Source: Acidimicrobiales bacterium (GTDB taxonomy: Bacteria > Actinomycetota > Acidimicrobiia > Acidimicrobiales > Aldehydirespiratoraceae). Taken from it: a stretch of DNA of 64,000 nucleotides. Both the position numbers and the translations under genes were made by a program. How positions within the stretch are numbered: the stretch's first letter is position 1; every line of letters begins with the position of its first letter. Below, one piece after another: positions 1 through 64,000 of the stretch. The notes below the pieces were generated by a model that worked only from the letters and a program-made list of their open reading frames with translations, was not told the origin of the DNA and did no database searches. The stretch is from assembly GCA_033344915.1 (NCBI GenBank), contig JAWPML010000001.1, positions 3,367,736 to 3,431,735 on the forward strand. The letters run 5' to 3'.

Positions 1-184
1 GCGTCGGGCCGGTGCGCACGCCCGGAAGGAGCGTGGCGAGGGCGGCGCGGCGATCGTCGTCCGGCTCGACGACGTGGAGTTCCTCCGGCGGCGCCCAGCC
101 GTTGGCCACGAGGCCGCCCACCAGGGCCTCGGCCATCTTGCCGCCGCCGACGATCTGGAGCGTGGTTCGCACGGTGTCAGTCAC
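1..184 (-). CDS. proC: Pyrroline-5-carboxylate reductase, N-terminal part (cut by window edge)
   Basis: Only the first 61 codons are inside the window; the rest lies left of base 1. The translation from a GTG at 184 opens with TLQIVGGGKMAEALVGGLV, the Rossmann nucleotide-binding start of ProC, followed by the beta-strand LHVVEPDDDRR. ProC reduces pyrroline-5-carboxylate to proline with NAD(P)H in the cytosol. It is the last gene of the minus-strand block that includes the YbjN and MshA-like genes, but a 123-base gap with a promoter-like sequence separates it from ybjN, so it may have its own transcript. The family call rests on the N-terminus alone. Confidence 0.75.
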   Translation of the reverse strand, partial: MTDTVRTTLQIVGGGKMAEALVGGLVANGWAPPEELHVVEPDDDRRAALATLLPGVRTGPT

Positions 185-278
185 GTCCGGCACCGTAACG
201 CCCGACGGCGGAGGTGCCCGGTGGAGACAGGTACAACGCACTTCCCCGAGCGTCCGAGTCCCCACCGGGCTGGGAACG

Positions 279-306
279 AATATACATGAAATGACGTGAA
301 ACGCAA
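279..306 (-). promoter_or_regulatory. Candidate sigma-70-type promoter for proC
   Basis: On the minus strand a TTGCGT (301-306) is followed after 16 bases by TATATT (279-284), in an island that is strikingly AT-rich for this genome. The -35 overlaps the end zone of the YbjN gene, and the proC start lies about 95 bases downstream. This is by eye only; a long leader would be implied. Confidence 0.35.
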
Positions 307-307
307 C

Positions 308-772
308 TCACCCGTCGAACCGGGAGGCGAACCCGATCCGCAGGGCCGGTTTGAAGATCAGCTCCACCGCCGCCCACATCGAGCCGAGGATGCGATCGAG
401 CTCGGCGTCGGTCACGGCGGCAACCGGCAGCGACCCGCGCAGGAACACGGCGTGTTCCTCGCCGATCTCGAGGTGCAGCCCGGTGAGCTTGCGGTTGCGG
501 ATCAGCAGGTGCTCGTAGAACGCGGCCTCGTTCTCCTCGGGGGCCGGCATGAGGAACGTCTCGAAACCGAGGGTGCGCTGGCCGAGCGTCCACCAGGCCG
601 TCCACACGTCCTTCTCCTCGCCCCGGACGCGGACGAACCAGCGCACGATGTCGTCGGGCGACCGCTCGACGGCTTCGAGCGCGGGATTCTCCGCCATCTC
701 GGCCGCGAGCCAGGCGTCGATACGGGCCTCGAGGTCGGCGAGCTCCTCCGCGGTGGCCGGCGGGGACTGCAC
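308..772 (-). CDS. YbjN-domain protein
   Basis: 154 residues from a GTG three bases after the stop of the MshA-like gene, so probably co-translated with it. The fold is the YbjN (bacterial sensory transduction regulator-like) type: an N-terminal helical part, a WFVRVRGEEKDVWTAWWTLG strand pair, then the helix AAFYEHLLIRNRKLTGLHLE and the strand EHAVFLRGSLPV typical of the family. Members bind other proteins and are often placed beside mshA and a phosphoglycerate-mutase-type gene in actinobacteria, the arrangement found here. No catalytic residues are expected. The precise role is unknown. Confidence 0.75.
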   Translation of the reverse strand: MQSPPATAEELADLEARIDAWLAAEMAENPALEAVERSPDDIVRWFVRVRGEEKDVWTAWWTLGQRTLGFETFLMPAPEENEAAFYEHLLIRNRKLTGLHLEIGEEHAVFLRGSLPVAAVTDAELDRILGSMWAAVELIFKPALRIGFASRFDG

Positions 773-775
773 GTC

Positions 776-1987
776 TCAGGCGAGACAGTCGACGGGTTCG
801 CGCTCGCCGAGGTCGTGGTACACCCGCCGGAGCCGGCCGGCCATGGTGGTCCAGGTGTAGGACGCCGCGGCGTCCGCCGCGTTGCGACCGAGCTCGTCGG
901 CGAGGAGCGGCGAGTCCAGGATCCGCCGGGTGGCGGCCGCGAAGTCGCGGGGATCGCGCCCCGCGATCCGGAACCCGGTGCGGCCTTCGTCGACGAGGGT
1001 GCGCAGCCCGCCGACATCCGACGCGACCACGGGCGTGCCACAGGCTGCGGCCTCGAGGGCGACCAGCCCGAACGACTCGCTGCGTGACGGCACGAGGCAC
1101 ACGTCGGCGGCCCGGTAGTAGGTGGAGAGGACGTGGTGGGGCTGGGGCGGGATCATCGTGACCCGGTCGACGAGCCCGCGGTCCGCGATCAGCTTCTCGA
1201 TCTTGTGCACCTCGTCGTCGCCCTCCAGACCACTGGATCCGCCGACGATCAGGAGCTGCGCATCGTCGAGATCCAGCGCGGCCAGCGTCTCCACGGCAAC
1301 ATCCACGCCCTTGAGCGGCTGGATGCGACCGACGAACAGCAGCAGCGGATCGGGTCCGAGGTCGAGGGCCCGGCGGGCTCCGTCGCGGGCCCCCGGCGAG
1401 AAAAAGGCGTGGTCGACGCCCGGCGGCACGACCTCCACCCGATCGGGATCGGCGCCATAGTGGCTGACCAGCTCGTGCAGCTCGGTGACGGAGTTGGCCG
1501 TGATGACGTCCGCGCAGCGGATGACCTCGGCTTCCGCATCGATGCGCCGCTGGGGTTCGGGGTCGCCGGTCTCCGCCTTCACCCGGGCGAGCGTGTGGAA
1601 GGTGGTCACCAGCGGCAGGTCGAGCTCGTGCTTCAACCGGTGCCCGGCGACACCCGACAGCCAGTAGTTGGCGTGGATGACGTCGACCGGGTCGTCGGCG
1701 AGTCGGGCGGCGACGGCGTCGGAGAACAGGTCCACGATCTCCGGCAGTTGCTCCTTCGCCAGCTCGACCGGTCCGGCGTCGACGTGCACGACCCGGAACC
1801 CCGGCTCGACCTCGACGACGTCGGGCAGGTCGTGGGTCCAGCGGCGCACGAAGACGGTGGCGTCGGTACCGCCCTGGGCGAGCGAGGAGACCAGCTCGCG
1901 GATGTAGACGTTCATCCCGCCCGCGTCACCGGTGCCCGGCTGGACCAGGGGGGACGTGTGGAGGGACAGCACCGCGACGCGACTCAC
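776..1987 (-). CDS. mshA: GT4 glycosyltransferase, D-inositol-3-phosphate glycosyltransferase (MshA)-like
   Basis: About 403 residues. The N-terminus VAVLSLHTSPLVQPGTGDAG and the next GGMNVYIREL match the MshA signature; the C-terminal half has the GT-B donor site (FVGRIQPLKGVDVAVETL, then SESFGLVALEAAACGTPVVA). MshA joins GlcNAc from UDP-GlcNAc to inositol 3-phosphate, the first step of mycothiol synthesis. I prefer the GTG at 1987 because GGAG lies six bases upstream and the conserved fold starts there; an in-frame ATG at 2020 would add 11 residues. Upstream is the RsiG-like gene, downstream YbjN, the order known around mshA in other actinobacteria. A related GT4 with another acceptor cannot be excluded. 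Confidence 0.72.
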   Translation of the reverse strand: MSRVAVLSLHTSPLVQPGTGDAGGMNVYIRELVSSLAQGGTDATVFVRRWTHDLPDVVEVEPGFRVVHVDAGPVELAKEQLPEIVDLFSDAVAARLADDPVDVIHANYWLSGVAGHRLKHELDLPLVTTFHTLARVKAETGDPEPQRRIDAEAEVIRCADVITANSVTELHELVSHYGADPDRVEVVPPGVDHAFFSPGARDGARRALDLGPDPLLLFVGRIQPLKGVDVAVETLAALDLDDAQLLIVGGSSGLEGDDEVHKIEKLIADRGLVDRVTMIPPQPHHVLSTYYRAADVCLVPSRSESFGLVALEAAACGTPVVASDVGGLRTLVDEGRTGFRIAGRDPRDFAAATRRILDSPLLADELGRNAADAAASYTWTTMAGRLRRVYHDLGEREPVDCLA

Positions 1988-2024
1988 AGCCGTCTCCAAC
2001 GCTCCGGGCCCCGCCGACATTCCC

Positions 2025-2552
2025 TCATGCCGGCGTGGTGGGTGCTTCTCCGGCCGCGATGCGACGGGCGAGCTCGTCGTTCAGTGCATCGATGGTGGTG
2101 TGCAGCGTGCGGCGGCTGGTGCTCAACCGCTCCTCGAAGTCGCGCAAGGCGATGACCGCGGCGGAGAGCTCGGCGTCGGCGAGGTTCGCGACCTCGGTCA
2201 TGATCGACGGCCCCACGACGTCGTCGAGGACGTCGGACAGCGGGACGACGACCTCGTCCGGCGGATCGAGCTCCTGATCGACGCGACCGGAACCCGGTGC
2301 CCGGACACCGTCGCTCAACAGGTCCGGCAGGCGGGCGACCAGATCGGCCAGGTCACCACCACCGCCGTTGGCCCGGCGCTCGACCTCCGCGACGATCACA
2401 TCGAGGCGCCCCTGGGCGAGTCGGCGGACGTAGGACACGCCGTTCTCCAGGTCGGTGCACTCCGAACGCATCTCACGCAGGCTGTCGGTCGCGGCATCGT
2501 GGACGCCCGCCAGGTACTCGGGCTCCAACACACGCTGCAGATCGGGAATCAT
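2025..2552 (-). CDS. rsiG: RsiG-like anti-sigma factor with two c-di-GMP-binding motifs
   Basis: 175 residues, helical and without membrane segments. Residues 36-51 fit the RsiG signature E(X)3S(X)2R(X)3Q(X)3D exactly (E36, S40, R43, Q47, D51). Residues 140-155 repeat it with one change (E140, S144, R147, H151 in place of Q, D155). In Streptomyces, RsiG binds c-di-GMP through two such helices and then sequesters the sporulation sigma factor WhiG; simpler actinobacterial homologues carry one motif and dimerise. A Gly-rich and acidic linker of about 80 residues separates the two helices here. It lies directly upstream of the mshA-like gene. No sigma factor of the WhiG type is visible in this window. 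Family assignment is strong; the target sigma factor is inference. Confidence 0.8.
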   Translation of the reverse strand: MIPDLQRVLEPEYLAGVHDAATDSLREMRSECTDLENGVSYVRRLAQGRLDVIVAEVERRANGGGGDLADLVARLPDLLSDGVRAPGSGRVDQELDPPDEVVVPLSDVLDDVVGPSIMTEVANLADAELSAAVIALRDFEERLSTSRRTLHTTIDALNDELARRIAAGEAPTTPA

Positions 2553-2587
2553 CGTCAGGTCATCTCCGGCTCGAACGACGGTGCACT

Positions 2588-2848
2588 CTACCGGGCCGAC
2601 GAGCGGGCGTCGGATCCGCCCGAAACCGGCGGAAGCACGGCGACTTCGTCCGCCTCGGCGACCGGGTGGTCACGCTCGACGGGATCACCGTTGCACCAGA
2701 TGGTCGCCGTGTCGAGCACGCCCGCGAACGCTGCGCCGTACTTCGCCGCGGCCGCATCGAGCACCGCGCCGACGGTGTCACCGGCGAGTTCGTCGGCCTT
2801 GGTGCCGGCAGCCTCGCGGGCCGATGCGAACAGTCGGAGACGGGCCAT
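2588..2848 (-). CDS. MoaD/ThiS-family ubiquitin-like sulfur carrier with C-terminal extension
   Basis: 86 residues with the beta-grasp pattern of molybdopterin synthase small subunit: RLRLFASAREAAG at the start, WCNGDPV in the middle, DEVAVLPPVSGG near the end. In this family the terminal Gly-Gly is adenylated and thiocarboxylated, so it normally is the end of the chain. Here the GG (77-78) is followed by eight more residues, SDARSSAR, before a TAG. That needs either proteolytic trimming, as JAMM-type proteases do for some relatives, or means the protein does not act as a thiocarboxylate carrier. The start is the ATG at 2848; an upstream in-frame ATG at 2887 would add 13 unconserved residues. 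It is divergent from the histidine phosphatase gene. No moaE or moeB is nearby. Confidence 0.72.
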   Translation of the reverse strand: MARLRLFASAREAAGTKADELAGDTVGAVLDAAAAKYGAAFAGVLDTATIWCNGDPVERDHPVAEADEVAVLPPVSGGSDARSSAR

Positions 2849-2919
2849 CCGCGTCCACGGTACCGGCGGTCGCGGCATCCCTCTCACTGTCAGTGCCCAC
2901 CGGTACGGTCGGCTCGAAC

Positions 2920-3513
2920 ATGCTGAACGTGCTCATCGCCCGCCACGGACAGTCGGAATGGAACGCCCTCGGCAAGTGGCAGGGCCAGGCCGACCCGCCA
3001 CTCTCCGACCTCGGTCGCTCCCAGGCCGCCGGCGCCGCCACGCAGCTCGGCATGTTCGACGCGATCATCGCGAGCGACCTCGACCGGGCGCTCACCACCG
3101 CGATGATCATCGCCGACGGCATCGGCGTCGGCCCCGTCCTGGTCGAGCCGGCGTTTCGCGAACGGTGCGCCGGTGAGTACGAGGGCCTCACGCGTGACGA
3201 CATCGAGGAGCGCTACCCGGGCGCGCTCGACGCCCGCGAGTGGCCCCCGGGCTGGGAGCCGGACCACGCCGTGCACGAGCGGGTCATCGCCGGGCTCGAG
3301 CGCGTCCGGACCGACCTCACGAGCGGCGACGTCCTCGTGATCGCCCACGGTGGCGTCATCTACGCGCTCGAGAACCACCACGGCGCCGACCACGAACGCA
3401 TCGCCAATCTCGGCGGGCGCTGGTTCCACCACGACGGCACCCGCTGGTCGCTGGGCGAGCGGGTCCAGCTCAGCCCCGACGACGTCACCATCGAGAGCCA
3501 GGACATCCTGTGA
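2920..3513 (+). CDS. Histidine phosphatase superfamily (phosphoglycerate-mutase-like) protein
   Basis: 197 residues. The catalytic signature ARHGQSEWN is at the N-terminus, the second conserved Arg/Glu region lies in AFRERCAGEYEGLTRDDIEE, and the second active-site His is in VIAHGGVIYALE. Such enzymes form a phosphohistidine intermediate and hydrolyse or transfer phosphate groups. The length fits broad-specificity phosphatases of the CobC/GpmB type better than the longer cofactor-dependent mutase. The first clear ATG (2920) immediately precedes the core strand LNVLIARHG. Substrate unknown; position close to the mshA block matches the common presence of a gpm-type gene there. Confidence 0.8.
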   Translation: MLNVLIARHGQSEWNALGKWQGQADPPLSDLGRSQAAGAATQLGMFDAIIASDLDRALTTAMIIADGIGVGPVLVEPAFRERCAGEYEGLTRDDIEERYPGALDAREWPPGWEPDHAVHERVIAGLERVRTDLTSGDVLVIAHGGVIYALENHHGADHERIANLGGRWFHHDGTRWSLGERVQLSPDDVTIESQDIL

Positions 3514-3535
3514 TCACGGCGTCGGGGGTCGGCCC

Positions 3536-4093
3536 ATGATGTCGTCGCGCTATCCGGTGGAGGTCATCCGCTCCGAGCGCCGGGTGAAGACCGTGTCGGC
3601 CCGGATCGTCGACGGGGTCATCCGCGTGCGCATCCCCTCGTGGATGAGCGACGCGGACGAGCAGAAGTTCGTCGCCGACGTCGTGGAGAAGATCGAGCAG
3701 GAGCGTCGGTCCCACGCGATCGACCTCGACACCCGGGCCGCCCGACTCGCCGACGACTACGGCCTGCCCCGTCCCGAGTCGATCCGCTGGTCCAAGACCC
3801 AGCAGCAGCGGTGGGGATCGTGTTCGGTCCACTCCGGCCACATCCGCATCAGCAATCGGCTCGTCGACGTACCGCCGTGGGTCCTCGACCACGTGATCAT
3901 CCACGAGCTCGCCCATCTGGAAGTGGCCGACCACTCCCCCGCGTTCCACGCCCTGGTCGAGCGCTACCCGCTCGCCGAACGGGCCACCGGTTATCTGCTC
4001 GCGCTCAACGATCGGCTCGATCGCATCCAGCCGCTCGAGGATGTCGAGCCCGCGGCGGACGAGGGCTTCGACGAACTCGACGCCGCGGGTTAG
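3536..4093 (+). CDS. YgjP-type (DUF45) M48-like zinc metallopeptidase
   Basis: 185 residues. The core motif RWGSCSVHSGHIRISNRL is followed by VLDHVIIHELAHLEVADHSP, the HExxH-type zinc site (HELAH) with a third His ligand in HSPAFH. Members of this YgjP family are predicted cytosolic metallopeptidases, often associated with restriction or stress loci, but their substrates are unknown. No signal peptide or membrane segment is present. The gene starts 22 bases after the histidine phosphatase, on the same strand, so the two may share a transcript. The C-terminal 25 residues are acidic and probably disordered. Confidence 0.82.
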   Translation: MMSSRYPVEVIRSERRVKTVSARIVDGVIRVRIPSWMSDADEQKFVADVVEKIEQERRSHAIDLDTRAARLADDYGLPRPESIRWSKTQQQRWGSCSVHSGHIRISNRLVDVPPWVLDHVIIHELAHLEVADHSPAFHALVERYPLAERATGYLLALNDRLDRIQPLEDVEPAADEGFDELDAAG

Positions 4094-4173
4094 ATCCGCT
4101 GTCGGCCCTCAGTCGGCCGGGGCGGACGAATCCTCATCCTGCCATCACGGTGTCACAGGGGGTGGGTATGATA

Positions 4174-4187
4174 CGAACGTATGTTCG
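4174..4187. promoter_or_regulatory. LexA (SOS) box overlapping the start of the DUF222-HNH gene
   Basis: CGAACGTATGTTCG is a perfect palindrome and fits the actinobacterial SOS box consensus TCGAAC-N4-GTTCGA apart from the outermost left base. It spans the ATG of the next gene (4181). Binding of LexA here would block initiation. In mycobacteria several genes of the same DUF222-HNH (13E12) family are preceded by SOS boxes, which supports the reading. Confidence 0.72.
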
Positions 4188-5470
4188 ATCCAGATGGGTT
4201 CGATGATCTGACCGCAGACGAGGCAGCCGCCGAGATCGCGCGGCTCGAGCGCGAACGCCGGCGCATCGATGCCGCCCAGCTCGCGTTGCTCGATCAGATC
4301 GACCGATCGCAGGTCTTCCGCACCGACGGGCACTTCTCGGCTCGGGTGATGATGCGTCTCCACGCGCACCTGTCCGGGCCGGAGGCATCGCAGCGGGATC
4401 GGGTGATGCTTTGCCTGCGTGACCTCCCGGATGTCGCGACGACGTATACGGATGGGCTGATCGGCACCGATCAGGTCCGCCGCCTCGCGGCGGTGTGGGC
4501 GAACCCGCGGGTCCGCGACCAGCTCGTTGCCTGCGAGGAGATCTTCCTCGCTGCCGCCCGGGAGATGGAGTATCGGGAGTTCGATCTCTTCTGCATCCAG
4601 TGGACGAACCTCGTCGATGTCGACGGCGCCCACGACAAGGCGAACCGCCGCTGGCGCCGCCGTCGCATCCAGCTGGATCAGGACCTCAACGGGTTCTGGA
4701 AGCTCGACGGTCGGCTCATGTCGTCCGACGGCGCCGACCTGAAGGAGATCCTCGACCATCTGGTGCAGGCGATGCGGCTGGGCGACATCGAGGCGGCCAA
4801 GGCCGAGCACGGCGACAACTGGCGACTCCATCTTCCCCGCACGCTGAGCCAGCTCCGCCACGACGCGTTCATCGAGCTCGTCCTGCGAGGCGCCGCCGTC
4901 GGCCCCGACGGCCAACCGGTCGAGCGCACGCTCGACCGCGTGGTCGACGAATCGACTTACGAGGCGCATGTGGCGGCCCTCCTCGGCGCCACCCCACCAC
5001 CCCTCGATCCCACCGATCCCCACCGGTTCTCCCGCACCACCGACGGCACCTACGTGAACCCGGCCGAACTCGTGGCGAGGTCGATGGTGGACCACGTCCG
5101 GCGGGTCGTCGTCAACGCGGCCGGGGTCGTCATCGACCTCGGCCGCCGATCCCGGCTCTTCACCGGCAATGCCCGCGACGCCGTGTTGCTCGCCGAGATC
5201 TCCTGCTACTGGACCGGTTGCTGGGTGCCCGCCACGTCCTGCGAGGCCGACCACCTGCTCCCCTGGGAGCGCGACGGCAGAACCAACCCCGGCAACGGGG
5301 GACCCGCCTGCGGGACGCACAACCGCATCAAGCAACAGGGCTTCCACACCTGGCGCGGCCCCGATGGCACCTGGCACATCGCCAGACCCGATGGCACCGC
5401 CGTCCCCGACCACCGCACCCATTGGCCCGGCGACCGCCCCGACGAAGACGGCTGGACGGCCGCGGCCTGA
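4181..5470 (+). CDS. DUF222 plus HNH endonuclease protein (13E12-like family)
   Basis: 429 residues. Residues 1 to about 310 form the helical DUF222 region; residues 342-381 form a zinc-stabilised HNH nuclease module, with Cys pairs at 342/347 and 354/377, CEADHLLPWERDGRTNPGNG holding the catalytic His (358), then ACGTHNRIK. The family is amplified in actinobacteria (the 13E12 proteins of mycobacteria); DNA nicking is predicted but the biological role is unsettled. The gene is probably LexA-controlled, since an SOS box overlaps its ATG. It is a single complete copy with no flanking repeats, and converges with the ABC1 kinase gene with one base between the stops. Confidence 0.85.
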   Translation: MFDPDGFDDLTADEAAAEIARLERERRRIDAAQLALLDQIDRSQVFRTDGHFSARVMMRLHAHLSGPEASQRDRVMLCLRDLPDVATTYTDGLIGTDQVRRLAAVWANPRVRDQLVACEEIFLAAAREMEYREFDLFCIQWTNLVDVDGAHDKANRRWRRRRIQLDQDLNGFWKLDGRLMSSDGADLKEILDHLVQAMRLGDIEAAKAEHGDNWRLHLPRTLSQLRHDAFIELVLRGAAVGPDGQPVERTLDRVVDESTYEAHVAALLGATPPPLDPTDPHRFSRTTDGTYVNPAELVARSMVDHVRRVVVNAAGVVIDLGRRSRLFTGNARDAVLLAEISCYWTGCWVPATSCEADHLLPWERDGRTNPGNGGPACGTHNRIKQQGFHTWRGPDGTWHIARPDGTAVPDHRTHWPGDRPDEDGWTAAA

Positions 5471-5471
5471 C

Positions 5472-6965
5472 TCAGCCCGCGGTGGCGCGCGACGCGGCCC
5501 AGTCGGCCTCTTCCTCGCCGAGCGGCGTGCTGGGCGGGGCGTCGGTCCAGACCCACAGTTCCTCGGAGATCGCCCGCCAATTGGCCGTGGCACCGAGCTG
5601 GCCGAGAATGGAGAACAGGCCGAGGTTGATCCGCTGGATGAGCGCGAAGGTCGGGGGCACGTTCGTGTGCTTCAGGATGGCGTGGGTCTTGGCGTCGAAC
5701 GTCTGGTAGAGCAGCCCGACGCTGTAGTCGGTGGTCACGGTGACGGGCTCGTCCTCGAGGATCAGCTCGTAGTACGCCGTGAACCAGTCGTAGATGTCCT
5801 CGTCGGAGAACGGGGCGTCGGCGCGGAGCACTTCCTGCTCCTCCGCCGCGGCCCGGAAGACCGCGGGATCGCGGTCGATCATCGCCCGGATCAGCACGGC
5901 GAACTGGTCGACCTCCTGCTCCGCGAAGTGCTTGACGAGGCCGAAGTCGAGGAAGGCGACCCGACCGTCGTCGGCCAGGAGGTAGTTGCCGGGATGCGGG
6001 TCGCCGTTGAACACGTAGTGCCGGTTCAGACTGCGGAACACGAAGCGGTAGAGGATCTCGGCGACCCGCTGGCGCTCGTCCTCGTCCGCCTCGTAGATCG
6101 CCTCGAACGGCCGGCCGGGGACGAACTCGGTGGTGAGCACGTTGCCCGTCGAGAGATCGTCGTGGACGGCCGGCACCCACACGTGGGGGTGGCCGGCGTA
6201 GTAGTCGGCGAACAACCGCTGGTTGGCGGCCTCGATGCGATAGTCGAGTTCCTCGCCGATGCGGGCCCGCAGTTCCTCGACGAGCTCGTCGGGGTTGAGC
6301 CCCGGGTAGACCATGCCGAGCAACATCGCGAGCCGTTCGGTGTTGTCCAGGTCGGACGCGATCGCCTCGGCGATGCCGGGGTACTGCACCTTCACCGCGA
6401 CGTCGCGGCCGTCCAGGGTGCGGGCCCGGTGGACCTGCCCGATCGACGCGGCGGCGATCGGCTCGGGATCGATCTCGGCGAACAGCTCGTGGAGCGGGCG
6501 ACCCAGGGACCGCTCGATCTCGGTCAACGCCAGGTCGGACGGCATCGGCGGTGCGTCCGAGCGCAGCCCGGCGAGCGCCTGGCGCATGGGCTCGGGCATC
6601 CCCTCGTCGAGATAGCTCGCCATCTGGCCGAGCTTCATCAAGGCGCCCTTCATCTCACCGAGGGCACCGACCACATCCTCGGCTTCGCGGCGCTCGAGGT
6701 CGGCCTGGAGGCGGCGGCGGGTCTCGTCGGACGCCAACCGTGATCGCGCCTTCGTGAAGCCACGGTCGGCGGCCCGGCGGGCGGCGAGGCGCCCCATCTC
6801 GATCCGCCGCTGACCCTTGGACAGGGCGCGGATCGGGGACGGCGCCCCCGTCGCGTCGCCATCGCCGCCCGGGGCACTCCGGACCCGGCGGACCAGCGCG
6901 ACGATCCCGCCGAGGGCCGCGCCGACGAGCGCGCCGACGAGCCCGACGCGGAGGACCCGTCGCAC
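5472..6965 (-). CDS. ABC1/UbiB-family atypical protein kinase
   Basis: 497 residues from a GTG at 6965, chosen because GGAGGAG (6974-6980) precedes it by eight bases. An N-terminal hydrophobic segment (about residues 5-22) anchors it to the membrane. The ABC1 hallmarks are present: the KxGQ motif in [20 protein letters not shown], the nucleotide-binding lysine in VAVKVQYPG, the catalytic FNGDPHPGN and the metal-binding LDFG. UbiB-like proteins support isoprenoid quinone or lipid homeostasis and have ATPase rather than classic kinase activity. The start overlaps the RBS zone and stop of the small acidic gene upstream, so the two are probably translationally coupled. Confidence 0.85.
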
Positions 6966-6970
6966 GAGGA

Positions 6971-7186
6971 CTACTCCTCCTCGTCGAGCCCCGCGGCGAG
7001 TGCCTCGGCGGTGTCGAGATCGTCGGCGTCGAGCGCGTCGAGGGCGGAGGCGACGGTGTCGAGATCGGACTGGAACCCGTCGAGCAGCTCGTCCTTCGGC
7101 GCGGCCTCGTCGGGCTCGTCCACCTCGTCGGACACCGGGGCCGGCGCCGGATCGGGGGACGACGTCTCGTGTGTCGACTCGTGCAT
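6971..7186 (-). CDS. Small acidic protein, unknown function
   Basis: 71 residues, highly acidic, no cysteines, no membrane segment. The C-terminal half, DTVASALDALDADDLDTAEA, is a predicted helix pair rich in Asp and Ala; the N-terminal half is Pro/Glu-rich and probably disordered. Its stop lies six bases before the GTG of the ABC1 kinase gene and the terminal Glu codons supply that gene's ribosome binding site, which supports it being a real gene and a partner in the same operon. I do not recognise a family. The start is the ATG at 7186. Confidence 0.6.
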   Translation of the reverse strand: MHESTHETSSPDPAPAPVSDEVDEPDEAAPKDELLDGFQSDLDTVASALDALDADDLDTAEALAAGLDEEE

Positions 7187-7246
7187 CGCTGCGAGGGTAG
7201 CCACCCGTTTGGCCGTCCCGGCGCCACACCGGGCACGCTGTGGGCC

Positions 7247-9220
7247 ATGACCTCCCCCGCCGACGGCCCGGCCTCCTCCGACCGCCACCCCCACGCGGGG
7301 CTCCCGTTCGACGACAGCGACGACGCGATCGCCGCTGCGCTGGAGGAGGTGAGCATCCCGACCCTGCTCTGCACGATGGTCCACCTCACCGGCGACCCGT
7401 CGTGGATCCGGGGTGACCTGCGCCCGGCGGGACTGTTCCTCAACGAGTACCAGGGCTACATGGACGAGGAGAGCAAGGCGGAGGTGCGCCGCCGCGCCCT
7501 CCCCGAGATCATCCGATATCGCGACAACGGGTGCGTGCTCCCGCCCCAGCAACCGGACGCGGCGCTGCTGCACGAGATGATGAACTTCGCGGGCTGCGCG
7601 GAGATCCCCGACGAGGTCGTACCGATGATGCTCGACGAGATGGGGCTCGCCGACACCGACGTCAACCGGGTGGCGTGGGTGGACGACGTCCCCGCGGCGA
7701 AGCGGGCCGACTTCCCGGTGGTCGTCATCGGCTGCGGTCAATCCGGGCTCCTCGCCGGCATCCGGCTCCAGGAGGCTGGCATCCCGTTCACGATCATCGA
7801 GAAGAACGGCGGCCCCGGCGGCACATGGTGGGAGAACTCCTACCCGGGCGCCCGGGTCGACGTGGGCAGCCACTTCTACTGCTACTCGTTCGAGCCGTCC
7901 GACCACTGGACCGAGTACTTCTCCCAGCAGCCCGAACTCCAGCGCTACTTCCAGAACGTGATGGAGCACCACGGGATCGACGAGCACTGCCGGTTCGACA
8001 CCGAGGTCGTGGCCGCCACGCTCGACGAGGCCACCGGTCACTGGTCGGTCGTGGTCCGTGATGCCGACGGCAACGAGGACACCCTCGACGCCCGCGCCGT
8101 CATCAGTGCGGTGGGTTCGCTCAACCGGGCGAAGATGCCCGACATCGAGGGCATCGACACGTTCGAAGGGCCGTCGTTCCACTCGACCCGCTGGGACCAC
8201 TCGGTCGACTACACCGGCAAGCGGGTCGCGCTCGTCGGCGCCGGGGCCAGCGGCTTCCAGATCGCGCCGACGATCGCTCCCGCCGTGGAGCACCTCACGA
8301 TCTTCCAGCGCACAGCCCAGTGGATGTTCCCCAACCCGAACTATCACGAGAAGGTGCCCGAGGGGCAGAAGTGGGCGATCCGGCACCTGCCGTTCTTCGG
8401 GCGCTGGTTCCGGTTCCTCCAGTTCTGGCCGGGGTCGGGTGGCGATCTGTCCGGCTCGCGGATCGATCCCGACTACGACGACAGCGACGGACGCGCCGTG
8501 AGCGAACGCAACGCCGCCACCCGGGAGTTCTTCGAGGGATGGCTGCGTGAACAGCTCGAGGACCGGCCCGACCTGATCGACAAGGTCGTGCCGCCCTACC
8601 CGGCCACCGGCAAACGCACCCTCCAGGACAACGGGTCGTGGCTCGCCTGCCTGAAGCGTGACGATGTCACCCTGGAGCGCACCGGCATCGAGCGCATCGA
8701 ACCCACGGGAGTGCGCACGACCGACGGCGTGCTCCACGAGGCCGACATCATCGTGTACGCCACCGGCTTCCATCACAACCGCTTCCTGTGGCCGATGGAC
8801 ATCCGCGGGCGCGGCGGCAAGACGCTCGCCGAGCACTGGGGCGACGAACCGACCGCCTACCTCGGGATCACGGTGCCCGAGTTCCCCAACCTGTTCTGCA
8901 TGTACGGCCCGGGAACGAACCTCGCCCACGGCGGCAGCCTGATCTTCCATTCGGAGTGTCAGATCACCTACATCATGGGGTGTATCGGCGAGCTGCTCGC
9001 CGGCGACCACCTGCTGATGGAGCCGAAGCAGGACGTGCACGACGCGTTCGAGGCGCGGCGCAGCGAGGAGATCCACCAGATGGTGTGGTCGCACTGGTCG
9101 ATCCGACACACCCACTTCCGGAACCCGGAGGGACGGATCTTCACCCTGTCGCCCTGGCCGATCCACAACTACCAGCAGTGGACGAAGCGCCCGGATCCGG
9201 CCGACTATCTCTTCACGTGA
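7247..9220 (+). CDS. Flavin-dependent Baeyer-Villiger-type monooxygenase
   Basis: 657 residues. The Baeyer-Villiger fingerprint FEGPSFHSTRWD is at 306-317, between two Rossmann dinucleotide sites (FAD: GCGQSG at 162-167; NADPH: GAGASG at 331-336). An N-terminal extension of about 150 residues precedes the FAD domain, as in a group of long actinobacterial monooxygenases. Such enzymes insert oxygen next to a ketone, giving esters or lactones, and are common in steroid, terpene or cyclic ketone breakdown. It has no close operon partner here (divergent to the acidic protein, convergent with an MFS gene). It could feed the ring-cleavage operon at 39.8-46.4 kb, but that link is speculative. Confidence 0.87.
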   Translation: MTSPADGPASSDRHPHAGLPFDDSDDAIAAALEEVSIPTLLCTMVHLTGDPSWIRGDLRPAGLFLNEYQGYMDEESKAEVRRRALPEIIRYRDNGCVLPPQQPDAALLHEMMNFAGCAEIPDEVVPMMLDEMGLADTDVNRVAWVDDVPAAKRADFPVVVIGCGQSGLLAGIRLQEAGIPFTIIEKNGGPGGTWWENSYPGARVDVGSHFYCYSFEPSDHWTEYFSQQPELQRYFQNVMEHHGIDEHCRFDTEVVAATLDEATGHWSVVVRDADGNEDTLDARAVISAVGSLNRAKMPDIEGIDTFEGPSFHSTRWDHSVDYTGKRVALVGAGASGFQIAPTIAPAVEHLTIFQRTAQWMFPNPNYHEKVPEGQKWAIRHLPFFGRWFRFLQFWPGSGGDLSGSRIDPDYDDSDGRAVSERNAATREFFEGWLREQLEDRPDLIDKVVPPYPATGKRTLQDNGSWLACLKRDDVTLERTGIERIEPTGVRTTDGVLHEADIIVYATGFHHNRFLWPMDIRGRGGKTLAEHWGDEPTAYLGITVPEFPNLFCMYGPGTNLAHGGSLIFHSECQITYIMGCIGELLAGDHLLMEPKQDVHDAFEARRSEEIHQMVWSHWSIRHTHFRNPEGRIFTLSPWPIHNYQQWTKRPDPADYLFT

Positions 9221-9260
9221 CTGTCTTCACGTAGCCGTTCTCAGGTGGCCGTCTTCACCG
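9210..9260. repeat. Degenerate 14-base tandem repeat across the stops of two convergent genes
   Basis: Units of 14 bases starting TCTTCACGTGACTG (9210), TCTTCACGTAGCCG (9224), a diverged TTCTCAGGTGGCCG (9238) and a partial unit at 9252. The array contains the TGA of the monooxygenase gene (9218-9220) and the TGA of the MFS gene (9241-9243 on the minus strand). Confidence 0.6.
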
Positions 9261-10665
9261 GGCGCTCGTTGCCGGCGCGGTGGGCGGCGGTCCCGCTCGG
9301 ATAGAAGGCGGCGACGACCACCGCGGCGGCGAGGAAGCTGCCCACGACCCACCGGTAGCCGTTGTGGAATCCGGCCAGGTCGAGGTCGGCGGCCAGGGTG
9401 ACGACCACCGAAATGCCGATCGCGTAGCCGACCTGTTGGAGCGTACGGATCGTCGCGTTCGCGCTGGCGAACTGCTGGGGGTCGATCTCCGCCATCGCCG
9501 CGCTCTGCATGCCCGCGATGGTCGCGCCGACGCCGAGCCCCAACGCGAGGTTGGCAGGCAGGAACACGGCGACGAACTCCTGCTCGGTGGTCGACTGGGT
9601 GAGCAGCCACACATACGAGGCGCCGCACAACAGGGCGCCGGAGGAGACCACCCAACGGTGACCGATGCGGTCGGCGAGGCTCCCGAGCGGCGCCGAGGAG
9701 AGCGCGCCGACGATCGGCCCCGGCGTGAGCGCGAACCCCGTGGCGAGCACGCTCATCCCCCAGAGGCGCTGGAGCATGAAGCTGTTGAGCAGGAAGCCGG
9801 CGGTGAACCCGAGTGAGTAGAACCAGAACGCCGCGGTCGCGACGGAGAACGAGCGCTTGCGGAACAGGGTGAGGTCGAGCAGCGGGGCGGGATGGCGGGC
9901 GGAGCGCACCACGACCACCGGGAGCAGAGCGAGGCCGACGAGGATCATCGCGACGACGCTCGGGTCCGTCCACCCGACGCTCTCGGAGCGGACGATGCCC
10001 CACATCATGATCGCCACACCGGCAACCCCGATGGGCACACCGATGACGTCCAGCGATCCCCGGGCCGTCTCGTCACGGCTCTCGCGCACCAGCCGCGAGG
10101 CGGCGATGACGACCAGAACGCCGAGGGGCACGTTGATCAGGAAGATCAGGCGCCAGCCGGATGCCTCGATCAGGAGGGCACCGACGGAAGGGCCGAAGGC
10201 CGCGCCGAGCGCACCCATGGCGCCCCACAACCCGATCGCGACCCCCCGCTTCGCCAACGGGAACAGGGGCAGCACCATCGCGAGCGAGGCCGGGGTGAGC
10301 AGGGCACCGCCGACGGCCTGGATCACCCGGGCGGCGATGAGGAACTCCACGTTGGGGGCGAGACCGCACAGCGCCGACCCGCCGATGAAACCGAGCACGC
10401 CCACCATGAACATCGCCCGCCGACCCCGGCGATCGGCCAACCGCCCCGCCAGGAGCATCAGCGACGCGAGCGCGACGTTGTAGCCGGACACCACCCAGGA
10501 CAGCGCCGTCGTCGACGCCTCGAAGTCGGTCGCGATGCTCGGCAGGGCGACATTCACCACCGAGACGTCGATGACCACGAGAAACGCGGCCGACGTGGCG
10601 ACCGCCAGCGACAACCAGGCCTCCCGCGTCACCACGTTGCGTGGTGTGTCGGCCGTTTCATTCAT
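9241..10665 (-). CDS. MFS multidrug exporter, DHA2 (EmrB/QacA-like) family
   Basis: 474 residues with about 14 hydrophobic helices. The family signatures are the motif in helix 1 (VVIDVSVVNVALPSIATDF), the loop LAGRLADRRGRR between helices 2 and 3, and the exporter-specific motif in helix 5, WGAMGALGAAFGPSVGALL. DHA2 transporters expel drugs, dyes or siderophores with proton antiport. The ATG at 10665 follows upstream non-coding sequence. It is divergent from the small membrane protein gene at 10696 with only 30 bases between, so promoters overlap. No TetR-type regulator is adjacent. Substrate unknown. Confidence 0.85.
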   Translation of the reverse strand: MNETADTPRNVVTREAWLSLAVATSAAFLVVIDVSVVNVALPSIATDFEASTTALSWVVSGYNVALASLMLLAGRLADRRGRRAMFMVGVLGFIGGSALCGLAPNVEFLIAARVIQAVGGALLTPASLAMVLPLFPLAKRGVAIGLWGAMGALGAAFGPSVGALLIEASGWRLIFLINVPLGVLVVIAASRLVRESRDETARGSLDVIGVPIGVAGVAIMMWGIVRSESVGWTDPSVVAMILVGLALLPVVVVRSARHPAPLLDLTLFRKRSFSVATAAFWFYSLGFTAGFLLNSFMLQRLWGMSVLATGFALTPGPIVGALSSAPLGSLADRIGHRWVVSSGALLCGASYVWLLTQSTTEQEFVAVFLPANLALGLGVGATIAGMQSAAMAEIDPQQFASANATIRTLQQVGYAIGISVVVTLAADLDLAGFHNGYRWVVGSFLAAAVVVAAFYPSGTAAHRAGNERPVKTAT

Positions 10666-10695
10666 GGCGAGGGGACGGTAGCCGATGAGAACAAC

Positions 10696-11160
10696 ATGAC
10701 TGCGACTGTCGTCAATCCCACGCCCCTGCTCGACGGACCGCGCCGGAGCGTGTTCGCCGGACTCGTCATGCTCGTACTGCTGCTGATCACGGTCGACGGC
10801 CTGCTGACGTGGGTGACGGCGACCGACGCCGACGAGGCGATCGACGCGTTCGTCGCCCGCCACGAGGAGACCTACCCGACCGGGCTCGGCGACACGGGCA
10901 ACATCCTGCTCACCGAGGACCGGCCCGTGCTGGCCGCGGCGACCGACGGTGACCGCCTCGACACGGACCTCGTCCGCAACAAGACCTATCTCGCGATCAT
11001 CGGACTCATCGCCGCCGTCGCCCTGACGATCTCCGCCGGACCCGGCTCGTCGCGCAACATCCTGGCCTGGATGATCGTCATCGCGGCCGGCGCGTTCTTC
11101 GTTCCGCTCGCCTTCTTCTCCGACACCATCGAGATCGTCACCAACGCGCACGCTGGCTAG
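10696..11160 (+). CDS. Small membrane protein, sister of the next gene, unknown function
   Basis: 154 residues. One hydrophobic helix near the N-terminus (SVFAGLVMLVLLLITVDGLL) is followed by an acidic extracytoplasmic-looking stretch of about 50 residues and two further helices near the C-terminus. The start is the ATG at 10696. The gene 31 bases downstream encodes a protein of the same plan, with the shared pattern hydrophobic-D-G-hydrophobic-T-W-x-x-T-D in helix 1 and GDHAGRL/GDRLDTDL-like acidic spacing before helix 2, so they look like an old tandem duplication. No recognised domain. Confidence 0.65.
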   Translation: MTATVVNPTPLLDGPRRSVFAGLVMLVLLLITVDGLLTWVTATDADEAIDAFVARHEETYPTGLGDTGNILLTEDRPVLAAATDGDRLDTDLVRNKTYLAIIGLIAAVALTISAGPGSSRNILAWMIVIAAGAFFVPLAFFSDTIEIVTNAHAG

Positions 11161-11191
11161 TGCCGGCGCACGCGCGCAGTACTGTTTGCGC

Positions 11192-11602
11192 ATGCGCGCA
11201 GGGACGAGGCGCGCCCTCACCCGGGCGGGCATGTTCATCCTCCTCGTCCTGTCCATCGACGGGGCGATCACCTGGTACGCGACCGATCAGACCGCGGCCA
11301 GCGTCGAGGAGATCGAGCTCCGCGACGGACTCGTCGCGACCGACGACACCACGCTCGGGATGATGCATCGCACCGAGCTCGATCTCGCGGCAGGCGACCA
11401 CGCCGGCCGGTTGGGGCGCGCCCGGTATCTCTGGTTCGTCGGCGCCGCCGCGGGGCTCGCCGCCGTTGTGCTCAGCGGAAGCGTGCCGACCGACCTGACC
11501 GGCACCGTGGTGCTGAGCGGGGCGATCACCGTCGCGATCGCGGTCGCGCCCCGGCTGGTGTACGCCGACGAGATCGGCTCGATCAACGCCGTCTTCGGCT
11601 AG
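11192..11602 (+). CDS. Small membrane protein, sister of the previous gene, unknown function
   Basis: 136 residues from the ATG at 11192 (a TTG six bases earlier is an alternative). Helix 1 is AGMFILLVLSIDGAITWYAT; two more helices follow after an acidic region. It is smaller than its upstream sister but has the same order of parts. The start codon lies inside a 10-base palindrome GCGCATGCGC (11188-11197), which could hide the start in a hairpin. It overlaps the convergent DegT-family gene by four bases at the stops. Function unknown. Confidence 0.6.
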   Translation: MRAGTRRALTRAGMFILLVLSIDGAITWYATDQTAASVEEIELRDGLVATDDTTLGMMHRTELDLAAGDHAGRLGRARYLWFVGAAAGLAAVVLSGSVPTDLTGTVVLSGAITVAIAVAPRLVYADEIGSINAVFG

Positions 11603-12810
11603 TTCGCGGCGTCGGCGAAGAACGCCTCGATCGTGTCCGCGATGTAGTGCATCCCGTCGTCGTCGATGCCGTGGTTGCACGGGAGGATCAGGCCCTGCTC
11701 CATCACCCGGTCGGCGTTGGGCAGGCCGCCGGCCGCCACGCGATGGGGTACGGAGGCGAAGGCAGGCTGACGGGTGACGTTGCCCGTCCACACCATGCGG
11801 GTGTCCACGCCGTTTCGTTCCATGTGTTGCTGGAACGCGGCGCGCGAGGTGCCCGCCTCGGGACGGATGAGGAACGGGAACATGTGCCAGCCCGTGTCGA
11901 CCCCGGGCGTCAGCCGGGGCAGCACGAACCGATCGGTCATGGGGGCGAGACGATCGGCGAGCAGGTCGAAGTTCCGCTTGCGGCGAGCGAGGTTGTCCGG
12001 CAGCTTGCGCATCTGGACGACGCCGAAGGCCGCCGACAGCTCCGACGGCTCGAAGTTCCATCCGACCTCGTCGAAGATGAAGAGGTCGTCGTACTCGAGG
12101 CCGTCGACATCGGAGAAGAAGCGGCGATCGTCCGTCTTCTGCGAACCCCACAACTTCGGTTCGCTGCGCCGGCCCCAGCGTCGCAAGGTGAGACAGCGAT
12201 CGATCAGTTCCTCGTCATCGAGGCAGATCATGCCGCCCGTGCCGGCCGCCGTGATGATGTGTGACAGGGCGAAGCTGGTCAGGGACATGTCGGCGCGCGC
12301 CCCGGTCGGCGTGCCGTGCAGCGTCGCCCCGAGACAGTCGCAGGAGTCCTCGATCACCACGAGGTCGTGACGGTCGGCGATCGCGCGGATCGCGTCCCAG
12401 TCCGGACAGTTGCCGATCAGGTTCGGCACGAGGATCGCCGTCGTGCGATCCGAGATCGCACCCTCGATCTGGTCGACGTCGATCTGGTAGGTGTCCTCGG
12501 TGACGTCCACGAACACCGGATGGACGCCGGCCCGCACCATCGGGGCGATGTCGGTGGAGAAGGTGACCGCGGACGTGATGATCTCGTCGCCGGGCTCGGG
12601 ACGGAGCAGCTCGACGGCGAGATAGAGCGCCGAGGAGCCGGAGTTGACCATGATCCCCTGGCGCTTAGCGAACGTCGCGGCGACCAGGCGCTCCATCTCG
12701 CGGACGTTGCGGCCGATACGCAGCGCCGTCGCCGGGCCCCGCAACACCTCCAGGACCGCGTTGATCTCCTCCTCGTCGTGGACGCTGCCGGCGTAGTCGA
12801 TGCGCTTCAT
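11599..12810 (-). CDS. DegT/DnrJ/EryC1/StrS-family PLP enzyme with histidine in place of the catalytic lysine; probable sugar 3-dehydratase
   Basis: 403 residues, full family length. Fold markers include MVNSGSSALYLAVELL (cofactor phosphate site), the Asp of VVIEDSCDCLGA (155) and GWNFEPSELSAAFGVVQM. At the position where sugar aminotransferases carry the Schiff-base lysine (SFxxTK) this protein has SFALSHIITAAGTGG, His184. His at this site defines the ColD/RfbH-type enzymes that use PMP or PLP to remove the 3-hydroxyl from 4-keto-6-deoxy sugars. The cysteines that bind the [2Fe-2S] cluster of the RfbH/E1 type are not seen after the RRWG motif, so a ColD-like mechanism is the better guess. 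It probably makes a 3,6-dideoxy sugar for the nearby polysaccharide. Substrate is inference. Confidence 0.8.
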   Translation of the reverse strand: MKRIDYAGSVHDEEEINAVLEVLRGPATALRIGRNVREMERLVAATFAKRQGIMVNSGSSALYLAVELLRPEPGDEIITSAVTFSTDIAPMVRAGVHPVFVDVTEDTYQIDVDQIEGAISDRTTAILVPNLIGNCPDWDAIRAIADRHDLVVIEDSCDCLGATLHGTPTGARADMSLTSFALSHIITAAGTGGMICLDDEELIDRCLTLRRWGRRSEPKLWGSQKTDDRRFFSDVDGLEYDDLFIFDEVGWNFEPSELSAAFGVVQMRKLPDNLARRKRNFDLLADRLAPMTDRFVLPRLTPGVDTGWHMFPFLIRPEAGTSRAAFQQHMERNGVDTRMVWTGNVTRQPAFASVPHRVAAGGLPNADRVMEQGLILPCNHGIDDDGMHYIADTIEAFFADAAN

Positions 12811-12844
12811 CGCGGCGCAACGTAGCGGGACGCAGCCATCCCCG

Positions 12845-14014
12845 TCATCTCACGTGCAGTCCCCGCACCGGTGCCATGAACCGACTCCGCATGAGCGCCA
12901 TGGCGAACACCGCCGAGCCGGCGACCACGAAGTACATGCCGTCATAGTCGATCGCGTCGGCGACGACCCCGAGCACGAGGGCACCACCGGAGTTCGCGAG
13001 GTCACCGAAGGTCGTCACGGTCGCCACCGCGCGGGACCGCTCCGCGGGCGTGGCGGAGTCGACCGCGATCAACATGAGCAGCGGCACGTTCCAGGCCATG
13101 CCGCAGGCGATCACGAACGCACCCACGTACAGCTGTCCGACGCCGCCCGCGGTGGCGAGCACGAGCGCACCGGCGACGACGAGCGTGTGCGAGAACGTCG
13201 CGATGTCGCGCCGCGGGAACCGCCCGAAGACCCGCCCGGCGACGGCTCGCAACGACAGCGTCGTTGCAGAGTAGGTGAGGAGGAGCCAGCGGGCCTCGGC
13301 CACGCCGAACTGTTCGGCGTAGGGCTGGATGAACGCGTTGAACCCCATGAACGCGGTGAAGATCAGGAGGTTCACGAACCCGATTCGGGCGGCGATGGGA
13401 TGGAAGAGGTCACGCAGGCCGGCCGCGGGCCGCGCCGTGTCGGGCTTGGTCTCCGGCAGCGTGAACGCCACCGCCGCCGACAGCAGGGCGAACATCGACG
13501 CGACCCCGAAGGTCCACCCGAAGCCGTGGGCCTGGAGCACGGTCTCGCCGAGGATCGGGCCGATGGCGAAGCCGACGAAGACGGCGACGGAGAACGTCGC
13601 GAACACGCGGTCGCGGTGGTGCTCCTCGGGAAGCTCGGTCGCCGCCGTCGCCTGGGCGAGGTACATCACCGAACTGAACGCGCGGGTGCCGATGCGCACG
13701 AGCAACAGCACCCACAGCTCGCCGGTGTCGGCCGCGACCGGATGCAGGATCTGCATGACGGCGATGCCGAGCGCGCCACCGATCATCAGGGGACGGCGGC
13801 CGTAACGGTCCGACCACGCTCCCGCGATCGGACGAACCAGCAGCATGCCGAGGGCGAAGACACCGAAGGCGAGTCCGATGTCGGTCTTCGAGCCGCCCAG
13901 CTCGTCCTCCACGAGGCGAGGAAGAACCGGAAACGAGATGCCGGCGACCGTGAAGTAGGCGATCCCGGCGCCGAACAACGCGAGCACCCGCGGTGTGTAG
14001 GCCCGGTCGGTCAC
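12845..14014 (-). CDS. MFS transporter, 12-helix type
   Basis: 389 residues from a GTG at 14014, about 12 hydrophobic helices. Motif A (GAWSDRYGRRPLMIGG) lies between helices 2 and 3, and the second half carries the weaker repeat AGRVFGRFPRRD. It resembles drug or metabolite exporters of the YfcJ/AraJ-like broad group; nothing in the sequence names a substrate. The gene lies between the DegT-family enzyme (34 bases away, same strand) and the divergent PlsC-type acyltransferase. It could be part of the polysaccharide region only by position. Confidence 0.82.
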   Translation of the reverse strand: MTDRAYTPRVLALFGAGIAYFTVAGISFPVLPRLVEDELGGSKTDIGLAFGVFALGMLLVRPIAGAWSDRYGRRPLMIGGALGIAVMQILHPVAADTGELWVLLLVRIGTRAFSSVMYLAQATAATELPEEHHRDRVFATFSVAVFVGFAIGPILGETVLQAHGFGWTFGVASMFALLSAAVAFTLPETKPDTARPAAGLRDLFHPIAARIGFVNLLIFTAFMGFNAFIQPYAEQFGVAEARWLLLTYSATTLSLRAVAGRVFGRFPRRDIATFSHTLVVAGALVLATAGGVGQLYVGAFVIACGMAWNVPLLMLIAVDSATPAERSRAVATVTTFGDLANSGGALVLGVVADAIDYDGMYFVVAGSAVFAMALMRSRFMAPVRGLHVR

Positions 14015-14070
14015 GACGGCACGGTACGGGGCCGCATGGCACACGCGACAATCGCCGCTAGACACTGTTC

Positions 14071-14718
14071 GTGCGCCACGAAGAGACCAACGCCGACGTC
14101 GCCCGCTTCAACCGCTGGGCCACCCGGGTGCGGCGGGCCGGCCATCTGCTGCGCCGGGTGCGCTACGAGCCGGAGACCCTCGACCTCGACGACCGCCGGC
14201 TCGTCATCGTGGCCAACCATCGCAGCCTCTCGGACGTGTTCATCGCGATCGAAGCGCTCCACCACTACGACCTCCCGGCTCGCTGCCTCGTCCGGGCGAA
14301 GTACTTCGAATCGAAGCTGGGCGGCGCGTGGCTCCGCGCCGTGGACTGCATCCCGGCGGGTGACGGCAAGCGCGAATCGATCGACACGGCTCTCGAGACG
14401 ATCGATGGCGGGCGGCCCGTCGCCGTGATGATCGAGGGCAAGATCATCCCACCGGACAAGCGCGCTGCGGACGGGATGGGCGAGATCCGGCCCGGCTTCG
14501 TCGAGATCGCCCGCAAGGCCGGCGTCGACATCATGCCAATCGGCGTGTTCGGCAGCGACGAGATCTGGGGTTCTCGGAGCATGCTCCCCCGCATCCCCTG
14601 GCGGGGTCGTCCCGAGGTACGGCTGCGTACCGGTCGACTCATCTCCGTCGAGGGAAAGTCCGACGACGAGGTCGTCGCCGAGACGCGGGCGATGCTGGCG
14701 GGCTACCTGGCTCCCTGA
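14071..14718 (+). CDS. 1-acyl-glycerol-3-phosphate acyltransferase (PlsC-like)
   Basis: 215 residues from a GTG at 14071. The acyltransferase block I, NHRSLSDVF (NHx4D), block II around AKYFESKLGGAWLRAVDCIP, block III MIEGKI and block IV MPIGVFG appear in order with normal spacing. Block III usually reads FPEGT; here the EG is kept but Thr is replaced. The family transfers acyl chains to lysophosphatidic acid or to other small acceptors at the inner membrane. No membrane helix is obvious, so peripheral attachment is likely. It stands alone, divergent from the MFS gene and convergent with the coiled-coil gene (12 bases apart). Confidence 0.82.
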   Translation: MRHEETNADVARFNRWATRVRRAGHLLRRVRYEPETLDLDDRRLVIVANHRSLSDVFIAIEALHHYDLPARCLVRAKYFESKLGGAWLRAVDCIPAGDGKRESIDTALETIDGGRPVAVMIEGKIIPPDKRAADGMGEIRPGFVEIARKAGVDIMPIGVFGSDEIWGSRSMLPRIPWRGRPEVRLRTGRLISVEGKSDDEVVAETRAMLAGYLAP

Positions 14719-14730
14719 GCGCCGGTCCGC

Positions 14731-15636
14731 TCAGTCCTCGCGACGGCGGCGACCCCAGCCGGCCACGTTGTCGCCGGCGGGCGGCGGCGTCGGCGCGACC
14801 CTGAGCTCGCGACGCTGGAGCAGCTCGGCTCGGGCGATCAGGTCGGCTTCCCACTCGTCGAGTTCGGCGGCCCGCTCGTTCATCTGGCGTTCGCGCAGAT
14901 CGATGTCGTCCACCCGCAGATCGATCTCGGTCACCCGCACGTCGAGCACTTCCTCGGCCCTCGACGCGGCCCGTGCTTCGATCTCGCGTTCGGCCTGGGC
15001 GAGCTGGGCGGCCCGCTCCTCGTTGATCTCCTGGACCCGCTCGGCCACCTCGGTCTTGGCGATGGCATCGTCCACGATGCGCGTGGCCTGCATGCGTTCC
15101 ATCTCGAGGGTTTCCCGCAGTGCCGCGAGCTCCGCCGCCATCTCGTCGAGCGCGGCCCGGCGCTGCTCCGCTGCTTCCTCGACGCTCAAGAGCTCGGAAC
15201 GGCGGTTCGCCACCTCGGCCTCGTGCTGGTGCAGGTCGTCCCAGGCCGCGGCGATCCGGGCCGCTTCGGCCTCCGCGAAGGCATCCAGCTCGGCCCGCCG
15301 GTGGGCCGCGTCATCGGCGGCCGCCGAACGGACCCGTGAAGCTTCGAGCTTCGCTTCCCGGGTGGCGGCGTTCATCCGGGCGATGTCGGCCTGGAGTCGC
15401 TCGTGGGCCCGCCGGGCGTCCGCGACCTCGTCGAGCGTGCGCTGGAGGGTCGCTTCCGCGGCCTCCACCTGCTCGCGGGTCGCGTCGATCGCCTCACTCT
15501 TCTGATCGTGCAGGAGCATCGCGACGCGGTTGGCAGTGGACTCGCCGAGCTCGCGGCGGATCTCCTGCACGACACGGGCGACGAAGAGGCCCCACTCCCC
15601 GAGTTCGCGGGTGTCGTCCGGATTCACGGCGGTCAT
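14731..15636 (-). CDS. Long coiled-coil protein, unknown function
   Basis: 301 residues. Residues about 45-270 are an almost unbroken coiled coil rich in Ala, Glu and Arg, with the heptad pattern most regular in QVEAAEATLQRTLDEVADAR and EIDLRVDDIDLRERQMNERA. A short globular head precedes it (EWGLFVARVVQEIRRELGES) and a Pro-rich, basic tail ends in GRRRRED. No membrane segment or signal. It lies ten bases downstream of the chain-length/BY-kinase gene on the same strand and so may be co-expressed with it; a scaffold or DivIVA-like organiser of polysaccharide assembly is possible but unproven. Confidence 0.6.
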   Translation of the reverse strand: MTAVNPDDTRELGEWGLFVARVVQEIRRELGESTANRVAMLLHDQKSEAIDATREQVEAAEATLQRTLDEVADARRAHERLQADIARMNAATREAKLEASRVRSAAADDAAHRRAELDAFAEAEAARIAAAWDDLHQHEAEVANRRSELLSVEEAAEQRRAALDEMAAELAALRETLEMERMQATRIVDDAIAKTEVAERVQEINEERAAQLAQAEREIEARAASRAEEVLDVRVTEIDLRVDDIDLRERQMNERAAELDEWEADLIARAELLQRRELRVAPTPPPAGDNVAGWGRRRRED

Positions 15637-15645
15637 GGCGCGGCC

Positions 15646-17256
15646 CTACCGTTCCCGCGCCGAGAGATAGACGGGGTGCGACGCCCGCGATCGGTTGGCG
15701 ACCAGGCCGATCAGGTTGGCCCGGGCACTGCGCAGGAGATCGATGGTGCGCTGGAGTTCTTCACGACGCGACTCGGCCGGGTCGTAGACCACGACGGCGG
15801 CATCCGCTTGCGACGCGACCAGCCGGGAATCCGACGTGGAGAGCGTGGGCGGCGAGTCGATGAGGATGAGGTCGTAGCTGCCGTAGAGGTCACTGAGGAC
15901 GGCACCGAGCCGATCGGACCGGAGCAGCTCGCCCGCGCCGTCCGCGCCCTGCGCGTCGATCAGGTGCAGGTTCGGGATGTCCGTCGGTTGGATGACCTGG
16001 GCGCTCGTGGCCCGGCCCTGAAGCAGGTCGCCGAGACCGATCTCGGCGGACTCGAGGTCGAGCCGGGCGGCGATCGACGGGTTCACGAAGTCGGTGTCGA
16101 TCACCAGCACGCGGGTGCCGCGCGCCGCCTCGGCCTGCGCGAGGTTGACGACCGTCTGGGTCTTGCCGACCTCGGGACGGTCGGACGTGAACACGATGCT
16201 CTGGAGCGGGTCGTCCACGTTCGTGAGCCACAAGGAGTTGAGCAGCACCTGGTAGCCGCTCGATTCCTCCGCCGACAGGTCGGCGTAGCGGCGGATACGA
16301 CCGGGGGCGCTGCGCTGGCTCCGGATCTCGCCGATGGTCGCCATGACGGGGATGTCGACGAGATGGGCGAGCTCGGCGCCGTCGCGAGCCCGGGTGTCGA
16401 GGAGGTCGCGCAACACGGCGAGGATGAGGCCGAGGACGATGCCGACGACGATGCCGAGCATGACGTTGCGGGGCACGTCCGGCGAGACCGGCTGCTTGGG
16501 CGTGCCCGGCGGGTTCAGGACGCGCGCCGTGGCCTCCTCGATGCCGATCGTCGACAGGAGCTCCTGGTGGTACGTGATCTGGCTGTTCAGCGAGGCGATG
16601 CGGCTGGTGAGGCTCGTGATCCGCGGCGCGGAGTCGTCGCGGAGCAGCTCCGCCTCGACGAGGAGTTCCTGGGCGAGGCGCGGGTCGAGTTCCTGGTCCG
16701 CCAGCGCGAACGCTGCGGAGACAGCCTGGTTCAGCGCGGTACGTTCGTCGCGCAGTTCGTCGCGCACCGCGGTGTCGTTCTCCACCCGCTGGGTGAACGT
16801 CCGCTCCATACGATCGAGTCGATCGGTGAGGTAGGCCTCCACCGCAGCTTCGGCGCCTCTTCGCGCGAGCGCCGGGCTGGACTCGCGCACCGCGAAGCGG
16901 ATGACGCCGGCGTCCTCGGAGCGCTCGGAGGCCGAGACGAAGAAGAGCGACGCCTCGACGTCGACCTCGAAGCCGGCGAGCTCGTTCACCGCATCCAGAT
17001 AGGTGGAACCGGAGAGGAACTGGAGTTCGGCGATGCCGCTGCGGAACAGTTCCGGCTGATCGATGTTGAACACCGTCTGGTTGCCCTCGGTGAGGATCTG
17101 CACCCGGGCGTTCGACTGGTACTCCTCGTCCCGGGTCAGCGTGAACAGGGTGACCAGGCCGGCCACGACGATGATCGACGTGGCGATCCAGCGCCACCGG
17201 CGCCGGAGGAGGGCGACATAGTCCTCGAGGTCGAGCTCACCATCGGTTTCACGCAC
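15646..17256 (-). CDS. Polysaccharide chain-length regulator fused to BY-kinase-like ATPase
   Basis: 536 residues. The Wzz part has membrane helices at about 22-40 and 264-283 with a long periplasmic coiled region between, and the Pro-rich motif PPGTPKQPVSPDVP before helix 2. The cytoplasmic part (about 340-520) has Walker A SDRPEVGKTQT, Walker A' VLVIDTDFVNPS and Walker B LILIDSPPT of bacterial tyrosine kinases. Such proteins set chain length in Wzy-dependent polysaccharide assembly. The usual C-terminal tyrosine cluster is missing; only one Tyr (530) is close to the end. It is divergent from the Wzy-like gene and 10 bases upstream of the coiled-coil gene. Confidence 0.85.
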   Translation of the reverse strand: MRETDGELDLEDYVALLRRRWRWIATSIIVVAGLVTLFTLTRDEEYQSNARVQILTEGNQTVFNIDQPELFRSGIAELQFLSGSTYLDAVNELAGFEVDVEASLFFVSASERSEDAGVIRFAVRESSPALARRGAEAAVEAYLTDRLDRMERTFTQRVENDTAVRDELRDERTALNQAVSAAFALADQELDPRLAQELLVEAELLRDDSAPRITSLTSRIASLNSQITYHQELLSTIGIEEATARVLNPPGTPKQPVSPDVPRNVMLGIVVGIVLGLILAVLRDLLDTRARDGAELAHLVDIPVMATIGEIRSQRSAPGRIRRYADLSAEESSGYQVLLNSLWLTNVDDPLQSIVFTSDRPEVGKTQTVVNLAQAEAARGTRVLVIDTDFVNPSIAARLDLESAEIGLGDLLQGRATSAQVIQPTDIPNLHLIDAQGADGAGELLRSDRLGAVLSDLYGSYDLILIDSPPTLSTSDSRLVASQADAAVVVYDPAESRREELQRTIDLLRSARANLIGLVANRSRASHPVYLSARER

Positions 17257-17328
17257 GTGGTAGCCGCTCCATCCAGATCCTCGGGCCGCGGCAGCTCAGG
17301 ATACCACTCTGTGGATAACGTTGAATAC

Positions 17329-17342
17329 GAGTCAAACGACTC
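17329..17342. promoter_or_regulatory. Short inverted repeat in the divergent control region of the polysaccharide cluster
   Basis: GAGTC-AAAC-GACTC lies in the 178 bases between the chain-length regulator (start 17256) and the polymerase-like gene (preferred start 17435). It could be an operator serving both directions. The rest of this gap is relatively AT-rich around 17300-17345 and shows no firm -35/-10 pair. Confidence 0.3.
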
Positions 17343-17434
17343 ATCGTCGGTGGCTCGGCGACCCGTACGTTGACTACGGGCCTGCACTGCCGACAGAGTC
17401 GAGTACAGGCTTTTCGACGTCTGGATCCCGCCTG

Positions 17435-18688
17435 GTGACCACAGTTCAGCCTCCCCGCCACGGAATCGATGCCACGCCGGCCGGACCGGACGCCCGGCGT
17501 CCCACGATCCCCGCCTGGTCCCACCCCGTCGCGCTGAAGCTGTTCCTCGCCGCGATCTTCCTCGTCCCCGTGCAGCTGGAGATCGCCAGCGTGCGCGAGG
17601 TGATCGGCAGCCGCCTGCCGCCCGGTGACATCTTCCTGGCCGCGGCCGTGCTGCTCGCGCCCGCCTCGTTCCGGCTCCGCCGCAGCGCGCTCGGCTATCT
17701 GCCCCTCGCCCTGCCGCTCACACTCGCCTACGGCAGCGTCGTCGCACTGGTCCTGCAAGGTCATCTCACGACCCACTCCCTGAACGTCAAGTTCCTCGGC
17801 TCCATGGTCCTCGTCGTCACGGCGACGGTGACCATGGCGTACTCCCGAGCCGGCTTCGCCCCGCTGATCATCCGCCGCTTCCTGCTCGGCGTCGCGTTCT
17901 GGGGGGTCGTCGGCTACATCGATTGGCGCGTCGCCAACATCTTCCCCTGGTTGGAGCACGATGAGGTGTCGCGGTTCGGATCGCTGCAGCACGACGTGAA
18001 CAACGCCGGTGCACTCTTCGGCGTCGCCCTGGTGATCAGCTGGCGCTATGGCCCGCGGGTCTTCCGCTACCGGTGGACGTGGGCCACCGTCACCGTCTGG
18101 TTCGCGGTCGGCCTCGGACTCACCCTCTCCCGCAGCGCCTACATCGCCACCGGCGCCGGCATCGCGATCGTCCTCATCGTCGACCACGTGAACGCCGAGA
18201 AGGCCATGCGCTACGCGGTGTGGGTGATCGGCATCACCGCCTTCCTGCTGGCGAGCGGTTTCGTGGACACCGCCGTGGAGGACTTCACCCGCCGGCCCGA
18301 CACGGTCTCCTCGCGCAACTCGTTCGTCGACCACGCCGTCGACCGCTGGGTCGACTCCCGCGGCCTCGGCATGGGGCTCGGCACCTTCCGCGACGAGACG
18401 ACGTTCATCGTGCACAACACGGGGATCTGGTTGCTCGTCGAGATGTCCGTCCCCGGGATCGTGTTCTTCGCGGCGATGATCGTCGTGCCGTTCCAGGCCT
18501 GCCTGCGGCTGCGAAGACACGACCACGAACTGGCGATGGCGCTGCTGGCGGCCCACACCACGATGATCGTGGCGTCGGTGGGGATCGAGGCGCTCTACCA
18601 ACGCAGCTGGTGGATCATCATCGGGATGACCGTGCTCCCGGCTGCGGCGACCCGGCGCGCGGATCCGGTGCCGGTGCCGACCGACTAG
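17435..18688 (+). CDS. O-antigen polymerase/ligase-like membrane protein (Wzy/WaaL type)
   Basis: About 417 residues from a GTG at 17435; a TTG at 17321 would add 38 unstructured residues. Ten or more hydrophobic helices with a large loop between the last ones. The pattern LTLSRSAYIATGAGIAIVLI followed by a loop with SSRNSFVDHAVDRW and GLGMGLGTF is the O-antigen polymerase/ligase arrangement, with the loop arginines and GxGxGTF typical of the family. It would join repeat units or ligate chains outside the membrane. It opens the plus-strand side of a divergent pair with the chain-length regulator, as expected for a Wzy-dependent locus. No Wzx flippase is seen in the window. Confidence 0.78.
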   Translation: MTTVQPPRHGIDATPAGPDARRPTIPAWSHPVALKLFLAAIFLVPVQLEIASVREVIGSRLPPGDIFLAAAVLLAPASFRLRRSALGYLPLALPLTLAYGSVVALVLQGHLTTHSLNVKFLGSMVLVVTATVTMAYSRAGFAPLIIRRFLLGVAFWGVVGYIDWRVANIFPWLEHDEVSRFGSLQHDVNNAGALFGVALVISWRYGPRVFRYRWTWATVTVWFAVGLGLTLSRSAYIATGAGIAIVLIVDHVNAEKAMRYAVWVIGITAFLLASGFVDTAVEDFTRRPDTVSSRNSFVDHAVDRWVDSRGLGMGLGTFRDETTFIVHNTGIWLLVEMSVPGIVFFAAMIVVPFQACLRLRRHDHELAMALLAAHTTMIVASVGIEALYQRSWWIIIGMTVLPAAATRRADPVPVPTD

Positions 18689-19356
18689 TCCGCCCGCGCG
18701 TTCTCCACTCGTACGAGATCGTCCGCCGTCGTCACCTTGATGTTGGACGGCGGGCTCACCACCAGACCGATCGTGGCCCCGAGGCGGCGGGCGATGTCGA
18801 GGGTGGTCTCTCCCTCGGTCGATCTCGCCAGCTCCTGGTGGATGTCGTGGGCCAGACTGTGGCGGTAGACGGTGGGATCACAGGTGAAACCGGTGGCTGA
18901 GCGGGGCAGGACCTGCTCGATGGTGCGGCCGTCGTGCACGATCGTCGTCTCCTCCGAGGCGCGGTAGGCCTGCATGCCGTAGTGCGTGGCGAGTCCGGCG
19001 ATGCACGCCTCGACGAGCTCGTCGGGCACGTTCGGCGAAGCCGCATTGCGGAGGATGACCGGCGTGTCCGGGTCGGTCTCTCCGGCGATCGCGCCGAACC
19101 CGGCGAGCACCGACTCGCGGCGGGTCGCGCCGCCGAGCACCGTCTCGACGTCGCGTCCGGCGACGATCGCGGCGAAGTCGCCGACGAGGGCCTCGGAGAT
19201 CACGAGCACGACGCGGTGCCCGAGGCGCAGGTGCTGATCGAGCGCGTGGGCGGCGAGCGGTTTCCCGCTTATGACCCGCAGCTGTTTGGGCACGTCGCCG
19301 CCGACGCGTTCGCCCTTGCCGGCCGCGAGCACGATCGCGATCGGCGTGTGGCTCAC
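18685..19356 (-). CDS. IspD/TarI-like cytidylyltransferase
   Basis: 223 residues. The nucleotide-binding start AIVLAAGKGERVGGDVPKQL and the C-terminal PSNIKVTTADDLVRVEN are clear IspD-superfamily signatures. The strand that reads HDAARP in classical IspD is LRNAASPNVP here, so both the Asp and the Arg are changed; the enzyme therefore probably is not the isoprenoid IspD but a relative that activates another phosphorylated sugar or polyol with CTP for the polysaccharide. The GTG start at 19356 overlaps the stop of the epimerase gene by four bases (GTGA), showing translational coupling. Its stop overlaps that of the convergent polymerase-like gene. Confidence 0.72.
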   Translation of the reverse strand: MSHTPIAIVLAAGKGERVGGDVPKQLRVISGKPLAAHALDQHLRLGHRVVLVISEALVGDFAAIVAGRDVETVLGGATRRESVLAGFGAIAGETDPDTPVILRNAASPNVPDELVEACIAGLATHYGMQAYRASEETTIVHDGRTIEQVLPRSATGFTCDPTVYRHSLAHDIHQELARSTEGETTLDIARRLGATIGLVVSPPSNIKVTTADDLVRVENARAD

Positions 19357-20270
19357 GGCGCGCCGAGCTCGGCGGTCACGGTCTCGAGGATGCCCTGTTC
19401 GAGATCGGGCATGTGGGGAGCGTCGAACTCGCGCATCACGTCCGTGTCGGCGAGCGTGAAGCGCAGCGTGCCGGGACGGGGGTCGCGGTAGGAGACACGG
19501 AGCGTGCGCTCGGTGACGGTTTCGAACGCCTTCACCAGCTGGGCGAGCGTCGTCGCCTCGCCCGACCCGGCGTTGAGCAGGAGCGGCGGCGTCTTCTCGC
19601 TGGTCACCGCGGAGACACAGAGGTCGACGACGGTGTCGATGTGGACGAAGTCCCGCACGAACTCCGGGTCACCGGAGAGCACGACCCGCTGGCCGCGTCG
19701 CAGCGACTCGAGCAGGGCACCGATGTAGCCGGTGTGGGTGTCCTGGCCGGGGCCGTAGACGGAGAACGGGCGGATCGAGCACGTCGCCATGCCCAGCTCG
19801 TTGGCGAAATGGGCGCAGTAGTGCTCGGCGACGACCTTGCCGAGCGCGTAGGACTCGAGTGGGGCGACGAGGTCCGACTCACGGGACGCCCGGCCGTACG
19901 CATGGCCGTACACCTTGGCGCTCGACAGATAGACGAACCGTCCCACGCCGTGCTCGTGGGCCGCCGTCAACAGCTTGTGGGTGCCGGTGACGTTGACGTC
20001 GATGTGGCGCACGGCATCGCGGGCGACCTCGTCGACCTGGTGGATGCCCGCGGTGTGGACGACCGCGTCGACATCGGCCAGGACCGGACCCCACTCGGCG
20101 ACGTCGAGGATGTCCGCCTCGATCAACCGGTAGGCATCGGGGCGGGCGACCCGCTCGGGGACCCCGAAGCGGGGCAGCTCGACGACGGTGACGTCGTGTC
20201 CGGCCGCGATGAGGCGCTCGGACACGCCATGGCCGATCAGGCCGTGACCCCCGGTCACCAGAACATGCAT
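19353..20270 (-). CDS. NAD-dependent nucleotide-sugar epimerase/dehydratase (extended SDR)
   Basis: 305 residues from the ATG at 20270. N-terminal HVLVTGGHGLIGHGVSERL is the GxxGxxG cofactor site; the catalytic triad is visible as Ser-Ser in FVYLSSAKVYG and the YxxxK in ESYALGKVVAE; SIRPFSVYGPGQ is the substrate-side motif of this family. Members interconvert or dehydrate UDP-, GDP- or dTDP-sugars. It lies between the GT2 gene (32 bases upstream) and the cytidylyltransferase (four-base overlap), so is part of the minus-strand polysaccharide operon that spans 18685-23572. Exact sugar not readable. Confidence 0.85.
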   Translation of the reverse strand: MHVLVTGGHGLIGHGVSERLIAAGHDVTVVELPRFGVPERVARPDAYRLIEADILDVAEWGPVLADVDAVVHTAGIHQVDEVARDAVRHIDVNVTGTHKLLTAAHEHGVGRFVYLSSAKVYGHAYGRASRESDLVAPLESYALGKVVAEHYCAHFANELGMATCSIRPFSVYGPGQDTHTGYIGALLESLRRGQRVVLSGDPEFVRDFVHIDTVVDLCVSAVTSEKTPPLLLNAGSGEATTLAQLVKAFETVTERTLRVSYRDPRPGTLRFTLADTDVMREFDAPHMPDLEQGILETVTAELGAP

Positions 20271-20302
20271 CGATCCAGCCTGACCCAGTTCACTCGTCGC
20301 CA

Positions 20303-21241
20303 TCAATGAGTCGCTTTCCCCATTCGCTCTGCGTGGCGGAGCCGCCTCCGCAGTCTGACATCACTGAACAAGGTTCGCGCGGCGCCGACCCAGGCCCGGA
20401 CCATGTCGGGGACCACGGCGATGTCGCGTTTCGCCAGCTGGATCGCGACGAAGCCGACGTCCTGGACGCCGGCGGCGACGGTGAAGACCGGCCACGGACG
20501 CGGGGCATGACGGACGATGTTGCGGTGCCGATTGCGCAGCGTCGACGTGCGTAACGCGCCCCGGCGGTCCGCCAGGCGTGGTGACGACCCGAAGCTGCGC
20601 ACGTGCTCGGCCCGCGCCGCCGGGTCGAAACGGAGTCGCCAGCCGAGCGATCGCAGACAGCGGGCCAGGTCCACGTCCTCGCCGTAGACGAAGTAGTCCC
20701 CGTCGTAGGGTGCGCCCCGCAACGCGGTCACGTCGTCGAGCGCGGCGGACCGCAACAGCGGACACGCCCCGTTGACCTTCTCGACGACCGCCGGCTCGGT
20801 CAGCGCTACCGACGTCGTGCGCATCACCGGCGAGATCGCCTGGGCGCCGGACTCGCCCACTCTCGCCGAGCCGACGACCCCACCGGCGCCGCCGCAGCGA
20901 TCATCCGCGTTGATGCTCGCGACGAGTGTCGGGACATAGTCGGCGTGCAACTCGGCGTCACAGTTCAGCGGCAGCACGAACTCCCCGGTCGCCTCGGCGA
21001 TGCCCCGGTTCATCCCGGCCCCGAATCCGAGGTTGCGGTCGTTGCGGACGACCGTGACGTCGGGATGATCGGCCAGGATGCGGGCGAGCGAGTCGTCCTC
21101 GCTGGCGTTGTCGACCACGACGACCTCGAGGTCGGACCAGCGCTGGGCGCGCGCCGAGGCCACGGCCGCCGCGCCGAGATCGCCGCTGTTCCAGTTGAGC
21201 ACGACGATCGACACGCGTCCGGTGACGCGTGTGGTGCTCAT
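20303..21241 (-). CDS. Family 2 glycosyltransferase (rhamnosyltransferase-like)
   Basis: 312 residues from the ATG at 21241. The GT-A core is VSIVVLNWNSGDLGAAAVAS, VVVDNASEDDS, NLGFGAGMNRGI and the metal-binding PLNCDAEL in place of the usual DxD. The acceptor-side motif GDYFVYGEDVDLARCLRSLG is characteristic of WbbL-like rhamnosyltransferases. It has no membrane helix of its own and should act on the lipid-linked glycan at the inner face of the membrane. The start overlaps the stop of the kinase-like gene by four bases (ATGA). Confidence 0.85.
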   Translation of the reverse strand: MSTTRVTGRVSIVVLNWNSGDLGAAAVASARAQRWSDLEVVVVDNASEDDSLARILADHPDVTVVRNDRNLGFGAGMNRGIAEATGEFVLPLNCDAELHADYVPTLVASINADDRCGGAGGVVGSARVGESGAQAISPVMRTTSVALTEPAVVEKVNGACPLLRSAALDDVTALRGAPYDGDYFVYGEDVDLARCLRSLGWRLRFDPAARAEHVRSFGSSPRLADRRGALRTSTLRNRHRNIVRHAPRPWPVFTVAAGVQDVGFVAIQLAKRDIAVVPDMVRAWVGAARTLFSDVRLRRRLRHAERMGKATH

Positions 21242-22089
21242 GTGCGGGCGAACAACCGCCGCGCCTCGCGTTCGACGGCCCACCAGTGGATCCGACCGAG
21301 CGTGCGCAGCCCGAGGCGCGTCGCCGTCGCCGCGATCCCGACCCGTTGCGGTTCACGCATGCGGAGTTCGGCGTGCTCCCGCAGCTCGTCGTGCACGAGG
21401 TCGTAGTTGGTGAACGGCGCGACCGGTTCGGTCACGCCCCGCAGGATCGACCGCTCCGGCCAGACGAGGTGCAGCCCCGGGCGGGCGACCCATCGGGACA
21501 GCAGTCCGGCCGCCATGACGCGTGCCGCGGCCTCGGTCGTGTCGAGCTCGGCGGGCGGGCCGAAGTCGAAAAGCCACAGGTCACCGTCGTCGGTCCACCC
21601 GATGTTCTTCGGGTCGAGACCCTTCCAGACGGCCACCCGTCCCTGACCGATCGCCCGCTCGCGCAGGATGTCCGCGAGCGCGGCACCGACCTTGGCAGCC
21701 GGTTCGCGATGGCGCGCCGTGGCCGTACCGATCGAGTCGATGGTGTGCATCGGGATGAGCGGCGACACGGTGATCAGTCGCTCGGTGAGCCGCCCGAGGA
21801 TCGGCACGACCCGCAGCGATTCACCGACTCGCTCGCCGAGCAACTCCTGGGTGACCCGGTCGCCCTCGTAGCCCTTGTCGTGGCGTCCACCGACCCGGTC
21901 GATGAACTGTTTCACGAAGTAGCGCCGGTCCTCGCCAGCGGCCATGCCGACCCGCGACCAGTTGCGCTGGGTGAACGACTCGACCGTGACGACACCGACC
22001 CCGGGAACATCGAGTTCCTCACCGACGCGGAACGCCGTGAGCGGTGGCAGCCCGTCGCCATTACCGGTCCGGCGGTTGGCGCGTTTCAT
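21238..22089 (-). CDS. Protein-kinase-fold phosphotransferase in the polysaccharide operon
   Basis: 283 residues from the ATG at 22089 (an in-frame ATG at 22146 would add 19). The kinase-fold landmarks are a nucleotide-binding Lys in RYFVKQFID, a catalytic loop WKGLDPKNIGW with Asp and Asn four residues apart, and a metal-binding DFG in LWLFDFGPP. The pattern is like sugar or lipopolysaccharide kinases (aminoglycoside phosphotransferase/Kdo kinase-like) rather than Ser/Thr kinases. Its four-base overlap with the GT2 gene ties it to polysaccharide assembly, so phosphorylation of a glycan or lipid carrier is plausible. It is not a close match to any family I can name. Confidence 0.6.
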   Translation of the reverse strand: MKRANRRTGNGDGLPPLTAFRVGEELDVPGVGVVTVESFTQRNWSRVGMAAGEDRRYFVKQFIDRVGGRHDKGYEGDRVTQELLGERVGESLRVVPILGRLTERLITVSPLIPMHTIDSIGTATARHREPAAKVGAALADILRERAIGQGRVAVWKGLDPKNIGWTDDGDLWLFDFGPPAELDTTEAAARVMAAGLLSRWVARPGLHLVWPERSILRGVTEPVAPFTNYDLVHDELREHAELRMREPQRVGIAATATRLGLRTLGRIHWWAVEREARRLFART

Positions 22090-22192
22090 GAGATCCGCGT
22101 CGCCCTGCAGCGTGGCTGCGTCCGTTCCGTCTGATCCCCCGAGCATCGAGTCGCGAACGGTACCAGTGCGATGGACCTCACGAAAATCGTCA

Positions 22193-23572
22193 TCACGACC
22201 ACTCCGCGTCACGCTCGAGCTCGAGGAAGGCGGCGACGGAGGCCCGGCGATTGGCCGGCACGACGGTGAACCAGCCCGTCTCGGCGTCGGCGTTGCACAG
22301 CCGGACCACGCACTCGGCCATCGCCCGACGGCGTTGGGCCGGCGTGGTGCGATCGCTTGCGACCACCCGGGCGGTGTGGCGGACCAGGGCCGCGGCGCCC
22401 GGAATCGGTTGCGGATGACCGAGCGCGCCGGGGCGACCCAGCGCACGTACCGCCCGGGCCAGCTGGCGGGGAGTGCCCCGCTCGGCGAGGTCGACGAGTC
22501 CCCCCGGCCGGGCGACGCGGCTGAACCGGCGCTCGACCAGGCCGCGGGCCCGCAGCGTGTCGAGGTCCTCGGGATCGGTGAGTTCGGTCGCGAGACAGGC
22601 GCGGGGCGCGTGGGGTCCGGGTCCGGACGGCGTCGCCGACACCCGTCGCGGCACGAACGGTCCTTCGGGGTCACCGGCGAACTCGGGCGCGAACGGTGCG
22701 TCCGGCCGATCGAGCGTCGTCACGAACACCTCCGGCTCGTCGGCGAGCAGCCGGGCGTAGTGGCCGACCTGCCAATCAGAGTCGGCTCGCTGACGGGCCC
22801 GGGCGAGAACCTGGTCCGGGCTGCGCTCGTTGTACTGGGTGACCACGAACCCGTCGACGAGTTCGCCGGCCCGATGCGATCGGGGCAGGACCTTCGAGTG
22901 CCGGGCGACGTCGAAGTCGCGACTGCCATCGTCGAAGAAGAACCGCGACTCGGGCACGCCGGGCCACATCTGGTGGGCCACCCGCGCCCGCAGCGGTTCC
23001 TCCGCTCCGTCCTTCCACCGCGGTTCGTCGTCCACGTGCAGGAACGTGTGGGCGACCCGCACCCGTATCGACGGGTGCGCGGCCGGATGGCGCGCGCTCA
23101 GCATCGGGCGCGGGTCCTGATCGATGAACTCGTCGGCGTGCAGCAGCCCGATCCAGTTGTCGACGCCGTTCTCCGCCCGGATCCGGTTGAGCAGCACCTG
23201 GCGGGCACCATCGGTGACGCCCTCGGGGAACCACTCCTCGTCGCGGGCATGCCAACGCACCTCGGCGAACCCGGCCAGGATCGCGTCGGTCCGGGCGACT
23301 CGGTCGGGATCGGTCGTGCCGTCGAGGACGTAGATGCGGTCGAACCAACGCGCGGCGGCGGCGAGGCTCTCGTCGAGCACGTCGTCCTCGTCGCGCACCA
23401 TGAGCATGCCGATGAGCCGTTCGTCGTCGCCGATCCGGCCGAGCCCGCGCAGGCGCGCGGGTCGGCCCCGGCGGGCCCAGGCCCCCGGCGCGCGGGCGAG
23501 TTCGACCACGCGGCCACGACCGGGCAACCGCGCCCGTCGGCGGGGCCAACGCCACCGGTCCAACAACTTCAC
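22193..23572 (-). CDS. Glycosyltransferase-like protein (GT2-type fold)
   Basis: 459 residues from a GTG at 23572. After a very basic N-terminus, LIGMLMVRDEDDVLDESLAA and RIYVLDGTTDPD form the start of a GT-A fold of the kind found in glycosyltransferases acting on complex surface sugars; WIGLLHADEFI carries the acidic residues (HADEF) in the position of the DxD metal site. The C-terminal 150 residues are helical and Arg-rich. Genes of this type appear next to GT2 enzymes in actinobacterial capsule loci. It starts the minus-strand operon, divergent from the GT2 at 23625 with 52 bases between. Confidence 0.7.
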   Translation of the reverse strand: MKLLDRWRWPRRRARLPGRGRVVELARAPGAWARRGRPARLRGLGRIGDDERLIGMLMVRDEDDVLDESLAAAARWFDRIYVLDGTTDPDRVARTDAILAGFAEVRWHARDEEWFPEGVTDGARQVLLNRIRAENGVDNWIGLLHADEFIDQDPRPMLSARHPAAHPSIRVRVAHTFLHVDDEPRWKDGAEEPLRARVAHQMWPGVPESRFFFDDGSRDFDVARHSKVLPRSHRAGELVDGFVVTQYNERSPDQVLARARQRADSDWQVGHYARLLADEPEVFVTTLDRPDAPFAPEFAGDPEGPFVPRRVSATPSGPGPHAPRACLATELTDPEDLDTLRARGLVERRFSRVARPGGLVDLAERGTPRQLARAVRALGRPGALGHPQPIPGAAALVRHTARVVASDRTTPAQRRRAMAECVVRLCNADAETGWFTVVPANRRASVAAFLELERDAEWS

Positions 23573-23624
23573 AGCGGAACCAGTATCGATCGGGCACTCC
23601 CTCGACGGCGTGGGCCACACTGGC

Positions 23625-24581
23625 GTGGTGGTCGGCCCCCGAGAATCGCACGTCACCGTTCTGCTGTCGACCTTCGACGGCGCCCGCTGGCTGCCCGACC
23701 TCCTCGAATCAGTGCGCAACCAGACCCACGCCGACTGGACGCTCCTCGCCCGCGACGACGGTTCCACGGACGACACGATGGCAATCCTCGAGGCCGCCGC
23801 GGCCGCCGATCCACGTATACAAGTCGTCACCGACCGCGCGGGCAATCTCGGTCCGACCGCGTCGTTTCTGTCACTGCTCGCGCAGGTGAACGACGGTTTT
23901 TTCGCGTTCTGCGACCAGGACGACATCTGGCATCCGCACAAGCTCGACACGTCGATCGGCGCGCTCGCCATCGACGACCCCGGAGAGGCGCCGGGCGATC
24001 CGATCGCCGCGGTGTACACCGACGCCCGCGTCGTCGACGGCGCCGGCGAACTCCTCCACGCTTCCGCGCTCGCGCAACGGGGCACCCCCGACGAGATCCC
24101 CTACGGCCGGCTACTCATCAACAATGTGGCGATCGGCGCGACCGTGGTCGGCACCGCGGGACTGGCGAAGCGGGCGATCGCGCTGGCCGACGGCGTGGAC
24201 GTCCTGTGGCACGACTGGTGGATCGCGCTCGTTGCCGGTCACGACGGGAAACTCACCGGTTGTCCACAGGCCACGATGGACTGGCGCCGGCACGGCGAAA
24301 CGGTCACCGGTGCGACCCCGGCGGGTGTCGCCGAGCGGGCCCGGCGGCGCCGGCGTTATCTCGCGTTCTCGGTCGCGGCGGCGAAGCGACTCGCCGCGGA
24401 ACCGGCCGGCGCGAACCCCGATGCCCACACCGCCGCGATCGAACTGGCCCGGCTCGATCCGTCCCACCCGACGGCGCGGGGCCTGCTGCGCGCGTGGCGG
24501 CGAGCGGGCGTACGGGCGTGGCCACTCCGCGGGCAGATCGGACTTCTCTCGTCGGTTGTGATGGGTCGAACGGATCAATAA
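23625..24581 (+). CDS. Family 2 glycosyltransferase
   Basis: 318 residues from one of two adjacent GTG codons (23625 or 23628). HVTVLLSTFDGARWLPDLLE, LLARDDGSTDDTMAILE and the metal-binding FFAFCDQDDIWHP define an RfaG-unlike, RfbF/rhamnosyl-type GT2. DWWIALVAG and a Gly/Pro-rich C-terminus follow. No membrane helix. It is followed after 102 bases by the phosphoglycosyl-transferase/GT4 fusion on the same strand, and should act on the same glycan. Confidence 0.85.
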   Translation: MVVGPRESHVTVLLSTFDGARWLPDLLESVRNQTHADWTLLARDDGSTDDTMAILEAAAAADPRIQVVTDRAGNLGPTASFLSLLAQVNDGFFAFCDQDDIWHPHKLDTSIGALAIDDPGEAPGDPIAAVYTDARVVDGAGELLHASALAQRGTPDEIPYGRLLINNVAIGATVVGTAGLAKRAIALADGVDVLWHDWWIALVAGHDGKLTGCPQATMDWRRHGETVTGATPAGVAERARRRRRYLAFSVAAAKRLAAEPAGANPDAHTAAIELARLDPSHPTARGLLRAWRRAGVRAWPLRGQIGLLSSVVMGRTDQ

Positions 24582-24609
24582 CCGCCGATCGTGGCCCGGC
24601 CTCTTGCGC

Positions 24610-24627
24610 GCCACCACTCTTGGTGGC
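24610..24627 (+). promoter_or_regulatory. Hairpin in the leader of the phosphoglycosyl transferase fusion gene
   Basis: GCCACCA, loop CTCT, TGGTGGC: a seven-base perfect stem in the 102-base gap before the fusion gene. It has no following T-run, so a classical terminator for the GT2 gene upstream is unlikely; a leader structure is possible. Confidence 0.3.
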
Positions 24628-24683
24628 CAGAATGTCTCCGGTGGAGGGGCAACCGAAGAACCGTCGTACCCCCTGATTGAGGC

Positions 24684-26522
24684 ATGTCCGAGTTTTCCGT
24701 CACACAGTCGAGCACCATCCACGTGGTCGATGATCTCGTCGTCACCGGCGACCGGAAGCGCTCCCTCTACGAGCGTCACCTCAAGCGCGCCATCGATGTC
24801 GTGGGCGCGGCGACGCTCATCCTGCTGACGGCCCCGCTCGCCGCCCTCGTCGCCCTCGGCGTCGCGATGACCCTCGGCCGCCCGGTGGTCTTCCGCCAGA
24901 CGCGGGTCACCAAGGGCGGCCAGTCCTTCACCATGCTCAAGTTCCGGTCCATGAAGCCGGAGAACAAGCCGCTGGCCCCGGGCCAGTACCACGCCCCGCG
25001 TGATGATCCCCGCCACACCCGCTTCGGCCAGCTGATCCGGCGCCTCTCGCTCGACGAACTCCCCCAGCTGTGGAACGTCCTGCGCGGTGACATGAGCCTC
25101 ATCGGCCCCCGCCCGGAGCTGCCCGCGGTCGTCAAGGCGTTCGACCTCGCCGACCATCCCCGCCATCAGGTGCGGGCCGGCATGACCGGGCCCTGGCAGG
25201 TCTCGGAGTACCGCAACGGCTACGTGCACATGAACGTCCACGTCGACGCCGAGTACGTGGGCGATCTCACCTTCCGGCGCGACGTCGAGATCGTGTTGCG
25301 GACCATCGGCCTCTTCTTCGGGCTGGGCCACGAGGCACTCCCGACCGAGATCGCGATGCCGCCCGAGCTGCGGCCCACCTCGAGCGAGCCGCTCCGGGTC
25401 CTCCACGTGCTCGAGCCCGCCATCGCCGGCGTGCCCGCCTATGTCGAGAAGCTCGGTCGCGAGCTCTCGGACCGGGGCATCGAGCAGGTCGTGCTCACCA
25501 GCGACACCCAGACCTGGGAGTTCGCCGACTGGCCCACCAAGGTCGTGCGCGTGCCGTGGAAGCGGCGTCCCCGCGATGCCAAAGCCGTGTCGCTCGAGAT
25601 GCGTCGGATCGTGCGCGACGAGAACATCCATCTCGTCCACGCCCACGCCACCTTCGCCGGGGTCGCCTCCCGACTGAAGCGCCTCGACGTGCCCGTGATC
25701 TACCAGCCCCACGGGTGGGGACATCTCTCCACCCGCCGCACCGTCGTGAAGAAGATGGTGCAGACCATCGAGCGCCGGCTCGACCGGCGGACCCACACGC
25801 TCCTCACGCTCTCCGAGCACGAGGAGGCGGAGGCCCCGAAGGCCCGCACCACCGAACGGGTGCGTCCGATCGTCAACCTCGCCGGCTTCGAGCCCATGGC
25901 CGAGGTGGACCGCATCGAGGCTCGCCTCGAGGTCGGCTGGGCCAAGGACGAGCGCATCCACGTGTGCGTCGGTGAGCTCAGCCACCGCAAGAACCAGCTT
26001 GCGCTCGCCCAGGCGTGGAAGCGTCACGCCGGCGAACGCGACCGGCTCGTGTTCATCGGCGACGGTGCGCTGCGCGCCCAGATCGAACACCTGTCCAGCG
26101 ATCGCATCCAGCTGCTCGGCTGGCGCAACGACATCGCCCGCCTGATGGGCGCGGCCGACTCCCTCGTCGTGCCGTCGCTCGGCGAAGGCTTCAGCCTCGT
26201 CATCCTCGAAGCGCTCGCCACCGGGCTTCCCGTCTTCTCCACCTCGATCGGCGGCACCGAGATCATCGCGATGGACGACGGTCGCGTCGTCACCACCCCC
26301 GAGGAGGTCGTGCGGGCGGCCATCGCCTCACCGCTCCCCGACGGTGACCACGACGAGCGCATCGCGAGGGCACAGCGCCACCAGAGCGCGGCGTCGCTCG
26401 AGACCGTCGCCGACGAGTTCATCGAGATCTACGCCAAGGCCGTGGGCCGCGAACAGGACATCGTGGATCTCACCGAACTCGAGCCGACAAACGACCGGTC
26501 GACGAGCCAGTCCTCGCAGTAG
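24684..26522 (+). CDS. Fusion: monotopic phosphoglycosyl transferase plus GT4 glycosyltransferase
   Basis: 612 residues, two enzymes in one chain. Residues about 25-215 are a small monotopic phosphoglycosyl transferase: the membrane re-entrant helix VVGAATLILLTAPLAALVAL, the KFRSM motif, the catalytic Asp-Glu in LSLDELPQLWNVLRGDMS (124-125) and SLIGPRPELP. Residues 237-595 are a GT-B family 4 enzyme with LHVLEPAIAGV, VGELSHRKNQLALAQAW and SLGEGFSLVILEALATGLPV. The first domain puts the first sugar phosphate on undecaprenyl phosphate and the second would add the next sugar. Related bifunctional fusions are known in this family. It is probably the initiating enzyme of cluster 1. Confidence 0.87.
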   Translation: MSEFSVTQSSTIHVVDDLVVTGDRKRSLYERHLKRAIDVVGAATLILLTAPLAALVALGVAMTLGRPVVFRQTRVTKGGQSFTMLKFRSMKPENKPLAPGQYHAPRDDPRHTRFGQLIRRLSLDELPQLWNVLRGDMSLIGPRPELPAVVKAFDLADHPRHQVRAGMTGPWQVSEYRNGYVHMNVHVDAEYVGDLTFRRDVEIVLRTIGLFFGLGHEALPTEIAMPPELRPTSSEPLRVLHVLEPAIAGVPAYVEKLGRELSDRGIEQVVLTSDTQTWEFADWPTKVVRVPWKRRPRDAKAVSLEMRRIVRDENIHLVHAHATFAGVASRLKRLDVPVIYQPHGWGHLSTRRTVVKKMVQTIERRLDRRTHTLLTLSEHEEAEAPKARTTERVRPIVNLAGFEPMAEVDRIEARLEVGWAKDERIHVCVGELSHRKNQLALAQAWKRHAGERDRLVFIGDGALRAQIEHLSSDRIQLLGWRNDIARLMGAADSLVVPSLGEGFSLVILEALATGLPVFSTSIGGTEIIAMDDGRVVTTPEEVVRAAIASPLPDGDHDERIARAQRHQSAASLETVADEFIEIYAKAVGREQDIVDLTELEPTNDRSTSQSSQ

Positions 26523-26532
26523 CCTTGCCGGT

Positions 26533-26606
26533 GGGCCGCTAGCTCATCGGGTTAGAGCAGGGGACTTTTAATCCCAAGGTGCCGGGTTCGAGTCCCGGGC
26601 GGCCCA
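26533..26606 (+). tRNA. tRNA-Lys (anticodon TTT)
   Basis: A 74-base cloverleaf: acceptor GGGCCGC pairs with GCGGCCC (26599-26605), D stem GCTC/GAGC, anticodon loop CTTTTAA with TTT at 26567-26569, T arm CCGGG-TTCGAGT-CCCGG, discriminator A. The base pair closing the anticodon stem (26560/26576) is a G-A mismatch. CCA is not encoded. A membrane TIR gene starts 44 bases downstream. Confidence 0.95.
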
Positions 26607-26650
26607 CTGTTCCGAGCAGCGTGACCGACCTCGTGACCTAGGGTCCGGGG

Positions 26651-28036
26651 ATGGCCAGGGTGTTCGTGAGTTATCGCCGCGCCGATGGCCGACTCGCCGT
26701 CGACTGGCTCGCCGAGCGGCTGAGCGCGCTGGACGCGATCGACGGGGTGGAGTCCGCGTTCCACGACGCCGCGCTCCGCATCGGCGACAACTTCCCGGCG
26801 GCGCTCGAGAAGGAGATCGCGGACTGCAAGATCGTGATGGTCGTGATCGGGCCGGAGTGGGCCGGACACCGCGAGGACGGGAGCGCCCGGATCCGCGACG
26901 AGGACGACTGGGTCGTGCGCGAGATCCGCGCCGCCTTCGAGCAGGGCAAAGAGGTGCTTCCCGTCGTCATCGGCGGGACGACTCCCCCGCTCGCGGCGGA
27001 CCTCCATCCCGACATCGCGGGCCTCAGCGACATCCACGGGCTGCCGCTGACCTCGAAGGAGGACCTCGACGCCATCGTCGAGCAGATCGCCGAGATGTTC
27101 CGGGTGGAGGACCACGATGCCGCGAAGGTGGCGGGGCTCGAGGAGCCGGTCGTGGTGCCGGACCTCGCGAGCCGGCGCACCCTCGTGTCGCTGATCGCCG
27201 CGGGTGCCGCCGTCGGTGGTTCGCTGGCGGCGATCTCCGCCTATCTGGGCGACGTGGACGCCGACACGGCAGGGTCCTTCGCCTCGACGGATGCCTACGC
27301 GATCTACGGCGTGCTGCTCGTGCTCTACGGGGCGTTCGGCGGGGCGGTCATCCCCGTGGGTGCCCTGTTGTCGTACCGGATCGTGCGCCAGTCACGGGTG
27401 CGCTGGCGCGACCTCGCCCTCGGCGCGCTCGTCGTCGGTGCCGTGCCCGCGCTCGTGCTCACGCTGACGAGCAGCAGCCATGTGATCCTCGGCAGTGAGG
27501 CGACGGCACTGCCCTACGGCACGTGGCGGGCCGCGGGCAATGTCGCCGCCATCGTGGTGACGCTCGCCTGCTGGGTGATCGCGGCGGGCGCCGGGATCTA
27601 CGCCGAGCCGGATGCGGAACGCCACGAGATCGGTCGTCGCGTCGCTCACCTCGCCGTTCTGCGAGATGCCGAGCGCTGGGCGATCCTCGTCGGCACGGGC
27701 ATCCTCACGATCGGGACGACGGTGAGCATCAGCCTGGAGGCCGCTCGCGCCCAGAGCAGCTCCCACGAGATCAGCGCGGTCGACATCATCGCGGTACCGC
27801 TGATCCTGGCGGCCGTGATCGTGTTGCTGCACCGCTGGGCGCTCACGGCAATGGCCGAGACCCAGGCGGCCATCGAGCGCGAAGCGGCGACGATCGTGGA
27901 GCCCTACGCCTCCAACGCAACAGGTCAACTGGCAGCAGAACCGCTCGCCGACGGCGGTTGGGGATTCCGGCTGGTGCTGGCGTTGCCGGTCGTGGCCGCG
28001 GTCGTCGGCGTGATGATCGCAACCGGCTGGCCCTGA
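26651..28036 (+). CDS. TIR-domain membrane protein
   Basis: 461 residues. Residues 1-150 are a bacterial TIR (TIR_2-like) domain: RVFVSYRRADGRLAVDWLAE, an ALRIGDNFPAALEKEIADCK segment with IVMVVIGPEW, then DDWVVREIRAAFEQGKEVLP, where Glu91 occupies the position of the NADase glutamate. From about residue 178 there are some seven hydrophobic helices in two groups separated by an acidic/His-containing loop, ending near the C-terminus. TIR domains in bacteria hydrolyse NAD+ in anti-phage and stress systems; coupling to a polytopic membrane part is less usual. It stands alone directly after tRNA-Lys, with no partner gene of a known defence system. Defence is possible, not shown. Confidence 0.8.
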   Translation: MARVFVSYRRADGRLAVDWLAERLSALDAIDGVESAFHDAALRIGDNFPAALEKEIADCKIVMVVIGPEWAGHREDGSARIRDEDDWVVREIRAAFEQGKEVLPVVIGGTTPPLAADLHPDIAGLSDIHGLPLTSKEDLDAIVEQIAEMFRVEDHDAAKVAGLEEPVVVPDLASRRTLVSLIAAGAAVGGSLAAISAYLGDVDADTAGSFASTDAYAIYGVLLVLYGAFGGAVIPVGALLSYRIVRQSRVRWRDLALGALVVGAVPALVLTLTSSSHVILGSEATALPYGTWRAAGNVAAIVVTLACWVIAAGAGIYAEPDAERHEIGRRVAHLAVLRDAERWAILVGTGILTIGTTVSISLEAARAQSSSHEISAVDIIAVPLILAAVIVLLHRWALTAMAETQAAIEREAATIVEPYASNATGQLAAEPLADGGWGFRLVLALPVVAAVVGVMIATGWP

Positions 28037-28046
28037 CACCGGTTCC

Positions 28047-28072
28047 CGGGCCGCGTCCACCCTCGCGGCCCG
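28047..28072 (+). terminator. Hairpin after the TIR gene, possible terminator
   Basis: CGGGCCGCG pairs with CGCGGCCCG across an 8-base loop, ten bases after the TIR stop. The stem is strong and GC-only, but no T-run follows, so it may act as a weak or factor-assisted terminator. Confidence 0.35.
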
Positions 28073-28091
28073 ACGCCGTACCATCGCTGTC

Positions 28092-28913
28092 GTGCCATTC
28101 CGTCAGATCGCCACCGTTGTCCTCGGCCTCATCGCCATCCTCGGCGCGGCCCTGTTCGTCCTGTCGTGGGGCGACGACGAGCCCGAGGACGCCGATGTCA
28201 CCGACAACACCGACGGTGGCGCGGTCGTGGACGGCACGGACGGAACCGATGGCGACGACGGCACCGATGGCACCACGACCACCACGACGACCGTCGCGCC
28301 GGTGACCACCTCGATCCCGGTGGACTGTGGCACGACCCCCGACGATTCGGCGGACACGACCACCACCACGACGACGACCACGGAGCCCGCGGCCGACGAC
28401 GAGGGCGACGAGACGGGAGACGACGAGGGAGAGGAAGAGCCGGAGGCGCCGCTCGTCCCGACGCTCGACAGCACCTCATCGCTCAGCACGGTCGGGCTCG
28501 ACGAGGTCACGTTCGGGCTCACCGTCAACGAGGCTCGTACCGAGGCGGGCACGGAGTTCATCAACTGCGGTCTGGTCACCGACTGCTACCGGGTCGTCCC
28601 GGACGTCGCGCCGGACGGCATCAGCTTCGTCGTCCACGAGGGCACCATCGAACGGGTCGACATCGTGGGCAACAGCCCCATCACCACCCGCAGCGGCGCC
28701 GGCATCGGCACGACGGACGAGCAGTTGGATGCGCTCTTCGGCGACCGGCTCGAGCGGGTCGATCTCGGCGGCGGCCAGGTGGACGTGATCTTCGTGCCCC
28801 AGGACGAGAACGATCAGGAGTTCCGGGTGGCGTTCACCACGGTGGACGGCGTGGTCGAGACCATGCGGGCCGGACGGGTCCCGCTCGTCCTCGAAGCCGA
28901 TCCCTGTGGCTAG
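28092..28913 (+). CDS. Secreted or anchored protein with Thr/acidic low-complexity linker
   Basis: 273 residues from a GTG at 28092. One N-terminal hydrophobic helix (ATVVLGLIAILGAALFVLSW) without a clear signal peptidase site suggests a membrane-anchored, extracytoplasmic protein. Residues about 30-125 are a low-complexity linker of Asp/Gly and poly-Thr tracts; the C-terminal 150 residues form a globular domain with four Cys (including LVTDCY and ADPCG at the end) and a GIGTTDEQLDALFGDRLERV helix reminiscent of small repeats that report on a ligand. No family recognised. Its stop codon lies in a 16-base tandem repeat. Confidence 0.6.
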   Translation: MPFRQIATVVLGLIAILGAALFVLSWGDDEPEDADVTDNTDGGAVVDGTDGTDGDDGTDGTTTTTTTVAPVTTSIPVDCGTTPDDSADTTTTTTTTTEPAADDEGDETGDDEGEEEPEAPLVPTLDSTSSLSTVGLDEVTFGLTVNEARTEAGTEFINCGLVTDCYRVVPDVAPDGISFVVHEGTIERVDIVGNSPITTRSGAGIGTTDEQLDALFGDRLERVDLGGGQVDVIFVPQDENDQEFRVAFTTVDGVVETMRAGRVPLVLEADPCG

Positions 28914-28959
28914 ACGAGACTGTGGCTAGACGAGACTGTGGCTAGACGAGACTGTGGCT
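28905..28959. repeat. 16-base tandem repeat, 3.4 copies, containing the stop codon
   Basis: TGTGGCTAGACGAGAC occurs three times in perfect tandem (28905, 28921, 28937) plus a partial TGTGGCT at 28953. The first copy holds the last Cys-Gly codons and TAG stop of the preceding gene, so the array multiplies the stop. It occupies the whole gap to the next convergent gene. Confidence 0.9.
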
Positions 28960-28967
28960 GAGCGCCG

Positions 28968-29495
28968 TCAGCCGAAGTCGATCGGCGGCAGCGTCCGCAC
29001 GAAGTCCACGCACGCCACGTCGACCGCGCCGATGCCGGCCGGGGTGAACTCGCCGGTCTCGAGATCCAGATCGGTCACGAAGTCGACCTCGGGAAAGGTG
29101 ACGCCGTCGTCCGTCAGCTCGAAGGGAAGCGTGCCCTCCAGGCGCGGCTCGAACAGCACGGCGTCGGCTCCGACGCCGACCTGCAGGCTGACGTAGGGCT
29201 CCCCGAGGAACGCACGGACGTAGCCGATGACGGGAAGCCCGTTCACGTCCTCCCCCGTCACCGCGACCTCGATCTCGCCGGCGCCACCGGCCGCACAGAC
29301 CGCATCGAACTCGTAGCGGGCCGGGCCGATCCGCACGAGGGCGCTCGACCGGGGCGGCGGTTCGGTGGTCGTCGTGTTCGTGATCTCGGTCGTGGTCGAC
29401 GCCACGGTGCTCGGGGGACCGGCATCCGACGCGGGGTCCTGGTTCACACTGCATGCGGCGGCGAGCATGCCGACCACGACAAGGACCGAACGCAT
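28968..29495 (-). CDS. Putative lipoprotein, unknown function
   Basis: 175 residues. The N-terminus is a lipoprotein signal with lipobox MLAAAC (Cys15), followed by a Thr-rich linker (STTTEITNTTTTEPPP) and a beta-rich domain of about 125 residues with two further Cys (VCAAGG and DVACVDF), likely disulfide-bonded outside the membrane. No catalytic motif. It is convergent with the previous Thr-linker protein, and upstream lies the acyltransferase gene on the same strand (74 bases). Family unknown. Confidence 0.65.
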   Translation of the reverse strand: MRSVLVVVGMLAAACSVNQDPASDAGPPSTVASTTTEITNTTTTEPPPRSSALVRIGPARYEFDAVCAAGGAGEIEVAVTGEDVNGLPVIGYVRAFLGEPYVSLQVGVGADAVLFEPRLEGTLPFELTDDGVTFPEVDFVTDLDLETGEFTPAGIGAVDVACVDFVRTLPPIDFG

Positions 29496-29536
29496 GGCTC
29501 CAGCTTGGCCCGGGTCATCCCCGCAAGCCAGGCAGG

Positions 29537-29579
29537 CCCGTCAGGACAGGCCCGTCAGGACAGGGCGGGTCAGGACAGG
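29537..29579. repeat. 14-base tandem repeat at the end of the acyltransferase gene
   Basis: CCCGTCAGGACAGG occurs at 29537 and 29551 in perfect tandem, followed by a diverged third unit GCGGGTCAGGACAGG (29565-29579). The third unit contains the TGA stop of the acyltransferase gene (29570-29572 on the minus strand). Confidence 0.8.
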
Positions 29580-31591
29580 ACGGCGTCGAGCGCCGCGCCC
29601 ACCTCATCGGCGAGCAGGCGGCTGCCCCGCTCGTTGAGATGGTCGGGGTCGTAGTAGAGCCAACCGGCGTCGTCGGTCGGCCGGCAGGGGAACGTCGGGC
29701 AGATCGTGTCGGTCGGGTCGACGAACGCCGCCGTGTCCGGGAGACCGGCGAGGGTCGCGGCGTCGACGTCGGTCTGGCGTTCGTCCAGCTCCGAACGGGT
29801 CATGACGGGGTCGAGGTCCGGGCGGGCCAGCGAGTACCGATCGACGAAGTCGGGCCAGAACTCCGGCACCATGCCGAACACGACGACCCGCGCCCCACCG
29901 GCCTCGAGCTCGGCCACCGTGGCCTCCATACCGGCCGACCAGAGGGCCAACGCCTCGTCCCGCGAACCGGAGGGGTCGCTCGACGAGGTGGAGAGCCGGT
30001 GGACGGCGTTCTCGGGTTCGCCCACCGTCGGATGGGTGTAGATCGTGGACCGGTTGGCGATGACCACGACGGACGGTTGCCGTTCCGCGACGAGCTCGGA
30101 CGCGGCATCGACCCACCCGCGGCAGTCGTCGAACTGGCGATTCGGCCCGACGTCGAGGATGTAGGGACAGCCGCTGCCACTCCACACGCCGACATCGAAG
30201 CCACGGGGATGGGCGGCAGCGATCACGGCCGACGCCAGCGACGAGGCATGGGAGTCGCCGAGCACCACCACGAGATCGTCGCCGCCTCCGGGCGCCTCGA
30301 AGATGCAATCCGCCGCGTCGAACGAGAAGTCGCTGGCCACGTCGGTGACATGGCAGCCGGCGTCGCGGGCGACGGGGATGTCGTCCCAGCCCACCGGCTC
30401 GTCGAGCCCCCATCGCTGCCCGGCTCCGGCCAACACGACGATGGCGAGCACGAGGGGCACGCCGACGCAGACCACGGCGAGCCCGAAGGCCCGGCGGCCC
30501 ACGATCGACTGGTTGCGGCGCAGCGGCTGTTCGAGGAAGTTCGTGCTCACGACGGCCGGCAGCAGCGAGAGAGCAGCGGCGATCAGCAGGGTCGTGCGGC
30601 TGTCGCTCCAGAGCAGGGCGGCGAGGACCACGGCGGGCCAGTGCCAGAGGTACCAGGCGTAGGAGTTGTCGCCGAGGAAGCGCAGCGGGGCCGCGCTCAA
30701 CGTCCGCGCGAACGGGCCGCCGGCGGCCGTGCCCGCCCAGATGATGAGGAGGGTCGCGACGACCGGCGGGACGGACGCGAGCCCGGGGAACTCGGTGAAC
30801 TCGTCGTAGCCGAACGATGCCAGGACCAGCAGGGCGATGCCGCCCACGCCGGCGAGCAGGTGCCAGCGGGCGTGGACCTCGCGGGTGGCCAACACCGAGG
30901 TGGCGAGCAGGACGCCGGCGAGCAGCTCCCAGAACCGGCTGAACGGCAGGTAGAACGCCAACGTGGTGGGGTCGATGTCCACCACCGGCACCGACAGCCC
31001 GAGGTCGACGAGGGCGATGCTGAGCAGCAGCGACCCGGCGGCGACCGTGCCGAGCACGATCTGGATGCGCCGCTCCGTGGCGCCGGGGCGGCGGGCGAGG
31101 GTGGCGAAGATGAGGACCATCGCGATCGGGAGGAAGAGGTAGAACTGCTCCTCGACGCCGAGCGACCAGGTGTGCAGGAACGGGTTCTCCTCCGAGCCGG
31201 TGTCGAAGTAGCCGGCTCCGTCGGCGGTCGCCAGCGCCATGTTCGACAACCAGACGGACGCGGAGGCCGAGGTCTTGGCCATCACCTGCTGGTTCCCGAA
31301 CGGACTCATCACGACGGCGAACACCAGCAGCGTGACCACGCTGAGCACCGCGGCAGCCGGCAGGATCCGCCGCACCCGACGGGCGTAGAAGTTGCCGAGG
31401 CTCATCGTTCCCGTGCGGTCCGCCTCGCGCAGGATGCTTGCCCCGATCACGAAGCCGGACAGCACGAAGAACACGTCGACGCCCAGGAACCCGCCCGGCA
31501 CGACCCGGCCCGCGTGGTAGAGCACCACGAGGAGGACCGCGACGCCGCGCAGGCCCTGGAGATCCGCCCGATGTGCCCCTCGCTCACTCAC
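29570..31591 (-). CDS. OafA/YrhL-type acyltransferase with C-terminal SGNH domain
   Basis: 673 residues from a GTG at 31591. The N-terminal ~370 residues are the acyltransferase-3 membrane domain: DLQGLRGVAVLLVVLYHAGR (catalytic His), GFLGVDVFFVLSGFVIG, HTWSLGVEEQFYLFLP and ten or so helices. After one more helix (FGLAVVCVGVPLVLAIVVLA) the extracytoplasmic SGNH domain has GDSHASS (nucleophile Ser) and DPDHLNERGS (Asp-His pair). Such proteins O-acetylate polysaccharides or peptidoglycan. Probably modifies the surface glycan made nearby. The gene stands by itself. Confidence 0.87.
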   Translation of the reverse strand: MSERGAHRADLQGLRGVAVLLVVLYHAGRVVPGGFLGVDVFFVLSGFVIGASILREADRTGTMSLGNFYARRVRRILPAAAVLSVVTLLVFAVVMSPFGNQQVMAKTSASASVWLSNMALATADGAGYFDTGSEENPFLHTWSLGVEEQFYLFLPIAMVLIFATLARRPGATERRIQIVLGTVAAGSLLLSIALVDLGLSVPVVDIDPTTLAFYLPFSRFWELLAGVLLATSVLATREVHARWHLLAGVGGIALLVLASFGYDEFTEFPGLASVPPVVATLLIIWAGTAAGGPFARTLSAAPLRFLGDNSYAWYLWHWPAVVLAALLWSDSRTTLLIAAALSLLPAVVSTNFLEQPLRRNQSIVGRRAFGLAVVCVGVPLVLAIVVLAGAGQRWGLDEPVGWDDIPVARDAGCHVTDVASDFSFDAADCIFEAPGGGDDLVVVLGDSHASSLASAVIAAAHPRGFDVGVWSGSGCPYILDVGPNRQFDDCRGWVDAASELVAERQPSVVVIANRSTIYTHPTVGEPENAVHRLSTSSSDPSGSRDEALALWSAGMEATVAELEAGGARVVVFGMVPEFWPDFVDRYSLARPDLDPVMTRSELDERQTDVDAATLAGLPDTAAFVDPTDTICPTFPCRPTDDAGWLYYDPDHLNERGSRLLADEVGAALDAVLS

Positions 31592-31656
31592 AGTGTCCAG
31601 TTAACAGCGTTCAGCGTCTTTGAGCGAACCCGAGCGCCGTATTCCGCCGAAAACGC

Positions 31657-31687
31657 GAGACGGACCGCCGGTGGGGCGGTCCGTCTC
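31657..31687 (-). terminator. Rho-independent terminator of the sigma / anti-sigma / channel operon
   Basis: GAGACGGACCGCC pairs over 13 bases with GGCGGTCCGTCTC, loop of five. On the minus strand the stem is followed by GCGTTTTCGG, a short T-run, so it should stop transcripts coming from the MscS-like gene. Together with the hairpin at 31795-31824 it fills most of the 243-base gap before the acyltransferase gene. Confidence 0.6.
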
Positions 31688-31794
31688 AGAGTCACAATCG
31701 GGAGTCCAATCCGACCGGTGATCTGTTGCCGCTGAGCGGCGTCACCGGTACAACGCACGAGCAGGGCCCGAGTCGCGCGATTTCTCCGATTCCT

Positions 31795-31824
31795 GCGCGA
31801 ATGGGCCGTTCGACCCATTCGCGC
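31795..31824. terminator. Second strong hairpin behind the MscS-like gene
   Basis: GCGCGAATGGG pairs perfectly with CCCATTCGCGC over 11 bases, loop of eight, ten bases after the stop of the minus-strand channel gene. No T-run follows on either strand. It may stabilise the mRNA 3' end or assist the terminator 100 bases further on. Confidence 0.45.
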
Positions 31825-31834
31825 GAGCGCCCAC

Positions 31835-32548
31835 TCAGGAGCGGACCTTCAGCGGGCCGCGGGCGACCGTCGTGTTGGCCACGTGGATGACCCCGTCGCT
31901 CCCCGCGAGTTCGACCGACGCCGGATGCAGCGCCACGATCTCCCCGGCGAGTCCGTCGACCTCGATGTGATCGCCGACGTGCACGAGCCGCGCCAGGTGA
32001 CGGCCGGCGGCGAGCTCGCCACCGATCTCGCGCCCGCCCAGCCCGACGAGCAGGGCGAACGCCCCCGACAGACCGAAGACGATGGCGGCGGCGATGATGC
32101 TGAGGATGGTGGTGTCGACGCCGAGCTGGCTCAGCGCCAGGACCAGCGACACCGCGTAGACGAGGAAGCGACCGGCGGCGCCGATCTGACCGCGCACCCG
32201 CGATGTCGACGCGGCGAACGCCGAGTTCACCGCACCGCCCAGCGCGAACGCGATCGCCCGGCCGGCGATGAGGATCAGACCGGCGGCGAGGATGCGGGGG
32301 GACTTGCGGACGAGATCCGCAGGGATGGGTTCCAGCGTCTCGGGATTGGTGAAGCCGATCGCGACGATCACGCCGAGCGCGGTGAAGAAGAGGAACAGGA
32401 ACGTCGCCGTCGCCCGCGCCGCGTCGAGCATCTCGGGCTTGTCCTCGCGGCCCTTGAGGATGATCCGCCGCACGAGCGCGGCACCGATGACACCGGACAG
32501 CAGTCCGACGACGATGGCACCCGTGGCGTAAATCCAGGGATCGATCAT
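31835..32548 (-). CDS. MscS-like mechanosensitive channel family protein
   Basis: 237 residues, four to five N-terminal helices (first: YATGAIVVGLLSGVIGAALV), then the pore-lining helix region FGLSGAFALLVGLGGREIGG and the small beta domain HLARLVHVGDHIEVDGLAGE, IVALHPASVEL. These match the conserved core of MscS-type channels, which release solutes on hypo-osmotic stress. It lacks the large C-terminal cage of E. coli MscS. Its ATG overlaps the stop of the anti-sigma gene by four bases, making it the third gene of a tight operon controlled by an ECF sigma factor. Confidence 0.75.
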   Translation of the reverse strand: MIDPWIYATGAIVVGLLSGVIGAALVRRIILKGREDKPEMLDAARATATFLFLFFTALGVIVAIGFTNPETLEPIPADLVRKSPRILAAGLILIAGRAIAFALGGAVNSAFAASTSRVRGQIGAAGRFLVYAVSLVLALSQLGVDTTILSIIAAAIVFGLSGAFALLVGLGGREIGGELAAGRHLARLVHVGDHIEVDGLAGEIVALHPASVELAGSDGVIHVANTTVARGPLKVRS

Positions 32549-32916
32549 GTCTCTCCTCCATCGCTCTCGTCGGCGGGAGCGGCGCTCTCCTGAGTAGTGC
32601 TGTCGTCGGGGGTCAGCTCAGGGTCGAGGATCGTGCGGGCGACGTCGAAGCCGACGGCGAACAGATCGACGAACGCGCCGAACGCGGCCTCGTTGCGGAG
32701 CCGGATGTCGACACCGTCGTGGGTGCGTTCGCGCAGGTCCACGGGAGGGTTGGTCGCCGCCTGCAGATCGGCGACCAGGTCCTCGTCGAGGGCCGAAACC
32801 ATGTCGAGCACTTCCTGGCAGTGGGCGCAGCGCTCGATGTGCTTCGACAACCGGCGGGGTTCACCGGTGTCGAGCCAGCGCTGCAGTCGCTGGCGGGTCG
32901 GATGTCGGGCGTTCAT
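32545..32916 (-). CDS. Zinc-binding anti-sigma factor (ZAS-like)
   Basis: 123 residues, soluble. The Hx3CxxC anti-sigma zinc motif is HIERCAHC (about residues 27-34), with helices on both sides as in RsrA/ChrR-type domains. The C-terminal half is acidic, without a membrane helix, so this is a cytoplasmic anti-sigma factor. It overlaps the sigma gene by four bases on one side and the MscS-like gene by four on the other, which fixes stoichiometric co-expression. Release might be by zinc loss or oxidation. Confidence 0.8.
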   Translation of the reverse strand: MNARHPTRQRLQRWLDTGEPRRLSKHIERCAHCQEVLDMVSALDEDLVADLQAATNPPVDLRERTHDGVDIRLRNEAAFGAFVDLFAVGFDVARTILDPELTPDDSTTQESAAPADESDGGET

Positions 32917-33422
32917 CGCCACTCCTTCATTGCGTCCTTCAAGGCCTTGCGAGCCCGGAAGAGTCGGGTCTTGACGGTCGGCAGGGGCAGGTCGAGGGTC
33001 TGGGCGATCTCCTCGTAGGAGAGGCCGTCCACTTCCTTGAGCACGATCAGGGCGCGGGCATCCTCGTCGAGGTGCTGCATCGCTTCCCACAGGTCGTCGA
33101 GTTGGGCCCGGCCCTCCACCTGCCGGGTGGTCGACGCGCCGGCGGAGCCCTCGGGCATCGTGTCCGGGCCGTGCAGCTCGTCGCGGCGGGTGCGCAGGAG
33201 CGAGATCGCCGTGTTGCGGGCCACCTTGAGGAGCCAGTTGCGGGGGATCTCCTCGCCCGGTCCGACCGGGGAGTTGCGCCACGCCTTCAGCATCGTCTCC
33301 TGCACGACGTCGTCGGCGAGGGCCGGGTCGTGCACGATCGAACGGGCCACGCGGTAGACCGCAGCCGCGTGGCGGTCGACCACGAGCCGGAGATCGTCGG
33401 CGTCGGGGGGCGGAGGGGTCAT
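32913..33422 (-). CDS. ECF (RpoE-like) RNA polymerase sigma factor
   Basis: 169 residues from the ATG at 33422. Region 2 is seen as VYRVARSIVHDPALADDVVQ with ETMLKAWRN; region 4 as LIVLKEVDGLSYEEIAQTLD and PTVKTRLFRARKAL. Lacking regions 1.1 and 3 it belongs to the ECF class. It heads the operon sigma / zinc anti-sigma / MscS-like channel. A GGAAAC stretch about 45 bases upstream (33468-33473 on the minus strand) could be the -35 of an autoregulated ECF promoter, but the -10 is unclear. Divergent from the cyclophilin-like gene at 33477, 54 bases away. Confidence 0.9.
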   Translation of the reverse strand: MTPPPPDADDLRLVVDRHAAAVYRVARSIVHDPALADDVVQETMLKAWRNSPVGPGEEIPRNWLLKVARNTAISLLRTRRDELHGPDTMPEGSAGASTTRQVEGRAQLDDLWEAMQHLDEDARALIVLKEVDGLSYEEIAQTLDLPLPTVKTRLFRARKALKDAMKEWR

Positions 33423-33476
33423 GGTCTCCCCCTGCCCGTCGGCATCTTGGCGCGCAGATGTAGTTAGGTTTCCCCC

Positions 33477-34298
33477 GTGGCGAACAAGCAGGAGACGAAG
33501 AAGCGCCGGGTCGCGGCCCAGAAGCAGGCCGAACGCCAGCGGGCCGCCGCGGCCCGTCGCGCCCGGCGGCGCCAGCTGATCCTCGGTGGCGTCATCGGCT
33601 TCCTCGTGCTGGCGCTCATCGCGCCGCTGGCGTTCGGGCTGTTCCTCGCGAACGACGACGAGCCGGCGATCGAGATCCCCACCACGACCACCCTTGCGCC
33701 GCTCGACTTCGACTGGATGCCGTCGTCGCGCGCCGGCGTGGAGTTGACCGGGCCGACACCGTGCCCGCCCACGGACGGCAGCGCCGAGCGGACCACCGGC
33801 TTCGAGGAGGCACCGACGACCTGTATCGGCGAGGGCGCCGCGTTCGAATTGGCCTTCACCACGGACGGCACGAGTCTGACGGTGCCCGTCGACGCGGCGA
33901 TCAACCCGGACGCCGCGAACCTCGCGGCGGTGTTCGGCTGGTACCACGCCTACGAAGAGACGCCGATCCAGGCGTTCTCGACCGGCCTCATCGGCATCGG
34001 TGGCCAGGGCGACGCCGGGTTCCTGATCGATCCCGTTCCCTCGGGCCTCCCGGTGGAGGAGCGGTTCGAGCCCGGCGCAGTGCTCGCCACCACCTACGAC
34101 GGCGGACTCAACGGGGCGCTCATGGTCGTGGTCGACGAGACCGGCCAGGCGGTGCTCGAACAGATCGGCGCCGACTTCGTGCGGGTCGGCACCATCGACG
34201 ATCTCGACGACGTGAACGCCGCGTTCGCGGCGCTCAGCACGGCCGAGGTCGGGGAGCTCTTCCTGGTCGATTCGGTGACGGTGACCGAAACCGGCTGA
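33477..34298 (+). CDS. Catalytically degenerate cyclophilin-like membrane protein
   Basis: 273 residues from a GTG at 33477. A basic, coiled N-terminus, one membrane helix (LILGGVIGFLVLALIAPLAF), a Thr-rich linker, then an extracytoplasmic domain aligning along its whole length with the cyclophilin encoded next (shared CPP, a CI pair, ATTYDGG/AMANSG, and the ending VDSVTVTETG versus INTVTITES). The active-site strand that reads SFHRIIPGFVIQGG in the neighbour is AFSTGLIGIGGQGD here, and the GSQFFV strand is GALMVVV, so isomerase residues are gone. It is likely a duplicated, non-enzymatic binder or partner of the active cyclophilin. Confidence 0.7.
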   Translation: MANKQETKKRRVAAQKQAERQRAAAARRARRRQLILGGVIGFLVLALIAPLAFGLFLANDDEPAIEIPTTTTLAPLDFDWMPSSRAGVELTGPTPCPPTDGSAERTTGFEEAPTTCIGEGAAFELAFTTDGTSLTVPVDAAINPDAANLAAVFGWYHAYEETPIQAFSTGLIGIGGQGDAGFLIDPVPSGLPVEERFEPGAVLATTYDGGLNGALMVVVDETGQAVLEQIGADFVRVGTIDDLDDVNAAFAALSTAEVGELFLVDSVTVTETG

Positions 34299-34316
34299 CC
34301 GCTATCGTCGGCCCTC

Positions 34317-35177
34317 GTGACCACGGACAAGCGAGCACGTCAGAAGGAGAACCGGGCGAACCGCGTGGCTGCGGCCCAGGCAGCCGCGGCGAGAGCCCGG
34401 CGCCGGAGCCGGATCATGACCTATGGCGGGCTGCTCGTCGCCGGCGTGGTCGCGGTGCTCGTGGTGGCGGTGCTGCTGCGCGACGACGAGCCCGACGCGA
34501 CGGACGCCGGCGGGAGCACGGTCGAGGGGTTCGACGACGGCACCGGCGTGGACGAGACCCCCGACCCGGTCGCGCCGACCACGACGGTCGACCTCGGGCC
34601 CGGGTGGGACGAGGAGGCTCCGACATCGGCGTGTCCGCCGGCCGAGGGGGCCGTCGATCGGGTGGTTGCGTTCGACGGGCTCCCGCCGCTGTGCATCGAT
34701 CCCGCCGGCCAGTACACGGCGACGGTCGACACCAGCGCGGGTGAGTTCACCATCGAGCTGGACGCGGCGCGGGCACCGGCGACCGTCAACAGCTTCGTGT
34801 TTCTCTCCCGCTACCGGTACTACGAGGGCGTCTCGTTCCACCGGATCATCCCCGGCTTCGTGATCCAGGGCGGCGACGCCGTCGGTAATCCGCCGGGCAC
34901 CGGAGGCCCCGGCTATTCCTTCCCGGACGAGCTCCCCGAGGAAGGCGAGTACGAGATCGGGTCCGTGGCCATGGCGAACTCGGGGCCCAACACCAACGGC
35001 AGCCAGTTCTTCGTGGTCACGGGCGAGTCGGGCGCGGCGTTGCCGCCCGACTACAACCTGTTCGGCACGGTCGTCGCCGGGCTCGACGTGGTGAGCGAGA
35101 TCGAGGCGGCCGGAACGGCGTCGGGCGTTCCCTCCGAGGACATCGTCATCAACACGGTGACGATCACGGAGTCGTGA
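34317..35177 (+). CDS. Membrane-anchored cyclophilin-type peptidyl-prolyl isomerase
   Basis: 286 residues from a GTG at 34317. Cytoplasmic basic helix, one membrane helix (GGLLVAGVVAVLVVAVLL), acidic/Thr linker, then the cyclophilin fold: GEFTIELDAARAPATVNSFV, YYEGVSFHRIIPGFVIQGGD with the catalytic Arg, SVAMANSGPNTNGSQFFVVT, and LFGTVVAGLDVVSEIE. It catalyses proline isomerisation of exported proteins. It sits 18 bases behind the degenerate sister, probably one operon. Its stop overlaps by 14 bases the convergent methyltransferase-like gene. Confidence 0.88.
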   Translation: MTTDKRARQKENRANRVAAAQAAAARARRRSRIMTYGGLLVAGVVAVLVVAVLLRDDEPDATDAGGSTVEGFDDGTGVDETPDPVAPTTTVDLGPGWDEEAPTSACPPAEGAVDRVVAFDGLPPLCIDPAGQYTATVDTSAGEFTIELDAARAPATVNSFVFLSRYRYYEGVSFHRIIPGFVIQGGDAVGNPPGTGGPGYSFPDELPEEGEYEIGSVAMANSGPNTNGSQFFVVTGESGAALPPDYNLFGTVVAGLDVVSEIEAAGTASGVPSEDIVINTVTITES

Positions 35178-35805
35178 CGGGCCAGCGGGCGACCGCGGCG
35201 ATGAACGGTCGCAGCGGCGCGCTGACGGTCGGCACCTCGAAGCGGGTCAGGTCGGTGACGATCATCCCGTGACCTCGTAGTCGCGCCGGGATGTCGCGGT
35301 CGACGTGGAGGCCGCCGGCGGCCCGACCGAACGAGCCGCTCAGCGCCAGTAGCCGGCCGATGCGGCCCTCGCGGCGCACAGGCTCGAGCCACAGGGTCGA
35401 TCCGCCGTCGGCCAGCAGATCGAAGATCGAGTGGAGCATGCGGTCGAAGTCGGCGACCAGCGGGGTGCGGATCAGCGACACAATGGTGTCGTAAGGACCT
35501 GTGTCATAAGGGCCTGTGCTGTAGGGGCCCATCCCGTCCAGCTCGTCGAGTCCGGCGTCGATTCGGGTCACGCCCTCGGGGTCGCCTCGCCCCGTGCCGG
35601 CGCGGACGTCGCCGATCCGGTCGAGCATCGTCACGCTCTCGACGTCGGTCCCGAGCCGGTAGGCGTCGAGATGGTCGTTCCAGCCGCCCAGGTCGAGGAC
35701 CCGCCCGTGGGCCCGGGCCGCGAGGGAGCGCCGGCGGGCCGCCAGCGCAGGTGCGAGCTCCATGGGAAGTGGGTTCATCCAGGCCACGAGGGGCGGGTTC
35801 GCCAT
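35164..35805 (-). CDS. Methyltransferase-like protein with (GPYDT)3 repeat
   Basis: 213 residues. RVLDLGGWNDHLDAYRLG resembles motif I of class I SAM-dependent methyltransferases and SVTMLDRIG the acidic motif II, followed by DTIVSLIRTPLVADFDRMLH and FDLLADGGSTLWLEPV, the post-motif strands. Motif I is not the classical GxGxG, so SAM binding is uncertain. In the middle, GPYSTGPYDTGPYDT is a threefold five-residue repeat made by a 15-base tandem repeat in the DNA, inserted just before motif-II-like strand. It resembles phospholipid N-methyltransferase-type small enzymes. Substrate unknown. Confidence 0.6.
   Translation of the reverse strand: MANPPLVAWMNPLPMELAPALAARRRSLAARAHGRVLDLGGWNDHLDAYRLGTDVESVTMLDRIGDVRAGTGRGDPEGVTRIDAGLDELDGMGPYSTGPYDTGPYDTIVSLIRTPLVADFDRMLHSIFDLLADGGSTLWLEPVRREGRIGRLLALSGSFGRAAGGLHVDRDIPARLRGHGMIVTDLTRFEVPTVSAPLRPFIAAVARWPVTTP
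35488..35532. repeat. 15-base in-frame tandem repeat inside the methyltransferase-like gene
   Basis: Three units beginning GTCGTAAGGACCTGT (35488), GTCATAAGGGCCTGT (35503) and a diverged GCTGTAGGGGCCCAT (35518). On the coding (minus) strand they give GPYST, GPYDT, GPYDT. Confidence 0.85.
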
Positions 35806-35840
35806 ATCGGCAACCTACCCGGGAGCCCTACGCTGCGGGG

Positions 35841-36530
35841 GTGCCGGTCGAACCACCGCCGACGCCCTGGCAGTTCCCCGATGTCGACGAGGTCGACGAG
35901 ACGGGGCTGATCGGCGTCGGAGCCGACAACGAGCCGGGGACGATCCTCGCGGCCTACCGGGCGGGCTTGTTCCCCATGCCGGTCGAGGCGGACGCCCTCA
36001 TGGGCTGGTGGTCACCCGACCCGCGCGGCGTACTGCCCCTCGATCGCCTCAAGGTGAGTCGTTCGCTGCGTCGCTCGATGCGTGACTTCGAAATCCGCGT
36101 CGACCACGATTTCGCCGCCGTGCTCGACGCCTGCGCGGACCCGTCGCGGCCCCACGGCTGGATCGACGGTTCGATCCGCGACGCCTACCTCACCCTGCAC
36201 GAGCTCGGCTGGGTCCACAGTGTCGAGTCCTGGCAGGACGGCCGGCTGGTCGGCGGTCTCTACGGCGTGGCGCTGGGCGGGCTCTTCGCCGGCGAGTCCA
36301 TGTTCCATCGGGTGCGCGATGCGTCGAAGGTGGCCCTCGTGGCGCTGGTGGAAGCGCTCGACGACGGCATCGACCGGCTCGTCGACGTGCAGTGGCGCAC
36401 CCCGCATCTCGCCTCGCTCGGCGCGGTCGAGTGGCCCCGCAGCCGCTATCTTGCCGGTCTGCCGCATCTGCTCGCGCAACCCGCTGCCACCGTGTTCTCG
36501 AGCGGACAACATACGATCCCTGGGGCTTGA
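35841..36530 (+). CDS. aat: Leucyl/phenylalanyl-tRNA-protein transferase
   Basis: 229 residues from a GTG at 35841. The family marks are FPDVDEVDETGLIGVGADNE, the AYRAGLFPMP loop, MGWWSPDPRGVLPLD, and in the C-terminal half VGGLYGVALGGLFAGESMFH with DASKVALVALVEAL and QWRTPHLASLGAVEWPR. Aat moves Leu or Phe from tRNA to proteins with N-terminal Arg or Lys, marking them for ClpS/ClpAP (N-end rule). Sequence is complete. It stands between an unrelated methyltransferase-like gene and the GGDEF-like gene. Confidence 0.92.
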   Translation: MPVEPPPTPWQFPDVDEVDETGLIGVGADNEPGTILAAYRAGLFPMPVEADALMGWWSPDPRGVLPLDRLKVSRSLRRSMRDFEIRVDHDFAAVLDACADPSRPHGWIDGSIRDAYLTLHELGWVHSVESWQDGRLVGGLYGVALGGLFAGESMFHRVRDASKVALVALVEALDDGIDRLVDVQWRTPHLASLGAVEWPRSRYLAGLPHLLAQPAATVFSSGQHTIPGA

Positions 36531-36561
36531 TTTCCCTTGTCTCGCAACCGATGGAGGTCGG

Positions 36562-37380
36562 ATGAGTGATCTGCGCATGGACATCACGACGGGCATCGGA
36601 ATCGCCGGAGCCGGCGCGGGGATTCTCGCGGCCGTGACCGGCCGCCGGAAGGTCGCCCTCGTCGCTGCCGTCGGCGCCGCGGTCGCGGCCGCAGCCGCCC
36701 GCCGCGACGCCCAGGCCGCCGCCGATCTCGAACGTCGGGTCGCCTCCATGAACGAGCAGATCCGCCAGCTCGAGAACGCCGTCGCCGCCCAGGTCCAGAG
36801 CCGCATGGTCGCCGAGGAAGCCGTGAAGAGCCTCAGCGGTCAGCTCACCGACGCCGAGCGACGCGCCGGCGACACCTCCATGCCGCTGATCATCTCCGAC
36901 GACGGCACGTCGTCGGAGGGCCTCACCGATTCGGAGACCGGCCTCTTCAATCACGACTACTTCCTCGTGGCGTTGGACAGCCGCATCGCCGCCGCCCGTC
37001 GCCATCTCCGTCCCGTCGCCGTCGCCCTGCTCGACATCGTCGAGGGCCGCGAGGGCGACGCCCGACCGTCCGCCGACGCCCGCATGATCGCCAACGCGCT
37101 ACGCGAGACCCTTCGCGAGTCCGACACGGCAACCCGTCTTCACGACGGCCGCTTCGGCGTCGTCCTCGAGGACACACCGGAGAACGGTGCCATCTGGACG
37201 ATGGAACGCCTCCGTCGCCGTCTCGCCGAGGACAACCCGGATCTCACCCTCTGGGCCGGCGTCGCCTGCTATCCGGCCCACGCCTTCGACGTCGGCGCCC
37301 TCATCGACCGGGCCGATGCCGCGCTCGAATCCGCCCGCGAGTGGCACCAGGACCGCATCGAAGTCGCCACCGCGGACTGA
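36562..37380 (+). CDS. Degenerate GGDEF-domain membrane protein
   Basis: 272 residues from the ATG at 36562, with GGAGG six bases upstream. Two short Ala/Gly-rich hydrophobic stretches (GIAGAGAGILAAVTG, VALVAAVGAAVAAAAA) lead into a coiled coil (about 48-100), then a GGDEF-type domain opening with TDSETGLFNHDYF. The catalytic signature is HDGRF (194-198) instead of GGDEF, and the metal-binding DxD-type strand is ALLDIVEGREG. So it is very unlikely to make c-di-GMP. A binding or scaffold role is possible. Same window encodes an RsiG-type c-di-GMP receptor, but far away. Confidence 0.75.
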   Translation: MSDLRMDITTGIGIAGAGAGILAAVTGRRKVALVAAVGAAVAAAAARRDAQAAADLERRVASMNEQIRQLENAVAAQVQSRMVAEEAVKSLSGQLTDAERRAGDTSMPLIISDDGTSSEGLTDSETGLFNHDYFLVALDSRIAAARRHLRPVAVALLDIVEGREGDARPSADARMIANALRETLRESDTATRLHDGRFGVVLEDTPENGAIWTMERLRRRLAEDNPDLTLWAGVACYPAHAFDVGALIDRADAALESAREWHQDRIEVATAD

Positions 37381-37389
37381 TCGGCGCCG

Positions 37390-37791
37390 TCACCCATCCG
37401 CCTCGCGTTCCTTGCGCCGGCGGACCTTCTCGAAGTAGGCCAGCGCATAGCGCTCCTGCTCGGACGTGATCGTTGCCTCCATCGCGCGGGCCTCGACCGT
37501 CGCCCGTAGTCGGGGCCGACTCGTCGGTTCGGCCCGCGGTCCGTACTTGCTGTAGATCGCCTGCCTGGTGACGCCCAGCGACTCGGCGATTCGCGCCCAG
37601 CTCGCCCCGGCGGCGATCGCCTGTTCTACTGCGTCGCGCTCGATGTCCGGCAGGCGATCCTTCAGCACGGCCACGGCGAACAATCGGACGTCCGACTGCG
37701 CACACTCGACCACCTTCCGGGCCGCCTCCAGGAAGTCGCCGGGATCGCCCGCCCGCTCGATTCGCCACTCGTTCGACCCTCGGTTCAGCAT
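37390..37791 (-). CDS. Small HTH DNA-binding protein
   Basis: 133 residues. A helical N-terminal part (FLEAARKVVECAQSDVRLFA) precedes a clear helix-turn-helix, ASWARIAESLGVTRQAIYSK, then a basic tail ending KVRRRKEREADG. It resembles small resolvase-like or transposon-associated HTH proteins and homeodomain-type regulators seen in actinobacterial genomes. Just upstream of its start are a 16-base tandem repeat and a large inverted repeat, which could be its binding sites. It ends ten bases from the convergent GGDEF-like gene. Confidence 0.72.
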   Translation of the reverse strand: MLNRGSNEWRIERAGDPGDFLEAARKVVECAQSDVRLFAVAVLKDRLPDIERDAVEQAIAAGASWARIAESLGVTRQAIYSKYGPRAEPTSRPRLRATVEARAMEATITSEQERYALAYFEKVRRRKEREADG

Positions 37792-37807
37792 GCGTCCAGC
37801 CTGTCGC

Positions 37808-37839
37808 GACGGTGTGACAGCCAGACGGTGTGACAGCCG
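37808..37839. repeat. 16-base tandem repeat upstream of the HTH gene
   Basis: GACGGTGTGACAGCCA (37808-37823) is followed directly by GACGGTGTGACAGCCG (37824-37839), then GACG. It lies 17 bases upstream of the HTH start codon, in the promoter zone. Confidence 0.8.
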
Positions 37840-37858
37840 GACGCGGCGACGGGTGTCT

Positions 37859-37906
37859 CGTCAGTTTTCCTTGACGCGCCCGCCGATTCGTCAACCAAAA
37901 CTGACG
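37859..37906. promoter_or_regulatory. Two-part inverted repeat between the HTH gene and tRNA-Ser
   Basis: Outer arms CGTCAGTTTT (37859-37868) and AAAACTGACG (37897-37906) are perfect 10-base complements; nested inside are TTGACG (37871-37876) and CGTCAA (37889-37894). The symmetry centre is a 12-base GC-rich loop. Candidate operator for the neighbouring HTH protein, or a bidirectional stem. It is AT-rich for this genome. No T-run placing marks it as an ordinary terminator. Confidence 0.5.
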
Positions 37907-37970
37907 ACCGACCCTTCCCCCCGCCGCCGACCCGCCCTGCCGAGGGGCACCGTGGCTAACGTGGACCGCT

Positions 37971-38060
37971 GGAGGGATGGCAGAGCGGACGATTGCACTG
38001 GTCTTGAAAACCAGCGGGCCTTCACGGGTCCCGGGGGTTCGAATCCCCCTCCCTCCGCCA
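37971..38060 (+). tRNA. tRNA-Ser (anticodon TGA)
   Basis: A 90-base tRNA with acceptor GGAGGGA paired to TCCCTCC (38050-38056), anticodon stem CTGGT/ACCAG enclosing CTTGAAA with TGA as anticodon, the long variable arm that marks class II tRNAs (CGGG...CCCG), T arm GGGGG-TTCGAAT-CCCCC, discriminator G and an encoded CCA (38058-38060). The kinase pseudogene begins eight bases later. Confidence 0.95.
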
Positions 38061-38068
38061 ATGACATC

Positions 38069-38396
38069 ATGAACGCCATGCCCGGCTTCATCGGACAACG
38101 CATCGTCGTCACCGGGCTCGCGGGATCCGGCAAGAGCACGTTCTCCGGCGCCCTCGCGGAGCAGACCGGCCTGCCGCTCATCCATCTCGACCTGGCGTTC
38201 TGGCAGCCGGGGTGGGTCGCGCCGAGCGAGGACGAGTGGCGCCATATCCAACGCACGGCGCTCGCCGGCGACGCCTGGATCGCCGACGGCAACTACAGCG
38301 ACTCCCCCGCGCTCAGACGGAAACCACGCCGCGGTTCACGTTCTGCGATCAAGGCGCCAGGCGGACGAGTTCCTCGGGCTCGGTTCCACTGGGTGA
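38069..38396 (+). pseudogene. P-loop NTPase/adenylate-kinase-like gene with internal deletion and frameshift
   Basis: From the ATG at 38069 the frame gives a good P-loop kinase start, RIVVTGLAGSGKSTFSGALA with LPLIHLDLAFWQPGW and DAWIADGNYSD, the N-terminal half of the 'topology modulation protein' type small kinases (about 170-190 residues). After about residue 80 the frame degenerates into PRRGSRSAIKAPGG. In the next frame the family's C-terminal end appears, AAVHVLRSRRQADEFL (from about 38328 to the TGA at 38394). So the middle (roughly 60-80 codons) is missing and the two ends are out of frame. Either real decay or an assembly/base error. The family assignment is fairly good; the deletion boundaries are not exact. 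Confidence 0.7.
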
Positions 38397-38464
38397 GAAG
38401 CACCCGGTGACAGCCCCGACGGCGGCCCGGCATGCTGGCCCCGTCCGCCCGAGGAGCAACCCAC

Positions 38465-39832
38465 GTGCCCGATGCCGCCCTGAAGACAACCCGCCGTCCC
38501 GGCCGAGCTGCGGCGGCGCTGTGCGCGATCGCGCTCGGCTTCGCCGCCTGCTCCGCGAACGACGATGCGGCCACGGCGGGCGACCCGGAGTCCCCGACGT
38601 CGACCACCACGTCGAGTCCGACCTCGAGCTCCACCCCGACCTCGGACCCGCCCGAACGGACCGCGTCGTTCCGGGGGGTCACGGCGGACACGATCGAGGT
38701 CGGATTCGTCGACGTCGATTTCGAACGGCTCCGCACCGAGCTCGGCATCGACGTGGGAAGCCCCGACACCGGCCGGATCGTGGAAGCCCTCGTCGCCGAC
38801 CTCAACGACCGAGGCGGGATCAACGGCCGCCGGGTCGAGGTCGTGATCGAGCTGTTCCTCCCCGCGAACGTGGCGATGGCCGACGAGATCTGTCTGCGGC
38901 TGGTCGAGGACGAAGAGGTGTTCGCCGTGCTCGGCGGCTTCGGTGGCCCCGGAGCCGAGGAGGGCAACGGCTGCATCACCGGCCCCGGCGAGACGATTCT
39001 CGTCGGCGGACAGCTCACCGACGAACGTCTGGCACAGGCCACGGCACCCTGGATCTCGCCGGACATGGACGTCGCCCGCCGGGGGACCGCGTTCGTGAAC
39101 GCCCTGGTGGAAAGCGGCGAGCTGGACGACCTCGGGCCGATCTCGGTCCATGCAGTCCTGCCCGATCAGGACGAGACGGCGGACGCCATCCGAGACGCGC
39201 TCGTCGACGCCGGCGCCACCGTCGCCTTCCGATCGACGGGCCTGGCGGGGACCGACCAGATCGCCGCCGCAACCGAAACCGAGCTGATGCTCGAACAGGC
39301 ACGGGTCGAGGGTGTCGCGTCGATCGTGGTCGTCGGCACCAGCCCGACGATCACGGACTCGATCTTCACCGCCGGTGACTTCACCGTCATCGTCGCCAAC
39401 ACCGAAGAGGTCGCCAACCTCGAGCACGCGGCCTTCGGGGAGGGCGACCGGTTGATCGGCGGTGGCTCCATCGCCCGGCTCGACGACCCCGAGCTCGCCG
39501 CATGCATCGACCGCGCCACCGCCGCGGTCGGGGCCGACGCCATTCCGGCCGACGCGAACGACGGCGACCTGAGCTTCTGGACGTCGACCCTGCGGGCCTG
39601 CCGCAACGTCGCCCTGTTCGAGGCAGTCGCCGTGGAAGCGGGGACGGATCTGACCAACGAGTCCTTCGCGGCCGCGCTCGCCACGGTGGATCTGCCGCCG
39701 TTGCCGGTGTACGAGTTCGCGTCGCTCGGCGCGGACAAGCCCGACGCACGCGACACTCTGTCCGTCCTGGAGTGGGATGCCGAACTCGCCGACTTCGTCG
39801 AGATCGCCGGCCCGTTCGATGTCGCGGAGTAG
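38465..39832 (+). CDS. ABC-transporter-type substrate-binding lipoprotein (Leu/Ile/Val-binding fold)
   Basis: 455 residues from a GTG at 38465, preceded by GAGGAG eight or nine bases upstream. Signal with lipobox GFAAC, Ser/Thr-rich linker, then a type I periplasmic-binding fold: TIEVGFVDVDFERLR, IVEALVADLNDRGGINGRRV with VEVVIELFLPAN, FAVLGGFGGPGAEEGN and DELTD-like ligand loops. Such proteins capture amino acids, amides or aromatic acids for uptake. No permease or ATPase gene follows; instead the ring-cleavage operon starts 24 bases later. It could be the scavenging or sensing component for that pathway. Ligand unknown. Confidence 0.75.
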   Translation: MPDAALKTTRRPGRAAAALCAIALGFAACSANDDAATAGDPESPTSTTTSSPTSSSTPTSDPPERTASFRGVTADTIEVGFVDVDFERLRTELGIDVGSPDTGRIVEALVADLNDRGGINGRRVEVVIELFLPANVAMADEICLRLVEDEEVFAVLGGFGGPGAEEGNGCITGPGETILVGGQLTDERLAQATAPWISPDMDVARRGTAFVNALVESGELDDLGPISVHAVLPDQDETADAIRDALVDAGATVAFRSTGLAGTDQIAAATETELMLEQARVEGVASIVVVGTSPTITDSIFTAGDFTVIVANTEEVANLEHAAFGEGDRLIGGGSIARLDDPELAACIDRATAAVGADAIPADANDGDLSFWTSTLRACRNVALFEAVAVEAGTDLTNESFAAALATVDLPPLPVYEFASLGADKPDARDTLSVLEWDAELADFVEIAGPFDVAE

Positions 39833-39856
39833 GTGGCGTAGGTGAAGGAGCACACC

Positions 39857-41029
39857 ATGGATCACGATGTTCTCGACCGGATCGAGCAGTCCGGTCCGCT
39901 GTTCGCCGAACGCGCCGCGGAGGCCGAGGAGGCGGGTCGCCTCACCGACGACGTCGTCGCGCGGTTGAAGGACAGCGGGCTCGTCCGCCTGCTCCAACCG
40001 GCGGACTTCGGTGGCTACGAGGCCGACCCGCGCGACTTCCTGACCGCGGCGATGGACGTGGGTACCTGGTGCCCGGCGGCCGGCTGGGTGTCCGGCGTCG
40101 TCGGGGTCCACCCGTGGGAGCTCGCGCTCCAGGACGAACGTGTCCAGGAGGAAGTGTGGGGCGACGACCCGGACACGTGGATCGCCTCGCCGTACTCCCC
40201 GGGAGGCATCGCGACCCCGGTGGACGGCGGCTACCAGGTCACCGGGCACTGGAATTTCTCCTCCGGCACCGACCTGTGCACCTGGATCGTCCTCGGCGCT
40301 CGCCTGCAGAACGACGAGGGTCAGGTGGTGGGGGCGCTGCACATCATGCTCCCCCGATCCGACTACGAGGTCGTCGAGGACAGCTGGAACGTCTCGGGCC
40401 TCGAGGGCACCGGCAGCAAGGACATCGCCGTCACGGACATGTTCGTGCCCACGTATCGCACGATCGACGTGGTGAAGGTGCTCAACGGCCAGGCGTTCGA
40501 GGAGTCCAGCCGCAGCCAGCCGCTCTACAAGATGCCGTGGTCGTCGTTGTTCCCGAGCGCCGTGACCGCCGGCGTCATCGGTATCGCCGAAGGCGTGCTG
40601 AAGAGCGCAGTCGACTACCAGCGCGACCGGGTCAGCGCGGTGGGTGTCGCGCAGGCGACCGACCCCCACACCCGAGCGACGATCGGCGAGGCGGCGTCGG
40701 AGATCCGGGGCGCCCGGGCCCAGCTGCTCTACAACGCCGGCGAGCTCTACGACGCCGTGCGGGCCGGTCACGACATCTCGATCGAACAACGGGTGGCGTG
40801 TCGGCGCGACCAGGTGCGCGTGGCGTGGCGCGCCGCGGAGGCGGCCGACAAGGTGTTCGCCATCTGTGGCGGCAACTCGATCCGCCTCGACAACCCGGTC
40901 CAACGGTTCTGGCGGGGCATGCACGCCGGCCTGCACCACGGGATCCTCGTGCGGGGCCACATCTACGATGCCGCCGCCGGAATGCTGTGGGGCGAGCCGC
41001 CGAGCGGCCCGGCCGGCATGACGATCTGA
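39857..41029 (+). CDS. HsaA-like flavin-dependent aromatic/steroid-ring hydroxylase, oxygenase component
   Basis: 390 residues from the ATG at 39857; AAGGAG seven bases upstream decides it over a GTG at 39842. The fold is acyl-CoA-dehydrogenase-like: RLTDDVVARLKDSGLVRLLQ, the flavin-side strand YQVTGHWNFSSGTDLCTWIV, and the C-terminal helix RFWRGMHAGLHHG with the His of the two-component monooxygenases. HsaA hydroxylates a phenol (3-HSA in steroid breakdown) using reduced FMN supplied by HsaB. No HsaB reductase is seen here. It heads the catabolic operon, followed by HsaD-, HsaE-, HsaG- and HsaF-like genes. Substrate may be a different aromatic ring. Confidence 0.8.
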   Translation: MDHDVLDRIEQSGPLFAERAAEAEEAGRLTDDVVARLKDSGLVRLLQPADFGGYEADPRDFLTAAMDVGTWCPAAGWVSGVVGVHPWELALQDERVQEEVWGDDPDTWIASPYSPGGIATPVDGGYQVTGHWNFSSGTDLCTWIVLGARLQNDEGQVVGALHIMLPRSDYEVVEDSWNVSGLEGTGSKDIAVTDMFVPTYRTIDVVKVLNGQAFEESSRSQPLYKMPWSSLFPSAVTAGVIGIAEGVLKSAVDYQRDRVSAVGVAQATDPHTRATIGEAASEIRGARAQLLYNAGELYDAVRAGHDISIEQRVACRRDQVRVAWRAAEAADKVFAICGGNSIRLDNPVQRFWRGMHAGLHHGILVRGHIYDAAAGMLWGEPPSGPAGMTI

Positions 41030-41042
41030 GGGGCGACCGACC

Positions 41043-41900
41043 ATGACGGACCTGACCGCGCAGAACACCACCCGCACCATCGAGACGCCGGACGGCGAGC
41101 TCCACTACCACGAGGCCGGCGACGGGCCGCCGCTCGTGCTGCTCCACGGCTCCGGCCCCGGCGTGAGTGCCTGGGCCAACTTCGGCGACAATCTCGCCTC
41201 GTTCGCCGGTCATTTCCGCACGCTGGCCCTCGACCTCCCGGGGTTCGGTCGCTCGTACGAACCCGACACCCCGGCGCCGTTGCACGGCCCCACCGCCGTC
41301 GTCGCGTTCCTCGATGCGCTCGGCATCGACCGTGCGCCCATTGTCGGCAACTCGCTCGGCGGCAACATCGCGGCCCGGGTCGCTGCCGACCACCCGGCTC
41401 GGGTCTCCCGGCTGGTGACGATGGGCGGCGTCGGCGTCCCGATCTTCAGCCCCCTGCCGTCGGAAGGCATCAGCCGCCTCGTCGACTTCGTCGAGGATCC
41501 GACCCGCAGCCGGCTGGTCGAGTGGATGCGCACGATGGTCTACGACCCGGCAATGCTCACCGACGACTTCGTCGAGCAGCGGTGGCAGGTGGCCAGCACA
41601 CCGGAGGCCCTCGAAGGAATCCGCCGGATCTACAGCCGCGAGATGCTCGGCGTGCTGCGCGACATGATGCTCGACAACACCGAGACGTTCGCCCTGCTCC
41701 GCCGCATCGAGGCGCCGACGCTGGTGACCTGGGGGCGCGACGATCGCGTCACCCCGCTCGACGGATTCCTCGCCCCGATGCGGCTGATCCGCAACGCCGA
41801 ACTCCACGTCTTCCCCGACTGCGGCCACTGGGCGATGCTCGAACGCAAGGACGACTGGGAGCGGGTCGTGCTGTCGTTCCTGACCCGGGACGGGGACTGA
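41043..41900 (+). CDS. Meta-cleavage product hydrolase (HsaD/BphD-like)
   Basis: 285 residues, alpha/beta-hydrolase. LVLLHGSGPGVSAWANF is the oxyanion strand typical of C-C bond hydrolases, the nucleophile elbow is VGNSLGGNIA (Ser), the acid Asp is in TLVTWGRDDRVTPLDGF and the base His in PDCGHWAMLER. The family hydrolyses the dienoate made by extradiol ring cleavage, giving a shorter dienoate and a carboxylic acid. The gene starts 13 bases after the HsaA-like gene and precedes the hydratase by four bases, so it is in one operon. Confidence 0.87.
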   Translation: MTDLTAQNTTRTIETPDGELHYHEAGDGPPLVLLHGSGPGVSAWANFGDNLASFAGHFRTLALDLPGFGRSYEPDTPAPLHGPTAVVAFLDALGIDRAPIVGNSLGGNIAARVAADHPARVSRLVTMGGVGVPIFSPLPSEGISRLVDFVEDPTRSRLVEWMRTMVYDPAMLTDDFVEQRWQVASTPEALEGIRRIYSREMLGVLRDMMLDNTETFALLRRIEAPTLVTWGRDDRVTPLDGFLAPMRLIRNAELHVFPDCGHWAMLERKDDWERVVLSFLTRDGD

Positions 41901-41904
41901 TCCG

Positions 41905-42735
41905 GTGACCACGACCAGCCCGGACGCCGCTCGCGAGGCCGCCCTGCAGTCGGCGGCCGACCGGCTCATCGCGGCCGCCGACACGGCCGCGCCGTGCCCG
42001 CCGGTGCGCGACCTCGTGCCCGACGCCACGCTGGCGGACGGCTACGCCGTGCAGCGACTCGTGCGGGAACGAACCGAGGCGGGTCGCCGCCGGGTCGGCC
42101 GCAAGATCGGCCTCACCTCGGCGGCCGTGCAGCAGCAGATGGGCGTCGACACGCCGGACGTCGGCGTGCTCCATGCCGACATGGCGTTCGCCGACGGCCA
42201 GACGATCCCGTTCGCGAGCCTGCTCCAACCCCGCATCGAGGCCGAGGTCGCGTTCGTGCTCGGCGCCGATCTCCCGTCGGCGCCGGTCACCGCGCCCGAC
42301 GTCGCCGCGGCGACCGACCATGTCGTGGCCGCGATCGAAGTGTGCGCCAGCCGCATCGCCGGATGGGACATCACGATCTTCGACACCGTGGCCGACAACG
42401 CATCCTCGGGCGTCTTCGTGTTGGGCGACACGCCGGTCGCGCTGGACCAGATCCACGATGCCCTGCCCGGCGCCGAGATGACCGTGGTCTGCGAGGGCGA
42501 CGTGATCAGTGTCGGCACCGGTGCCGCCTGCATGGACCATCCGATCAACGCCGTGGTCTGGTTGGCCAACGCCGTGGCCGAGCAGGACGAGCCGCTGCGA
42601 GCCGGCGAGATCATCCTCTCCGGCAGCCTCGGCCCGCTCGTACCCGCGCGCGCCGGGGCCACGTACGAAGCGACGATCACCGGCCTCGGCTCGGTCCGCG
42701 CCGTGTTCGGACCCGCCGAGAGCGGCAACCCATGA
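41905..42735 (+). CDS. 2-hydroxypenta-2,4-dienoate hydratase (HsaE/MhpD-like)
   Basis: 276 residues from a GTG at 41905. The FAH-type hydratase fold is marked by [20 protein letters not shown], the metal-ligand region [34 protein letters not shown] and [14 protein letters not shown]. It hydrates the dienoate released by the hydrolase, producing 4-hydroxy-2-oxovalerate. Its TGA overlaps the ATG of the acetaldehyde dehydrogenase (ATGA), indicating coupled translation. Confidence 0.88.
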
Positions 42736-43622
42736 CCGTCACCGCGGCGATCGTCGGGACGGGGAACATCGGCACGGACCTGCTCCACAAACTCTGTCGA
42801 TCCGACACGATCGAGCCGCGCTACATGGTCGGCATCGATCCCGAGAGCGCCGGCCTGCGGGCCGCCGCCGCAATGGGACTCGAGACCTCCGCGGGCGGGG
42901 CGGACTGGCTCCTCGCCCAGGCGGAAGCCCCGGATCTCGTGTTCGAGGCCACGTCCGCAGGTATCCATGCGGCCAACGCCCCCCGCTACGCCGCGGCGGG
43001 GATCCGGGCGGTGGACCTCACCCCGGCCGCGGTCGGCCCGTTCGTCGTCCCGCCCGTCAACCTGACGACCCACGCCGCGGCCGACAACGTCAACATGGTC
43101 ACCTGCGGCGGCCAGGCGACGATCCCCATGGTCCACGCGGTGTCGCGGGTGACGCCGGTCGCCTACGCCGAGATCGTCGCCACGGTTGCGTCGGTGTCGG
43201 CGGGCCCCGGCACCCGGGCCAACATCGACGAGTTCACCCGCTCGACGGCAGCCGCCGTCGAGCAGCTCGGTGGGGCCGATCGGGGCAAGGCGATCATCAT
43301 CCTGAATCCCGCCGAGCCGCCGCTCATCATGCGCGACACGATCTTCTGCTCGCTCGAACCCGATGCGGACGAGAGTGCCGTCACCACGTCGATCGAGGAG
43401 GTCGTCGCCGAGGTCCAGCAGTACGTCCCCGGCTACCGGCTGCTGCGGCCGCCCCAGTTCGATGCCGACATCACCCCCGACGGTCGCGGCCGCGTGGCCA
43501 TCTTCATCGAGGTCGAGGGGGCGGGCGACTTCCTCCCGCCCTACGCGGGCAACCTCGACATCATGACGGCGGCGGCGGTGAAGGTCGGCGAGGTCCTCGC
43601 CGCCGGGAAGGTGACCGCCTGA
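42732..43622 (+). CDS. Acetaldehyde/propanal dehydrogenase (CoA-acylating), HsaG/MhpF-like
   Basis: 296 residues. [20 protein letters not shown] is the NAD-binding motif; the catalytic Cys is in [37 protein letters not shown] and [17 protein letters not shown] are the conserved downstream blocks. It converts acetaldehyde or propanal from the aldolase to acyl-CoA, with substrate channelling through the aldolase complex. The four-base overlap with the hydratase and the TGATG junction with the aldolase gene fit obligate partnership. Confidence 0.92.
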
Positions 43623-44659
43623 TGCCCTTCTCCGAGACCCTCGACGTCCGCATGACCGACTCGTCACTGCGCGACGGTTCCCACGCCAAGGGCCACCAGT
43701 TCACCGAGGCCGACGTGACCGCGATCGTCGACGGCCTCGCCGGCGCCGGCGTGCCCGTCATCGAGGTCACCCACGGCGACGGCCTGGCCGGATCGTCATA
43801 CAACTACGGCTTCTCGGCGGTCGACGAACGCCGGCTCATGGAAGCTGCCGTCGACACGGCCGCCGGTCGTTCCCTGATCGCGGCGCTGATGCTCCCGGGC
43901 CTCGCCACGATGGACGACATCCGCGCCAGTCGCGATCTCGGCGTGTCCGTCATGCGGGTCGCCACCCACTGCACCGAAGCCGACATCGCCCGGCAACACT
44001 TCGGGATCGCCCGCGAGCTCGGGCTCGAGACCGTCGGCTTCCTGATGATGGCGCACAGCCAGGCGCCCGACGCGCTGGCCGTGCAGGCGAGGACCATGGC
44101 GGACGCGGGTTGCCAGTGCGTCTATGTCGTCGACTCGGCGGGCGCGATGATCCTCGATGAGGCGAGCGACCGGGTCGCCGCCCTCGTGGCCGAACTCGGC
44201 GACGACGCGCAGGTCGGCTTCCACGGTCATCAGAACCTCGGCCTCGGCGTGGCCAACGCGGTGCTCGCGGCCCGTGCCGGCGCCGTGCAGATCGATGCCT
44301 CCACCCGGGCGTTCGGCGCCGGGTCCGGCAACCCGCCCACGGAGGCGCTCGCCGCCGTGTTCGATCGGCTCGGCATCCGCACCGGCGTGGACGCGTTGCG
44401 CATGTTCGACGTCGCCGAGGAGGTCGTCCGCCCGGTGATGAACGACGAGTGCGTGCTCGACCGCATGAGCCTGATCATGGGGTATGCCGGCGTCTACTCG
44501 AGCTTCCTGCGCCACGCGTACCGGGCGGCCGAGCGCTACGACGTGTCCGGGGCCGAGATCCTGCTGCGCTGTGGCGAACGAAAGCTGGTCGGTGGCCAGG
44601 AGGACCAGATCATCGACATCGCGATCGAGCTGCAGAGCGAGACGAGGGCGCGCGACTAG
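43622..44659 (+). CDS. 4-hydroxy-2-oxovalerate aldolase, HsaF/MhpE-like
   Basis: 345 residues. [20 protein letters not shown] is the DmpG-family N-terminus with the metal-binding RDGSHA, then [30 protein letters not shown] and [20 protein letters not shown], whose His residues bind manganese. The C-terminal DmpG-type domain ([20 protein letters not shown]) contacts the dehydrogenase. It splits 4-hydroxy-2-oxovalerate (or -hexanoate) to pyruvate and the aldehyde. Complete in length and sequence. Confidence 0.93.
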
Positions 44660-44677
44660 TACCGTCGGGCGCAGATC

Positions 44678-45430
44678 ATGGGGAACACGGACGACACGGA
44701 GCAACGCCGTTCCGTGCTCGGCCGCGTGGACACGATCCTGTCGGCCTTCGACGACTCGGACCAGGTGCTCACGCTCCAGGATCTGACCGATCGGTCCGGG
44801 CTGCCGAAGTCGACAGTGCATCGCATGATCGAACAGCTGGTCGGCATGGGTTGGCTGGAGCGCGACTTCGACGGGTACCGCGTCGGGATGCGGCTCTTCG
44901 AGATCGGCGGCCTCGCCACCCGACGGCGCCGGCTCACCGAGTCGGCGACCCCCCACCTGCACGCGCTCTCCACGAGCACGGGTTTCGCCGTTCAGCTCGG
45001 CGTCCTCGACGGGGACGAGGTCATCTATCTCCACCGCGTCACCGCAGGCGATTTCGACCTTCCGACCCGCGACGGAGGTCGCAAGCCTGCGTACTGCACC
45101 GGGCTCGGCAAGGCGATGCTCGCCTTCGACCCGGAAGCAGCGGCAGAAGTGCTCGCCGGCGATCTCCCCCGCCGCACGGCCTGCACGCTGACCACCCCCG
45201 ACGCGCTGGCCGCCGAGCTCGACGTCATCGCCCGGACCGGCGTCGCACACGACCGTGAAGAGGCCTACGAGGGTCTGACCTGCGTGGCCGCCCCGTTGCG
45301 CAGCACCGGCCGGGCGATCGCGGCCGTGTCGGTCACCGGGCCGACCGACCGGTTCGACGCCGACCTCGTCGCGCCCATGGTCGTGCAGACCGCCGCCGCC
45401 ATCTGGGCGGAGCGATTCCCGCGACGGTGA
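44678..45430 (+). CDS. IclR-family transcriptional regulator
   Basis: 250 residues. The N-terminal winged helix holds SVLGRVDTILSAFDDSDQVL, LTLQDLTDRSGLPKSTVHRM and LVGMGWLERD; the C-terminal effector domain has the LGVLDGDEVIYLHRV, YCTGLGKAMLAFDPE and TCVAAPLRSTGRAIAAVSVT landmarks of IclR. These regulators bind aromatic-pathway metabolites. Placed 18 bases behind the aldolase gene, on the same strand, so part of or downstream to the catabolic operon it probably controls. Confidence 0.88.
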   Translation: MGNTDDTEQRRSVLGRVDTILSAFDDSDQVLTLQDLTDRSGLPKSTVHRMIEQLVGMGWLERDFDGYRVGMRLFEIGGLATRRRRLTESATPHLHALSTSTGFAVQLGVLDGDEVIYLHRVTAGDFDLPTRDGGRKPAYCTGLGKAMLAFDPEAAAEVLAGDLPRRTACTLTTPDALAAELDVIARTGVAHDREEAYEGLTCVAAPLRSTGRAIAAVSVTGPTDRFDADLVAPMVVQTAAAIWAERFPRR

Positions 45431-45514
45431 TCCGTCCCACTCTGTGGCATCGCTTGCTGCCGCAGTACCGGTGCGCGTCTACCGTGCACGGATATCCGGT
45501 GCCCGGAGGCCTCC

Positions 45515-46396
45515 ATGTCCAATCTGTCGCTCGGCTATCTCCGTCTGCGAACCCCGAACCTCGACGCGTGGGACGCCTTCGCCGCGGACGTGCTCGGGTT
45601 CATGCCGGCCGCCGGGCCGGACCAGACCAGCCGCTACTTCCGCTGGGACGACCATCCCTACCGGCTCCACCTCGAGCCCGGTGAGGACGCCGACCTGCTC
45701 GCGATCGGCTGGGAGGCGACGGACGATCTCGCCCTCGAGACCCTGGTCACCGCGCTCGAGGCCGACGGCATCACCGTCACCCGCGGGGCGGACGAAGAGG
45801 CGGCGGCACGGCTCGTGTCCGGCTTCGTCTCCTTCACCGATCCGGCCGGCGCGCCGGTGGAGATCTTCTGGGGTCCGATCTTCGACCACGAACGGGTGGT
45901 CACCCCCCTCGTCTCCGGCTTCGTCACCGGCGAGATGGGCTTCGGTCACGTCGTCACCTCCGTGGAGAACCTCCAGGACGCCGTCGACTTCTACCGTCGG
46001 CATCTCGGCTTCCATCTCCGCAACACCTGGGACATCGGCGTCATGGAGATGGCGTTCCTCAGCCCCAACGCGCGCCACCACAGCCTCGCCTTCGGCGCGG
46101 GCATGCCCGGCCCGGGCCGACTCCGCCACTTCATGGTCGAGGCCGCGACGATCGACGATGTCGGCTACGCCCAGGACCGTTGCCTCGACGCCGGGGTGCC
46201 GGTGATCATGGGCCTCGGTCGGCACACCAACGACCACATGCTCTCGTTCTACTGCGAGGGCCCGGACGGCTTCCTCGTGGAGTTCGGTTGGGGCGGACTC
46301 CAGATCGACGACCCGGCCGACGTGCCGATGTACCAGATCACCAAGCCGAGTGTGTGGGGCCACCGGCCGATCCTGACCCGCCGTGACCTCGGCTGA
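45515..46396 (+). CDS. Extradiol ring-cleavage dioxygenase (HsaC/BphC-like, type I VOC)
   Basis: 293 residues from the ATG at 45515 (GGAGG six bases upstream). Two VOC repeats; only the C-terminal one binds iron, through His145 (GFGHVVTSV), His205 (RLRHFMVE) and Glu256 (FLVEFGWG). Catalytic His189 (NARHHS), His241 and Tyr246 (HMLSFY) are at the BphC positions. It opens a catechol ring between the hydroxylated and the adjacent carbon. With the HsaA-like and HsaD-like genes it provides the middle of the meta-cleavage pathway. The final 14 bases overlap the sulfatase start. Confidence 0.9.
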   Translation: MSNLSLGYLRLRTPNLDAWDAFAADVLGFMPAAGPDQTSRYFRWDDHPYRLHLEPGEDADLLAIGWEATDDLALETLVTALEADGITVTRGADEEAAARLVSGFVSFTDPAGAPVEIFWGPIFDHERVVTPLVSGFVTGEMGFGHVVTSVENLQDAVDFYRRHLGFHLRNTWDIGVMEMAFLSPNARHHSLAFGAGMPGPGRLRHFMVEAATIDDVGYAQDRCLDAGVPVIMGLGRHTNDHMLSFYCEGPDGFLVEFGWGGLQIDDPADVPMYQITKPSVWGHRPILTRRDLG

Positions 46397-48674
46397 CGGC
46401 GCCGACGACCCGACGCTCGGCGGGCGGATCGATCGCCTCGTCGGCGATTCCGAACCGGCGTGGCCGGAGCCGGTCGTGCCCCCGGCGCCGGGCCCGAACG
46501 TGGTGGTCGTCCTGCTCGACGATCTGGGCTTCAGCGACATCGGCCCCTACGGGTCCGAGATCCCGACGCCCAACCTCGACCGACTCGCCGACGCTGGCGT
46601 CTGCTTCTCGAACTACCACACCAGTCCCCTGTGCTCGCCGTCTCGTGCCGCGCTGCTGACCGGACGCAACCCCCACCGGGCCGGCTTCGGCGGCGTGGCC
46701 AACTTCGATCCGGGGTTCCCCGGCTGGGCGATGGAACTCGGCGCCGACGTCCCCACGCTGCCCGGCGTCCTGCGCGAGGCGGGCTACGCCACCTACGCCG
46801 TCGGCAAGTGGCACCTCACCCGCGACGCCGCGATGCATGACGGCGCCCCTCGGGATTCCTGGCCGCTCCAGTGCGGGTTCGATCGCTTCTACGGGATCCT
46901 CGAGGGCTGGACCAACCTGCACCACCCGCACCGGCTGGTGCGCGACAACTCGCCCGTCGACGTCGACGAGTACCCGGAGGGCTACTACTTCACCGACGAC
47001 ATCACCGACGAGGCGATCTCCTACCTCAAGGCTCTGCGCGCCCACGAGGCCGAGCGGCCGTTCTTTCTCTACCTCGCCCACGGTGCCGTCCACGGTCCGC
47101 TCCACGCGAAGCCCGACGACATGGCCCGCCACCGGGGCAACTACGACGTCGGGTGGGACGTCGTGCGGGAGCGACGGTTCGCCCGCCAACTCGAGCGCGG
47201 GCTCTTCCCCGACGGCACCGCGATGGCGCCGCGCAACCACGAACCCGGCCACGAGGTCGAGCCGTGGGACGACCACGACGCCGACGAACAGGCCCGGTTC
47301 GCGCGCTACATGGAGACCTACGCGGCGATGGTCGACAACGTCGATCAGAACCTGGGGCGCCTCCTCGACACGATCGAGGCGCTCGGCGACGCCGACAACA
47401 CGGTCGTCATCTTCACCTCCGACAACGGTGCGACCGAGGAGGGCGGGGCGAGCGGCTCCCGCAGCTACTTCAAACAGTTCGGCGGGCTCGGCGCCATGAC
47501 GGGCTGGGAGCTCGACACGCCCCGCGACCCCGAGCTCATCGGTGGGCCACGGGTCCTCGCCCACTACCCGCGCGGGTGGGGCATGGCATCCAACACACCG
47601 TTCCGCCTCTACAAGCGGTCGACCCACGCCGGCGGCGTGCGGGTGCCGATGATCGTCTCGTGGCCCGCCGGGGTGCCGGCGGACGGGCGCGGCGAGGTGC
47701 GGCTCCAGTACCAGTACGTCACCGACCTCTTCGCCACGGTGCTCGACCTCGTCGGTGCCGCCCCGGTCGACGGTCAGGACGGATCCAGCTTCGCTGCCGC
47801 CGTCACCGCAGGAGCGACGGCGAGCACCCACCTCGAGCAGTACAGCGAGTGCTTCGGTAACCGCAGCTTCTACCGCGACGGCTGGAAGCTCGTCGCCAGC
47901 CACCGGCGCGGCGCGCCCTACGACGACGAGGAGTGGGAGCTGTACGACATCGAGACCGACCCCACCGAGACGAACGACCTCGCCGCTGCCCAGCCCGAGC
48001 GGGTGGCCGAGCTCGCCGACGCGTGGGACGCGGCCGCCTGGGACAACCAGGTGTTCCCGCTCGACGACGGCACCGGGCTGCTCCAGCTCCTGCGCCGCCC
48101 GGACGATGCCCGGTTCCACGAGCCGGTACGCATCCTTCCCGGCACGCCCACGCTCGAGCGCTACCGATCGCAGCGCCTCATCGCCTTCCGCAGCTTCGCG
48201 GTGGACGTGGAACTCGACCACGGCCCCGACGATGCCGGTGTGCTGGTCGCCCACGGCGACCAGGGGGGCGGCTACTCGCTCTTCGTCGAGGACGGCACGC
48301 TGACGTTCGCCTACAACCACTACGGCGACGTCTCCCTGGTGCCGGCCGGACCACTCGCCGCCGGGCCCCACACGGTCACCCTCGACGCCGCGGCCACCGG
48401 GCGCTTCCTGTGGGACTTCACGGTGAGCGTGGACGGCGAGGAGGTCGCGACCCTTCCGGAGACACCGATCCTGCTCGGCTTCGCGCCGTTCCAGGGGATC
48501 GACGTCGGCATCGACCGACGCTCACCCGTGGTGTGGGACCTCTTCGAGCGCCACGGCTCGTTCCCCTACCGCGGCGAGATCCATGCCGTCACCTATCGGC
48601 CGGGACCACCGGCCGACTACGACCCCGAGCAGCTCGTCGACGCGCTCCGCGCCGCGGGGCGAGCCGGACAATAG
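46383..48674 (+). CDS. Arylsulfatase (formylglycine type), no signal peptide
   Basis: 763 residues from a GTG at 46383, inside the end of the dioxygenase gene. The sulfatase core is NVVVVLLDDLGFSDIG (metal Asp-Asp), SPLCSPSRAALLTGR with Cys84 to be converted to formylglycine (CxPSR), TYAVGKWHLT, and VIFTSDNGATEEGG. After about residue 560 there is a C-terminal beta-sandwich domain (FRSFAVDVELDHGPDDAG onward) as in mycobacterial ~780-residue arylsulfatases. No signal peptide, so it acts inside the cell on imported sulfate esters. The 14-base overlap with an extradiol dioxygenase suggests the ester yields a phenol or steroid for the same pathway. The formylglycine-generating enzyme is not in the window. 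Confidence 0.9.
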   Translation: MTSADGADDPTLGGRIDRLVGDSEPAWPEPVVPPAPGPNVVVVLLDDLGFSDIGPYGSEIPTPNLDRLADAGVCFSNYHTSPLCSPSRAALLTGRNPHRAGFGGVANFDPGFPGWAMELGADVPTLPGVLREAGYATYAVGKWHLTRDAAMHDGAPRDSWPLQCGFDRFYGILEGWTNLHHPHRLVRDNSPVDVDEYPEGYYFTDDITDEAISYLKALRAHEAERPFFLYLAHGAVHGPLHAKPDDMARHRGNYDVGWDVVRERRFARQLERGLFPDGTAMAPRNHEPGHEVEPWDDHDADEQARFARYMETYAAMVDNVDQNLGRLLDTIEALGDADNTVVIFTSDNGATEEGGASGSRSYFKQFGGLGAMTGWELDTPRDPELIGGPRVLAHYPRGWGMASNTPFRLYKRSTHAGGVRVPMIVSWPAGVPADGRGEVRLQYQYVTDLFATVLDLVGAAPVDGQDGSSFAAAVTAGATASTHLEQYSECFGNRSFYRDGWKLVASHRRGAPYDDEEWELYDIETDPTETNDLAAAQPERVAELADAWDAAAWDNQVFPLDDGTGLLQLLRRPDDARFHEPVRILPGTPTLERYRSQRLIAFRSFAVDVELDHGPDDAGVLVAHGDQGGGYSLFVEDGTLTFAYNHYGDVSLVPAGPLAAGPHTVTLDAAATGRFLWDFTVSVDGEEVATLPETPILLGFAPFQGIDVGIDRRSPVVWDLFERHGSFPYRGEIHAVTYRPGPPADYDPEQLVDALRAAGRAGQ

Positions 48675-48683
48675 GAGCCCGCC

Positions 48684-49571
48684 ATGATCGAAGTTGTCCC
48701 CCAGTCCCAGCACACCGGTGCCGAGATCCGCGGCGTCACCCTGTCGCCGGATCTCGACGAGGCGACCGTCGCCGAGATCCGGGCCGCCCTGTTGCGCTGG
48801 AAGGTGATCTTCTTTCGCGACCAGGACCTCGACCGCGACACCCACATCGCGCTCGGCGCGCGCTTCGGCGAGGTCACCCCGGCCCATCCCACCCTGCCGC
48901 CGCGGTTCCCCGACCACCCCGAGATCGTCGTCATCCAGAAGGACGCCCACGGCCACGACGACCCGGACGAGACGATCCTCGAACACCGGTGGCACAGCGA
49001 CGTCACCTACATGGCGGAACCGCCGATGGGATCGATCCTGCGGGCCGTCGAGCTCCCGCCCTACGGCGGCGACACCGAGTGGACGAACCTCGCCGCGGCC
49101 TACGCCGGACTGTCCACCCCGCTGAAGACGATGATCGACGACCTCACCGCGGTCCATCACAACGTGCTCCACCTGATGCGGGGCGAGCCGAACCAGCTCC
49201 AGAAGGACTTCGAGTCGGTCCGATTGCGGGCTCGCCACCCGCTCGTGTCGATCCACCCCGAGACGGGCGAGAAGGTCGTCTACGCGAACCCCGACTTCAC
49301 GAGCCACATCTACGAGCTGACCCGACCGGAGAGCGCACACGTCCTCGCCTGCCTCTACGACCAGCTCGCGAGCCGCGAGTTCACCGTGCGGTTCCGGTGG
49401 GAGCCGGGCTCGGTCGCCTTCTGGGACAACCGGGCCACCGCCCACCGTGCCCCGCTCGACGTGCCCGAGGGCTATCACCGCGAGATGGAACGGATCACCC
49501 TTCGCGGCGGGCCCCACACCGGGCCGACCGGCTTCGTCTCCGAGGAGTTCAGAGGCCCTGCGGGCGGTTGA
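48684..49571 (+). CDS. TauD/TfdA-family Fe(II)/2-oxoglutarate dioxygenase (alkylsulfatase AtsK-like)
   Basis: 295 residues. Iron ligands are His104 and Asp106 (HRWHSDVTYM) and His254 (ATAHRAPLDV); Arg270 in EMERITLRG would bind 2-oxoglutarate. The N-terminal GAEIRGVTLSPDLDEATVAE and VIFFRDQDL are standard for TauD. Such enzymes oxidatively release sulfite or sulfate from taurine or alkyl sulfates, or open ether-linked herbicides. Next to an arylsulfatase it may handle a second type of organosulfur substrate. Its end overlaps the convergent SDR gene by 23 bases. Confidence 0.87.
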   Translation: MIEVVPQSQHTGAEIRGVTLSPDLDEATVAEIRAALLRWKVIFFRDQDLDRDTHIALGARFGEVTPAHPTLPPRFPDHPEIVVIQKDAHGHDDPDETILEHRWHSDVTYMAEPPMGSILRAVELPPYGGDTEWTNLAAAYAGLSTPLKTMIDDLTAVHHNVLHLMRGEPNQLQKDFESVRLRARHPLVSIHPETGEKVVYANPDFTSHIYELTRPESAHVLACLYDQLASREFTVRFRWEPGSVAFWDNRATAHRAPLDVPEGYHREMERITLRGGPHTGPTGFVSEEFRGPAGG

Positions 49572-50403
49572 CGAACCGCCCGGCGGCGGGGCTGTAGAAC
49601 CAGCCGCCGCCGGCCTTCGTGCCACCGTCGACGGGGATGTTGTGACCCGTGACGAAGCTCGACATGTCCGACGCCAGGAAGAGGGCGACGCGAGCCTGAT
49701 CGGGAGGCCAACCGAGGCGACCGACCGGGGCCCATGCCTCCCACAACGCCTCGTGGTCCTCGTTGCCGCGGATGTAGTCCACCTGGGGCGTCTGGGTGAG
49801 ATCGACCCCGATGCCGTTCGCCCGGATGCCGTGCCGGCCGTAGCCGACCGCGAGCGAGGTGGTGAAGTGGGCGGCCGCCGCCTTCATCGCGGCGTAGACC
49901 GGCTCGCCCGGGAAGCCCCGCATGCCTTCGACCGAGTGCACGTTGACGATGGATCCGCCACCCCGGTCGATCATCGGGTTGATGAAGGCGCGGGTGACGG
50001 CGAAGAGATGCCAGAGGTTGATGCGCTGCATCGCCTCCCACGACTCCGGGTCCGAGTCGTGGAAGCGGACCTGGGGGCGGTAGTCGCCGACATTGTTGAC
50101 GAGCACGTCGATCCCGCCGTGTTCGTCGAGCACCGCGCCGGCCAGCGCGGCGACGCCCTCCTCCGTACGCACGTCGACGACATGGGTGCGGACACGACCG
50201 CCGGCGTCGGTGACGGACTGCGAGACCGCCGCGGCCCGGTCCGGGTCGATCTCGGCAACCTCGACCCGCGCTCCGTGGGCCGCGAAGAGCTCGACGATCC
50301 CGGCCCCGATCCCGGCGCCGCCGCCGGTGACAACCGCCACCTTGCCATCGAGCAAGCGGTTCCAGTCCTCGATCGACGGGACGGCGGACGGATCGGCGCT
50401 CAC
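49549..50403 (-). CDS. Short-chain dehydrogenase/reductase
   Basis: 284 residues from a GTG at 50403. Rossmann motif VAVVTGGGAGIGAGIVELF, VLVNNVG (NNxG), catalytic Ser in IVNVHSVEGM and Tyr/Lys in YAAMKAAAAHF; the C-terminal half ends with VTGHNIPVDGGTKAG, normal for classical SDRs. An N-terminal extension of about 20 residues precedes the fold. Probable alcohol/ketone oxidoreductase, such as a steroid hydroxyl dehydrogenase, given the neighbours. Only gene of the catabolic region on the minus strand. Confidence 0.87.
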   Translation of the reverse strand: MSADPSAVPSIEDWNRLLDGKVAVVTGGGAGIGAGIVELFAAHGARVEVAEIDPDRAAAVSQSVTDAGGRVRTHVVDVRTEEGVAALAGAVLDEHGGIDVLVNNVGDYRPQVRFHDSDPESWEAMQRINLWHLFAVTRAFINPMIDRGGGSIVNVHSVEGMRGFPGEPVYAAMKAAAAHFTTSLAVGYGRHGIRANGIGVDLTQTPQVDYIRGNEDHEALWEAWAPVGRLGWPPDQARVALFLASDMSSFVTGHNIPVDGGTKAGGGWFYSPAAGRFVNRPQGL

Positions 50404-50466
50404 GGGCCGACCCTAGAACGACTCATCACCGCACGGTAGATTTCGGCGACGGACGGAGGCGAACCG

Positions 50467-51666
50467 ATGACCACGACCGACCGCTACACCGTGATCTCGG
50501 CGGACTGCCACGCCGGCGGCAACCACGCCCAGTACCGCGAGTACCTCACTGCCGAACTGCGTGACCTGTTCGACGAGTGGCGCGGCGGCTATCGCAATCC
50601 CTTCCGTGACCTCCAGGACGACGGCCGCAGCCGGAACTGGGACGACGATCGCCGCATCGCCGATCTCGAGGCCGACGGCACCGTCGCCGAGGTCGTGTTC
50701 CCGAACACCGTGCCGCCCTTCTTCCCGACCGGCGTGGTCGTGGCGCCGGCGCCGAGCCCCGAGGACTACCGGCGCCGGCTGGAAGGCATCCGGGCCCACA
50801 ACCGTTGGCTCGCCGACTTCGTGTCGCGCCACCCGACCCGCCGTGCCGGCCTCGGTCAGATCCTGCTCAACGACGTGGACGAGGCCGTCGCCGACGTGCA
50901 GTGGTGTCGCGAGCACGGGATCGTCGGCGTGCTCCTCCCCGGCGTCTCCCCCGACACGCCGTGGATCGAACCCCTCTCGTCCGACGCCTACGACCCACTG
51001 TGGGCCGCCTGTCAGGACCTCGACATGCCGGTCACCCACCATGCCGGGGGCAGCGGGATACCCGAGTTCGCCGACACGCCGTTCCGCAATCTCGTCTTCA
51101 TGATGGAGAGCGGCTTCTACGCGAACCGGGCGTTCTGGCATCTCATCTGGAGCGGCGTCTTCAGCCGGTTCCCGCGGCTCAAGCTGATCCTCACCGAGCA
51201 GGGAACGGACTGGCTGCCGCCCGCGCTCAACCGGATGGAGCACTTCTACAACATGATGAAGTCGGGCCGCGTCGGCGAGCTGGGCATCCCCGCCGAGGCC
51301 ATCCAGGACCTCAGCCCCGTCGAGATCTTCCGGCGCAACATCTGGATCGGGTCGAGCTTCCCGGCTCCGTCCGACGCCCAGCGCTATCGCGAGTGGGGCA
51401 TCGACCGGTTCATGTGGGGCAGTGACTACCCGCACAACGAGGCGACCTGGCCGTACAGCCACGAGTCGCTGCGGCGCACGTTCCACGACTGGGAGCAGGA
51501 CGAGCTCGCCGCCGTGCTCGGGGGCACCGCGGCCCACGTCTACGGCTTCGACCTCGATGCCCTCGCCCCCCTCGCCGCCGAGCACGGCCCGGCCGTCGAC
51601 GCCGTGAAGGTGCCCCTCGACGAGATCCCGGCCGACGCCACCAGCCCGGCGTTTCACCGACCGTGA
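50467..51666 (+). CDS. Amidohydrolase-2 family metal-dependent hydrolase/decarboxylase
   Basis: 399 residues. The TIM-barrel metal site is visible as DCHAGG (DxH) at the N-terminus, THHAGGSGIP, a Glu/His region LKLILTEQGTDWLP, and WGSDYPHNEATWPY at the C-terminal strand. The pattern is that of the ACMSD/2-pyrone-dicarboxylate hydrolase-like group (often annotated amidohydrolase in steroid and aromatic loci). Reaction on a ring-derived acid is likely, but the exact substrate is unclear. It overlaps the thioesterase gene by four bases. Confidence 0.82.
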   Translation: MTTTDRYTVISADCHAGGNHAQYREYLTAELRDLFDEWRGGYRNPFRDLQDDGRSRNWDDDRRIADLEADGTVAEVVFPNTVPPFFPTGVVVAPAPSPEDYRRRLEGIRAHNRWLADFVSRHPTRRAGLGQILLNDVDEAVADVQWCREHGIVGVLLPGVSPDTPWIEPLSSDAYDPLWAACQDLDMPVTHHAGGSGIPEFADTPFRNLVFMMESGFYANRAFWHLIWSGVFSRFPRLKLILTEQGTDWLPPALNRMEHFYNMMKSGRVGELGIPAEAIQDLSPVEIFRRNIWIGSSFPAPSDAQRYREWGIDRFMWGSDYPHNEATWPYSHESLRRTFHDWEQDELAAVLGGTAAHVYGFDLDALAPLAAEHGPAVDAVKVPLDEIPADATSPAFHRP

Positions 51667-52052
51667 CGAACGACGTCGACGACTCGCCGTTCCCGTTCAT
51701 GACGTGGCTCGGTTTCGAGCTCGCCATCGAGGACGACGGTGCCTGCGTCGCGGCGATCGATCTCGAACGGCGACACATGAATCCCAACGGGATCGCCCAC
51801 GGCGGCGTGGCGTACGCACTCATGGACACCGCGATGGGCGGCGCGACCATGGCGGATGTGGAGGACGGTCGGCGCTGTGCGACCATCGAGATCCACGTGC
51901 GGTACCACCGTGGGGCGAGAGCGGGCCGGCTCACGGCTCGCGCCCGCGTGACGAGCGCGAGCAAGCGGGTGGTCCATCTCGAAGCGACGACCACCGACGC
52001 CGACGGGACGCTCATCGCCTCGGCCACCGGCAGCTTCGCGATCACCGACTGA
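51663..52052 (+). CDS. PaaI-type acyl-CoA thioesterase (hotdog fold)
   Basis: 129 residues from a GTG overlapping the previous stop (GTGA). The hotdog motif NPNGIAHGGVAYALMDTAMG carries the HGG signature and the catalytic Asp/Asn-containing helix; ATIEIHVRYHRGARAGRLTA is the outer strand. PaaI enzymes clear phenylacetyl- or other aryl-CoA thioesters that would otherwise trap CoA in aromatic catabolism. Position at the end of the catabolic region supports that role. Confidence 0.85.
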   Translation: MTNDVDDSPFPFMTWLGFELAIEDDGACVAAIDLERRHMNPNGIAHGGVAYALMDTAMGGATMADVEDGRRCATIEIHVRYHRGARAGRLTARARVTSASKRVVHLEATTTDADGTLIASATGSFAITD

Positions 52053-52085
52053 CGACGAACCGCCGCTCTCCCATAGGTTTGCCCC

Positions 52086-52727
52086 GTGCGCAGCGAACGC
52101 GACCGCAACGTCACCGCGGCGTACGACGACGTGGCGGAGATCTACGCCCGGCTCTACGTCGACGATCTCGACGACCGACCCACCGATCATGCGCGCGTCC
52201 GCGCGCTCGCACACGACGTCCGGCGTGGGACCGGACCCATTCTGGACATCGGCTGCGGGCCGGGACACGTCACCGCCGAACTGGTCGCGCTCGGCGCCGA
52301 TGCGGTCGGCATCGAGCCGTCTGGGTCGATGCTCGCGGAGGCGACGCGGCGTTTCCCCGGCTGTCCGTTCGTGCTCGGGGACATGACCGCGCTGCCCTGC
52401 GCGACCGGCCGCGCCGGTGGTGTGCTGGCGCGCTACTCCACGATCCACACGCCTCCGACAGAGCTGCAACCCGCGTTCTCGGAGTTCGCCCGCGTACTCC
52501 GCCGCGGCGGATCCGTCCTGCTGTTCTTCCACGCGGCGGATCCGTCCGAGCCACACGGCGAGTCGTTCGACCATCGCGTCGCGACGGCCTACCGCGCCGA
52601 TCCGGACCGAATCGCCGAGGCACTCACACGGGAGGGGTTCACCATCGACGATGTGGCGCGGCGACCACCCGCCGAAGGCGAGCGGTTCACCCAGGCCTGC
52701 GTCACGGCGCGCCGCTCAGCCGGGTAG
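52086..52727 (+). CDS. Class I SAM-dependent methyltransferase
   Basis: 213 residues from a GTG at 52086. Motif I is ILDIGCGPGHVTAEL, motif II GADAVGIEPSGSML, motif III LGDMTALPCA, and the substrate-side strand LRRGGSVLLFFH follows. UbiE/COQ5-like small-molecule methyltransferase. It starts 33 bases after the thioesterase on the same strand, but nothing ties it firmly to the catabolic genes. It converges with the ABC exporter gene. Confidence 0.85.
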   Translation: MRSERDRNVTAAYDDVAEIYARLYVDDLDDRPTDHARVRALAHDVRRGTGPILDIGCGPGHVTAELVALGADAVGIEPSGSMLAEATRRFPGCPFVLGDMTALPCATGRAGGVLARYSTIHTPPTELQPAFSEFARVLRRGGSVLLFFHAADPSEPHGESFDHRVATAYRADPDRIAEALTREGFTIDDVARRPPAEGERFTQACVTARRSAG

Positions 52728-52752
52728 GAACCCGGAGCCCTCTCCCGCCGAC

Positions 52753-54552
52753 CTAGCGGTAGGCCGCCGCCTGGATCGCGAAGAGCTCGGCGTACTGACC
52801 GCCGGCGGCAACGAGCTCTTCGTGGGTCCCGAACTCCACGACCCGGGCGCCGTCCATCACCACGATCAGGTCGGCCATCCGCACGGTCGAGAAGCGGTGC
52901 GAGACGAGGATCGTCAGCCGGTTCGAGTCGGTCTGTTCGCGCGCGGCGCGGGCGAACCCTTCGAAGAGGGCGTGTTCGGTCTCGGCGTCGAGGGCGGCGG
53001 TGGGCTCGTCGAGGATCATCACCAACGGCTCGTCGCGCATGAACCCCCGCGCCAGCGCCAGCTTCTGCCACTGGCCGAAGCTCACCTCGACCCCCTCGTC
53101 CCAGGACGGGCCGAGCTGCGTGTCGAGACCGGCGGCCAACCGCTCGACCACGTCGTCCGCACCGGCCCGCCCGATCGCGGTCTCCGCCGCCTCGCGGGAA
53201 TCGAGCCGCACGATGTCGCCCACACCGACGCTGCGCTGGGCATGGAACTCGAAGCGGAAGAAGTCCTGGAACGCACCACCGAGTTTCTCGCGCCACTCGC
53301 GGGTCGGCATCGTGGCGATGTCCACGCCGTCGGCCGTGATCCGACCACTCGTCGGGGCGTACATGCGAGCGAGCAGCTTCACGAGGGTCGACTTGCCGGC
53401 GCCGTTCTCCCCGACCACGGCGATCACGGCACCGGCCGGCAGTTCGAGCGTGATGTCGTCGAGCACGATCGGGTCGGTGCCGGGATAGCGGAAGCTGACG
53501 TGCTCGAACCGGATGGCGTCCTCGAGCTGGGTGGGCGCGGACGCCGTGGCGGCGTCGTCGATCGACGCCGAGTAGTCCTCCAGCCAGGTCAGCCGCCGTG
53601 AGGCGTCGAGCCAGAAGCCGCGCAGGAACCCCATCTCGCCGGCCGTGCCGCCGACGTAGCGGGCCAGCTGGGTCCCGGCCGCGACCACGAGCACGACATC
53701 GCCCACGCCGCGGTCGAGCACGGAGCTGACGTAGACGATGGCGCCGACGTAGCCGGCGCCGAAGATCGCCCACACGAGGCACTGCCACGCCGCGGTGACC
53801 CACCGCACTCGGGCGACGGGGCCGTACCACTGTTCCCACACGCGCCGCCGTTCGTCGGTCAGCCACGCCCCGCTGTTGGTGACGCGGACCTCCTTGCCGG
53901 GGGGCGCAGTGGTGCCGAGGTCGAAGAGGTGACGCGCGAGTCGGGTGTTGGCGATGACCGACTCCTCGACCCGGCGCTCCACCGCTGGCCGCCACGTCGA
54001 CGCGTAGAACGCCGGAAGCGAGCACGCGAGGAGCAGCACGAGCACCGGATGGATCGAGGCGAGCAGGGCGGCGATCACGACGAGCCGGAACAGCCAGCCC
54101 AGCGTGGAGAACAGGGACATGAACAGGTGATCGAGGGTGAACACCTGGTCGCGCAGCATGGCGAGCCGGTCGAGGTACTCCGGGCGTTCGTGGTGCTCGA
54201 TGGTCGGCACCGAGGCCTGGAGTTCCGCGACGTGCGATTCCAGCGCGATCACCACCCGGTCGCGGAAGCGGCGTTGCACCCGCTGGGAGAGCACGCCGAG
54301 CCACCAGGTCGCCGAGGTCGAGATGGCGAGACCGATCGCGGCGACGACGATCACATCGCGGTCGCCGTCCACCACGCCGTCGATGAGGAACTTGAGCCAG
54401 AGGGCGAGGAGGGCGTCCGGCAGCATCATCAACAGGGCGAGCAGCAGCGAGATCCCCAGGAGTCGGGGTTCGGCCCGCCAGCCGAGCGAGAACGTCCGCC
54501 AGAGCGACCGGAACCCACCGGGCAGCGGCTCGGGGGCGTCAGAGCGATTCAT
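52753..54552 (-). CDS. ABC exporter (fused membrane and ATPase domains), second of a pair
   Basis: 599 residues from the ATG at 54552. Six membrane helices in the first 330 residues (first: LLGISLLLALLMMLPDALLA), then the ATPase domain: Walker A VVGENGAGKSTL, Q-loop GGAFQDFFRFEF, Walker B MILDEPTAALD and the switch His in ILVSHRFSTVRMAD. The signature is altered, VSFGQWQKLALARG for LSGGQ, so this may be the less active half of a heterodimer with the overlapping exporter upstream. It could move lipids, peptides or glycan parts. The start overlaps the neighbour's stop by 14 bases. Confidence 0.87.
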   Translation of the reverse strand: MNRSDAPEPLPGGFRSLWRTFSLGWRAEPRLLGISLLLALLMMLPDALLALWLKFLIDGVVDGDRDVIVVAAIGLAISTSATWWLGVLSQRVQRRFRDRVVIALESHVAELQASVPTIEHHERPEYLDRLAMLRDQVFTLDHLFMSLFSTLGWLFRLVVIAALLASIHPVLVLLLACSLPAFYASTWRPAVERRVEESVIANTRLARHLFDLGTTAPPGKEVRVTNSGAWLTDERRRVWEQWYGPVARVRWVTAAWQCLVWAIFGAGYVGAIVYVSSVLDRGVGDVVLVVAAGTQLARYVGGTAGEMGFLRGFWLDASRRLTWLEDYSASIDDAATASAPTQLEDAIRFEHVSFRYPGTDPIVLDDITLELPAGAVIAVVGENGAGKSTLVKLLARMYAPTSGRITADGVDIATMPTREWREKLGGAFQDFFRFEFHAQRSVGVGDIVRLDSREAAETAIGRAGADDVVERLAAGLDTQLGPSWDEGVEVSFGQWQKLALARGFMRDEPLVMILDEPTAALDAETEHALFEGFARAAREQTDSNRLTILVSHRFSTVRMADLIVVMDGARVVEFGTHEELVAAGGQYAELFAIQAAAYR

Positions 54553-56347
54553 GGACGATCTCCTCCCCGTGCTCGTCCAGCTCCGGGATCCCCTCTTCGA
54601 AGCGGGAGGCCTGGAGCTCGAACATCGTCTCGTAGCGGCCACCGAGTGCGACGAGCTCCTCGTGGGTGCCGAGCTCGATGATCCGGCCGTCCTCGACCAC
54701 GGCGATGCGATCGGCGAGCCGGACACTCGAGAAGCGGTGCGAGACGAGGATCGTCGTGCACGATGCGGTCGCGGTCAGCACCCGCTCGAAGATCTCGGCC
54801 TCGCCCCGCACGTCGAGCTGGGCCGTCGGCTCGTCGAGCAGGACGACGCGGGCGCCGGCGTCCACGGCACACAGGGTGCGGGCCAACGCGATGCGCTGCC
54901 ACTGGCCGCCGGACAGATCGGTGCCGCCGGGATACGCCTTCGAGAGAATCGTGTCGAGATCGCCGCCGGCGAGCTCGTCGGCCCCGGCGGCCCGCAGCGC
55001 GGCATGGATGCGATCGTCCGGAGCACCGAGCGGCGCGACATTGGTGCGCAGGGGCAGCTCGAACTTCACATAGTCCTGGAAGACCGCGGTGAGATGGCTC
55101 CGCCAGGCGCCGAGATCGAGGTCACGCAGGTCGATGCCGTCGACCTCGATCCGTCCGGCGGTCGGGTCGTAGAGGCGGCACAGCAGTTTCGCGATCGTCG
55201 TCTTGCCCGCCCCGTTCTGCCCCACGATCGCGAGCGACGTGCCGGCCGGGATCTCGAGGTCGATGCCCTTCAGCACCAGCCGATCATCGTGGGGATAGCC
55301 GAACTCCAGCCCCCGGAAGGCGAGCGCCGGCGCCTCGGCCGGCGGGGCGATGGTGCCGACGGCACGCACCTGATCCTGCTCGGCCAGTGCCGCCTCGAGA
55401 CGGTGGAGCGCGGCGACCGGCGCGGCCGCTCCGTCGAGGGACCAGTTGAGTCCGCCGAACGCGATAGACGACACCCCGATCGCCGCCTGGATGAACACGA
55501 CGGTGCGCGCCTCGCTCAACGTGCCGTTCGCGGCCTGGTCGGCGATGAGCCAGAAGACGAACAGGTTGGCCGCGATGACGATCGCCATCGCCATGAAGAC
55601 CGACTTCTCCCGGAGCCGGGTGGCCTCGTACTGGAGCTCGTAGAGACGGCGGCGGGTGGTGATGAACCGATCGATGACCCAACCGGCGACGCCGAAGTAG
55701 CGGATCTCCTTGGCCGGCGCGGCGTCCACGGCCAGCCGGTACGTGTAGTCCGCGTGACGCTGGGCGTTGCGCACCTCGTCGGTGTTGCGGTCCTTCCACA
55801 CGCCGCTCTCGCGCAGGAGCCAGTGGGTCGATCCCCAGGCGAGCACGATGACCGGTGGGATCCACCACTCGAAGCCGAACAACAGGGTCGCCGCCGCGAT
55901 CCCGACCACGAGATCGACGAGGCCGGTGGCGATGAAGTCCATCGACACGGCGAGCGGTGGTCCCATGATCCCGAGGTCGAAGTCGCGGGCCATGGTGAGG
56001 TCGTTGACGAGCGCCGACGACTCCAGATGTCCGATCCCCTCGGGGCCGGTGGACAACTGCATCAGGCGGTCGTAGAGGTACGCAGCCGTGCGGCTGCCGA
56101 GGTTCGCACTCACGGCCTGGTGCAGCGGCTGGACGACCAGCATCAGGGTGAACATCGAGCCGACGAGGACCAGAGGTCCGGTCAGGCTGTGGTCGGCGGT
56201 GACCGCGGCGACGAGCCAGCCGAACGCGAGCGACACGACCGCGGGAAGCACGCCGCGCAGGACGACGAGGATCCACCAGAGCGTGGCGTAGACCGGCGCG
56301 GCGCGGTACAGGGCACGGGCGAACTGGATCTCCGGGCGATTCCGCAC
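54539..56347 (-). CDS. ABC exporter (fused membrane and ATPase domains), first of a pair
   Basis: 602 residues from a GTG at 56347. Six helices (WWILVVLRGVLPAVVSLAFG at the start), ATPase with Walker A IVGQNGAGKTTI, intact signature LSGGQWQRIALARTL, Walker B VVLLDEPTAQLD and ILVSHRFSSVRLADR. It probably pairs with the downstream exporter, whose signature is degenerate, as a heterodimer. Start lies 92 bases from the divergent YVMVPVPEE-family gene, near polysaccharide cluster 2. Cargo unknown. Confidence 0.88.
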   Translation of the reverse strand: MRNRPEIQFARALYRAAPVYATLWWILVVLRGVLPAVVSLAFGWLVAAVTADHSLTGPLVLVGSMFTLMLVVQPLHQAVSANLGSRTAAYLYDRLMQLSTGPEGIGHLESSALVNDLTMARDFDLGIMGPPLAVSMDFIATGLVDLVVGIAAATLLFGFEWWIPPVIVLAWGSTHWLLRESGVWKDRNTDEVRNAQRHADYTYRLAVDAAPAKEIRYFGVAGWVIDRFITTRRRLYELQYEATRLREKSVFMAMAIVIAANLFVFWLIADQAANGTLSEARTVVFIQAAIGVSSIAFGGLNWSLDGAAAPVAALHRLEAALAEQDQVRAVGTIAPPAEAPALAFRGLEFGYPHDDRLVLKGIDLEIPAGTSLAIVGQNGAGKTTIAKLLCRLYDPTAGRIEVDGIDLRDLDLGAWRSHLTAVFQDYVKFELPLRTNVAPLGAPDDRIHAALRAAGADELAGGDLDTILSKAYPGGTDLSGGQWQRIALARTLCAVDAGARVVLLDEPTAQLDVRGEAEIFERVLTATASCTTILVSHRFSSVRLADRIAVVEDGRIIELGTHEELVALGGRYETMFELQASRFEEGIPELDEHGEEIVHESL

Positions 56348-56439
56348 GAGGGAGACAGTACGACCTCACGTCACGTGAGGGGCAAGGACTGCAGTCGGAC
56401 CCTTCCGTGACCCGGCTGCGACCGGTACCCTCGGCCCGC

Positions 56440-56850
56440 ATGGAGTACGTGATGGTGCCGGTGCCCGAGGAGCTCGTCGACGACGTTCGCCGCTATCTCG
56501 ACTGGAACCTCGCCGCCCCGACCGTCGAGATCGACAACCCGGACGCCCTCGAGGAGGTGGTCGGCGCGACGACCGGACACATGCGGGTGCTCGCCGACCG
56601 GATCGCGGAACTCATCCTGGACGGCACGGCGCCGACCCTCCCCGACCTCGCGGCCGAGCTCTCCATCAGCACCCACGAGGCGCTCGGGCTGATGCACGAC
56701 CTCAACGCGCGGCTCCGCAACGCGGGAGGACCGATGGCGGTGGTGCTCGCCCAGGTCGACCCCGAACCGAAGCCGGACGACCGAACCGACTTCGACCATC
56801 GGCTCCTCATCATGTCGATGAAGAACGCGGCCCGGGTCCGCAACCTCTAG
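56440..56850 (+). CDS. YVMVPVPEE-family small protein A (uncharacterised)
   Basis: 136 residues from the ATG at 56440. It opens MEYVMVPVPEELVDDVRRYL and shares its full plan with the gene at 60223: the same nine-residue opening, a helical middle, then a helix-turn-helix-like stretch (LPDLAAELSISTHEALGLMH followed by DLNARLRN) and a final beta-strand. No cysteines, no membrane segment. The stop overlaps the stop of the giant methyltransferase/glycosyltransferase gene by four bases. Regulator or adaptor of the glycan cluster is a guess from position; I know no family with this opening. Confidence 0.7.
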   Translation: MEYVMVPVPEELVDDVRRYLDWNLAAPTVEIDNPDALEEVVGATTGHMRVLADRIAELILDGTAPTLPDLAAELSISTHEALGLMHDLNARLRNAGGPMAVVLAQVDPEPKPDDRTDFDHRLLIMSMKNAARVRNL

Positions 56851-59800
56851 TCGATCCGCTTGAGGAACCCGCCGGGGTTGAAGGTCAGCGAGTACTTCTC
56901 CATCGCCGGATCCGGCATGAAGTCACCGAAGCTCCCGAGGATCTGCTTCACGCCCTCGGCGGGCCCGGGGCCGAACTCCGGCCAGACAGGGCGACCGTTG
57001 ACGACAGTGTCGGTCACGACCACGTAGGAGCCGGACGGCACGAATCGTTCGAGCTGCTTGAACTCGCGGAACGTCGCCGCCCGATCGACCCGTCCCCCGA
57101 GGACGACCATCGCCGACCCTTCGCCGACCAGCTCGGCGACGGCGTCTGCCGTGCGCTTCTCGCCGGCGTCGCCGTCCAGCGTCGTGATGCGGTCATGGGT
57201 CGCCATGTCGTCGGCGGCACCGAGCGCCACCACGGTGCCGTGGCCGACGAGGTCACACATCGACGCGAAGAACAGGGTGCGCCCGCCGTCGCCGGCGCCG
57301 GTCTCGACGATCACGTCCGGGCGAACCCGCTCGATGATCTCCTGATAGGCGAGCAGGTCCGTCGGTGCGTCAGCGATCGCCCGCCCCAGCCACGACGTGT
57401 GCCGCCAGGGAAGGCTCAACCAGGTGGCCTCGGTGAACGCGGCAGCCAGGTCGTCGGCGACGGGCGCCGGCGTCTCGGGTAGCCCGCGTTCGTCCGTGAC
57501 GTTCACGAACGCCCTCGGCTCGAGCCGGCGGGACTTGGTGCGCCGCGCCGCGTCGGTCGGGAGCCGCCCGACGAAGTGCAGGGGTTTGCCGGGTCCCTTG
57601 AACGCGCGACCGCGGAGCTCGGCGAACTGCCTCGCATAGCCGTGGACGCGGGTGCGGCGAAGCGCCGGATCGATCTGGTTCGTCGTGGTGCCGCCGTGGA
57701 TCTGATGGAACGACCCCTCGCCGATCATGGAGCAGACGGTGATGTCCGGCGACGTGCCGAGCCGCTCGTAGAGCTCGAGGTTGGCGTAGGACCCACCGGG
57801 CTCGTCGAAGCCCTCGTCGAGGCCACCGACCTGCTGGAGTTGAGCGCGCGACACGACGAGGCAGTTGCTCTCCCACACGCCGTCGAACCAGTCGCGATCA
57901 CCGACGAACGAGCCGATCTCGAACAGCCGGTAGCCGGCCCGGGGCCACTTGATCTTCTCGAAGAGCTCGTCCTCGTAGGCCTGGTCGTAGCCATCGTCCA
58001 TCGCGTCACCCTGCTGACCGGGGCCGACGTAGAACTGCTGGGTGGCGACGATCGCCGGCGCGTGGTTGCGCATCGCCATCGTCGCGAAGTGGTACACGCC
58101 GGGGGTGAGGACGTGGGCGCCGTCGATCATGATCGCGACGTTCTCCCCCGCGCACTCACCGATCGCCTTGTTGAGGGCGAACACGGGTGACGGCTTCGCC
58201 TCGTCGCCCATGTCGAGCAGGCGGAACTCCGGGCCGAAGCTCTCGACGAAGGACGCGTCGAGTCGCTGGTCGGCGGCCGATCCGTTGTCGATCGCGATGA
58301 CCTCGAAGCGGAGATCGTCGATGTTCTCCTGGTACGAGCGTGAGAGCGACCGCAGGGTGCGCTCGGCTTCGCGAGCCATGTTGTGGAACACGACGACGAC
58401 GCTGAGATCGAGCTCTCCCGACGACGCGGGTCGCACGAGCGGGGCCCCGCCGAACCCGGCCGCGGCCGCAACAGCCGCGGCTTTCCCGGTCGTGGAGCCG
58501 TCGCCGGCCGACTTGACCCACGACACGGTGAGATCGTCGTGACGTTCGAGCGGTGACTCGATGCCGTGGTCGGCGTGGAACGATTCGATGCCGGCCCGCA
58601 GCCCGTCGTCGCCCGACTCGTCCACGACCACGACCCCGCCGACGGCGACACGGTCGTAGAGGAGCGTCAGCGCGTCGAGCGACTCGGATCCGGCATGGCC
58701 GATCCGCAGGAGGGCGATCTCCTCGACCGGCGCGGCCGGCAACGTCGACGCCAGGGGTCCGGTGAGGAACGAGACCCGGTCGTCGAGCAGGTCGAACGAG
58801 TCGAATCCGTCGCGCACCATGTTGAGGTCCGCCTGGAAGCCACTGAGGCCCTGTTTCGGCATCGTCGGGCGGGTGTCGGACCCTGGCGCGGACCGGAACC
58901 GATCGGCCACCCACACGCGGCGGTCGTCGAGCTCGTGGCCCTCGAGATAGGCCCGCAGGAAGATGGCCCCGCCACCGCGACCGGTGCCGCATTCGACGAG
59001 GTCGCCCGGGACCGCGTTCACCCGGACATGGTCGAGCAGCGATTCGAGATGGTCGAGACGACTCCGCCCCATCGCGGTCAGTGGCAGGAACGACGACGAC
59101 GCGGCCCCATCGGGGCCGCTCTCGCCCGAGCGGGCCCGGACCAGCGCGTTCATAGCCGGCTTGTCGTAGCGAGCGGGATCGCGCAACGCCGCCGGATCCA
59201 CCGGCTGATCGGTGCCGATGCGATCGACGAGGTGGGCGAGGCGGGCCTCGTTCTCGAGATAGTGCTCGTTGAGCAGCGCCTGCTTGACCACGCCGAGATA
59301 GCGAGCGGTCGCGCGGGCCTGGTACTGCTCGCGCTGGAAGAAGACGTTGTGCTGGAACAGCATCGCCTTGAGACGGATGTCCTCCGCGACCTCGAGGAGC
59401 TCGAGGCGCGTCTCCGAGGACTCCAGGCGATCGAAGGCCGCGGCCAGCTCCGGCTCGGCCGCGAGGCGCTCCTCCTCCACCACGAACGCGAGCCCGAAGT
59501 AGAAGGGGAGAACGATCACCCGCAGCGGCTTCGGATACTCCTTCACGAAGTCGTCGAGACCGGTCATGACCCCGTTGCGCTCGCCGCCCTCCTCGAGGGC
59601 GTTGGCCATCGTCGGGTTGAGCCCGCCCTTCTTGGCGAGCTTCTTCTGACCGGGCCGCATGCCGAGATGGTCGTAGGGCTGACGACGTTCCTCGGGCACG
59701 TTCGACGGGTCGTAGTAGAGGTCCCGCCGGCCGTAGGGCCAGCACACGTCGTGGAGGATCATGACGGGCATGGCCACACCGGCGCGGGTCGCACTCGCGG

Positions 59801-60116
59801 CGAGCATGCTGCACTCGTTGTAGACCGTCCACCAGTTGTGGTCGCCGTCGATGAGCGCGGCGTCCATGGGTTCGAGATCGGGGAGCACGTCGAGGCTGAG
59901 CGCCTCGTGGAACACGTACTGGCCGGGGAACATGCGCTCGTGTTCGCCCGGATCGAAGTCCGGCACCGGATCGATGACGTGCAGTACCGCCTCCGGACCG
60001 AGGTGTTCGAGGATCTGAACGGTGTTCTCGCCGCGCAGCGCGCCGATCTCGACGACCTTGCGGGCGCCGGCGGCGCGCAACACGGGCGCGATGGCTACAT
60101 CCCAGAGGGGAAACAT
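56847..60116 (-). CDS. Four-domain giant: methyltransferase, TylF-like methyltransferase, GT2 glycosyltransferase, CmcI-like methyltransferase
   Basis: 1089 residues. (1) 18-215: class I methyltransferase, KVVEIGALRGENTVQILEHL and DAALIDGDHNWW, ending in a helical region. (2) 345-536: TylF/macrocin O-methyltransferase-like, GDLVECGTGRGGGAIFLRAY, VWVADRF and VVVVDESGDDGLRAG. (3) 570-815: GT2, LSVVVVFHNMAREAERTLRS, VIAIDNGSAAD, and AIMIDGAHVL in the DxD position. (4) 905-1085: CmcI/rhamnosyl O-methyltransferase-like, DVIVETGAGDGGRTLFFASM. No membrane helix. It would add a sugar and methylate up to three positions on the same glycan. It sits between two paralogous small genes and next to an ABC glycan exporter. 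The domain order is not one I recognise. Confidence 0.8.
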   Translation of the reverse strand: MFPLWDVAIAPVLRAAGARKVVEIGALRGENTVQILEHLGPEAVLHVIDPVPDFDPGEHERMFPGQYVFHEALSLDVLPDLEPMDAALIDGDHNWWTVYNECSMLAASATRAGVAMPVMILHDVCWPYGRRDLYYDPSNVPEERRQPYDHLGMRPGQKKLAKKGGLNPTMANALEEGGERNGVMTGLDDFVKEYPKPLRVIVLPFYFGLAFVVEEERLAAEPELAAAFDRLESSETRLELLEVAEDIRLKAMLFQHNVFFQREQYQARATARYLGVVKQALLNEHYLENEARLAHLVDRIGTDQPVDPAALRDPARYDKPAMNALVRARSGESGPDGAASSSFLPLTAMGRSRLDHLESLLDHVRVNAVPGDLVECGTGRGGGAIFLRAYLEGHELDDRRVWVADRFRSAPGSDTRPTMPKQGLSGFQADLNMVRDGFDSFDLLDDRVSFLTGPLASTLPAAPVEEIALLRIGHAGSESLDALTLLYDRVAVGGVVVVDESGDDGLRAGIESFHADHGIESPLERHDDLTVSWVKSAGDGSTTGKAAAVAAAAGFGGAPLVRPASSGELDLSVVVVFHNMAREAERTLRSLSRSYQENIDDLRFEVIAIDNGSAADQRLDASFVESFGPEFRLLDMGDEAKPSPVFALNKAIGECAGENVAIMIDGAHVLTPGVYHFATMAMRNHAPAIVATQQFYVGPGQQGDAMDDGYDQAYEDELFEKIKWPRAGYRLFEIGSFVGDRDWFDGVWESNCLVVSRAQLQQVGGLDEGFDEPGGSYANLELYERLGTSPDITVCSMIGEGSFHQIHGGTTTNQIDPALRRTRVHGYARQFAELRGRAFKGPGKPLHFVGRLPTDAARRTKSRRLEPRAFVNVTDERGLPETPAPVADDLAAAFTEATWLSLPWRHTSWLGRAIADAPTDLLAYQEIIERVRPDVIVETGAGDGGRTLFFASMCDLVGHGTVVALGAADDMATHDRITTLDGDAGEKRTADAVAELVGEGSAMVVLGGRVDRAATFREFKQLERFVPSGSYVVVTDTVVNGRPVWPEFGPGPAEGVKQILGSFGDFMPDPAMEKYSLTFNPGGFLKRID

Positions 60117-60150
60117 GGGACCGAGAGTAGCCCAGCACCGGCGCCTCGGA

Positions 60151-60179
60151 TTCGGGCCATTCGGGCCATTTCTGGGCCA
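60151..60179. repeat. 9-base tandem repeat in the divergent promoter region
   Basis: TTCGGGCCA is repeated at 60151 and 60160, then a longer TTTCTGGGCCA (60169-60179), between the giant gene (start 60116) and the second YVMVPVPEE gene (start 60223). Confidence 0.75.
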
Positions 60180-60192
60180 AGTTTCTCGTCGG

Positions 60193-60198
60193 TATAGT
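60193..60198 (+). promoter_or_regulatory. Candidate -10 box of the YVMVPVPEE-B / Wzt / Wzm operon
   Basis: TATAGT, 25 bases before the ATG at 60223, in an otherwise GC-rich sequence; a leader of about 18 bases is implied. The -35 region (TTCTGG, 17 bases upstream) is weak. AGGAGG sits five bases before the ATG. Confidence 0.4.
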
Positions 60199-60222
60199 GG
60201 GCGACTGACATCAGGAGGATTG

Positions 60223-60672
60223 ATGGCCTACGTGATGGTGCCCGTACCGGAAGAGTACGTGGAGGATGTCATGAACTACATGCTCAAGGCGATGGCGCGC
60301 GCCTCGCAGGAGCAGTGGGACCAGGAGAAGGTCACCGAACTGTTCGCCGAGGTCGACGAGCTGTCCAAGGCGTTGCTCGCCCATGTCGCCCGGGCAATCG
60401 TCGAGGGTCGGGAGGTCTACGAGACCGACGCCGCCCAGGCGGTGCAGCTCAGCCAGCGCGAGACGGCGGCGATCGTTCGCGAGCTGAACGAGCTCGCGCG
60501 CGAAGCGAACCGTCCGTCGATGATCTTCCGCCGGCCCACCGTGGAAGTGCTCCCGAACGGCCGCACGATGGATCGCTTCGCGATCGTGGTCGAGGAGGAG
60601 ATCGCGCCACTGGTACTCGAAGCCGAGAAGGCCGACCTGGCGGCCAACCCGCTCCCGGGCTCCGCCGGATGA
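60223..60672 (+). CDS. YVMVPVPEE-family small protein B (uncharacterised)
   Basis: 149 residues with a strong AGGAGG ribosome site. The N-terminus MAYVMVPVPEEYVEDVMNYM matches protein A; the middle LLAHVARAIVEGREVYETDA and AAQAVQLSQRETAAIVREL are helical with a helix-turn-helix flavour; the end RTMDRFAIVVEEEIAPLVLE is a strand and acidic helix. Its TGA overlaps the ATG of the Wzt-like ATPase, so it is the first gene of the export operon. Whether it regulates, or serves as a small partner of the exporter or giant enzyme, is open. Confidence 0.75.
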   Translation: MAYVMVPVPEEYVEDVMNYMLKAMARASQEQWDQEKVTELFAEVDELSKALLAHVARAIVEGREVYETDAAQAVQLSQRETAAIVRELNELAREANRPSMIFRRPTVEVLPNGRTMDRFAIVVEEEIAPLVLEAEKADLAANPLPGSAG

Positions 60673-61469
60673 CCGACGCCGCTCCCGCGGCGACCACGCC
60701 GATGGTCGAGAAGCCCGCACTCGAGGTCGAGAACCTCTCGGTGCGCTACCGCGTCCGCCGCGGCAGCTCGGGCGTCGTCATCGATCTCGCGAAACTGCTG
60801 ACCGGTCGCCGCACGCCGGACCGCGTCGTCAACGCCGTCAAGAACGTCACCTTCGAGGTGCCGAAGGGCGAGACCCTCGCCATCGTCGGGCGCAACGGGG
60901 CCGGCAAGTCCACCCTGCTGCGGGCACTGTCCGGTGCGCTGCCGCCCGCGGAGGGACGCATCACCGTGCGGGGCCGGGTGTCGCTCCTCGCCCTCGGACT
61001 CGGCATGAATCCGAAGCTCTCCGGTCGTCAGAACATCCGCCTCGGCGGACTGGCCGTCGGCCTGGACGAGGACCGGCTCGAGGACCTGACGCCGGAGATC
61101 GCGGACTTCGCCCAACTCGGCGAGTACCTCGACTATCCGATGGACACCTACTCGGCGGGCATGCGCTCGCGGCTGGGGTTCGCGGTGGCGGCGAACCTCG
61201 ACCCGGAGATCCTCCTCATCGACGAGGCGCTGGGCGGCGGCGACGCCGGCTTCACCGAGCGCGCCCGGGTGAAGCTGGCCGAGCTCATGGCGGAGCACCG
61301 AACGATCATCCTCGTGACCCACGGGCTCAGCTCGGTTCGGTCGATGGCCACCAGCGCCCTCTGGATGCACCAGGGCGAGGTCGCCCAGGAGGGCGATCCG
61401 GAGGACATCATCGCCGCCTACATGCGCTACTGCCGCCTGGAAGACCTCGAGCTCCCGGACGAGAACTGA
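60669..61469 (+). CDS. Polysaccharide/teichoic-type ABC exporter ATPase (Wzt/TagH-like)
   Basis: 266 residues from the ATG at 60669. VENLSVRYRVRRGSSGVVID followed by a 25-residue insert and VKNVTFEVPKGETLAIVGRN is the pattern of Wzt-like ATPases. Walker A GRNGAGKSTLLRAL, the LALGLGMNPKLSGRQNIRL loop specific to this subfamily, signature TYSAGMRSRLGFAVA (SxGM instead of SGG), Walker B ILLIDEALGGGD, switch ILVTHGLSSVRSM. There is no C-terminal glycan-binding domain as in some Wzt. Overlaps the small gene upstream by four bases and is two bases from the permease gene. Confidence 0.9.
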   Translation: MTDAAPAATTPMVEKPALEVENLSVRYRVRRGSSGVVIDLAKLLTGRRTPDRVVNAVKNVTFEVPKGETLAIVGRNGAGKSTLLRALSGALPPAEGRITVRGRVSLLALGLGMNPKLSGRQNIRLGGLAVGLDEDRLEDLTPEIADFAQLGEYLDYPMDTYSAGMRSRLGFAVAANLDPEILLIDEALGGGDAGFTERARVKLAELMAEHRTIILVTHGLSSVRSMATSALWMHQGEVAQEGDPEDIIAAYMRYCRLEDLELPDEN

Positions 61470-61471
61470 TC

Positions 61472-62452
61472 GTGAGCACCACCGACGACGTCACCGAAGC
61501 CGACGACGAGCCGACGCCACTCGGGGCGAGCGAGACCGAGGAGCTCACCCGCTCGGCCCGCAGGTCGCAGCGGGCGCAGCGACGCGCCGCGAAGGAGGAC
61601 CGCAAGACCCGCGTGGCGGATCCCGATGACGAGATCGTCTTCGTCTACGAGCCCTACACCCGCTACGTCCCGCCGTTGCGACCCTACGTGCGCGAGCTCT
61701 GGCGGCGGCGGGCCTTCGCGCGGGAGATGGCCCGCTCGAAGGTCCAGGGCAAGCGCTCGGGCAACGCGCTCGGCGCCGTCTGGTCGCTGCTCGACCCCAT
61801 GTTCATGGTGGGCATCTACTACTTCCTGTTCACCGTGATCCGCGAGGGGGCCCGCCCGGCGACCTTCGTGCCGATGCTCATCTCCGGCATTCTCCACTTC
61901 CAGCTCACGTCCGGCGCGCTGAACGAGGGCGGCGCGTCCGTCGCCGGTGCGACGAACCTCATGCTGAACTCGACGTTCCCGCGGATGCTGTTGCCGCTGT
62001 CCACGATCTACGCCGGGGTCATGGCCTTCGTCCCGTCGGTCGTCATCATCTTCGGCGCCCTGGTGCTCCTGGACGTCGACATCAGCATGCAGCTGTTCTG
62101 GTGGTTCCCGATCTTCGCGCTCCAGATGTGCATCTCCCTCGGGCTGGCGCTGATCATCTCCACCGCGGTCGTGTTCTTCGCCGACATCAAGAACCTCCTC
62201 ACCTACATCACCCGCATCATCTTCTTCACGTCACCGGTGATCTATCCGGCCGAGTTCCTCACGCCGGAGATCATCAACGCGATCCGGTGGTCGCCGTTCT
62301 TCGGCGTGTTCTTCAACTACCAGCGGATCATCAACGCCGCCCGCCCCGACTGGGGAATGATGACCATCTCGATCGGTTGGGCCGTCGCCAGCGTCATCCT
62401 CGGGACCTGGCTGTTCCTGCGCTACGAGCGGGAGTTCGCCTCCCACGGCTGA
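61472..62452 (+). CDS. Polysaccharide ABC exporter permease (Wzm/TagG-like, ABC-2)
   Basis: 326 residues from a GTG at 61472. A charged N-terminal 60 residues, then VRELWRRRAFAREMARSKVQ with GNALGAVWSLLDPMFMVGIY, the ABC-2 amphipathic helix and first membrane helix; six helices in all, with the RIIFFTSPVIYPAEFL motif seen in Wzm-type permeases. Works with the ATPase two bases upstream to export an undecaprenyl-linked glycan. The convergent sulfotransferase begins 12 bases beyond. Confidence 0.9.
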   Translation: MSTTDDVTEADDEPTPLGASETEELTRSARRSQRAQRRAAKEDRKTRVADPDDEIVFVYEPYTRYVPPLRPYVRELWRRRAFAREMARSKVQGKRSGNALGAVWSLLDPMFMVGIYYFLFTVIREGARPATFVPMLISGILHFQLTSGALNEGGASVAGATNLMLNSTFPRMLLPLSTIYAGVMAFVPSVVIIFGALVLLDVDISMQLFWWFPIFALQMCISLGLALIISTAVVFFADIKNLLTYITRIIFFTSPVIYPAEFLTPEIINAIRWSPFFGVFFNYQRIINAARPDWGMMTISIGWAVASVILGTWLFLRYEREFASHG

Positions 62453-62464
62453 CCGAAGGCCCGG

Positions 62465-63061
62465 TCAGACCCGCGGCGGCTGCTTGCTCTTGTTGCTGTG
62501 GGGGAACGCCTGCTCCGGTTCGGGCAGGTCCAGCAGCCGACAGAACGGGGCCCATCCGGCCCCCGCGGTGATGTCCACCTCGACGAAGTCGTCGCGGCCC
62601 GCGAAGTACTCGCGCGCACCTGCGTAGTGACGCTCGTACTGGCGGCGCCACTTGTCCTCCTCGACCACGAGGAACGTGCCGTCGTACTCGCCGCGCGCCC
62701 GGCGCTGCTGGTTGTTCTCGACATGACGCCGACGGCTGTCCAGCCACTTCTCCAGTGGACGGACGGTGAGCATGAAACGGCTGCCCGGGTACTGCTCGTC
62801 CAGCAGGGCGTAGTTCTTCGCCAACACCTCGATGTCGGAGAAGCAGTCGATCGACTGGTCGAGGTTGGCGAGCAGGGGTTGGCCGGCGTCGCGGGCCGCC
62901 TCGATCTGCATGCGGATCGGCGGGCCGCCCCAGTGGAGACTGTGAAAGCCGAGGACGGTCATGGCGTCGTGGAACGAGGTCGTGCCCGTCTTGTTGAGAC
63001 CGATGCCGAAGACCCGGGGCCGATCCGGCACGGCGCTGCCGGGCCGCGGCGCGTCAGCCAT
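62465..63061 (-). CDS. Sulfotransferase-family protein (PAPS-binding), small
   Basis: 198 residues. VFGIGLNKTGTTSFHDAMTV is the 5'-phosphosulfate loop of sulfotransferases, and SRFMLTVRPLEKWLDSRRRH holds the 3'-phosphate-binding strand with RPxxxWLxS. It transfers sulfate from PAPS to a hydroxyl group, here probably of the cluster 2 glycan. Single domain, no signal or membrane helix. Overlaps the next sulfotransferase by eight bases (63054-63061), so they form an operon. Confidence 0.82.
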   Translation of the reverse strand: MADAPRPGSAVPDRPRVFGIGLNKTGTTSFHDAMTVLGFHSLHWGGPPIRMQIEAARDAGQPLLANLDQSIDCFSDIEVLAKNYALLDEQYPGSRFMLTVRPLEKWLDSRRRHVENNQQRRARGEYDGTFLVVEEDKWRRQYERHYAGAREYFAGRDDFVEVDITAGAGWAPFCRLLDLPEPEQAFPHSNKSKQPPRV

Positions 63062-63923
63062 CGATCCAGGCTTTCATCGAGTCGTGGTCGCCGTACCCGG
63101 CGCGGTCCATGGTGTCGGCTGCGACCGCGACGAACTCCTTGCGGCGCTTCTTGTCCCACTCGGACCAGTCGTCGTCGTCGGGACGCGTCGGGTCGAGCTT
63201 GAACGAGGAGCCGATGCGTTTCTTGTCGAAGAAGTTGCCGGGGCCCGGATGATGCCGGAGGTCGAGGAACTCGAGGATCGTGGCGAACTGGTCGTGCGGG
63301 TCGGCGGAGACCTTCTCGTTCCAGACCGTCAGACAGCGATCGGGTTGCGCTTCGGAGAAGTCGAGACCGGCCTCGACCCAGGTCGCCCACGTCTCGGCGC
63401 CCTTGCGGAGATCGTTGCTCCACTTGGGGATCTCGTTGGCCTTGGCGTTGGCGAGCAGTTCGTCGTCGAATTTGCGCTCGAAGTTGGTCATCGACCGCAC
63501 GACATGACGACCGTCGCGCACGATGTGGATGAACTTCGCGCCGGGGAACATCTTCGCGAGCGTGGGCGCCATCGGCGTGTAGAGCGGCGTCTGATCGATC
63601 CAGCGCAGGCCCTCGCTGCGCGACGAGAACAAGGCGTTGATGCCGAGGCCGACGAACGCCAGCCATTCATCGAGTTCGACGTCCTCGTGGTCGAGCCAGC
63701 ACGGCGTCGCCCGCCCCATCTGGTTCTCCCAGATCCGCTCGGCCCGGCCGTCCTTGAACAGGTCGGACAGGACATAGCTCTCCTTGCCGACCCGCAGGTC
63801 CGGGTGGCGGTTGAGCGATTGGGCCGTGGCGGTCGTGCCCGAGCGGGGTGACCCGATGACGAACACCGGATTCGGGCAGATGCCCTCCAGCCCGAGATAG
63901 GGCCGCACGTGTTCCATGCTCAC
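63054..63923 (-). CDS. Sulfotransferase (PAPS-dependent)
   Basis: 289 residues from a GTG at 63923; the four-base overlap with the upstream stop (GTGA) supports this over an ATG two codons later. PVFVIGSPRSGTTATAQSLN is the 5'-phosphosulfate loop, and AKFIHIVRDGRHVVRSM the 3'-phosphate motif with RDxxxVxxS-type spacing. It fits the Stf0/heparan-sulfotransferase-like bacterial group. Part of the same sulfation operon. Acceptor unknown. Confidence 0.88.
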   Translation of the reverse strand: MSMEHVRPYLGLEGICPNPVFVIGSPRSGTTATAQSLNRHPDLRVGKESYVLSDLFKDGRAERIWENQMGRATPCWLDHEDVELDEWLAFVGLGINALFSSRSEGLRWIDQTPLYTPMAPTLAKMFPGAKFIHIVRDGRHVVRSMTNFERKFDDELLANAKANEIPKWSNDLRKGAETWATWVEAGLDFSEAQPDRCLTVWNEKVSADPHDQFATILEFLDLRHHPGPGNFFDKKRIGSSFKLDPTRPDDDDWSEWDKKRRKEFVAVAADTMDRAGYGDHDSMKAWIDG

Positions 63924-64000
63924 GACGGCACCTCGAACGAGCCGACGTAATCTTCGTACTTGCGGTTGTAGTACGGCGGAGCGGCCAACGGATCCACGCC
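63920..64000 (-). CDS. C-terminal end of an unidentified gene (cut by window edge)
   Basis: The last 26 residues, ending in YYNRKYEDYVGSFEVPS, overlap the start of the sulfotransferase gene by four bases. Coding frame is supported by that overlap and by absence of stops to the window edge. Position suggests another sulfotransferase or glycan enzyme, but the fragment is too short for a call. Confidence 0.45.
   Translation of the reverse strand, partial: GVDPLAAPPYYNRKYEDYVGSFEVPS

Follow-up and report, generated by a model that had tools for sequence, protein, structure and literature searches.

A four-module methyltransferase-glycosyltransferase protein with two apparently non-catalytic methyltransferase folds in an Acidimicrobiales glycan-export locus

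Described assembly systems and the layout of the locus

ABC-transporter-dependent O-antigen assembly has been described for Klebsiella pneumoniae O7 (ORF6), O12 (WbbB) and Escherichia coli O9a (WbdD/WbdA), and fusions of methyltransferase (MT) and glycosyltransferase (GT) modules are known from this type of assembly (PMC11231755; PMC3482155). In these papers, the multi-module builders and finishers of exported polysaccharides belong to Gram-negative O antigens. The family reported here would be a distinct solution in actinobacteria, with two MT folds retained for apparently non-catalytic work. It makes testable whether pseudo-methyltransferases serve as glycan-binding or scaffold modules, and it adds a small-protein family without a Pfam match that is linked to a Wzm/Wzt-type exporter. 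Among the matches listed in a search of the open-licence literature, no paper dealt with the fusion, the small family or a glycan locus of Acidimicrobiales, and none treated the mechanism of MycF or CmcI.

Among the systems of these papers, the closest protein is O7 ORF6, which carries a methyltransferase and two GT2 modules on one polypeptide, while O12 WbbB and O9a WbdD/WbdA are only loosely related systems; O12 places polymerase and terminator on one polypeptide, and both arrangements are comparable to the fusion here. The present protein differs from the O7, O12 and O9a systems by its three MT folds, which belong to other MT families and of which two have no catalytic residues, by its two paralogous copies and by the small winged-helix gene that lies next to the exporter. 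Also unlike those systems, neither a kinase module nor a long coiled-coil ruler was seen. No kinase was matched by Pfam and no domain-size stretch is left to spare, but the O7 kinase is itself unrecognisable by sequence (PMC11231755). In the predicted model of the full protein, the longest helix has 48 residues, and a long helix (residues 234-281) lies between the first two modules.

The features named in the first-pass annotation, namely the four modules, the flanking small paralogues, Wzt/Wzm and the overlapping sulfotransferases, are all present in the window (the whole 64,000-nucleotide stretch analysed). Copy 1 of the four-module protein (1089 aa; Pfam and predicted model) is encoded on the minus strand at 56847..60116. 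The second copy of the small winged-helix gene (56440..56850, plus strand; 136 aa, start VMVPVPEE) lies tail-to-tail with it, and their ends overlap by 4 bases. On the other side, the exporter-coupled small gene (60223..60672, plus strand; 149 aa), with an AGGAGG at 60213-60218 on its 5' side, overlaps by 4 bases the start of a Wzt/TagH-like ATPase gene (60669..61469, plus strand; 266 aa). The gene for a Wzm-like ABC-2 permease, identified by Pfam and family matches, is found at 61472..62452 on the plus strand. Two minus-strand sulfotransferase genes, Sulfotransfer_4 at 62465..63061 and Sulfotransfer_3 at 63054..63923 (for which the ATG at 63917 is a possible start), share an 8-base overlap (63054-63061).

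The glycan block is truncated by the window end and extends ~25 kb further, to genome position ~3457358. A second full copy of the fusion, 50% identical to the first, is located 22 kb away in the same genome, within a ~33-kb glycan cluster that is largely syntenic in three relatives (G029 on one contig, G025 and G028 in pieces). Several GT4 and GT2 genes belong to the cluster, and no polyketide or peptide synthase was found among the 18 cluster genes scanned. The earlier proposal of a glycan assembly and export locus is supported.

Catalytic signatures of the four modules

Pfam matched four families along the 1089-aa protein, all encoded on the minus strand. M1 (residues 1-262; 59331..60116) is a Methyltransf_24-type methyltransferase (residues 22-114, E 1.6e-15), M2 (residues 271-545; 58482..59306) matches TylF (residues 271-534, E 2.9e-49), M3 (residues 567-870; 57507..58418) is a GT2-like GT-A module (residues 572-707, E 5.2e-5, with 23.7 bits barely above the cut-off of 23.3) and M4 (residues 896-1089; 56850..57431) matches CmcI (residues 904-1088, E 3.9e-32). 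Since all four Pfam families are present in 27/27 members of alignment A4, a chance origin of the four-module match is excluded. Pairwise identity is 61% for M1, 63% for M3, 42% for M2 and 48% for M4.

The first-pass annotation had described four catalytic modules. This fails for two of them, M2 and M4, whose catalytic triads are lost. The M1 methyltransferase signature (SAM motif, DGDH and HD residues) is intact in 34/35 readable family members, with one more gapped, and in 44/45 stand-alone relatives; by this measure M1 is the only MT module retaining its catalytic signature. In M3, no DXD motif was found, and DGA[HR] stands in 42/42 family members and in 26/26 readable stand-alone M3 proteins, placing M3 by sequence in a conserved GT2-like subfamily without DXD. 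Its predicted structure has a GT-A fold, with chondroitin polymerase matched at Z 20.6 (rmsd 2.9, 224 aligned). Without a DXD motif, M3 is taken to be active on the grounds of conservation and fold. The structure search was chiefly informative for M2, M3 and M4, and M1 was barely tested by it; a sequence search of PDB chains with M1 or M3 alone gave no match at E 1.

Enzymes of the TylF and CmcI types are most familiar from the biosynthesis of macrolides, aminocoumarins and cephamycins. M2 resembles the sugar O-methyltransferases TylF, MycF, NovP and SpnH in its SAM motif and predicted fold (Z 27-30), with MycF at Z 30.0, rmsd 1.8 and 197 aligned. In contrast to TylF/MycF, no readable member combines the LR[LM]DGD Asp with both Asp residues of DDY. 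This triad, the metal/catalytic Asp residues of LR[LM]D and DDY in TylF/MycF enzymes, was found in 0/42 readable family members (one gapped) and likewise in 0/6 readable M1-M2(-M3) ORFs, against 17/17 readable stand-alone TylF proteins and the single GT2-M2 fusion (1/1) used as controls. The SAM glycine and aspartate are retained in 38/42, so M2 could still use SAM.

M4 resembles CmcI and rhamnosyl O-methyltransferases in predicted fold (Z about 19; for CmcI Z 19.3, rmsd 2.6, 171 aligned), and it retains the C-terminal motif of its stand-alone relatives; its score of 88.7 is far under the rhamnosyl-MT equivalog cut-off of 400. Unlike in CmcI, the acid of LDSDH and the E-D pair never stand together in readable members. 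The acidic triad of CmcI enzymes, made up of the LDxDH Asp and the ED pair, was present in 0/39 readable family members (two gapped) and in 0/12 M3-M4 ORFs, two of which are fragments of the family, against 7/7 stand-alone controls and 2/2 M1-M4 fusions. SAM residues of M4 are altered in 27/41. The residue numbers that we assume for these triads (MycF D191/D219/D220, CmcI D160/E186/D187) appear from the alignments to be off by one or more, the first CmcI column being the Asp immediately before residue 160. The columns were set by motif and not by residue number, so the counts stand.

The first-pass annotation had held that MT modules without SAM sites would speak against its reading, and the outcome is divided: the site is present in M1, M2 retains the SAM residues but not the catalytic set, and most M4 modules are missing both. 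The dN/dS values between copy 1 and its ortholog are 0.04 for M1, 0.12 for M2, 0.05 for M3 and 0.07 for M4, indicating purifying selection on M2 and M4 despite their apparent catalytic loss. The losses probably go back to a single ancestral event or a few, which makes the tallies non-independent. Catalytic residues can also migrate, a point against reading these modules as non-catalytic.

The exporter, its small winged-helix gene and a proposed mechanism

The two small proteins share 29% identity (E 1-2e-8) and have no Pfam match up to E 10. The predicted model (pLDDT 86) matches MepR at Z 10.0 (rmsd 3.5, 97 aligned), with other winged helices, AF1382 and Orc among them, scoring level; in fold the family thus resembles MarR-like regulators. 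As modelled, this is a genuine winged-helix family that Pfam does not recognise. In the order sample, the family occurs in 8/17 fusion-bearing genomes and, apart from one doubtful hit (G236), in 0/380 others. The rows of the search profile (A3) were taken next to fusion genes, in 6 of the 8 positive genomes (G180 and G292 being new), so members away from fusion loci may be under-detected. A small gene stands immediately 5' of the exporter in 11/11 assemblies with an exporter in the examined stretch, and in one assembly (L103) a single small gene was found with no exporter within the 20 kb examined. The co-occurrence with the fusion and the constant upstream position uphold the earlier suggestion that a paired small family is tied to the exporter.

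DNA binding argued from charge was considered and rejected, as an acidic pI is typical of the whole neighbourhood. The pI is 4.4-5.2 in 21/22 small-family rows, the remaining row, at 7.15, being the doubtful G236. The median over 73 local genes is 4.88, and five presumed HTH/sigma regulators, picked by eye, have values of 5.0-6.3. The small family is thus like the genome in pI, and charge decides nothing on DNA binding.

By sequence, the adjacent ABC ATPase and ABC-2 permease are a Wzm/Wzt-type exporter, with matches to TagH and galactan-export families. In capped O antigens of the O9a type, Wzt bears a C-terminal carbohydrate-binding domain that reads the cap. The ATPase-type matches here extend to about residue 255, and the 266 residues leave no room for such an extra domain. 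Neighbours were counted around 33 distinct fusion genes, in 29 loci, that had 8 kb of flank or more; contigs are often short. A sulfotransferase-like gene is near 23/33 of them, in line with the sulfotransferases that had been pointed out beside the fusion; a PhyH gene is near 21/33, and a stand-alone M3-type GT2 gene, counted from M3-only ORFs, near 17/33. Both exporter genes are near 10/33 and the ATPase alone near 3 more. The lone ATPase match is weak, occurring once in a control stretch, so 10 and not 13 fusion genes are taken as exporter-linked. As a rough control, four own-genome stretches off the cluster (two of 24 kb, two of 20 kb) contained 2, 0, 1 and 0 of the families.

We favour, with somewhat better than even confidence, a sugar-adding and methylating assembly protein with two non-catalytic MT-fold modules in a glycan-export locus. 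The conserved ~33-kb locus would build a decorated glycan, presumably a surface one, and export it via the Wzm/Wzt-type ABC transporter. M3 would add a sugar, and M1 would O-methylate either the glycan itself or one of its sugars. For M2 and M4, which have sugar O-methyltransferase folds without the catalytic residues, the most likely role is holding the glycan chain, positioning it, or acting as a scaffold for the complex. The same locus would use two diverged copies that are about 50% identical, and the small winged-helix proteins may be exporter accessories, either regulators of the locus or docks for the assembly proteins. A more elaborate version, in which M3 and M1 write, M2 and M4 bind and read the chain and set its register or length, the copies pair and a winged-helix adaptor links the complex to the exporter, is doubtful.

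The first-pass annotation had proposed three active MT modules on one polypeptide that extends the glycan and caps it, here by multiple methylation; M2 and M4 would then have to work through non-standard residues. The SAM residues kept by most M2 modules, the well-preserved folds and the purifying selection on every module are compatible with this. It was nevertheless left unsupported and is unlikely, as the triads are lost in all 42 readable M2 and all 39 readable M4 modules while the controls retain theirs (18/18 and 9/9), and the altered SAM residues of M4 tell against it as well. The apparent loss of catalysis in M2 and M4 would suit a scaffold or chain-length regulator that is not a polymerase, with M1 placing a terminal methyl and the pseudo-MT modules acting as the ruler or holder of the chain, as a coiled coil does in WbdD-type terminators. 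MT-GT fusions in ABC-transporter-dependent assembly (PMC11231755) and the long helix between M1 and M2 agree with such a role. The protein has neither a visible kinase module nor a visible long coiled coil, the Wzt is too short to take in a cap-binding domain, and M3 is the most conserved module, which points to M3 activity; such a scaffold or regulator is therefore improbable.

The nature of the product was weighed in the same way. The substrates of the nearest solved relatives, MycF, SpnH and NovP for M2 and CmcI for M4, are small molecules, and PhyH dioxygenase genes are frequent neighbours, as might be expected if the transporter exported a small glycolipid or secondary metabolite and not a polymer. 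Against this stand the several GT4/GT2 genes, the exporter with its TagH and galactan-export matches, and a scanned cluster free of polyketide and peptide synthases, which make a small product very unlikely.

Distribution of the fusion and related architectures

The order M1-M2-M3-M4 was found in 37/42 distinct family proteins, the other 5 having no M1 in the same ORF, and no alternative order occurred among the 42. The 37 proteins come nearly all from Acidimicrobiales genomes and MAGs or from records titled actinobacterial, so the fusion is not unique to one assembly. Its distribution is patchy within genus and order: it is present in 4/7 genomes of the genus, G028 being counted from only two pieces of copy 2, and in 17/397 genomes of the order sample, where matches spanning two or more modules were counted. 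In the phylum sample (396 genomes, E 1e-90), the whole fusion was found only in the window's own genome, and the match in G481 was limited to residues 1-289. The scan of named records, which kept 80 of 217 relatives, was seeded with two M1 peptides only and could therefore overlook fusions that have no M1. One record titled Acidobacteria (isolate B69T1B8) matches G396, a genome placed within Acidimicrobiales.

Dyella-type proteins were examined as M3-M4 proteins with a hidden TylF module, and this was rejected. Their N-terminal part (~250-390 residues) gave no match to M2, the best E being 0.08 for profiles run with filters off and the hhalign probability 0.2; what is left is an M3-M4 fusion with an unmatched N-terminal part and M1 as the next gene. 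Gene pairs from Gemmatimonadota (L154) and Bradyrhizobium (L150) both have M2 and an M1-M4 fusion, and the Bradyrhizobium pair has M3 too, fused as M3-M2. Unlike the family here, these pairs retain the catalytic residues of M2 and M4 and are divided over two polypeptides. M1 is also joined to GT2 and GT4-type modules in 6/6 giant proteins chosen from 15 long M1-only ORFs.

Motif conservation and constraint across the four modules

The first-pass annotation credited the 1089-residue protein encoded at window positions 56847-60116 (-), here copy 1, with four catalytic modules, which we call M1 (Methyltransf_24-type), M2 (TylF/MycF-type), M3 (GT2-like) and M4 (CmcI-type). Motif columns were read from alignments of all collected module sequences, and the scored residues are those that we take to have catalytic roles. 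For M1, 34 of 35 readable family members had the SAM motif, DGDH and HD unchanged (altered in locus L097; one sequence gapped). None of 42 family members (one gapped) and none of 6 readable M1-M2(-M3) ORFs combined the M2 aspartate of LR[LM]D with the pair of DDY; among controls, this triad was complete in all 17 stand-alone TylF proteins that could be read and in the single GT2-M2 fusion. The SAM glycine and aspartate of M2 were present in 38 of the 42. Similarly, the LDxDH aspartate with the E-D pair of M4 occurred in none of 39 family members (two gapped) and in none of 12 M3-M4 ORFs, two of which are fragments of the family, and the controls kept it (7/7 stand-alone, 2/2 M1-M4 fusions). 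The M4 C-terminal motif was nearly invariant, with the G of NGxPV in 41/41 and the R of xGFLKR in 40/41 (one gap). The claim of four catalytic modules was thus borne out for the M1 signature and failed for the M2 and M4 triads.

M3 carried DGA[HR] at the DXD site and GE[GA]xFHQxHGG in all 42 family members and in 26/26 readable stand-alone relatives. Since the relatives share DGA[HR], the motif marks a subfamily and does not reflect decay. M3 is best assigned to a GT2-like subfamily that has this motif at the DXD site, conserves FHQxH, and includes stand-alone proteins such as the one at L007:15602-16507 (-).

Within-family identity was 61% for M1, 42% for M2, 63% for M3 and 48% for M4. The dN/dS values for M1 to M4 were 0.040, 0.121, 0.046 and 0.066 in copy 1, 0.056, 0.105, 0.084 and 0.074 in copy 2, a second four-module protein of the same cluster, and 0.13, 0.34, 0.22 and 0.26 in a more distant pair, well below 1 for every module in all pairs compared. 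Loss of catalytic residues together with such values argues that M2 and M4 are retained for a function other than the standard reaction, or for catalysis through other residues.

An AlphaFold2 model of the four-module protein had a mean pLDDT of 77, with placement of the modules relative to each other unreliable (pTM 0.51). Structure searches with this model, which barely probed M1, matched M2 to MycF, M4 to CmcI and M3 to the GT-A domains of chondroitin polymerase and heparosan synthase. The protein is a putative glycan assembly enzyme, in which M3 would perform the transfer step and M1 the methylation step, and M2 and M4 may be non-catalytic glycan-binding or scaffold modules.

Distribution and age of the fusion

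The fusion proved to be more than an accident of one assembly, recurring across genomes with the same module order. The four-module protein was found in 4 of 51 genomes of the family sample, all in one genus, of which three of seven genomes lack it. Both copies are whole in the window's genome, G025 and G029; G028 has copy 2 only, in two pieces. The cluster in G029 is largely syntenic on one contig, where a few genes differ or went uncalled, and cluster pieces in G025 and G028 are also largely syntenic. In the order sample, 17 of 397 genomes matched two or more modules, three of them (G180, G300, G366) incomplete. Full-length matches in the named collection were titled Acidimicrobiales, Acidimicrobiia, Aquihabitans, Actinomycetes or Actinomycetota, and one Acidobacteria; the sampled order is taken to be Acidimicrobiales on the strength of these titles. 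The Acidobacteria-titled record (isolate B69T1B8; L094, L096) matches G396, placed in the window's order, with which its phylum title disagrees; an in-frame TAG interrupts one of the two copies in this record.

Of 42 distinct M2-M3-M4 proteins, 37 also have M1 in front, and no other module order was found among them. In their tree, copy 2 of the window's genus groups with L094 (100/98 support), and copy 1 falls into a 15-member clade that lacks copy 2 (97/95), which suggests a duplication predating the genus.

Other phyla carry the modules in different arrangements: M1-M3 in three ORFs from Desulfocapsa and Proteobacteria MAGs; M3-M4 with an M1 gene downstream in Dyella, Rhodanobacter, Caulobacter, Hyphomicrobiales and Parvibaculaceae; M3-M2 together with M1-M4 in Bradyrhizobium; and M2 together with M1-M4 in Gemmatimonadota. 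M1 heads giant GT2/GT4 proteins in 6/6 picked from 15 long M1-only ORFs. These recurrences across phyla tie all four modules to one process. An N-terminal region of about 250-390 residues with a GWAW motif precedes M3-M4 in L113:9146-11710 (+) and similar ORFs (Dyella, Rhodanobacter, relatives).

The glycan cluster and its putative product

Every listed part of the block first described was found in the window: the 1089-residue gene, two small genes, a Wzt/Wzm-like exporter (60669-61469 and 61472-62452, both +) and two overlapping sulfotransferases. The cluster spans genome C1:3424175 to about 3457358, and the window, covering 3367736-3431735, ends inside it. Past that end lie a 1270-residue GT4-GT2-GT2 protein, a 1003-residue sulfotransferase with a probable coiled coil (L007:12467-15478, -), one stand-alone GT2, two GT4 genes, a DegT-type aminotransferase and an FkbM methyltransferase, a hexapeptide transferase whose Pfam score is below cut-off, three PhyH dioxygenases, three sulfotransferase-like P-loop genes recognised by eye (their Pfam matches fall short of the cut-off or are lacking) and genes without a match. 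Copy 2 (C1:3449529-3452795 = L008:6529-9795, +) is 50% identical to copy 1; some SAM-motif residues kept in M4 of copy 1 are lost in copy 2.

Of 41 fusion genes collected outside the window's own genome, 33 (at 29 loci) had 8 kb or more of flank and were scored for neighbours. A sulfotransferase-like gene was near 23 of the 33, a PhyH gene near 21, a stand-alone M3-type GT2 near 17 and both exporter genes near 10. This linkage favours, as the predicted product, a glycan that is sulfated, methylated and exported.

Its closest described counterparts are multi-module assembly/termination proteins of ABC-transporter-dependent O antigens, in which a terminator, e.g. a kinase-methyltransferase, sits at the tip of a coiled-coil ruler (PMC11231755, PMC3482155). 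Pfam searches and the model of the four-module protein showed no such terminator on a ruler, the kinase of the O7 protein ORF6 being itself not recognisable by sequence (PMC11231755). The 1003-residue protein could be a candidate chain terminator with a ruler.

L190:4998-9788 (+) was noted together with the 1003-residue protein, and four ORFs of about 1250 residues near exporters elsewhere have a start similar to that of the 1003-residue protein. G335 has a protein whose start looks sulfotransferase-like by eye and continues into GTs resembling the 1270-residue neighbour. Just outside the block, window 52753-56347 (-) holds two ABC transporter genes in succession, each coding for about 600 residues (ATPase by Pfam, membrane part by eye), and window 1-24000 contains relatives of the cluster aminotransferase and GT4.

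A small predicted winged-helix family beside the exporter

Both small window genes (56440-56850 and 60223-60672, both +) belong to one family with a YVMVPVPEE-type start, no Pfam match and a predicted winged helix (model pLDDT 86). In the order sample, 8 genomes had the family, with best matches at E 7e-34 or lower; all 8 belong to the 17 fusion genomes, and the other 380 gave no match except one in G236 at E 9e-4. The Fisher p of this co-occurrence, 1.7e-12 (1.5e-11 with G236 counted), is too good, because the 8 genomes come from no more than three families and 6 of the 8 also contributed rows to the search profile. The phylum sample gave only one further match, a weak one (1.6e-4).

In all 11 assemblies with an exporter in the stretch examined (G000, G025, G029, G073, G159, G239, G180, G292, G389, G419, L085), a small gene immediately precedes Wzt or Wzm on the same strand. 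The two genes overlap by 4 bases in eight and, by gene calls, are about 2 to 41 bases apart in three of one genus. L103 has a small gene and no exporter within the 20 kb examined. A second small-gene copy was present in 9 of 10 genomes examined (one cut by a contig end), G419 having a single copy, and in 8 of the 9 this second copy is no more than about 3.5 kb from a four-module gene.
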